Positions 1 to 35,003 of a DNA stretch of 35,003 nucleotides are shown in pieces (positions within the stretch are counted from its first letter, which is position 1; every line of letters begins with the position of its first letter). A model generated the notes under the pieces. It did no database searches. It was not told the DNA's origin and saw only the letters and a list, made by a program, of their open reading frames with translations. The stretch is from Candidatus Doudnabacteria bacterium. GTDB lineage: Bacteria > Patescibacteriota > Doudnabacteria > UBA920 > O2-02-FULL-48-8. The DNA is taken from the NCBI GenBank assembly GCA_019659055.1, contig JAIFWV010000006.1:1-35003 (forward strand), written 5' to 3'. Position numbers and translations under genes: made by a program.

Positions 1-1897
<1,897 letters not shown>

Positions 1898-1907
1898 AAA
1901 ATAATGT

Positions 1908-1932
1908 CTCTTTTTGTCAAATACAAAAAGAG
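1908..1932 (-). promoter_or_regulatory. leader hairpin just upstream of rpoB ATG
   Basis: CTCTTTTTGT-CAAAT-ACAAAAAGAG, 10-bp perfect stem, 10 nt before the rpoB start. Confidence 0.5.
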
Positions 1933-1977
1933 CCGCTGGAGGCTATCTACTTATGAAGTTGTCTTAATCACATCTCT

Positions 1978-2005
1978 ATCTTACTCGAATTCTAGACTTT
2001 GTCAA
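1978..2005 (-). promoter_or_regulatory. candidate sigma70-type promoter for rpoB
   Basis: Reverse strand TTGACA-16 nt-TAAGAT (TGTCAA 2000-2005, ATCTTA 1978-1983). Confidence 0.5.
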
Positions 2006-2019
2006 GCGTGAGGTAAATT

Positions 2020-3246
2020 TTATGTCAAGTGGTGCCGCCGGAAGGGCCTGAGTGAAGCCCCGAGCACCAACAAAAGTATGCCCATGCTCCCGATGACGGC
2101 CGAAAGCGGCAGGATGTCGGCAAAAAACCCAACCAAAATCGTGGGCAAAGTCGCCGCCGCCTGTTGGAGGACAAACAGCGAGCCGTATACTCTCCCCCGC
2201 ATCTCGGAATCCGCATAAGTCTGCAGAATCGAATGGCTCGGGGCAAAGATATGAGCATTGAAGTAGCCGGCCCCAAGAGCGATAAGAGCATAATAGAACA
2301 ATGGGTACGGAATATTGTTTATAAACGAAAGCAAGAATATGGTCGTGCCCATGCCGTAGAAGCCCAGGTTGATAAGCTGGACCCGAGTAAATCGGTGATC
2401 TTCGACTCCGAGGAGCAAGGCGCCAGCCAAAACCCCAAGCCCGAGCGGGAGGATTGCCAGGAATGAGCCCTTTTCTAACTCAATTCCTAACATTTTGACA
2501 ATAAAGGCCGGGGCAATGGTAATCAGCATACCATTGATAAGCTGAATCGACAGCAAGGACAATAAAGGAAAGTGGAGTTTTTCATTATTCCAAAAATGCT
2601 CGACCCCGACTTTGAACTCAGTCCAAACATTTTCGAGGAGATGCTTAGATCCCCCATCCTCGGCCTTGAGGTTAGGCAAAAGCAAAGTCGCCAAAGTTGC
2701 AATAAGTAGGAGGAAAAACCCCGCAATAAACGGCGACGTCGGCCCAAACGCCGAAACCAAAGGTCCGGCGATGGCGAAACCGACAATCAGAGAGAAACTG
2801 CCAGTAAACGAAAAATAGCTATTGGCGACCAGTAGGTCTTTTTTCTCAACTAAATTCGGGATAGAAGGCGCTTCCGCCGGAAGATAGAACTGATTGAGAG
2901 ACGAATAGATAAAGGTAATGACGACCAATCCCCAGAAGTTATCGATAAAGGGTATATAGAAAGCCACGGCTATCGCCTGCAAAAAATTGATTATGGTGAG
3001 CAGCCACTTGCGGTCGAAGCGGTCGGCGTAGACTCCAGCTAAAGCTCCAAAAAAAACCGTGGCTAGCCCAAACGAAAAAACCAGGATTCCTACTGACACT
3101 GAAGATTTGGTCAGGGCAAAGACTTTGAGAATGACCGCAAAACTCAGGAGATAGTTGGTTAGCTGGGAGGTAATCTGTGAAATCCAAAGTTTGGTAAAGT
3201 TCAGATTCTTCAAGACTTCAAAATACGATCGTAAATTTGAGCTCAT
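2020..3246 (-). CDS. MFS transporter
   Basis: 408-aa multi-TM protein with MFS loop GVYADRFDRKW and second-half MRGRVYGSLF; ATGA overlap with upstream ORF. Confidence 0.85.
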   Translation of the reverse strand: MSSNLRSYFEVLKNLNFTKLWISQITSQLTNYLLSFAVILKVFALTKSSVSVGILVFSFGLATVFFGALAGVYADRFDRKWLLTIINFLQAIAVAFYIPFIDNFWGLVVITFIYSSLNQFYLPAEAPSIPNLVEKKDLLVANSYFSFTGSFSLIVGFAIAGPLVSAFGPTSPFIAGFFLLLIATLATLLLPNLKAEDGGSKHLLENVWTEFKVGVEHFWNNEKLHFPLLSLLSIQLINGMLITIAPAFIVKMLGIELEKGSFLAILPLGLGVLAGALLLGVEDHRFTRVQLINLGFYGMGTTIFLLSFINNIPYPLFYYALIALGAGYFNAHIFAPSHSILQTYADSEMRGRVYGSLFVLQQAAATLPTILVGFFADILPLSAVIGSMGILLLVLGASLRPFRRHHLT

Positions 3247-3623
3247 CGTTTTTTGGATTTAGTTATATGCGGTTTGGCTCCATAAAACGGCGCGGCCATG
3301 CGCTGACCCTTACTATTTTGGATTTTCTTATAATCAACCCTGCCACGTACCGGCACCACCGGAATATTCAAACCGTAGGCTAAAGCATTGGCCGCGACGA
3401 CACCGGTGCGCACGCGGCTAAAAAAGCCCGGGCCAACCCTGACCGCAATTCGGTCAAGATCTTTGAGCTTAAGCTTTTTAGAAGCTAAGAACTTTTTTAG
3501 AGCGGCGGCAAAGTCTTCGGCGTGCGGCATCTCAGAAAACTTCTCGGAAATAGTGTTTTGGCCGGAAACCAAAACAGCCTCCGCTGTCTTGTTATCAGTT
3601 GTGTCTATATATAGCAGGGTCAA
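3243..3623 (-). CDS. tsaB: short TsaB-like protein (tRNA t6A biosynthesis), N-terminal lobe only
   Basis: MTLLYIDTTDNKTAEAVL... and RVGPGFFSRVRTGVVAANALAYGL matches the GPGSFTGLRxG region of TsaB; only 126 aa. Confidence 0.75.
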   Translation of the reverse strand: MTLLYIDTTDNKTAEAVLVSGQNTISEKFSEMPHAEDFAAALKKFLASKKLKLKDLDRIAVRVGPGFFSRVRTGVVAANALAYGLNIPVVPVRGRVDYKKIQNSKGQRMAAPFYGAKPHITKSKKR

Positions 3624-4189
3624 TTGCTTTCCTTGTACTGAATGTGTTTAATGCGCTCATTGGCTCGGATCATTTTGATAACCTTACTCACGAGCCGTTT
3701 CGGATCGGAATCAAAAATTACCCGCTTCTGTCCCCGCTTGCCAATTTTGAGAATCGTCTTGATTTCCTGCTCTTCCCCGCCGGTCTCTGTGAGTACTCCG
3801 ATCACCCGTTTATCTTCGAAAGCCGTAGTAAATTCATTGAGTGTTCCGATGCGACCGCAAATCATGATAACGCCGTCAGCTGATTTAGTCATAAGCATGT
3901 TGCGGCCGGAGTAATCAAACCCTGTGTAAATAATGAGGTCCATGTATTTGGTCGGGAGTTTGTATGTTTTGACGTGGGCGAGCCTCGAGGCCGCCGGTGA
4001 CAACCCGATGGACAGGCCGCGGCCAGCTTTGGCGCCGCGTGTGGCCCACTCCGGAACCCCGATTGTCGCCCCGGTAAGAAGTACTGCCTTTTGCAAAGCT
4101 ATTTGCCGGCCAACTTCGTAAGCTTTTTTAAATGCGCCCGGCGCGCAATTGTTGAGAGCCGAACCCGAAACCGCGATTTTGTATTGCAT
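3620..4189 (-). CDS. LOG/TIGR00725-type Rossmann nucleotide-binding protein
   Basis: 189 aa; MQYKIAVSGSA, LTGATIGVPEWATRGAKAGRGLSIGLSPA, ICGRIGTLNEFTTAFEDKRVIGVL (variant of PGGxGTxxE). Confidence 0.75.
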   Translation of the reverse strand: MQYKIAVSGSALNNCAPGAFKKAYEVGRQIALQKAVLLTGATIGVPEWATRGAKAGRGLSIGLSPAASRLAHVKTYKLPTKYMDLIIYTGFDYSGRNMLMTKSADGVIMICGRIGTLNEFTTAFEDKRVIGVLTETGGEEQEIKTILKIGKRGQKRVIFDSDPKRLVSKVIKMIRANERIKHIQYKESN

Positions 4190-4193
4190 TCTG

Positions 4194-5135
4194 CTACTTT
4201 CTGATTATGTTTCTTAATTTGCGAGCGTTTGTGTATACATTATACCAGAGTGGAGAAAAAATCATTTCAAAACTGCCCGGATAGACCAGTTCGAATCCGC
4301 CAAAAGATTTCTTGAACCGCGAAATCCCGCTCCAGGCATGTTCAGGATTGGCGTCATTCGGCGCGATCCCGCCCAAATCATAATATTTGTACCCCATTTT
4401 CTTGGCGAGCTTCATGGCTTCCCAATGCAAGAGATAAGGCGCCATCACATCCTTCATTGCCTGTGACGATCCTCCGTGTAGATAGGTCGCAGTTGTGCCA
4501 AACATGGTCAGAAACATGGTCGCCAAAGGTTTGCCTGCGTATTCGGCAATTAAAATTCTTAAATTATCACGGCTTAAATTTTCGCGCATCTGCACATAAT
4601 AATTCTGAGGATGCAGACGAAAATTATTGCGGCCAGCTGTCTCAAGCAAAAGTTTGTAAACATCAATTAGGTCGCCCGCCCCGCCCTCACCGATGACCAC
4701 TCCCTTGCGGCTTGCCAAATTTATGTTGTACCGCGTCTTGGGTTTCATGGATGTTAGAATTTCGGGTTCTGAGGGCTCCAAATCCACCAGCCAATTATGT
4801 GTCGGCTGAGTTTCTTTGGCGGCTTTTGGTAAATTTACTGCAACCGAAGGCTCGATGCGCGCAAAAACGACGTCGCGATCTTTAGTCGCGAGCGCTTTCA
4901 AATCGGCCATGGCGAGATCAAGATTCCCCAACGGCCCGCGCGGAACATAAAGATATTTTTTGGAACTAATCAACGGAGTTTCTAGAACTTGCGCCGCAAA
5001 TTCTGAGTCCATAAGTCTGTGAACTTTGAGTCCGTGGGCATTTTGGAATTCACCCCAGTCCCATGACTGCAAAATCGAGCCATTGAGCTCGATAACTTTC
5101 TTATCCCATTCTTGTTTGGAAAAATTTGAAAGCAT
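4194..5135 (-). CDS. FemAB/FemX-family aminoacyltransferase (peptidoglycan interpeptide bridge or GNAT-like)
   Basis: 313 aa; ILQSWDWGEFQNAHG, KPKTRYNINLASRKGV, GKPLATMFLTMFGTTATYLHGGSSQAMKDVMAPYLLHWEAMKLAKKMGYKYYDLGGI. Confidence 0.85.
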   Translation of the reverse strand: MLSNFSKQEWDKKVIELNGSILQSWDWGEFQNAHGLKVHRLMDSEFAAQVLETPLISSKKYLYVPRGPLGNLDLAMADLKALATKDRDVVFARIEPSVAVNLPKAAKETQPTHNWLVDLEPSEPEILTSMKPKTRYNINLASRKGVVIGEGGAGDLIDVYKLLLETAGRNNFRLHPQNYYVQMRENLSRDNLRILIAEYAGKPLATMFLTMFGTTATYLHGGSSQAMKDVMAPYLLHWEAMKLAKKMGYKYYDLGGIAPNDANPEHAWSGISRFKKSFGGFELVYPGSFEMIFSPLWYNVYTNARKLRNIIRK

Positions 5136-5153
5136 AAATTAAGATTAAAATAT

Positions 5154-5190
5154 CTCGTAGCGTGCTCGTAGCGTGCCGATTTATCGGCTC
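5154..5190. repeat. REP-like element (left) with tandem CTCGTAGCGTG x2
   Basis: CTCGTAGCGTG at 5154-5164 and 5165-5175, then GTAGCGTGCCGATTTATCGGCTC (5168-5190) with GCCGAT/ATCGGC stem; overlaps the RAYT stop codon. Confidence 0.7.
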
Positions 5191-5600
5191 AAGGGGTTTA
5201 GCTTCAAGGTTTCGGCTAATGGATTATTTATTATATATTCACGTATCGTGTTTAAGGCTTTTTCGTTTCGGATTATATGCTCAAAATAATTTGCCTGCCA
5301 CAATTCGCCACCGATTTTCCGCGTTACTTTTGCTTTCAATCGCCGTACAATCTCACCCAGTCCTAATTCGCTTTTTTCTAATATAAAAATTAGGTGTAAA
5401 TGGTTCGGCATTATGACTTTATAATCCAGAGTTAGGCCGACTGTTTTATTAATTAAATCCGAAAGCTCATTCTCTACTATATTTTCTTTACCAGCCAGTA
5501 AATTTGCCCTGCCCTTAGTAATAATTGTTACAAAGTAATAACCGTCGGCTTTATAGTCGAACCCTCTCAATCTAATTGATTTTCTAAAATTCTGCTTCAT
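5181..5600 (-). mobile_element. REP-associated tyrosine transposase (RAYT, Y1/IS200-like HUH family)
   Basis: 139 aa; VTIITKGR, VIMPNHLHLIFIL (HUH), C-terminal IREYIINNPLAETL with candidate catalytic Tyr. Confidence 0.92.
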
Positions 5601-5614
5601 TCTCGTGTTTGCTC

Positions 5615-5637
5615 GAGCCCATGAATGGGCGCGCTAC
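5615..5637. repeat. REP-like element (right), inverted relative to left copy
   Basis: GAGCCCATGAATGGGCGCGCTAC; 19/23 identical to the reverse complement of 5168-5190. Confidence 0.7.
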
Positions 5638-5640
5638 ATT

Positions 5641-5668
5641 GTCACTGTTTTCTGATTACTGCTTACTT
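5641..5668. repeat. degenerate 7-bp periodic tract
   Basis: GTCACTG|TTTTCTG|ATTACTG|CTTACTT. Confidence 0.5.
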
Positions 5669-6226
5669 TTGTAGTGCCTTCAGGGCCAGCTTGATCTTGT
5701 CTTGAATTGTTTTACCCTCAGGGACATCCTTGAGCGCCTCGCGGGCCTGCTGTTCCTTGTAACCCAAAGACATGAGGGCCTCAAGGGCATCGGAATGCTC
5801 CGAGGCCATAGGTGTGCCTGCGCCCTGACTCTTGAGCTTCTCTCGCAATTCGACAATCACTCGCTCGGCCGTCTTTTTGCCAATGCCCGAGACTTTGGTA
5901 AACACCGCCACGTCGCCCGAAGCAATGGCCGATTTGATCATCTCAAGGCTTGAGATGGACATGATCCCGAGCGCAGACTTTGGTCCGACGCCTGAGACTG
6001 TGAGAAGCTGTTCAAAAAATTCCAATTCGGCCAGAGTTGCGAAACCATAAAGGCTTATCTGATCCTCGCGGACATAGGTCAGGATCACGAAACTGGCCTC
6101 ATCTCCAACTTTGGATTCGAAATGCTGGGGCGGAGTAACAAAAACCTTATAGCCGACGCCATTGGCCTCGACTATAAGAAACCCTGTCCCTTTGTGCTGA
6201 ATTTTCCCTGTGATTGAACCGATCAT
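5663..6226 (-). CDS. ruvA: Holliday junction branch migration protein RuvA
   Basis: MIGSITGKIQHKGTGFLIVEANGVGYKVFV...YGFATLAELEFFEQLLTVSGVGPKSALGIMS...VSGIGKKTAERVIVELREKL. Confidence 0.97.
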   Translation of the reverse strand: MIGSITGKIQHKGTGFLIVEANGVGYKVFVTPPQHFESKVGDEASFVILTYVREDQISLYGFATLAELEFFEQLLTVSGVGPKSALGIMSISSLEMIKSAIASGDVAVFTKVSGIGKKTAERVIVELREKLKSQGAGTPMASEHSDALEALMSLGYKEQQAREALKDVPEGKTIQDKIKLALKALQK

Positions 6227-6232
6227 AGACAG

Positions 6233-6261
6233 ATTATATCCTATGCTAAAACTCTATACAA
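6233..6261 (-). promoter_or_regulatory. ruvA -10 element 6 nt before ATG (leaderless candidate)
   Basis: TATAAT (reverse strand, 6233-6238), 17-nt spacer to weak TTGTAT; ATG begins at 6226. Confidence 0.45.
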
Positions 6262-6294
6262 AGCCCGGAAATTTCTGTTACAATACAATTTGAT

Positions 6295-8292
6295 ATGCCA
6301 TTTAAACTTGTCTCACCATTTCAGCCGTCCGGAGATCAGCCCCATGCGATTACTAAACTGATCCAAGGACTCAAGAAAAAATACCGCTACCAAACGCTTT
6401 TGGGCGTGACCGGCTCGGGTAAGACTTTTACTATGGCCAATGTCATTGAAAAGATTCAGAGGCCGACGCTCGTAATTTCGCACAACAAAACTTTGGCCGC
6501 TCAGCTTGCCAGCGAATTCCAAGATTTTTTTCCGGACAATGCCGTGCATTATTTCGTCTCCTACTATGATTACTATCAGCCTGAGGCCTATATCCCTCGC
6601 TCAGATACCTACATCGAGAAGGAAACCCAGATCAACGAAGAGATAGACAAGCTCCGCAACGCCGCCACGCAAAGCTTGCTGTCACGATCCGACGTCCTCA
6701 TCGTCGCTTCGGTTTCCTGCATTTACGGTCTGGGTAATCCTGGCAATTATTTAGAACTATCTGTCCCGATCAAAGTCGGGGAATCCATCAAGCGCGACAA
6801 ACTCCTGCGCCGCCTCACAGATTTACAGTTTATGCGCAACGATATCCGGCTTGAACGCGGCAATTTCCGCGTCCGCGGCGATACTGTCGAAATCATCCCG
6901 GCTTCGGCCGACAAAATCCTGCGCATTAACTTTTTTGGCGACGAAGTCGAGAAAATTTCCGAGCACGATCCGCTCACTGGCCTTGATTACGGCGACCGGA
7001 CCGAGGTCACAATCTTTCCGGCCAAACATTTCGTCACGCCGCGGGAGAAGATGGTTGCCGCCATTGCCAATATCCGCGCCGAACTCGCGGAACAAATCAA
7101 ATTTTTCAAATCCCAAGGCAAAGAAATCGAGGCTCAGCGCATCGAACAGCGCACCAATTTCGACATTGAGATGATGCTTGAGACAGGTTTTGTCAACGGT
7201 ATCGAAAACTACTCCAGACACCTCGACTTCCGCAAGGCCGGCGACCCACCCAGCACCCTGCTCGATTATTTCCCGGATGATTTCCTGCTCTTTATCGACG
7301 AATCCCACATCACGCTCCCCCAAATTTCCGGCATGTACTTCGGGGACAAATCCCGCAAGGAAACCTTGGTTAATTACAGCTTCCGCCTGCCTTCCGCCAT
7401 GGATAACCGTCCGCTGAAGTTTGAAGAATTCGAAAAAAGAATCGACCAGACGATTTTTGTCTCGGCCACCCCGAACAAAGACCGCGAACTGACAGTCTCA
7501 AACCAAGTGGCAGAACAGCTCATCCGCCCCACGGGTCTGCTTGATCCCGAAATTGAAATTCGCCCAACCAAAAACCAGGTCGACGATCTCATGGCCGAGA
7601 TCCAATCCAGAGTCAAAAACAAACAGCGGGTGCTGGTTACGACCCTAACCAAAAACATGGCTGAGGAATTATCCAACTACCTCACTGAATACCGCATCCG
7701 CGTGCACTACCTCCACTCGGAAATAGACACGCTCAAGCGTCTCGAGATTTTACGCGACTTGCGTCTCGGCGTTTACGACGTCGTGGTCGGAATCAACCTC
7801 TTGCGGGAGGGCTTGGACCTCCCCGAAGTCTCCCTCGTGGCGATATTGGATGCAGACAAAGAAGGGTTTCTGCGTAGCGAGACATCGCTTGTGCAGACCA
7901 TGGGTCGCGCCGCACGCCACGTGGAAGGCCACGTCATCATGTATGCCGACCGTATCACCGGCTCTATGCAGAGAGCCATGGATGAAGTCATCCGCCGGCG
8001 TAAAATCCAAGAAGACTACAACAAGGAGCATGGCATTACACCGCAAACAATTATTAAGCAAATCAAAGAAACGAGACTTGCCGGCAAAAAAGCCGAAGAA
8101 GAAAAGCAGGATTTGAGCAAGATGGATTTAAGCAAAATGACGAAACAGGATGTTGCTTATGCTATTGAGGAACTGCGAGATCAAATGGACATGGCTTCAA
8201 GAAATCTGGATTTTGAAAAAGCCGCCGAGCTTCGCGACCAAATCTCTACCATCCGCGCCAAAACCCGCATGAAGAAACATAAGTTTAGTTGA
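6295..8292 (+). CDS. uvrB: Excinuclease ABC subunit UvrB
   Basis: [56 protein letters not shown]-terminal UVR domain. Confidence 0.98.
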
Positions 8293-8354
8293 CCAACAAT
8301 ATGAGCCCGCCGCGAGTGCCGTTTATCTAAGCCTTTGGCTAGTAGGCGCGCAGC

Positions 8355-8412
8355 GATCTTGTTGAAGATTGCTTCGTCGCTCCAAAGATTGAGCTTAAAC
8401 AGCTCCTCGCAA
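8355..8412. repeat. hairpin-rich intergenic element with ATTGCTTCGTCGCTcc...agCTCCTCGCAAT signature
   Basis: Inverted ATTGC/GCAAT termini and nested AGCGA-ATCTT-GTTG-AAGAT-TCGCT stem; resembles the widespread CATTGCGAGGAGCGAAGCGACGAAGCAAT intergenic repeat. Confidence 0.45.
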
Positions 8413-8521
8413 TGGTTCCCGAAGGCAGTTGATCTCATTCAAATTTTCTGTTAAACTCTTGGGGCTAATCAGTACCTGACCGCTAAAGGCTCGTGTCGCA
8501 GCATAAGGCGGATCGGTCGTC

Positions 8522-8549
8522 CTAATTCATAATTCATTATTCCTAATTC
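8522..8549. repeat. 7-bp periodic tandem tract immediately upstream of rpsT
   Basis: CTAATTC|ATAATTC|ATTATTC|CTAATTC; ATG at 8556. Confidence 0.6.
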
Positions 8550-8555
8550 ATACCT

Positions 8556-8822
8556 ATGCCTAATACTAAGTCGGCCATCAAGGCCATGCGGCAGAATATC
8601 AAGCGCCGCGCCATCAACCTCAAGGTTCTCGAGTCTGTCCGCAAAACGAGTAAGGGTGTCCGCAAAGCTATGACCGCCGGGAAAAAGGAAGACATAAGCA
8701 AGGCTCTATCCGCCGCCTTCTCAGCCCTCGATAAAGCCGCCAAGAAAAACGTCATTCACAAGAATAATGCCTCAAGAAAGAAATCAAGACTTGCCGCCAT
8801 GGTTGCCAAATCCTCAAAATAA
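8556..8822 (+). CDS. rpsT: 30S ribosomal protein S20
   Basis: MPNTKSAIKAMRQNIKRRAINLKVLESVRKTSKGVRKAM...IHKNNASRKKSRLAAMV. Confidence 0.95.
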   Translation: MPNTKSAIKAMRQNIKRRAINLKVLESVRKTSKGVRKAMTAGKKEDISKALSAAFSALDKAAKKNVIHKNNASRKKSRLAAMVAKSSK

Positions 8823-8825
8823 ATT

Positions 8826-8851
8826 AAAAACCGCCATTGAGGCGGTTTTTT
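8826..8851. terminator. bidirectional intrinsic terminator (rpsT / 8880 gene)
   Basis: AAAAACCGCC-ATTGA-GGCGGTTTTTT, 10-bp stem with T tracts on both strands. Confidence 0.85.
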
Positions 8852-8879
8852 GTTATGTGAAATGTCTCGCGTGACTACC

Positions 8880-11876
8880 TTACCAAGTCTTAAACCAATT
8901 GGCATTGAGAATCGAGAAGTCTATGGCGTTAACTATACCGTCATCATTGAGATCAGACGCGGCATCATTGGTAAACCATTTACTATTGAGTATCGAGTAG
9001 TCAACCGAATTAACTATATGGTCGGAATTGATATCTCCGACAACTGGGGTCCCTTGAGTTGTGGCAGACACGGAGGATGACGGGGATGAAACATTGCCTG
9101 CCGCATCAACTGCGGCCACGGTGTAAGAATAAAGCGTAGAGGCAGTCAGACCGGTGTCGGAATAAGAAGTCGTGGTCGGCGCAGCAATTTGGATTCCACC
9201 GCGATAGACTCGATACCCGGTCACGCCAACATTGTCAGTGGAAGTACTCCAAGACAGGTTAATCTGGGACGCAGAAATTACTGATGCGGCCAGTCCAGCA
9301 GGAACCGAAGGAGGCGTCGTATCCTGTGAAGAGCCAAGACTCACTCCATTCAAATAATTCTCCAGGTTCGTGTAGCCATTGGCCGCGGTCAGGGGGCCAT
9401 CCGCGGCATTGTTGGAATTTAGACTATTAACCGCTTCCCAGGAATCGGGCATACCGTCATGATCGGTATCGGTACAGGCCGTGCCTGTGGCCAGTGTCGG
9501 CCAACCGCCAAGATTAGCCTGACTTACCGGCGAATTCGAAATAGAGCTGTAATCGTAGGACCCAAAAAGTGTCGTGCCATTGGCCACTGCATTAGCTATC
9601 CGACTGTCTACAGAATCCCGGGCGTCGACCCAATTCCCCGAGCAATCAAGTCGGCGCGAGGCCCCTGCCCCATTATAAGGAGCCGTTCTGGTTGTCCCCA
9701 AAATTGATCCGTTAGCTTGAGAAATATTCGAAACCGGTTCGGCTGTTATCGGAATATATCCGGCAGGTGTGGGAATAGGTGAACCGCGCTGGTAAGTTGT
9801 TGAAAGCGGGCTCGAAGCTTCGCTGCCGCTCTGATTGACCGAAAGGCCAGTCATGCTCCAGTTGTTTGTACCCGCAGGATCACTCGGGCCGGCATTGCCG
9901 GAAAGGTAAAAGGACGGAGCAAAGGTGGTGTCGTTGCCGTCATTGGTGGTCCAAGCTTGGATTTCGTGTGAGACAAAGCTTTGCCCTGAACGGTATTTGA
10001 AGTAATTGCCGATGAAATCACGCCACCCCTTGCTCCGCATGGGGTAAAAAGTCCAGCTATAGACAATGTTATTGACTAGTCGTCCCGATTTCACCGTCAT
10101 AAGCGGCAGTCGATGGCTTGAGCCCATAAAAAGATTGTGATGAAGGTCAATATCCGTTTCCAGATCTAAATAGGCATTACCCAAGCCAGAGTATCCGCCA
10201 ACGACCGCGGCCGTAGTTTGCCCGGCGCCTCCGAATTCCTCGCCAATGAACGAATTAGACACGGTAATTGAACGTGGGACAGTCCCGGCACTGGGGTGGC
10301 CGACAATACCGAGCGCATCATAGTTAGACCACTCCACGGAATCGTGATCAAAGACAATGTTATAGGCATTATCTGAGGCTTGGTTGGCAAGGATTTCGAG
10401 GCTCATGCCGCAGCTCCATGGATTTTGATTACAAATCTCGCCGGCATTGTGACCGCGCCGGACACGAAGGTAACGAATCACGACATTGTGAGTTTTGACC
10501 ACCAGCGAAGGGTTGCCAGCGGCTTGCGCACCGCTTGGGCCAGTCAGTTGAATACCGCCGCCCGGAGCCGTCTGTCCGGCAATTGTAATGTAGGGATTAT
10601 AGATAGTAAGAGAACTTAATAGAGAAATCGTGCCACCTGTACGGAATACGCAGGTGCGCGGCCCTGAAGCATCAATACAGGCGCGGAGTGATCCTGCACC
10701 AGAATCGTTGACATTTGTCACCTCCCAGACCGTACCCCCGCGGCCACCGACACTATTTGCGCCGCCGCCTTCCGCTCCAGGGAAAGCCACAACGGTACCG
10801 GATGGAGGTGGAGGTGGTGGGGTTGGGGAAGGGTTCGGATTGGAAGTCGAGGCCGACACTGCAGGATCGGTCCATGCTGACTCGTTGCCTGTATTATCAT
10901 AAGCTGAAATCCGGTAATAATAAGTCGTGCCTGATGTCAGACCGGTATGTGAATAATTGTTATTGGTTGTCGTAGTGAGGATCGGGTAACAAGCGGCTGT
11001 TTGAGTCGAGGGGGTGCACCCACCTGCACCGCTGTAAAGATAAAGATGGTATCCTGCCAAACCAGTGCCGCCAACATTATCAGTTGATGCATTCCACGAA
11101 AGATTGATCTGTGAGGTGGATATGGTGTTGGCACTAAATCCGGCGGGAACCGATGGAGGCGTGGTGTCTATTGATGTTACCGTGAATGCCACCCCCACGA
11201 TGCCCAATGCGTTGCTTGCGCTCCAGTTGAATGTCGGAGTGTAGGATCCGGCAGCAGCATTCAATAGGTATTCACTGCCGCTGTACCAAGCAGCGCCGGT
11301 GGCATTATCCTGATACGTAAACCCCCCTCCGGCAGTCGGGAAACCCGGAAGACCGCTTGAGGCGCTGACCGCGAACATTGCATCAGTGGCCGTGGTATTG
11401 AGAGAGCACGTACTCTGATTACTGCTGGCGCTTAAATTGGCACAGGAAACATCAAGCCCTGAAGTTCCAGAGATCTCGAGTCCCCAGGCATCAATGGGCG
11501 GTGTTCCCGAGGCGGGAGTGATTGTAACAGTGGTCACACCGGCAGTCGTATTAGTAACGTGATAAGCGCGGATCTTGGAATTAGTATTCCAAACCTGGCT
11601 CGTCACCAGATTCCATGTTTGACTCATATTATCGGTGACGGTGACGTTTACCGTCGAGGCCCCGACCGAGGCAAAGACCAACAGTTCATTCCCGGCAGTG
11701 GTCGAGGTAAAAGTCAGCACAGTTGTGCCATTTGCGCCGTTCCTGGGATGCTGGACTATAACAGCGGCGGCTTTGGTAGTCTGCAAACGAACTGGCCAAT
11801 TACCAAAAACAATTATTGTCAGAAAAACTATCAGCACCACTCCTGCTAATTTCGAGAGTTTTTGTTTCAAGGACAT
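8880..11876 (-). CDS. secreted multidomain pectate-lyase-like protein with FN3 domains and C-terminal dockerin-like repeat
   Basis: N-terminal hydrophobic signal; two FN3 modules (DTTPPSVPAG...QINLSW.ASTDNV); PSPTPPPPPP linker; VVAFPGAEGGGANSVGGRGGTVWEVTNVNDSGAGSLRACI...ITIAGQTAPGGGIQL typical of PL1-like beta-helix; C-term GDINSDHIVNSVDYSILNSKW...DLNDDGIVNAIDFSILNANW. Confidence 0.85.
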   Translation of the reverse strand: MSLKQKLSKLAGVVLIVFLTIIVFGNWPVRLQTTKAAAVIVQHPRNGANGTTVLTFTSTTAGNELLVFASVGASTVNVTVTDNMSQTWNLVTSQVWNTNSKIRAYHVTNTTAGVTTVTITPASGTPPIDAWGLEISGTSGLDVSCANLSASSNQSTCSLNTTATDAMFAVSASSGLPGFPTAGGGFTYQDNATGAAWYSGSEYLLNAAAGSYTPTFNWSASNALGIVGVAFTVTSIDTTPPSVPAGFSANTISTSQINLSWNASTDNVGGTGLAGYHLYLYSGAGGCTPSTQTAACYPILTTTTNNNYSHTGLTSGTTYYYRISAYDNTGNESAWTDPAVSASTSNPNPSPTPPPPPPSGTVVAFPGAEGGGANSVGGRGGTVWEVTNVNDSGAGSLRACIDASGPRTCVFRTGGTISLLSSLTIYNPYITIAGQTAPGGGIQLTGPSGAQAAGNPSLVVKTHNVVIRYLRVRRGHNAGEICNQNPWSCGMSLEILANQASDNAYNIVFDHDSVEWSNYDALGIVGHPSAGTVPRSITVSNSFIGEEFGGAGQTTAAVVGGYSGLGNAYLDLETDIDLHHNLFMGSSHRLPLMTVKSGRLVNNIVYSWTFYPMRSKGWRDFIGNYFKYRSGQSFVSHEIQAWTTNDGNDTTFAPSFYLSGNAGPSDPAGTNNWSMTGLSVNQSGSEASSPLSTTYQRGSPIPTPAGYIPITAEPVSNISQANGSILGTTRTAPYNGAGASRRLDCSGNWVDARDSVDSRIANAVANGTTLFGSYDYSSISNSPVSQANLGGWPTLATGTACTDTDHDGMPDSWEAVNSLNSNNAADGPLTAANGYTNLENYLNGVSLGSSQDTTPPSVPAGLAASVISASQINLSWSTSTDNVGVTGYRVYRGGIQIAAPTTTSYSDTGLTASTLYSYTVAAVDAAGNVSSPSSSVSATTQGTPVVGDINSDHIVNSVDYSILNSKWFTNDAASDLNDDGIVNAIDFSILNANWFKTW

Positions 11877-11940
11877 TGTTAAATTGTCCTTATTCTAATA
11901 GATTAAAACGAATTCTTCAAGCGCCAGCAATCATCACGGC

Positions 11941-14658
11941 TTATCGCTTATACCTTTCCATCTCATTCCAATTGTCTCCGACTTTGGCTTCAGCGATGAT
12001 GGGAACTTTGAGTTTAAAGACTCCTTCCATAATTTCTTTGATTTGCGGAATATAGTAAGGTAATTTGTCGTCTTTGATCTCAAACACCAACTCGTCATGG
12101 ACCTGGAGGAGCATGCGGCAATCCTCATTGACGACAGTGCTTTTGATTTTATTCATGGCGATTTTGATAAAGTCCGCCTGTAGGGATTGGATGGGCGCAT
12201 TCACAGCCTGCCGCTCGGCCGCGCCGCGGATGGCAAAATTCGGAGAGTTAATTTCCGGATAGTATCGAATCCGGCCCAGAAGATTGATCGTATATTCCTT
12301 CTTATGGACTTCTTCAATCTGCCGGTCAATGTATTTTTTGAGTCCGGCAAAAACCTGATAATATCTTTTGATAAAATCAGCGGCTTCGGCGTGGCCCATG
12401 GCCGACCTCGAGGACAATCCGAAGGCCGAGACGCCATAAAGGACGCTGAAGTTAATGGTCTTAGCATCGCGGCGTTGGTCTGAATTGACCTGCGACTCCA
12501 TGACATTAAAGATCCGGGCGGCGGTGGCGGTATGAAAGTCCTTCGAAGATTTAAAAATCTTAATCATCTCCGGATCATTAGAGAGCGACGCGGCAATACG
12601 CAATTCAATCTGCGAATAATCAACAGACACGAGTTTGAACCCAATTTCTGCAATAAATCCTTTGCGAACTTCCCGGCCCAGTTCGGTGCGAATGGGAATG
12701 TTCTGCAAATTTGGATTCGAAGACGAAAGCCTGCCTGTAGCGGCAATGGTTTGCGTATACGTTGTGTGCACGCGCTTGTCCACGGCCGAAACCAAAAGCG
12801 GCAGTGCATCGAGATAAGTTGATTTGAGCTTGGTCAGTTCGCGGTATTCGAATATGAGATCAATAATCGGATGCTGGTCGCGCAACCTCTCTAGGACATT
12901 GGCCGCGGTTGAAAGCGCACCCGATTTTCCTCGCTTATTACGGATGTCCGGAGATTGGATTTTTAGTTTCTCAAACAACATTTCGCCCAATTGTTTGGGC
13001 GAGGAAATATTGAATTCCATTCCGGCAGATTTATAAATTTGCTTTTCTAAGGATGCGATCTGTTTTTCGGCATCACGAGAGAGTTTATTTAGCCAATCGG
13101 TGTCGAGCTTCACCCCCCACTCTTCCATATAGGCCAAGACTTGCACTAACGGCATCTCAATTTCGGTAAAAAGTTTCCAGAGTTTCTTGTCCTTGAGTTC
13201 GTTTTCGAGTTTGGCGCGCAGGCGGTAAGTAACATCAACATCTTCACAGGCATAATTGGCGGCGTGCGCCAGTTCCAACTCATCAAACGGAATATCGGAC
13301 TTGGGTTTGCCCGAGAAATCCTCCAGCCCTTGTTTGATGAGATTGAATTCCGAAATACCCAATGATGCGAGCTCGTAAGTTCTTTGTCCCGGGTTGGCCA
13401 AATAGGCAGCGATCTGGGTATCGAAAGCCAGGGGTACTAGACTAATCCCGTATTTCTTCAAGACTAAGTAGTCTGCCTTGAGATTGTGGCCGTATTTATC
13501 GATCGTCTTGTCTTCCAAAACAGTCTTGAGTTCCTCGAGGGCTTTCAGTTCAGGGTGCTGGAAAGTCGGAACATAATAAGACTCGCCTTCTTTGATACAA
13601 AAGGAGATCCCGACCAGCTGGGCATTCAGCGGCAGAGCTTTGGTTGTCTGGGTATCGATAGCAAATCCGCTTTGCTTTTTAAGCAAATTTGCAAGCGTTG
13701 TTAGTTTGACTTTGGTATCGACGATAGTGAAATCGCGTTTTTGCGATGCGACCAATTTTTTGGTGGCCACAGTCGAGAGCTTGGGCATTTTGGGGATGAG
13801 TGATTTAATCGACAATTCGGTAAACAGTTCTATTGCTCTCTGTTGGTCATAATCAGCCAGCAAGCATGCTTCTAAATCAAATTCATCGAGATCGAAACTT
13901 GGATCGATAAACGCCAATTTTTTGGACAAATAGGCATAGTGCTCCCCGGCCAAGAGCTTGGCTGTGATTGCCGGCTTGAGATCGGGATTTTTTTTATGCG
14001 CTTCTTTATAGACATTATCAAGAGTGCCAAATTTCTTGATCAAATCAAGCGCGGTCTTCTCTCCGATTCCTGGCACACCCGGAATATTATCCGAAGCATC
14101 GCCCTTGAGAGCCTTAAGATCCACCCACTGGCTGGGAGTGAGTCCAAATTCTTTTTTCATTTGCTCTTCGTTATATACAATCACGTCCGAAAAGCCTTTC
14201 TTAAACCTATAGACCACTGTGTTTTTGCTAATCAACTGCAAAAGATCCATATCACCCGTGGCGATGATATTGTAAACATCTTTTCCGCTCTTACGCGGGA
14301 TAATTCCCAGGAGGTCGTCAGCTTCAAAGCCGGGTTTCTCATAGACCGGGACGTTTAGCGCTTCCAAAATTTCTTTGACTTTGGGCAATTGTAAATTTAA
14401 ATCGTCGGGTGTGGGCTTGCGGTGTGCCTTATAATCCCCCACCATTTTGTCGCGGAAGGTCGGGCCCTTCACGTCAAAAGTCACCAGGGTGTGAGTCGGC
14501 TTTACATCCTCGAGTGCTTTGAGGAACATGGAAAAAAATCCAAAAATCGCTCCCGTGGGAAAACCCTGGGAATTGGAAAGATTAGGCAGGGCGTGGTAAG
14601 CCCTATAAAGGAGCGCGTGCCCGTCGAATAACAGTAATTTGGATTTAAATTCAGCCAT
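11941..14658 (-). CDS. polA: DNA polymerase I (5' nuclease + 3'-5' exonuclease-like + polymerase domains)
   Basis: 905 aa; KLLLFDGHALLYRAYHALP, GDASDNIPGVPGIGEKTA, VSVDYSQIELRIAASLSNDPEMI, LLQVHDELVFE. Confidence 0.97.
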   Translation of the reverse strand: MAEFKSKLLLFDGHALLYRAYHALPNLSNSQGFPTGAIFGFFSMFLKALEDVKPTHTLVTFDVKGPTFRDKMVGDYKAHRKPTPDDLNLQLPKVKEILEALNVPVYEKPGFEADDLLGIIPRKSGKDVYNIIATGDMDLLQLISKNTVVYRFKKGFSDVIVYNEEQMKKEFGLTPSQWVDLKALKGDASDNIPGVPGIGEKTALDLIKKFGTLDNVYKEAHKKNPDLKPAITAKLLAGEHYAYLSKKLAFIDPSFDLDEFDLEACLLADYDQQRAIELFTELSIKSLIPKMPKLSTVATKKLVASQKRDFTIVDTKVKLTTLANLLKKQSGFAIDTQTTKALPLNAQLVGISFCIKEGESYYVPTFQHPELKALEELKTVLEDKTIDKYGHNLKADYLVLKKYGISLVPLAFDTQIAAYLANPGQRTYELASLGISEFNLIKQGLEDFSGKPKSDIPFDELELAHAANYACEDVDVTYRLRAKLENELKDKKLWKLFTEIEMPLVQVLAYMEEWGVKLDTDWLNKLSRDAEKQIASLEKQIYKSAGMEFNISSPKQLGEMLFEKLKIQSPDIRNKRGKSGALSTAANVLERLRDQHPIIDLIFEYRELTKLKSTYLDALPLLVSAVDKRVHTTYTQTIAATGRLSSSNPNLQNIPIRTELGREVRKGFIAEIGFKLVSVDYSQIELRIAASLSNDPEMIKIFKSSKDFHTATAARIFNVMESQVNSDQRRDAKTINFSVLYGVSAFGLSSRSAMGHAEAADFIKRYYQVFAGLKKYIDRQIEEVHKKEYTINLLGRIRYYPEINSPNFAIRGAAERQAVNAPIQSLQADFIKIAMNKIKSTVVNEDCRMLLQVHDELVFEIKDDKLPYYIPQIKEIMEGVFKLKVPIIAEAKVGDNWNEMERYKR

Positions 14659-14698
14659 AAAGTGTTCTAATCATAACAAAAAATGGGCGATGTGGCGA

Positions 14699-14732
14699 TA
14701 AAAAATCTGCCGAAGAATTACTCCTCGGCAGA
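14699..14732 (-). terminator. guaA intrinsic terminator
   Basis: Reverse strand TCTGCCGAGGAGTAATTCTTCGGCAGATTTTTT. Confidence 0.8.
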
Positions 14733-14738
14733 ACTCCT

Positions 14739-16346
14739 CTACCCCCATTCGATTGTCGTCGGCGGTTTGCCTGACAATTTGTAAACGCAGACTCCCGCGT
14801 CTTTTACTTCGTTGAGAATCCTCCGATCGACATATTTAAGAAAATCCCAAGGTAATTCGGCGGCTTCGGCCGTAAAGCCGTTGACGCTCCAGACGGCCCA
14901 GAGCGCAATGGCCTGCCCTATGGCGGCATCATCACCTTTGGTGCAAGTTGTTTCAGAAAGCGTCCGCACCGCCCCAGCTTGCCAGACACTATTGTAAAGC
15001 TCCCACTGGCGCATCTCATCTATCCAGATCCCATCACAGGCTTTGGCCGAGCGCAAGGTTTCTTCGTTCACCTCACCTTCGATCCGCAGCAGCATGCCAG
15101 GACCAGGGAACGGATGGCGCCGCAGGAGTTCTTCCGGAACGCCGATAGCACGTCCGATATTGCGGCCGCTGTCTTTGACACAGTCGCCCAGAGGCATGAG
15201 TTCCGGAACCAGGAACTTGAGGTGAGTATTGTGGTGCCGTTTGATCCGAGCCTTGCGCGCGCCACTGGCATACCCCAAACCACTTTCTGAAAGATCGGTG
15301 TAGAGCGTGCCTTGGACAATGAAATCAGCTTGCACATCTCGCACAAATTCATTCAGTGCCGGGCCATAGACCCCATCCGCCATGGCATCGCGCTTACCAC
15401 CCATGGAAGTAATTCCGGCAACCGCGGAAAGCAACCGCGCCGTAACATCGACAACTCGGAAATCGAGCCAAGGAAGATTACCGAAGTACTCGAGGGCATA
15501 CTGTTTATCATCCGGCCTATCTGACCCCACGAGGTAAACTCCGAAAAGCTGATTCTTGGCCCGCGGACCCAAGGCTTCTTTCAACAGATAAGCCACGGTT
15601 GACGAGTCAGACCCTGCCGATATGGCTATTGCCACTTTCTTGTGGCCGATCTTGCGCCCCAGTTCTTCGATCTTCCGGCCGGCGATATCTTCAGCCGGGA
15701 ACCGATCACAAGCTCCGCAGATATGGACGCAGAAGTTTTCAAAAATCTGTAGGCCATGCTCAGTGTGAGTAACTTCGGGATGGAACTGCACACCCCAGAG
15801 GTGTTTGGATTGACCCGCGGCCACCTCGGCGTTGTCCGTCGATCCGAGCACTGTGAGATCCGAGCTCGGGAGAATCTTGTCGCCATGGCTTTCCACCACA
15901 TTGAATTGCGGCGGACAATTCTGAAACAACGCACTGCCGCACTTGAGCGACAACCTGTGAGTACCAAACTCCCTCTTGCTCGCCGGCTCAACGATGCACC
16001 CTATGTGCTTGGCGATCATCTGGAAACCCAAACAAATTCCAAGCACCGGAATGCCGAGATTAAAAATTTCGTAATCAAACTTTGGCGGTTCGGAATGAAC
16101 AGAAGCCGGACCGCCGGAGAGAATGATCCCGACAGGGTTTAACCGGCGCAGGTCTGAAACGGTGACAGAGTTTGGATCCGCAACCAGGCAAAACACTCCG
16201 AGATTCTCCATCCCCTGCTTGATGAGATGATCAAATTGACTTCCCATTGGAAACAGTACGAAGACTTCCGAAGTTTTGCGCACAGCCATCTCTTCACGAA
16301 TCTCAGCCCAGGCTTCATCGTTTAAAGCCTGCAAAGTATTCAACAT
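14739..16346 (-). CDS. guaA: GMP synthase (glutamine-hydrolysing)
   Basis: GATase block GIILSGGPASVHS, GICLGFQ, GVQFHPEVTHTEHG; synthetase RRHPFPGPGMLLRIEGEV and C-term KPPTTIEWG; GGAGG SD upstream. Confidence 0.93.
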   Translation of the reverse strand: MLNTLQALNDEAWAEIREEMAVRKTSEVFVLFPMGSQFDHLIKQGMENLGVFCLVADPNSVTVSDLRRLNPVGIILSGGPASVHSEPPKFDYEIFNLGIPVLGICLGFQMIAKHIGCIVEPASKREFGTHRLSLKCGSALFQNCPPQFNVVESHGDKILPSSDLTVLGSTDNAEVAAGQSKHLWGVQFHPEVTHTEHGLQIFENFCVHICGACDRFPAEDIAGRKIEELGRKIGHKKVAIAISAGSDSSTVAYLLKEALGPRAKNQLFGVYLVGSDRPDDKQYALEYFGNLPWLDFRVVDVTARLLSAVAGITSMGGKRDAMADGVYGPALNEFVRDVQADFIVQGTLYTDLSESGLGYASGARKARIKRHHNTHLKFLVPELMPLGDCVKDSGRNIGRAIGVPEELLRRHPFPGPGMLLRIEGEVNEETLRSAKACDGIWIDEMRQWELYNSVWQAGAVRTLSETTCTKGDDAAIGQAIALWAVWSVNGFTAEAAELPWDFLKYVDRRILNEVKDAGVCVYKLSGKPPTTIEWG

Positions 16347-16372
16347 TCAATCCTCCAATCCGAATTGGACAT

Positions 16373-16414
16373 ACTATAACAAAAATCCGTTGTTTAGGCG
16401 ACAGGGATTTTGTT
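16373..16414. promoter_or_regulatory. guaA extended -10 promoter overlapped by an inverted repeat
   Basis: Reverse strand TGTTATAGT (TATAGT 16373-16378); IR AACAAAAATCC (16378-16388) / GGATTTTGTT (16405-16414). Confidence 0.4.
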
Positions 16415-16435
16415 TAACTTTACGATTGAGTTTTA

Positions 16436-16474
16436 GTTAGGGGAAGTCTAACCTATAATTGAATTAACTAGGAG
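16436..16474 (+). promoter_or_regulatory. promoter/SD region of the YciE-like gene
   Basis: IR GTTAG-N7-CTAAC (16436-16452), TATAAT 16454-16459, AGGAG 16470-16474, ATG 16481. Confidence 0.5.
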
Positions 16475-16480
16475 AAATAT

Positions 16481-17044
16481 ATGTCATTAAAATCACCAGA
16501 AACATTTGAAGAGCTGTTCCACGTAAAGCTCCTCGCAATGTACGATGTCGAACAACAGTTGGTAAGTGCCCTCCCCAAAATGGCCGAGGCCGCCACTGAT
16601 CCCGAGCTTAAGCAAGGGTTCGTGAGTCATTTGGAAGAAACTCAAACTCATGTGGCACGAATTGAAGAAATCCTTAAGGCCCAGGAGATCTCGCCTATGG
16701 CCGAATCCTCAGATGCGATCCGGGGAATGATCTCTGATGCCGAATGGTGTATCGAGAATATTCAGGATCCAAATGTTTTAGACGCCGCCCTGATTTCATC
16801 GGCGCAATCAGTAGAGCACTACGAAATGGCTTTGTACGGCACCGCCAGGGAATGGGCCAAGGTTCTCGATCTCTCAGAGATCGCCGGCATCCTGGAAAAA
16901 ACTCTTAGCGAAGAAGAGAAAACCGACGAGATTCTCAATACTGCGGCGACTAAGGTCAACAAACTCGCTTATTCAGAAACCAAAGACGTCGATGCGACAG
17001 AAGAACAGGGCTTCCTCGGCAGATTACAAGAAGGAGGCATCTAG
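16481..17044 (+). CDS. YciE/YciF (DUF892) ferritin-like protein
   Basis: SPETFEELFHVKLLAMYDVEQQLVSALPKMAEAATDPELKQGFVSHLEETQTHVARIEEI; helical E/H pattern of the family. Confidence 0.9.
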   Translation: MSLKSPETFEELFHVKLLAMYDVEQQLVSALPKMAEAATDPELKQGFVSHLEETQTHVARIEEILKAQEISPMAESSDAIRGMISDAEWCIENIQDPNVLDAALISSAQSVEHYEMALYGTAREWAKVLDLSEIAGILEKTLSEEEKTDEILNTAATKVNKLAYSETKDVDATEEQGFLGRLQEGGI

Positions 17045-17077
17045 GAAAGTTCCAAATCCCAAAAGACAAAGCAACAA

Positions 17078-17114
17078 AAAAGCTCCAATAGCCAAATTAT
17101 AAATTGGGGCTTTT
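17078..17114 (+). terminator. intrinsic terminator-like hairpin after the YciE-like gene
   Basis: AAAAGCTCCAAT...ATTGGGGCTTTT with one G-U. Confidence 0.65.
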
Positions 17115-17157
17115 AAATTTACTGTGATTTGTTTATTGAGCTTTGAGACTTACCTCA

Positions 17158-18795
17158 TTACTCTTCTGTGACTCGAAAGATTTCTTCGATATCCGTGATC
17201 CCCTCGAGAGCCTTGAGCATCCCATCTTGCGCCATGGTGATCATGCCGTCGATGACCGCCTGCTTCTTTATTTCCGAAGTTGTGGCTTCTTTATGAATCA
17301 AAGCTTCAATTGCATCGTTGACTGTGAAAATCTCATAGACACCAATCCGGCCTTTGTAGCCTAAGCCATTGCACTCCTTACAACCAGGGCTATGGTAGAA
17401 TTTCAGGTCCTTGGGAACTTTGATCTTGGCCGAGGCCGGAATTGCCCGAAGAATCATTTGAACGTGCTCGACAATCCGGGGAGCCGGGGCATAAGTTACT
17501 TTGCAGACTGGGCAAAGCTTCCGCACCAATCTTTGCGCGATGATGGCGTTGATCGCCGGAGCCAAGACAAAGGATTTTACGCCCAGATCGAGCATACGCG
17601 GAATAGCGCCAGCCGCATCGTTGGTATGGAGCGTTGAGAGCACAATGTGACCAGTGAGTGCGGCTTGGGATGCCGTTTCGGCAGTCTCGAGGTCGCGCAT
17701 TTCGCCGACCATGACTATATCCGGATCTTGGCGGAGAATCGAGCGCAGGGCATCGGCAAAGGTCAGGCCAGTGGTGCCGCCGACGGGAGTTTGAGTGATT
17801 CCATCGATTTTATATTCGACCGGATCTTCAATCGTAATAATTTTTACCCCCGGCTCATTAAGCTTGTTGAGAATCGCATAAAGTGTGGTGGTTTTGCCCG
17901 ACCCAGTCGGACCGGTGGTCAAAATCATGCCGTTGGGTTTCTGAATTTCTTTGAGCAGTCGTTCCTGCGCGTAGCCGATAATCCCCAGCTCTTCAAATTT
18001 CAGAGCTCCCTTATCCTGCCGCAAGATACGCATGACTATGGACTCGCCGAAGGCCGACGGCAGCACCGAGACGCGGACATCCACATGCTGATTGCCGGCA
18101 TTGAGGCTGAAACTGCCGTCCTGCGGCTGTGAGGTGACATTGAGTTTGAGTTTGGAGAGAATTTTGATGCGGGACACCAACTGATGGTGCGCCTCGAGAT
18201 TCAGATTGGCCGCATCCTGCAGGACGCCGTCCAGACGTAAGCGGATTTTTATGCCGTTGGCCTCAGGCTCGATGTGAACGTCAGAAGCATTTACCGACAA
18301 AGCGTCAGAAAGCAGAACCTCAATCATTTCCGTCACCGAAATCCCAGAAAGCTTCACGGAGAGGTCCTTCAGCGACTCGATTTTGTATCCGGGATTGGCC
18401 GCGATTTTGAGTTCGGAAGTCTTGGGGGCAATTTTGACCAGTTTGGAATACAAAGTCAAAGCATGTTCGTAACTGGATTCCGAGATAAGGTAAACTTCCA
18501 CAAAAAAACTTTGGTCTTTGAGTCCTTTGACCACTTGGTCGATGCCGTCCCCTGGCTCGCAGACACCGATTTTCACATTTCGGCCTTCTTTATAAAAAAC
18601 AACTGCGTGTAAATTCTGGGCCTGTTCCAGTGGTAGCAAATTCAAAGCCGCCGTATCAATCGGGAACCCGTAAAGACTGATATATGCGAGTTTAAGGTTT
18701 TTGGCTTTTCTTTGAGTTTCTTCTTCTTCGAATTTGCGATCAAGTTCCGAATAAACCTGTTTTAAGCGTGTTGAGCGATCAATCGGATTTATCAT
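17158..18795 (-). CDS. GspE/PilB-family type II/IV pilus assembly ATPase
   Basis: GPTGSGKTTTLYAIL, Asp box EDPVEYKIDGITQTPV, RQDPDIVMVGEMRDLETAETA, CPVC...CKEC zinc motif. Confidence 0.95.
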   Translation of the reverse strand: MINPIDRSTRLKQVYSELDRKFEEEETQRKAKNLKLAYISLYGFPIDTAALNLLPLEQAQNLHAVVFYKEGRNVKIGVCEPGDGIDQVVKGLKDQSFFVEVYLISESSYEHALTLYSKLVKIAPKTSELKIAANPGYKIESLKDLSVKLSGISVTEMIEVLLSDALSVNASDVHIEPEANGIKIRLRLDGVLQDAANLNLEAHHQLVSRIKILSKLKLNVTSQPQDGSFSLNAGNQHVDVRVSVLPSAFGESIVMRILRQDKGALKFEELGIIGYAQERLLKEIQKPNGMILTTGPTGSGKTTTLYAILNKLNEPGVKIITIEDPVEYKIDGITQTPVGGTTGLTFADALRSILRQDPDIVMVGEMRDLETAETASQAALTGHIVLSTLHTNDAAGAIPRMLDLGVKSFVLAPAINAIIAQRLVRKLCPVCKVTYAPAPRIVEHVQMILRAIPASAKIKVPKDLKFYHSPGCKECNGLGYKGRIGVYEIFTVNDAIEALIHKEATTSEIKKQAVIDGMITMAQDGMLKALEGITDIEEIFRVTEE

Positions 18796-18812
18796 TACCT
18801 ACATTATACCAA

Positions 18813-19955
18813 TTATCCCTGGTATTTAGCTAATTCCAGACGGACTGCGGTAACAATTTCACTTTCGACGGCTGCCAAAGGCTTTGGGACGGTAAACTTC
18901 GCGACATTCTGAGGCTGTGACTGCGGGTGATACGCCGCAAAAAGACTAAATAGATCCAAGGGGTTCGATGCCACAGCATAAACCCCTGTGCTTTGGGCGT
19001 CTTTCTCGACGAAAAATAAAAAGTGCTTGGCGAACGAAAGCTGCTGCGTCATTTCGTAGATGATCTCATCAACATCGGAACTTTGGGCATTGGAGCGTTC
19101 GATATCCTGCTGGGAGATAGCCGAATAAACCAGCGGGTTCTGCAGATCCTGTTTGAGCCGCGCTAAAACCCGGCCCCACAAATGGAGAAGGCCAAAGCTC
19201 TTAGACCGATAGAGCTGAGAGATTATTTCCTGCTGTTTGGCGCCATAATTTACAAGCTTTGAGGCTTTGACGAAAACTTGCGGCGAAGTCTTCTGAGTCT
19301 GAAAACTATTGGTCTGATAAATAAGTCCGGCCAGCAACAATGTCGCGATGGTTTCGTCTATACCATTAGGATCTAGGTTCTCGAGTAGATCAAACGTGCT
19401 CTCCGAGACTGCCGAGTGAATCAGGTTGACCCAGTTGATCTGGCCATAATTTTCATTACTCGATTTGTAGTCAATATTGATAATTGGCGTTTGGAAAAAC
19501 AACTCTGCGTGTTTGGAGTAGAATTCCCCGAGGGATTCGAGGTTGCTTACGCCCAAGCTAACGATAAGGTCAAAAGGGTAAACCGAAGTTTTAACCGCGA
19601 TGTCCTGAGCTTCAAATTGTCCAGACTTGGGACTCAGATAAATTTTCAGAACCTGGTCCTGTTTTTGATAAGAGACCTCCGCAAGCTCGGTATGGGCCAA
19701 GGTCACTTCTACAACCGAAGTTTTCCGGATCTGATCTTCGTGCAAGATTTCAGTCACTGTCGGCAGAAAATTGAGCTTGGCAACCAAGGGTGTCGGCGAA
19801 ACCACCCGGCACTGCTTGCCTGATTTCTTGAGGAACTCCTTCAAAGCCAATCCGGCGGCAATGCTGTCGAGATCACTGCCTGAGGAAACCACCACCAATA
19901 TGTTATTGGCGGAGTTCAATTGATTAACTGTTTGGGGGGTAATTTCGTTTGCCAT
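18813..19955 (-). CDS. DHH/RecJ-like phosphoesterase-fold protein with degenerate catalytic motifs
   Basis: ILVVVSSGSDLDSIAAGLALKEFLKKSG (motif I-like) and IINIDYKSSNENYGQINW (DHH motif region reading DYK). Confidence 0.7.
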   Translation of the reverse strand: MANEITPQTVNQLNSANNILVVVSSGSDLDSIAAGLALKEFLKKSGKQCRVVSPTPLVAKLNFLPTVTEILHEDQIRKTSVVEVTLAHTELAEVSYQKQDQVLKIYLSPKSGQFEAQDIAVKTSVYPFDLIVSLGVSNLESLGEFYSKHAELFFQTPIINIDYKSSNENYGQINWVNLIHSAVSESTFDLLENLDPNGIDETIATLLLAGLIYQTNSFQTQKTSPQVFVKASKLVNYGAKQQEIISQLYRSKSFGLLHLWGRVLARLKQDLQNPLVYSAISQQDIERSNAQSSDVDEIIYEMTQQLSFAKHFLFFVEKDAQSTGVYAVASNPLDLFSLFAAYHPQSQPQNVAKFTVPKPLAAVESEIVTAVRLELAKYQG

Positions 19956-20021
19956 AAATCTAAGTAATATAATGATTCAAGGCCAGGTTGTCAATTAATC
20001 GGAAAATGTTAATATAAAGGC

Positions 20022-20453
20022 ATGAGAAAGTTCAAAAACCTGAACCGAGCGCAGGTGAAGAAACTGGCATCAGGCCTGGCCAAAAAATATTCCGGCAAAG
20101 ATGTGGTAATTGGGCTCGTCGGTGAGCTGGGTGCGGGCAAAACCACATTTACTAAGGATTTTGGGTCTTTTTTGGGAATAAAAAAAATAAAAAGCCCAAC
20201 CTTCATTATCGGCAGTACCTACCCGCTCAAAAACCAGACCCTTTATCATTATGATTTTTATCGGCTCTCTGACTCAAAACAACTCCGACCACTCGGCTTT
20301 GAAGAAATCTTTAAATCCAAAAACCGAATCGTACTCATAGAATGGGTCGATAAGTTTCCAAAAATTGCACAAGTTTGCGACCTCATTATCAATCTCAAAC
20401 CGAGCGGAAAAAATTTACGCCATGTTACTCTCGAAACTCGCAATTCCAAATAG
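20022..20453 (+). CDS. tsaE: tRNA t6A biosynthesis ATPase TsaE
   Basis: LVGELGAGKTTFTKDFGSFLGI, SPTFIIGSTY, LYHYDFYRL, LIEWVDKFP. Confidence 0.95.
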   Translation: MRKFKNLNRAQVKKLASGLAKKYSGKDVVIGLVGELGAGKTTFTKDFGSFLGIKKIKSPTFIIGSTYPLKNQTLYHYDFYRLSDSKQLRPLGFEEIFKSKNRIVLIEWVDKFPKIAQVCDLIINLKPSGKNLRHVTLETRNSK

Positions 20454-21639
20454 CAAGGCCCCTAAACAAATTATGTTTGTAATTTGTCTTTTGGGCATTG
20501 GACTTTATGCGAAGGTCGCGTTTGCGGCTTCCATTATTTACGGTGAAAAGTCTTGGACTGTCACACCCATAGTTTCCACTCAGTTCCAAGCTTCCAATGT
20601 CAACGGGGCGGATATCGCAGGCGCCAGCCGCCACATATTACTCGGCAAATCTCTGGAATCGCCGGTTAAAATTTTTGACCCGCAAACCTTAGCTTCTCTG
20701 CAAGCGATTACCGAAGAAGTAACCCAGCCCGTGGTCAACGCTCAGCTTGAGATCAAGGATGGCTGGGCGACGACCTTTATCCCCGACCAAAATGGCCTGG
20801 CCATAGATTTAAACTGGCTGGCCCAAATGTTCGGATCCGAAGGAGTCGCGGGGATCAACCTCCCGGTCTTGGTTTCGGAGCCCAGCGTAAAACTTGCTGA
20901 ATTGAACGATATGGGAATCAATGAGCTTGTCGCCCGCGGCGAATCGGACTTCTCCGGTTCGACCAAAAACCGAATTGTGAACGTCACGGTCGGCTCCGGC
21001 AAATACAACGGCCTTATTCTCAAGCCAGGGGAAGAGTTTAGCTTCAATAAATTCCTGGGCGAAGTCGATGCTGAGCACGGATTCAAGCCAGAGCTTGTTA
21101 TCAAAGCCACCGGAGTTACTCCTGAATTTGGCGGGGGCTTGTGCCAAGTCTCAAGCACGATGTTTCGGGCCGCTATGAATGCCGGGTTCCCGATTACTGC
21201 CCGGCGCAATCATTCCTTTGCCGTCCATTATTATTTTCCGCAGGGCACCGACGCCACTATCTACCCCGGCGTCCAAGACATGAAGTACATCAATAATCTC
21301 AAAACCCCTGTTCTCATTCACACCCACATGGATTTGGCGCACACCAAACTTTATTTCGATATCTATGGCACCAAGGATGATCGCGTAGTGACATTCGAAG
21401 GTCCGGTGCAATACGACCGGCAGACCAACGGCGCCCTGAAGGCGACCTGGACCCGGCACGTCACTCTCAACGGAGAAACCACAACCCAGACTTTCAACAG
21501 TACTTACCAACCGCCGGCTTTGTTCCAAAAACAGCAGACAACAGTGGCCTCAACGCCCAATCCTCAAGCCGAAAGCACCCCGGCCAATTCCTCGACTACG
21601 CCCACACCAGATACTACGAAAGCCCAACCCACAACTTAA
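20422..21639 (+). CDS. VanW-family secreted/membrane-anchored protein
   Basis: ILKPGEEFSFNKFLGEV...PEFGGGLCQVSSTMFRAAMNAGFPITARRNHSFAVHYYFPQGTDATIY; N-terminal signal peptide; start trimmed from 20365 (M20 or M37 likelier). Confidence 0.9.
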   Translation: MLLSKLAIPNSKAPKQIMFVICLLGIGLYAKVAFAASIIYGEKSWTVTPIVSTQFQASNVNGADIAGASRHILLGKSLESPVKIFDPQTLASLQAITEEVTQPVVNAQLEIKDGWATTFIPDQNGLAIDLNWLAQMFGSEGVAGINLPVLVSEPSVKLAELNDMGINELVARGESDFSGSTKNRIVNVTVGSGKYNGLILKPGEEFSFNKFLGEVDAEHGFKPELVIKATGVTPEFGGGLCQVSSTMFRAAMNAGFPITARRNHSFAVHYYFPQGTDATIYPGVQDMKYINNLKTPVLIHTHMDLAHTKLYFDIYGTKDDRVVTFEGPVQYDRQTNGALKATWTRHVTLNGETTTQTFNSTYQPPALFQKQQTTVASTPNPQAESTPANSSTTPTPDTTKAQPTT

Positions 21640-21642
21640 ATT

Positions 21643-22680
21643 ATGATTACCACCAACGACAACGAAATCAATCTCGCCAGCCCTCAGGCCGATGTATCGG
21701 AGACGTTATTTGAAGCGACCCTCCGGCCGCAAGCACTTGTGGATTACGTCGGCCAGAGTAAAATCAAAACCAATCTCAAAATCCTCATCGATGCCGCCAC
21801 TGGCCGGAAGGAAGCCCTGGAACATATCCTGCTTTATGGCCCGCCAGGATTGGGGAAAACGACTCTGGCGCACATCATCGCGCGCGAGGTCGGATCGAGT
21901 ATCAAAATCACCTCGGGCCCAGCTATTGAGAAGGCCGGCGACCTGGCTGCTCTGCTGACCAATCTCCAGGAAAACGATATTTTGTTTATCGACGAGATCC
22001 ATAGACTCAACAAAGTCGTGGAAGAAATCCTCTACCCGGCCATGGAAGACTACGCTCTTGATATCATCCTCGGCAAAGGCGCCGGGGCGAAAGCTGTCCG
22101 CATTGATCTTCCAAAATTCACCCTCATTGGCGCCACGACCCGGGTCGGATTGCTTTCCGCACCCCTCCGGGATCGGTTTGGTATGACTTATCGTTTGGAT
22201 TTCTACGAAGAAGATGAGATCGAAAAGATTTTGGAGCGTGCCGCCAGAATTCTCAAAATCGAAATCGACAATCACGGAAAAAAAGAGATCGCCGCCCGGT
22301 CGCGCCGCACGCCGCGTATCGCCAACCGGTTGCTTAAACGCGTCCGTGACTATGCCCAGGTCAAAGGTTCGGGCAATATCGACCGCGAGGCGGCGGCCGC
22401 GGCTCTGGCCATGCTTGAAGTCGACCAGCTCGGGCTGGATTCCTCCGACCGGATGATTTTGGAAACCCTTATCGACAAGTTCGCCGGCGGCCCAGTGGGA
22501 ATTTCTTCCCTGGCCGCAGCCACTTCCGAGGACCCAGGAACAATCGAAGACATCTACGAACCATTCCTTCTGCGCCTGGGGCTTTTGAACCGCACCCCCA
22601 AAGGCCGCGTGGCCACTCCGGCCGCCTACGATCATCTCAAACGACCCAAACCAAAATTTGAAAATCAAACCCTGCTCTAA
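21643..22680 (+). CDS. ruvB: Holliday junction helicase RuvB
   Basis: [73 protein letters not shown]. Confidence 0.98.
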
Positions 22681-22892
22681 TGCCTCTTACTTTCCACCTC
22701 CCAGTCAACACAATCTCTTTAGTTTTATTTCTCATCGCCCTGCTCCTGGTGATATTTTATAGCGCGCTCACAATTTATTCCCTGCTTCACTTTGGTAAAT
22801 CCAGAATCGTTGGGGCGATTGTCTCAGCAACCTATATTGTTTTAACTCTAGCGCTCTTATTGGACGCGTTTTTTAATCTCAGGTCTTTATAA
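22680..22892 (+). CDS. small two-TM membrane protein
   Basis: 70 aa, TAATG coupling with ruvB, two hydrophobic segments. Confidence 0.6.
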   Translation: MPLTFHLPVNTISLVLFLIALLLVIFYSALTIYSLLHFGKSRIVGAIVSATYIVLTLALLLDAFFNLRSL

Positions 22893-22894
22893 CC

Positions 22895-23431
22895 ATGTCC
22901 TACTTCCAACGAAAATATATTTTCCCCGGCCAGCAAGAAAATGAGAAAGTCTGTTTAATTATCCGCCAGCACTGGATAGTTTTGGCAGGCCAGATGCTGT
23001 TTGCAGTATTGTTTGTGGCGATTTATTTCATTGTAAGTTATGTTTTAAACACCTATTTGCCTAAGGATTTACTCACGCGTTACGGAAACGTGGTTGGGTT
23101 AGCAAAAGATTTATACCTCATCTTCCTTCTGCTTGGGATATTCCTGGCTTGGGTTATTTATTATCTCAACGTCCAGATCGTCACCAATCAGCGCGTGGTC
23201 GATATTACCCAAAATGGCCTGCTCCAACACACGGTCTCCGAACTTGAGCTCTCCCATATCGAAGATGTTACCACCGAGGTCAAGGGTTTTCTCCCGACCA
23301 TGTTTAACTACGGCGATGTCTATATCCAGACTGCGGCCGAGAAGGAGCGCTTTGTGTTCTCACACATATCCCGTCCCGCCGACGTCCAGAAACTCATCCT
23401 TGACCTTTACGAACAGCTCCCGAAGCAATAA
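22895..23431 (+). CDS. membrane-anchored bacterial PH (bPH2-like) domain protein
   Basis: two TM segments followed by TNQRVVDITQNGLLQHTVSELELSHIEDVTTEVKGFLPTMFNYGDVYIQTAAE. Confidence 0.75.
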   Translation: MSYFQRKYIFPGQQENEKVCLIIRQHWIVLAGQMLFAVLFVAIYFIVSYVLNTYLPKDLLTRYGNVVGLAKDLYLIFLLLGIFLAWVIYYLNVQIVTNQRVVDITQNGLLQHTVSELELSHIEDVTTEVKGFLPTMFNYGDVYIQTAAEKERFVFSHISRPADVQKLILDLYEQLPKQ

Positions 23432-23464
23432 TTCAACGGCTCAGACGGGGTCTGAGGCGTTAAA

Positions 23465-23491
23465 AAACCGCCATACTATTTGGCGGTTTTG
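23465..23491. terminator. bidirectional terminator overlapping recF 3' end
   Basis: AAAACCGCCA-TACTATT-TGGCGGTTTT. Confidence 0.75.
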
Positions 23492-24543
23492 ATTTGGTCG
23501 CTTTCGATATTCAAGATCTTGATATCACCCTCAAATTTCGGCAGATGATGCTCTTCGGTCGTGGTGATAAATATCTGGTGCCCTGAGAGACTTGAAATAA
23601 GTTTACTGCGCCGGGTTTCATCGAGCTCCGAGAAAACGTCATCAAGTAAAATTATGGTCTTATGCTTGTGTGCATCTAGGTACTTGGCCTGGAGGAGCTT
23701 GAGGGCTAGTATTTGGGCCCGCAGTTCCCCACGGGATGAGTTGTAAATGTTTTCTTTGCCATCTTTTTCTACGATAAAGTCGTCGCGATGCGGCCCGTAG
23801 AGATTCTGGCCAGAGCGGATTTCGGCTTCATGGTATTTCGCTAATTTTTCCAGGAACTCGTCTGTCGTTTCAGCCTCGATCCCTTTATAAACAATGAAGA
23901 GGTGGCTTTGAAAATCAGACAGATCCGCATAGACCTGATTGAGGCTGTTGTTTAGAAACTGAGTAAATTGTTTGCGCGCTCGGTTGATGCTGATTGAAAC
24001 TCGTGCCAGTTCCTGGTTCCAGATCTCGAGGTCGCTCCGTTGCGCACGACCCTCAAGAATTTGTCCGAAGAGCGCGGATTTTTGCTTGAGGACATGCTCT
24101 AGTGTTACGATGTCGAGCGCGTATTCCATATTTATCTGGGAGAGGGTCTGGTTGAGAAACTTCCGGCGTAAGGAAGGCCCGAGGTCAAACATATTTAGGT
24201 CCTGTGGGACAAATAGCACTGTCGAAAATGTTTTCCAGTTGAGTTTGCGAATTTTTTGTTCGTCTATTTTATATTGCCTGGCCACTCGCGGCATGAGCTG
24301 AGTAATGATTTCAAGTTTCCTGGAATCATAGACTGCCTCAATTTTAAAATAATCTTCTTGCGATTTCACAAGAAGATTATCGGGCGCTCGGAACGACTTT
24401 AGGCGGGAGAGGTAATAAATGCTTTCCAAAAAATTAGTTTTCCCAGAAGCATTTGGTCCCAGAATCAAAACCAGATCCGCGCCCACGTTCGCTCCCGCCT
24501 CTGTGTAGTTTCGAAAATTAATCAAAGAAACTTTAGTCAACAT
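23476..24543 (-). CDS. recF: DNA replication/repair protein RecF
   Basis: SLINFRNYTEA, LVLILGPNASGKTNFLESIYYLS, LYGPHRDDF, SRGELRAQILALKLLQAKYL, ILLDDVFSELDETR. Confidence 0.96.
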   Translation of the reverse strand: MLTKVSLINFRNYTEAGANVGADLVLILGPNASGKTNFLESIYYLSRLKSFRAPDNLLVKSQEDYFKIEAVYDSRKLEIITQLMPRVARQYKIDEQKIRKLNWKTFSTVLFVPQDLNMFDLGPSLRRKFLNQTLSQINMEYALDIVTLEHVLKQKSALFGQILEGRAQRSDLEIWNQELARVSISINRARKQFTQFLNNSLNQVYADLSDFQSHLFIVYKGIEAETTDEFLEKLAKYHEAEIRSGQNLYGPHRDDFIVEKDGKENIYNSSRGELRAQILALKLLQAKYLDAHKHKTIILLDDVFSELDETRRSKLISSLSGHQIFITTTEEHHLPKFEGDIKILNIESDQIKTAK

Positions 24544-24571
24544 GGATTGGTAATATTTTTGTTAAGTTAAT

Positions 24572-24624
24572 TTCCCTAACCCCTCACCCGGCCTTCGGCC
24601 ACCCTCTCCCGTGAGGAGAGGGAA
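24572..24624. repeat. nested inverted repeat module (CCCTCACCC-GGCCTTCGGCC-ACCCTCTCCC)
   Basis: TTCCCT...CCTCAC...GGCC TTC GGCC...GTGAGG..AGGGAA. Confidence 0.65.
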
Positions 24625-24676
24625 GAACCAAACTGCAGCCTGTTGTGCCTCATGCGAGCATTGGAAAACATTTGGT

Positions 24677-24761
24677 CAGAATTCGACGCGAGCAAGGCTG
24701 GGTAAGCGTTCGCAGCGTCGATTAGACTCTGCGAACACGCCGCAGCGAGCTAAGAATTCTG
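24677..24761. repeat. structured stem-loop module
   Basis: CAGAATTC ... GCGTTCGCAG-N13-CTGCGAACACGC ... GAATTCTG. Confidence 0.6.
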
Positions 24762-24791
24762 GCAAATTTTTCCAGCTCGCGACTTTTTTGC

Positions 24792-24817
24792 GCTACTTTT
24801 TTCTAGAAAAAAGTAGC
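24792..24817. repeat. perfect 26-bp palindrome abutting the dnaN stop codon
   Basis: GCTACTTTTTTCTAGAAAAAAGTAGC. Confidence 0.85.
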
Positions 24818-25914
24818 TAAACCTTTATCGGCATGACTATATACAAATAGTTGTCGCGCTTCTCGGGAACCAGCATCGCCGGCGAAGCATCCGAGATCAT
24901 CTTGAGCACAACATTGGCTTCGGTCAGATTATTTAAGCAGTCTAGGAGATAGCGGAAGTTAAAGATGGCATTGTTGGCAATTCCAGAAACCTTGCCTTTG
25001 ACCAAAGCCTCGTTTTCTCCGGCCGCGGCCGAAGAGGCGCTGACCTTAATTACCCCATCTTCGGAAACCTCCAGATGGATGTTGTTGGTATCTGGCGCAA
25101 ACAAAGCTGTCGCCTTTAAGGCATGGATCAAATCCTCCCGCGGCACTGTGGCTTGAGTTTTAAACTCTTTCGGGATAATCGCCCGGTAATCCGGGTAGGC
25201 CCCGTCAATGAGCCGAGAGATAATCTCAGTTTCGTCGAATTTAAACAAAACTTGTGATTCCGAAAAATAAATTCCAACCTCACCCTTGCCTGTGCCTAAA
25301 ATCTTGTTTAACTCGTTTATGGTCCGGGATGGGATGATTACCTCTTTTGCACTCGTCGCCGGCTCCAGGAGCTGTGCAGTTCGCTCTGCAAGCCTATAGC
25401 GATCGGTGGCCGCTATCCTGAGCTTGTCGGCTTCAAAGGCCATGTAGATTCCTGAGATTTCTGGCTGGGTTTCGTTTATGGCCGCGGCCCAGGTTGTTTC
25501 GGATAAAGCGTCTCTAAACTCCTGGCTGTCGATTTTTGCAAACGGCTCATCCGCAACCTGAGGAATTAACGGAAAATCTTCGGAAGACAAGCCTTTAATA
25601 TTTGTGTGATAATTATCAGCTTCAACATTGAGGGTAGTATCTTTTGAGGTTAAAGTAACTTTTTCCGTGGGGAGATTATTTATATATTCGTTTATTAATC
25701 TAGCAGGAACTGTCAAAGATCCCTCTTCTTCAATTTTTCCGCCAACCCAAGTATTTACTCCAATTTCCAGATTTGTAGAAGATAATTTAATTCGCCCTTG
25801 ATCAGTTTTTACCAAAATATTATTTAAAACCTGCAGGGGATTTCCTACTCCCACTACTCGGCTTACTACAAACAATCCTTTTCTTAAATTTTCTTTAGTA
25901 CATATTAATTTCAT
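24817..25914 (-). CDS. dnaN: DNA polymerase III beta sliding clamp
   Basis: MKLICTKENLRKGLFVVSRVVG...LPTEKVTLTSKDTTLNVEADNYHTNIKGLSSEDFPLIP...ATDRYRLAERT...YLYIVMPIKV. Confidence 0.97.
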   Translation of the reverse strand: MKLICTKENLRKGLFVVSRVVGVGNPLQVLNNILVKTDQGRIKLSSTNLEIGVNTWVGGKIEEEGSLTVPARLINEYINNLPTEKVTLTSKDTTLNVEADNYHTNIKGLSSEDFPLIPQVADEPFAKIDSQEFRDALSETTWAAAINETQPEISGIYMAFEADKLRIAATDRYRLAERTAQLLEPATSAKEVIIPSRTINELNKILGTGKGEVGIYFSESQVLFKFDETEIISRLIDGAYPDYRAIIPKEFKTQATVPREDLIHALKATALFAPDTNNIHLEVSEDGVIKVSASSAAAGENEALVKGKVSGIANNAIFNFRYLLDCLNNLTEANVVLKMISDASPAMLVPEKRDNYLYIVMPIKV

Positions 25915-26136
25915 AAGTCTTTATATAAAAGATAATGATAATAGAACCAGTGGATTTGTTTACAACCGACGAACAACCAATTCTTTACTACTTACTTCTT
26001 TGTATTTTTATCTAATGCTTTGTCTGGATCTTGTGGGTAACAACTTGATAAAAAGATTGGTCCAGTTTTTTAAAAGTTTTACTCAACAGCTCTTCCCTGG
26101 ATCGCCCCACATACAGCCAACAGGTTACCCCCAGCT

Positions 26137-27474
26137 TTAAGTTAAATATAACCGGTCCTTAATTAATTCAATTTCCTGTTTAAGGTTACTCTTTTCTTTC
26201 ATGTGACGCTCGATCTTATCGATGGCATGGATGACTGTGGTATGGTCGCGGCCGCCAAAGAATTCACCAATCGAGGGAAGAGAGGTTTCTAATTCACGGC
26301 GGATAATGTACATCGCAATTTGGCGCGGATTTACGTATTCTTTTTTACGAGATTGTTTTAATAAATCCTCTATAGAAACATTATAAAAATCGGCCACGAC
26401 CTCAATAATCTTTTTGGCGGACACCCCTCGTTTTTTTGGCGGGGTGATGACATTAACCAAGATGCTCTTAACTTGTTCAATCGTGGGTCTTGTGTTATTG
26501 AGCTGGCAATAAACCATGAGGCGATTTAGGGCCCCTTCAAGCTCCCGGATGTTGCTCTGGATGGTTTCGGCAATGTAGGTTAGAATTTCCGGCTCAATGC
26601 TGTAATTTTTTTCTCGGGCTTTGGTTTTTAGGATGGCGAGCCTGGTTTCCAAATCTGGAGCTTGGATATCGGCAACCATTCCCCACTCAAATCGCGAAAC
26701 CAGCCGCTCTTCGATTGCTGGGATTTCTTTGGGCAGGCGATCTGAGGTCATAACGACTTGCCGGTTGTTTTGGTGGAGGGCGTTGAAGGTATGGAAAAAT
26801 TCTTCCTGTGTCCCCTCGCGGCCGGCTAGGAATTGGATGTCATCCACCAAAAGCACATCTACAGTGCGGTAGGTGTTTTTGAAATTCTCGGTCCGGCCAT
26901 TCTGAAGCGCTTGGACGAACTCGTTGGTGAATTTTTCTGAGGTCACGTAGAGGATTTTTGCGTTCGGGTCTTTTTTCAGGACCTCGGCGCCCACGGCTTG
27001 CATGAGATGGGTCTTACCTAAGCCCACGCCGCCATAAATAAACAGGGGGTTATACACCGAGCCCGGTTTTTTGCTCACAGCCAAACTGGCGGCGTGTGCG
27101 AGTTGGTTGTTTGAGCCGACAATAAAGGTATTAAAAGTATATTTAGGGTTGAGGGTTTGGTTATCGGGCTGTCTGGCGGTTTGGGTCCGCTGGACTTCTT
27201 TGTTGGCCGCTGGACTCGGCATAAAACTTGGGCTAACGATCTGGTATTTAACCTCTTTGGTTTCCGGAGACAACTGTTTTAGGGCTTTAAGGATCTCTTG
27301 GTGATACTTGTTTTGTAACCATTCTTTACTGAAGGCGCTGGGGACCCCGACGACGATACCGGTTTCGCTTTTCTCAATAATAGACGTGTTTTTGAACCAT
27401 GTTGTGAAATTGGCCTTACTTAAGGTCAGTTCCAGGTTCCCGAGTATGGCTTGCCAAAGTTGTTGATTAGTCAT
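26137..27474 (-). CDS. dnaA: Chromosomal replication initiator DnaA
   Basis: NPKYTFNTFIVGSNNQLAHAASLAV, NPLFIYGGVGLGKTHLMQAVG, LLVDDIQFLAGREGTQEEFFHTFN, PSIGEFFGGRDHTTVIHAIDKI. Confidence 0.98.
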   Translation of the reverse strand: MTNQQLWQAILGNLELTLSKANFTTWFKNTSIIEKSETGIVVGVPSAFSKEWLQNKYHQEILKALKQLSPETKEVKYQIVSPSFMPSPAANKEVQRTQTARQPDNQTLNPKYTFNTFIVGSNNQLAHAASLAVSKKPGSVYNPLFIYGGVGLGKTHLMQAVGAEVLKKDPNAKILYVTSEKFTNEFVQALQNGRTENFKNTYRTVDVLLVDDIQFLAGREGTQEEFFHTFNALHQNNRQVVMTSDRLPKEIPAIEERLVSRFEWGMVADIQAPDLETRLAILKTKAREKNYSIEPEILTYIAETIQSNIRELEGALNRLMVYCQLNNTRPTIEQVKSILVNVITPPKKRGVSAKKIIEVVADFYNVSIEDLLKQSRKKEYVNPRQIAMYIIRRELETSLPSIGEFFGGRDHTTVIHAIDKIERHMKEKSNLKQEIELIKDRLYLT

Positions 27475-27537
27475 CAGTTGCCTAAAAATCCTAAGAATTC
27501 ATTTAAAATTGCGTCTTTTGGTATTCTAACAAATAAG

Positions 27538-27602
27538 TTATCAACATGTAAATCGCAATAATTTGGCTAACCTAAAGCAATAAAATGGTAATCTGTGTAT
27601 AA
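27538..27602. promoter_or_regulatory. putative DnaA boxes (oriC candidate)
   Basis: TTATCAACA (27538-27546, +) and TTATACACA (27594-27602, -) in the divergent dnaA-rpmH intergenic region. Confidence 0.5.
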
Positions 27603-27645
27603 CCTGTGGACTTTGGGTGTATAGAAAGACAGTTGGTCGCAAGGG

Positions 27646-27674
27646 ATGACAAAAGCCCGGGATTCCAGTATAAT
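27646..27674 (+). promoter_or_regulatory. rpmH operon promoter
   Basis: ATGACA-17 nt-TATAAT. Confidence 0.7.
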
Positions 27675-27692
27675 ACCGCAGTATCTTTAATT

Positions 27693-27770
27693 ACCGTGGA
27701 TCGTGAATCGTGGATCGTGGAACCTCCTAGGCTCTCACGTTTCGCGTTTCAAGCTTCACGTTTCGAGACT
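27693..27770. repeat. two adjacent 7-bp periodic tracts in the rpmH 5' leader
   Basis: ACCGTGG|ATCGTGA|ATCGTGG|ATCGTGG (27693-27720) and CACGTTT|CGCGTTT|CAAGCTT|CACGTTT|CGAGACT (27736-27770). Confidence 0.7.
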
Positions 27771-27774
27771 TTTT

Positions 27775-27909
27775 ATGAAACCGACGTATAATCCTAAAAA
27801 GAAGAGACGCAAACGCGTGCATGGGTTTTTGAAGCGCATGCGCACCCGCAACGGCCGCAATGTCTTGGCTTCCCGCCGCGCCAAAGGCCGTAAGCGATTA
27901 ACCGTATAA
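27775..27909 (+). CDS. rpmH: 50S ribosomal protein L34
   Basis: [44 protein letters not shown]; start trimmed from ORF at 27703. Confidence 0.96.
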
Positions 27910-27911
27910 AT

Positions 27912-28247
27912 ATGACGAAGGTCGTGACCTTGAAAAATGAAAAAGATTTTGCGCACTCAAGATTCAAGAAATCTTTCTCTTCCCAAACCTTGCGGCTGCG
28001 CGTGGCCCAAAGTCATGAGGCCGCTCCCCGCTTTGGGTTTATCATTCCCAAGAAGGTCATGCCCAAAGTTACCGACCGCAATAAGGTCAAACGGCGCATG
28101 AAAGTCATTGCTGGTAAATATCTAAAAAATTTAAAACCTGCCGACATTCTGATTTTTCCGCAAAAAACCAGCCTCAAGCTGACCTTCCCCAGTTTGGAAA
28201 CAGAGTTGGTAAATGATTTTAAGCGCCTGAATTTATGGAAATCATAA
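27912..28247 (+). CDS. rnpA: Ribonuclease P protein component
   Basis: RFGFIIPKKVMPKVTDRNKVKRRMKVIAGKYL; position after rpmH. Confidence 0.92.
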   Translation: MTKVVTLKNEKDFAHSRFKKSFSSQTLRLRVAQSHEAAPRFGFIIPKKVMPKVTDRNKVKRRMKVIAGKYLKNLKPADILIFPQKTSLKLTFPSLETELVNDFKRLNLWKS

Positions 28248-28501
28248 AACAAATTAACAAAGTGCTGGGGTTACCGCTCGTTTTGTTGGTTTCGCTGTAC
28301 CAAAAGACCTTGTCTCCGGATCATGGATTAACCAAGGTTTTTTATCCCCACGGGTACTGCAAGTTTTATCCGAGCTGTTCCGAATACGCCAGAATCACTT
28401 TGACCGAACAGGGAGCCACCGGTCTGCCCAAAATCGCAGTTCGGATTATGAAATGTAATCCATTAAGCACGGGAGGAATGGATCTCCCTAAAAAAGTATG
28501 A
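28235..28501 (+). CDS. yidD: Membrane protein insertion efficiency factor YidD
   Basis: LVSLYQKTLSPDHG...CKFYPSCSEYARITLTEQGATGLPKIAVRIMKCNPLSTGGMD. Confidence 0.93.
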   Translation: MEIIKQINKVLGLPLVLLVSLYQKTLSPDHGLTKVFYPHGYCKFYPSCSEYARITLTEQGATGLPKIAVRIMKCNPLSTGGMDLPKKV

Positions 28502-29226
28502 ATTTTATAAAAAATATATTTGCCCCGGTTGTAAAATTATTGAGACCCATTGTCTACGTGCCGCTCTTGAATGTTCTGGTTTTTTTCTACCACTACATTC
28601 CCGATCTTGGCGCAGTGATCATCATCCTGACCATCCTCATTCGACTATTGTTTGTCCGCTCTTTCCATAAATCCCTGAAACAGCAAAAGATCATGCAATC
28701 CCTCCAGCCGAAGATCAACGAGATTAAGGCCAAATACAAGGATGATAAGCAAAAAGAAATGCAGGCCATGATGGAACTCTATAAAGAAAATGAAGTCAGT
28801 CCGTTTAGTTCCTGTTCCTCACTCCTGTTTCAACTGCCGGTTTTGGTGGCTCTCTCAACACTATTTTCCCGGGCGTCGAGCGATGCCATTCTGCACGATC
28901 TCTATAGTTTTATTCCGCATATTTCTCACATCAACCCAATTGCCTTTGGATTGGTTGACTTATCCGCCAAGAACAATTATATCTTAGTAGGGATTGCCGC
29001 AATCTTGCAGTATGCCCAGGCGCGATTGACCCTGCCCAAGCAAAAGAGTACAGATCCTATGCAAAATAGTATGCAGACATCCATGCTCTACTTCTTCCCG
29101 GTGATGCTGTTCGTTTCAATCCTGTCTCTCCCTGCAGGCCTAGCTCTGTACATAATTATTACCACTCTGTTTAGCGTCGCCCAACAGTATTATATTATCC
29201 GTAAGGACGCCCAAGAATCCCTCTAA
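28498..29226 (+). CDS. yidC: YidC/Oxa1-family membrane insertase
   Basis: VIIILTILIRLLFVRSFHKSLKQQKIMQSLQPKINEIKAKYKDDKQKEMQAMMELYKENEVSPFSSC. Confidence 0.95.
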   Translation: MNFIKNIFAPVVKLLRPIVYVPLLNVLVFFYHYIPDLGAVIIILTILIRLLFVRSFHKSLKQQKIMQSLQPKINEIKAKYKDDKQKEMQAMMELYKENEVSPFSSCSSLLFQLPVLVALSTLFSRASSDAILHDLYSFIPHISHINPIAFGLVDLSAKNNYILVGIAAILQYAQARLTLPKQKSTDPMQNSMQTSMLYFFPVMLFVSILSLPAGLALYIIITTLFSVAQQYYIIRKDAQESL

Positions 29227-29236
29227 CCCAATTTAT

Positions 29237-29728
29237 ATGGCCGCGAGTTTAGACGAAGTAAAATCCAAAGTTCTCGAACTCTTCTCCCACATGGGCATCC
29301 ATGTGGAGATTTTTGAGCGCATGGAAGAAGGACGGACTGTCCTCAATTTGAAAACTCCGGAAGCCCAGCTTTTGATTGGCAAACAAGGCGCCAATCTCGA
29401 GGCGCTTCAGCACGTGGTCCGGCTTCTAGTCCGAGATGATGCAGGCGAGCAAGTCCCGTTTGCCTTGGACATAGACGACTATCGCGAAAAGCGGCAGATT
29501 TATCTCAAAGAAATTGCCCGCAAAGCCGCACATCAGGCGCGCTCCTCCGGCCGGGCGGTGGCGCTCTTCCCCATGCCGCCTTCGGAACGCCGAGTCGTAC
29601 ACAATTACCTTTCGCTGTTCTCAGACCTGTCCTCATCTTCGCAAGGAGTGGACCCCAACCGCCGGATTGTTATCCGCGTCGATAAAAAGAAATCCAAAGA
29701 CGACTTCAACTTTATAGAAAATATGTAA
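29237..29728 (+). CDS. khpB: Jag/KhpB RNA-binding protein (KH + R3H)
   Basis: LNLKTPEAQLLIGKQGANLEALQHVVRLL; R3H PMPPSERRVVHNYLS; follows yidC. Confidence 0.9.
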   Translation: MAASLDEVKSKVLELFSHMGIHVEIFERMEEGRTVLNLKTPEAQLLIGKQGANLEALQHVVRLLVRDDAGEQVPFALDIDDYREKRQIYLKEIARKAAHQARSSGRAVALFPMPPSERRVVHNYLSLFSDLSSSSQGVDPNRRIVIRVDKKKSKDDFNFIENM

Positions 29729-29733
29729 ACTCT

Positions 29734-29759
29734 AAATACGCCGCAAGGCGTATTTTTTT
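29734..29759 (+). terminator. khpB intrinsic terminator
   Basis: AAATACGCC-GCAA-GGCGTATTTTTTT. Confidence 0.85.
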
Positions 29760-29782
29760 CGAGACGATATTACGCGTGAATT

Positions 29783-29815
29783 AAATAAAAAAGGGTGTTC
29801 AGCAGTTGAACACCC
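29783..29815 (-). terminator. intrinsic terminator of the 29837 gene
   Basis: Reverse strand GGGTGTTCA-ACTGC-TGAACACCC-TTTTTTATTT. Confidence 0.85.
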
Positions 29816-29836
29816 AGTCGAACCCGATCGGAGCGA

Positions 29837-30883
29837 TTACGCCCAGACCTCCTGGCGATACGGATGCACCTCAGCACGGATACATTCTTGATTTTTTAGG
29901 TGATCCTGGCAGGCCTGGTCAGCACACGAATAGCAGATACCGCCATGACTCGAACTCCCGAAGTCATCGCCTATCTCCGAGTGGACGAGTACAATTTCGT
30001 GAGTGGCCAGCTTGCCGCAAACTCCACAAACCCGTACGGCCTCTCTGGCGAATTTTTCTTTCGCCTGGAGCATTGGTCCAGTCGGTGTCTGTACGATCGT
30101 TGAGTACACCGGGCGGTTGTTGATGGACATTTTCGGCCACCAATCCATGCCCCCTGTGCAGGCCATAACTTCACCTTTGAAGGCGCCTTCCTTTCGGTCG
30201 TCTCTTCGATGGGAGCCGATGTAGACATGCCTCTTGATCAGTTCAGGACGGAAGAGCACATCCAGGTACCGACATCCCGATTGCGGATCTTCCCAGCGAA
30301 CCGCGTAGATAACAATTTCCTCGATTGGTACTGGACTCTCACTCGAATAGTGTTTTGGCCCGGGAGGAAATCCGAGCGTTTGAGAAAGCTGGAGTAGCAC
30401 GCTTAGACCTTCCTCGCAGTACGTTTCCATTTCTCGGATCTGACCACCTTCCCAAGATGAGACGGAAAGAAACTGTGACCATTTACCCTCGAAATTGCAA
30501 CAACCGATTGCTTTTAGATGCTCGTGTTCTTTCGTGACAATGACTTCAACTCCGAAAGCGTTCTGACGAACTGCGAGATGATCCTCGAATCCTCGCTCAC
30601 GAATAGTCGTTTGGAGAATGTCGACGATACGAGTGATATTGGCTCTGCATTCCTCGAGAGGTCCGATCTTGATGGAACCATGACCTCCGCCCAGAATCCG
30701 CACGCTTCCGAAAGCCAACCCGCGATCTTCACATTCCTTACGTGCCCGATCTTCGCGCCTGGTGCTGTACGATTTCCCGTACAGGTGATCGACGTAAGAG
30801 TAGATAATACTTGCCCAATCGATTGAGGTTGATGTGGTTGAGGAAGTACGTTGCCCAAACCTTCTCCGAAGCTGTTCCAACAT
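29837..30883 (-). CDS. uncharacterised protein with C-terminal Cys/His putative zinc-binding module
   Basis: Start moved from 30919 to M13 at 30883 (MLEQLRRRFGQRT) because AAGGAG lies just upstream inside the longer ORF; VCGVCGKLATHEIVLVH...GGICYSCADQACQDHLKNQEC; own promoter and terminator. Confidence 0.8.
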   Translation of the reverse strand: MLEQLRRRFGQRTSSTTSTSIDWASIIYSYVDHLYGKSYSTRREDRARKECEDRGLAFGSVRILGGGHGSIKIGPLEECRANITRIVDILQTTIRERGFEDHLAVRQNAFGVEVIVTKEHEHLKAIGCCNFEGKWSQFLSVSSWEGGQIREMETYCEEGLSVLLQLSQTLGFPPGPKHYSSESPVPIEEIVIYAVRWEDPQSGCRYLDVLFRPELIKRHVYIGSHRRDDRKEGAFKGEVMACTGGMDWWPKMSINNRPVYSTIVQTPTGPMLQAKEKFAREAVRVCGVCGKLATHEIVLVHSEIGDDFGSSSHGGICYSCADQACQDHLKNQECIRAEVHPYRQEVWA

Positions 30884-30934
30884 GACCACTCCTTCGTTTG
30901 TCACCGGGCAAATTGCCAAATGCGGTGCTGGTTC

Positions 30935-30963
30935 GTTATACGCCTAAAACAGGTCAGTGTCAA
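30935..30963 (-). promoter_or_regulatory. near-consensus sigma70-type promoter for the 29837 gene
   Basis: Reverse strand TTGACA-17 nt-TATAAC. Confidence 0.75.
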
Positions 30964-31060
30964 TAACGGTAACAATCGCTTTGCTGGCGGTTTTTTGGTA
31001 TATTGTAAGCATTATGGATACAATCCTTATTCCGTATAAAAACTGAAGACTAACTTGTAG

Positions 31061-31516
31061 ATGGATAAAGAAATTTTTAACCCGAATGAATATAAAGAAA
31101 AGCCGAGGAAAATAGTTACTCGGGCTATTTTGTTTAACGAAAAGAATGAAGTCTTGTTAGGAAAGAGAGTTCGAGGTGGAGGGATTGGTAAATGGGCCTT
31201 AGTCGGGGGTAAACCAGAAGGAAATGAAACTCCGGAAGAAGCCATTGTCCGAGAAGTTAAAGAAGAGTTGGGTCTTGATTTTGAACCAACTATATTTGGA
31301 AAGGTAGAAGATCAAGTATCAGCAGATAGAGCACAAGACGAACAACATGCTTGGGATGTTTATACTTTTTATGGTAAGTACAAGGGGACCCCAGTTTTTA
31401 AATCAGAAGAAATCTCCGAATTGGCTTTAGTCTCGAAAGATACTTTAGACGAATTCGACATTGCTTTTAATCACAAAGAAATATTGCAAAATTTTTTTGA
31501 TACCTGGAAAATCTGA
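31061..31516 (+). CDS. NUDIX hydrolase
   Basis: GKPEGNETPEEAIVREVKEELGL fits Gx5Ex7REUxEExGU. Confidence 0.93.
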   Translation: MDKEIFNPNEYKEKPRKIVTRAILFNEKNEVLLGKRVRGGGIGKWALVGGKPEGNETPEEAIVREVKEELGLDFEPTIFGKVEDQVSADRAQDEQHAWDVYTFYGKYKGTPVFKSEEISELALVSKDTLDEFDIAFNHKEILQNFFDTWKI

Positions 31517-31544
31517 AATAGTTACATCCAACCCTGTTCAAAAT

Positions 31545-31569
31545 AAAGATCCCCTTTCGGGGATTTTTT
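31545..31569 (+). terminator. NUDIX gene intrinsic terminator
   Basis: ATCCCC-TTTC-GGGGATTTTTT. Confidence 0.85.
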
Positions 31570-31588
31570 GTATCCTTTTATAAACAGT

Positions 31589-32776
31589 CTAGATATAGAA
31601 CACTGAGATCATAAACCAAAACAAAATCGAGAGGTCGTTTTTGAAATAAGGGACATCCACCAAGCCATGAAGAATGAGAGTAAACATATAGGCCACGGCG
31701 GCTGTGGTGTACCACGTCCGATGCGTGTCGTACCTTTTCGCACTTACAAAGATTATTCCAAAGAAGCTTATAAGTCCCAATAACCCCATCTCGACCCAGA
31801 AGTTAAAGAAAATATTATGAGGGTAGTTCAGGATCTCTCCTTGGAAGTGCTGTTTGGCCAGAGTTGTGGGAAATCCTGACAGGCCATTGCCGAGAATCGG
31901 ACTGTCTTGGATTTTTTCGTAGCCTGCGAGCATGAGATTGACCCGAGCCGAAGACGAGGCGTCGTGTGCGGCCAAGCCCAGCCGCGATCGTATCTGCGGA
32001 ACGGCGAGGCCTAGTATCGCAAGGATTGCCACAAAAGCCAGAACTTTCTTGAAAGGGTATTTAAGAAAGACGAGAATGGTGGCCGTCAGTGCGACTCCCA
32101 GCCATGCTCCCCGTGAGAAAGTTAGAAATAAGGCTATTAACATAACGACCAGACCAGCAGCTAAATTTTTCCGATTGAGGATTTTCTCGTCAAAGAGAAA
32201 TCCGGCCAGGAAAAACGAGACCAGAGGACCAAGATAAAGGGCCAAGGCGTTGGGGTAGTCAAAGAACGAGACAATTCGTTCGACCTCGTCCCCCGTCCCC
32301 CAGAATTTGAGCGGCAGTCTGATGTAAGTTACGTACTGGAAAATCCCAAACAACGAAACCAAAATCGCTCCGATAAAAAGGAGGTTTAACGGCGTGGTCA
32401 GATCCTCTGCGCGCTTGATCGTGAGCCTGACTGCGTAAAACAACATAACCGGTTCTACAATAAACGCCTTGAGAATTCCCAAGGCGCTGCGTTTATCGGG
32501 TGAAACCAATGTCGAAATAATTCCCGCGGCTACAAACAGTAAAATCAGCCAATTTATCCGGCCCAATTTTTTGAGTTCGTGGAGGTCTGCAAAATGTTTG
32601 AGGAACGTAACGGCAAAGTATGTCAGCAGAAGTAGTTCCAAGAAGGTCGTAGGAACTCCTTGCATCTGCCAGCGGAACATATATGTCGGAAGTAAAGCCA
32701 AGATTACGCCTAACGCAAACTTCGGCTGGAAATATGCGAGGAATGCAAACCCCAAAAGCAGAATAACTATAGTCAT
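31589..32776 (-). CDS. O-antigen ligase/polymerase (Wzy_C/WaaL-like) membrane protein
   Basis: 395-aa polytopic protein; LTFSRGAWLGVAL, PILGNGLSGFPTTLAKQHFQGEILNYPHNIFFNFWVEMGLLGLI. Confidence 0.88.
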   Translation of the reverse strand: MTIVILLLGFAFLAYFQPKFALGVILALLPTYMFRWQMQGVPTTFLELLLLTYFAVTFLKHFADLHELKKLGRINWLILLFVAAGIISTLVSPDKRSALGILKAFIVEPVMLFYAVRLTIKRAEDLTTPLNLLFIGAILVSLFGIFQYVTYIRLPLKFWGTGDEVERIVSFFDYPNALALYLGPLVSFFLAGFLFDEKILNRKNLAAGLVVMLIALFLTFSRGAWLGVALTATILVFLKYPFKKVLAFVAILAILGLAVPQIRSRLGLAAHDASSSARVNLMLAGYEKIQDSPILGNGLSGFPTTLAKQHFQGEILNYPHNIFFNFWVEMGLLGLISFFGIIFVSAKRYDTHRTWYTTAAVAYMFTLILHGLVDVPYFKNDLSILFWFMISVFYI

Positions 32777-35003
32777 TATTGCTTTACGTTAATGGAAATA
32801 GGAATGCTCGAGGAAATCATCGAACCATTGGTGAGGTGGGCGGTGGCAATAAGAATTTGATGGTCGCCGTTTTTCGCAGAATTTACAAAGAAGGTATAGG
32901 GGGAAGAACTTCTGGAACCCTGGGGTATGCCATCAAGTGAGAGATCCACGGAATTAACCTGGTTTGCTCCGATATCCACTTGCACTAGAAATGGCAACCC
33001 ATTGATTTCTTGGCCCGCAGTCGGCGTGAGGAATCTCAGCCCGCCGGTTTGGGTTAACCCGGGATCGACAGTGCCATCGTCCTCTTCGGTGGGCGGATAA
33101 GAATACCCAGCACTTTGTGCCCAGGCCCGGACTGGGATTTCCCAATTAGGATTTTCCGGCTGTTCTGAATGAATCGCGGTGTAGATTCTAGTTTCCACCA
33201 GATCTGTAGGCGTTTGCGAATTGGCCAGCTTGCCATTGAGTTTGTTGATTTGTTTGGCGATATGGACGTCATCAAATCCCGTAGGAATAGCAAAGCTTGC
33301 AAACACTTCTTCTTTGGTGTTCGGGGTGTACTGCGTCGGGAGTTTACCTGAGATACTATCGACTTGCAGATGCTGGATCCCTGGAGGTTCCTGGAAATTT
33401 TCAGCCGGAGTCCCCTTCAGGGCATTGAGCATAAATTGGTGCCAGATTGGACCCGCGGTGATGACACCGTCGGCACCGGCGCGCATGGGAGAACCGTTGG
33501 TGTTGCCGGTCCAAACGCCAGCCACCAAAGAAGGAGTATAACCCATGGTCCAGCCATCCTTCCAGGCTTGAGTGGTTCCAGTTTTGGCCGCAACTATTCT
33601 GTCTGGCAAAATCAAAGGTGAATTCGGACCGAAGACAAAGGTCCGAGCGTTGTTGTCAGTCATAATGCTGATAATTTCATAAGCGACCTGCGGGTCGAGA
33701 GCTTCGGTGCCGGTATCTTCATGCCATTCCTCGAGAGTTTTGCCTTGGGAGTCCAAGACCTTCAGGATATCCGAAGTATTGTGCTTGGTGCCCATGTTGG
33801 CAAACACGCCAAAGGCGCCGGTGTGGTCCAGAAGCGTGATTTCACAACCTCCCAACACGAGCGATAGCCCACATTTGTCGGAATTGATATCCGAAGTAAT
33901 TCCCATATCCTTGGCCGTGTCGATAGCATTTTGGACGCCGACTAAGGCCAGAGTTTTGACGGCCGGGATGTTGAGTGAGCCGGCCAAAGCCTTGCGGATA
34001 TTTACAATGCCGTGATTTTGTCCGTCGTAATTGCTTGGCGCATAATCCTTCCCGCCGTAAGTACCGAAACTGGTTTTCACGTCTACAAGCATGGTTGCCG
34101 GAGACATGCCCTGTTTGAAGGCGGTGGCATAGACATAGGGTTTAAACGAAGATCCCGGCTGTAAGGGGCGCAAGGTGACGTTGACCTGGCCATTGATTTC
34201 GTCGTTGAAGTAATCCGCTGACCCGACCATGGCCAAAATCTGCCCCGTCTTGGGGTCCATGGCCACGAGTCCGGCGTTGTTAGCCTTATTTGATTTGGTA
34301 TTGCGCGCCACACCATCCTTGACTGCTTGTTCGGCGGCGGTTTGCATGGTCCAGTCGAGGGTCGTGATGACACTTAGGCCTCCCTCTTCGAGAGTTTTTT
34401 GGCCGTAGCGCTCGGCGAGTTGCTGTTCGATGTATGTGACAAAATGTGGAGCCTGGATGAAGTCCTTGATTTTGCTGAAGACAACCACTTCGGCTTTGGC
34501 TTGCTCCATTTGTTCTTTGGAAATATACCCCTGCTCATACATGGCGGTGAGCACGGCTTCATGGCGAGCGTCGAGTCGGTCACGATTGGGTCCATTGGGG
34601 TTATAGAGACTCGGGGCTTGCGGCAAACTGGCCAGATATGCGGCTTGGGCCAAATCTATATCTTTGGCTTGTTTGCCGAAATAGGTCAAAGACGCGGCCT
34701 GGATGCCGTAAGCGTTCTGGCCATAGGGTATTTCGTTGAGGTAGAGTTTGAGGATATCGTCCTTGGAAAATTTTTGATCGATTTCGATAGCGAGCACCGC
34801 TTCCTTCACTTTGCGCACGAGAGATTTCTGGCGAGTGAGGATGGCATTGCGGACAAATTGTTGGGTGATGGTCGAGCCGCCCTGGGATTTACTGCCGCTC
34901 GTGATATCGACATAAATAGAACGGATAATCCCCCGCCAATCGACACCGGGGTTTCGGTAGAAGTTTTTATCTTCGATTGAGATAGTGGCTTGAGCGACAA
35001 ACG
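32776..35003 (-). CDS. class A penicillin-binding protein (GT51 + transpeptidase), N-terminus beyond window
   Basis: SQGGSTITQQFVRNAILT, LKLYLNEIPYGQNAYGIQAASLTYFGK, GSSFKP (SxxK), SLN, KTGTTQAWKDGW; reading frame open to the right edge. Confidence 0.95.
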   Translation of the reverse strand, partial: FVAQATISIEDKNFYRNPGVDWRGIIRSIYVDITSGSKSQGGSTITQQFVRNAILTRQKSLVRKVKEAVLAIEIDQKFSKDDILKLYLNEIPYGQNAYGIQAASLTYFGKQAKDIDLAQAAYLASLPQAPSLYNPNGPNRDRLDARHEAVLTAMYEQGYISKEQMEQAKAEVVVFSKIKDFIQAPHFVTYIEQQLAERYGQKTLEEGGLSVITTLDWTMQTAAEQAVKDGVARNTKSNKANNAGLVAMDPKTGQILAMVGSADYFNDEINGQVNVTLRPLQPGSSFKPYVYATAFKQGMSPATMLVDVKTSFGTYGGKDYAPSNYDGQNHGIVNIRKALAGSLNIPAVKTLALVGVQNAIDTAKDMGITSDINSDKCGLSLVLGGCEITLLDHTGAFGVFANMGTKHNTSDILKVLDSQGKTLEEWHEDTGTEALDPQVAYEIISIMTDNNARTFVFGPNSPLILPDRIVAAKTGTTQAWKDGWTMGYTPSLVAGVWTGNTNGSPMRAGADGVITAGPIWHQFMLNALKGTPAENFQEPPGIQHLQVDSISGKLPTQYTPNTKEEVFASFAIPTGFDDVHIAKQINKLNGKLANSQTPTDLVETRIYTAIHSEQPENPNWEIPVRAWAQSAGYSYPPTEEDDGTVDPGLTQTGGLRFLTPTAGQEINGLPFLVQVDIGANQVNSVDLSLDGIPQGSRSSSPYTFFVNSAKNGDHQILIATAHLTNGSMISSSIPISINVKQ

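Follow-up and report, generated by a model that had tools for sequence, protein, structure and literature searches.

A probable single-copy GTAG REPtron between ruvA and a FemAB-family gene in Candidatus Doudnabacteria

REPtrons are a known kind of system, and we found no report of one from CPR bacteria in the literature searched. The survey of the GTAG REP superfamily by di Nocera et al. (PMC3733652) recorded GTAG repeats in Proteobacteria, Cyanobacteria, Chloroflexi, and PVC, with no CPR named. TnpA-REP proteins bind the folded single-strand REP, with GTAG serving as a guide, and cut between C and T or between C and A (PMC8266576). Here we analyzed a window of 35,003 nucleotides from a Candidatus Doudnabacteria genome (contig JAIFWV010000006.1), in which a first-pass annotation had noted a RAYT (REP-associated tyrosine transposase) between inverted REP-like hairpins.

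The unit in this window shares with REPtron Mb of Marinomonas sp. MWYL1 (group 3 TnpA-REP; PMC8266576) the placement of the RAYT between inverted REPs and a small, perfect 5-bp stem with GTAG a few bases upstream. The 4-nt loop of REPtron Mb requires T, T, and A, with the third position free (SELEX; PMC8266576), and is matched by the conserved TTNA here; the loop bases kept by evolution are thus those essential in vitro in a REPtron from a distant proteobacterium, linking comparative with biochemical evidence. The stem position that defines the REP types here is the fourth, and in REPtron Mb the fourth position affected cleavage whereas the second and third did not (PMC8266576). The two systems differ in phylum and in the GTAG-to-stem spacer (2 nt in REPtron Mb, 3 nt here), and the protein motifs here appear closer to subclass 2.4 than to subclass 2.5 of PMC6006769.

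The E. coli REPtron (TnpA-REP, 4er8) provided the best sequence and fold match to the RAYT. BIMEs of E. coli mix two REP types (y with z1 or z2; PMC8266576), as the dimers described below mix C and G types, but REPs in E. coli form long hairpins with bulges, whereas those here are short, perfect palindromes. Additional traits shared with the GTAG REP superfamily are the GTAG tail, short stem, TY-type loop, head-head dimers, heterodimers, and REPtrons, as well as the occurrence of copies within genes for ligase, excinuclease, and tRNA synthetase (PMC3733652).

We consider it very probable that the window unit is a single-copy GTAG REPtron of Ca. Doudnabacteria, with a RAYT that acts on its own flanking REPs, and that it has moved and seeded REPs in this lineage. 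Because cognate REPs are dispersed only in relatives, the window copy is referred to as a REPtron-type unit. It would extend the REP/RAYT system to a deep-branching candidate phylum with reduced genomes, in which every additional repeat carries a cost.

The RAYT gene and its flanking hairpins

Table 1. Features of the REPtron-type unit and its flanks (window positions; CM, covariance model)
Feature	Coordinates	Strand	Details
FemAB-family gene (downstream flank)	4194..5135	-	PF02388 E 1.1e-39
Insert extent, entire ruvA-FemAB spacer	5136..5662	.	0-12 bp or gene overlap in six RAYT-less relatives
11-bp tandem CTCGTAGCGTG x2	5154..5175	+	copies 5154-5164, 5165-5175
3' (left) REP, G type, GTAGCGTGCCGATTTATCGGCTC	5168..5190	+	GTAG-CGT-GCCGA-TTTA-TCGGC-TC; CM E 1.1e-7
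RAYT gene (HUH Y1 type)	5181..5600	-	139 aa + TAA stop
TAA stop of RAYT	5181-5183	-	in loop of left hairpin
5' (right) REP, C type, GTAGCGCGCCCATTCATGGGCTC	5615..5637	-	GTAG-CGC-GCCCA-TTCA-TGGGC-TC; CM E 2.3e-6
ruvA (upstream flank)	5663..6226	-	TIGR00084, 189.7 bits

The RAYT protein matched PF01797 above the cut-off (E 5.9e-8), and its best NCBIfam match was the RAYT model NF047646 (E 1.1e-20, 74 bits), a near miss of the curated cut-off of 80 bits, which is a model threshold and not a biological definition. By sequence, the best PDB match was E. coli TnpA-REP, 4er8 (E 3.7e-7), and the same entry was the top fold match of an AF2-predicted structure (pLDDT 86; TM 0.75 over the query, rmsd 2.1), with the ISDra2 and IS608 transposases as the next structural matches. 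H67 and H69 of the HUH motif (H67-x-H69) and Y122 were invariant across 35 homologs. On motif comparison, NHLH, WQ, and YIINNP would fit subclass 2.4 except for one residue (NH[IFV]H, WQ, YIxNNP; compare DH[LF]H, WQ, YI[VI]ANP in subclass 2.5; PMC6006769), whereas the REP is short like those of group 3.

IS200/IS605 elements (IS608, ISDra2) share the HUH Y1 fold and hairpin ends with this unit, which could accordingly be taken for an ordinary insertion sequence of that family. However, the IS200 model NF033573 scored 22.3 against a cut-off of 55, the nearest protein of solved structure, in both sequence and fold, is the TnpA-REP 4er8, and the GTAG-tagged ends were also found as free dimers. 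Moreover, the RAYT is single copy, being the only PF01797 match and the sole Y1 transposase found in its own 97%-complete genome. Model scores, copy number, and closest fold led us to reject a plain IS200 element, and an IS200/IS605 insertion sequence with hairpin ends is extremely improbable.

The first-pass annotation had described two inverted GTAG hairpins that are 19/23 identical, with two of the four differences at paired positions. This description was correct: the differences lie at positions 7, 11, 15, and 18, of which 11 and 18 form a base pair, G-C in one flanking REP being swapped for C-G in the other. The RAYT stop codon, likewise noted at the outset within the left hairpin, is the complement of three of its four loop bases. 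The 11-bp tandem that the annotation had pointed out is present and, lying outside the 3' REP, represents an additional REP head in truncated form; the relative G042 has a truncated head beside its 5' REP (L162).

When folded as DNA, each flanking REP formed the short hairpin (-5.0 and -4.5 kcal/mol). CT is located at the 3' foot of both hairpins (GGCTC), and CTC precedes GTAG in the left REP. Two GTAG-N3-6bp hairpins forming one matching inverted pair were found in the window, as compared with a mean of 0.01 hairpins and 0/200 pairs in 200 dinucleotide shuffles. The REP motif had exactly two matches in the 0.9-Mb genome, and a reversed control pattern had zero. Chance hairpins were ruled out by the shuffles and the reversed-pattern controls. 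Hairpins of this size are able to act in RNA, and REPs are often transcribed (PMC3733652), so that the two could be merely transcription terminators or mRNA-stabilizing structures that flank the gene by chance. This is hardly credible given that no T run follows them and that the same 21-mers occur inside coding frames and inverted around the RAYT at four sites.

Elsewhere in the window, positions 8880-11876 encode a 998-aa secreted-type protein with fibronectin type III and dockerin type I domains, unusual for a CPR genome.

Chromosomal sites of the RAYT and its hairpins

Outside its own genome, the nearest homolog of the RAYT came from a Candidatus Doudnabacteria bin (L008 in G040; 60% identity), followed by WOR-3/Stahlbacteria homologs (47-48%), which are accompanied by GTAG hairpins with other stems. 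RAYT orthologs within the order shared 55-60% identity. Any RAYT homolog was found in 10 of the 50 genomes of the class; in the window's family, one of 14 genomes carried it, namely, the window's own, and it was absent from the 13 relatives.

Orthologous RAYTs within the order were located at purC/purB in another family (unit in G040 and G042, remnant in G032), at tatD/leuS (G037, G043), and adjacent to carB at a contig edge (G031), the flanking genes having been named by inspection of translated flanks. GTAG hairpins stood beside the orthologous RAYTs at all of these sites, which with ruvA/FemAB make four chromosomal sites. The annotation's expectation of conserved hairpins next to orthologous RAYTs, and of more REP copies, was borne out in the relatives. 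In G040 and G042, the 5' REP of the RAYT is C type and the 3' REP is G type, in position and type as in the window. Both REPs of the G037 RAYT are G type, and their heads differ. The G032 RAYT (L268, purC-purB) has lost its HUH half through an internal deletion and has a REP dimer on each side; it is possibly a step from a REPtron to a non-autonomous element.

Clean, empty purC-purB junctions were present in G036, G038, and G041, which belong to the same genus as G040 and G042. ruvA was located in 13 genomes of the window's family and adjoined FemAB in 12 of them, the contig of the remaining one ending too early, and in six family relatives the junction lacks a RAYT and is as short as listed in Table 1. 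The comparison of syntenic junctions lacking the element, proposed in the first-pass annotation, thus upheld its reading of a REPtron inserted between ruvA and FemAB in a CPR genome. Together, the several sites and the empty junctions indicate that the unit has been gained, lost, or moved repeatedly. Unrelated inserts were also seen between ruvA and FemAB in relatives (L128, L129, L132, and L135), with lengths of ~110, 105, 380, and 430 bp; the 105-bp insert has inverted repeats and the 430-bp insert a short frame. The junction looks like a preferred insertion place.

The same distribution bears on whether the RAYT has been domesticated for a host function (e.g., processing hairpins at replication forks) and binds at the flanking REPs. 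A single, intact copy would fit such a role, as would the described closeness of RAYTs to housekeeping genes (PMC8266576) and the retention of the RAYT at purC/purB in two species with purB proteins 71% identical. Nonetheless, domestication is unlikely in view of the patchy occurrence across the class, the several sites, and the one decayed copy.

In G040, the TAG of a REP's GTAG is the stop codon of purB (L144:2941). Such provision of gene stop codons has been reported for other GTAG REPs (PMC3733652).

REPs in the window's genome and in relatives

Searching the genome and its relatives with a covariance model, as the first-pass annotation had proposed, recovered REP copies in relatives but none dispersed in the window's own genome, where the next hit after the two flanking REPs (E 1.2) was at chance level. 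With only these two REPs in its genome, this copy shows no sign of having acted there, and activity in that genome consequently rests on the intact active site and the relatives. The earlier description of the unit as functional or recently functional is consistent with that active site and with the REPs of relatives, but draws no support from the window's own genome.

We assign roughly even chances to the REPtron being a recent arrival or inactive, i.e., having entered whole (horizontally or from another site) with REPs that have not spread or can no longer spread. REPs concentrated beside the gene have been read as a sign of recent arrival (PMC8266576), and the presence of only two REPs, the absence of the unit from the 13 family relatives, and the G032 remnant, which indicates that such units decay, all agree with this. 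The RAYT gene also has a low G+C content (36% versus 48% for the window; 1.3rd percentile); however, its orthologs are low in G+C as well (L008, 32% versus 44%), so low G+C may be a trait of the RAYT gene itself. Furthermore, both the reading frame and the active site have stayed intact, and REPs of the window's family have the same TC tail, with a TCGA center in dimers and a third stem (GCTGAT/ATCAGC). The TCGAGC continuation of the window's 5' REP is also that of the family REPs, which suggests long residence in the family.

Seven genomes of the family (G004, G006, G011, G012, G010, G005, and G001) each carried several REPs (CM E < 0.01) without an orthologous RAYT. Other Y1 transposases in the family comprised seven genes in six relatives, of a different, longer type (L238-L244). 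Five of the seven (L239, L240, L241, L242, and L244) were bounded on either side by short palindromes of a non-GTAG kind (GTGGAGGACGGACCTCCACAT, for example, in the case of L239) and resemble the TIRtrons of PMC3733652; palindromes were not obvious at the ends of the remaining two. These genes were rejected as serving the family REPs because their ends were non-GTAG or had no obvious palindromes, and no cognate RAYT was found. A RAYT without dispersed repeats here and repeats without an orthologous RAYT in relatives imply that gene and repeats are mostly separate within the family. Either the gene is gained and lost more rapidly than the repeats, or a RAYT acts on them in trans. Across the order, there are genomes with the gene and many repeats, with the gene and no dispersed repeats, and with repeats and no orthologous gene, making the role of the RAYT in producing or maintaining REPs open to comparison.

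The exact REP pattern (GTAGCGNGCCNATNNATNGGC) was detected in 15 of the 50 genomes of the class, including 35 copies in G040 and 28 in G042, and the reversed pattern in none. Even sampling of the phylum gave the pattern in 11 of the 36 genomes belonging to the order and in 0 of 346 others. A single-REP match in trmD, which may be native coding sequence and not an insertion, was left out of the counts. REPs of G040 and G042 were mostly arranged as head-head dimers with 10-18 bp between them, and 23 of 24 such dimers paired one C-type with one G-type stem, although the 24 may share descent and are not 24 independent events. Single REPs numbered 40 G versus 29 C. REP dimers in alternating orientation, a BIME-type feature, were present in these two genomes and absent from the window's. 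The compensatory stem change seen by the first-pass annotation is therefore a true paired swap, but it is not private to the locus: GCCGAT/ATCGGC (G) and GCCCAT/ATGGGC (C) are two standing REP types across the order.

REP stems covaried at two pairs (column 11-18: GC 22, CG 15, AU 1), with a score of 0.216 versus 0.065 when shuffled, in an alignment picked by a hairpin filter that favors the structure. The GTAG head and the loop T-T-N-A were invariant (columns 13 T, 14 T, and 16 A, with column 15 variable) in a set for which GTAG and the stem, but not the loop as a whole, had been among the selection criteria. Across the flanks of 105 REPs, no CT site stood at a constant place on both sides, and only T at -1 stood out (89/105).

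Proposed mechanism and REPs inside genes

In the proposed mechanism, the RAYT, as an HUH single-strand endonuclease, would recognize both flanking REPs as folded single-stranded hairpins through the GTAG guide, the 5-bp stem, and the TTNA loop, and would cut the DNA near the REP through Tyr122 and then rejoin it. By analogy with other TnpA-REP proteins, the cut would fall next to the hairpin, between C and T or between C and A, and would link protein and DNA through a 5' phosphotyrosine. Within this lineage, the RAYT would have carried the entire unit from one chromosomal site to another and given rise to solo REPs and REP dimers (BIMEs) at other places. The two flanking REPs would represent the two standing stem types, C at the 5' end and G at the 3' end, that also make up the dispersed dimers. 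The starting points are the observed gene, active-site residues, fold, hairpins, cross-genome conservation, four sites, empty sites, and dispersed dimers in relatives; from these we infer, by analogy, single-strand recognition, cleavage, and mobilization by this RAYT and any present activity.

In relatives, many REPs or REP dimers were found in frame within conserved genes, i.e., leuS (two dimers), purD, mnmA, purH, a pfkB-type kinase gene, uvrC, ligA, cysS, dinB, and a glycosyltransferase gene. These loci were identified in G040 (L139, L143, L150, L151, and L154) and in family relatives (L205, L206, L210, L217, L219, L224, L225, L227, and L232), and the encoded peptides include RSVPIYGRPKDADKSARY, EPINRHAT, and VVSRFIG. 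Intragenic GTAG REPs in such genes are already known (PMC3733652). In-frame REPs in essential genes provide a route by which a mobile hairpin may alter proteins.

The ligA REP lies at the same codon in G004, G005, and G006 (L210, L219, and L225), and the glycosyltransferase REP at the same codon in G004, G006, and G007 (L206, L217, and L227). At both sites, the REP head is GTAGCC in G004 and GTAGTCA in G005, G006, or G007. A third gene, with the REP near its end (L209 and L218; G004 and G006), has the same pattern within one codon, the head in L218 being GTAGTTA or GTAGTCA. These genome-specific heads, seen at a few orthologous sites (three), raise the tentative and rather doubtful idea that REPs are rewritten in place and not only inserted, GTAGCC and GTAGT (TCA/TTA) heads replacing one another with the peptide changing in step. 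If so, a RAYT or a conversion process would keep the REPs of a genome alike in sequence, and the two-type (C+G) rule would be actively maintained.

The leuS BIMEs lie in loops of variable length across genomes, in which the exact ends of the insertions are unreadable. In LeuS of several members of the class, a large insertion in the editing domain (L252, L253, L257, and L259) appeared NUDIX-like by eye in G037, G044, and G030 and was different in G023.
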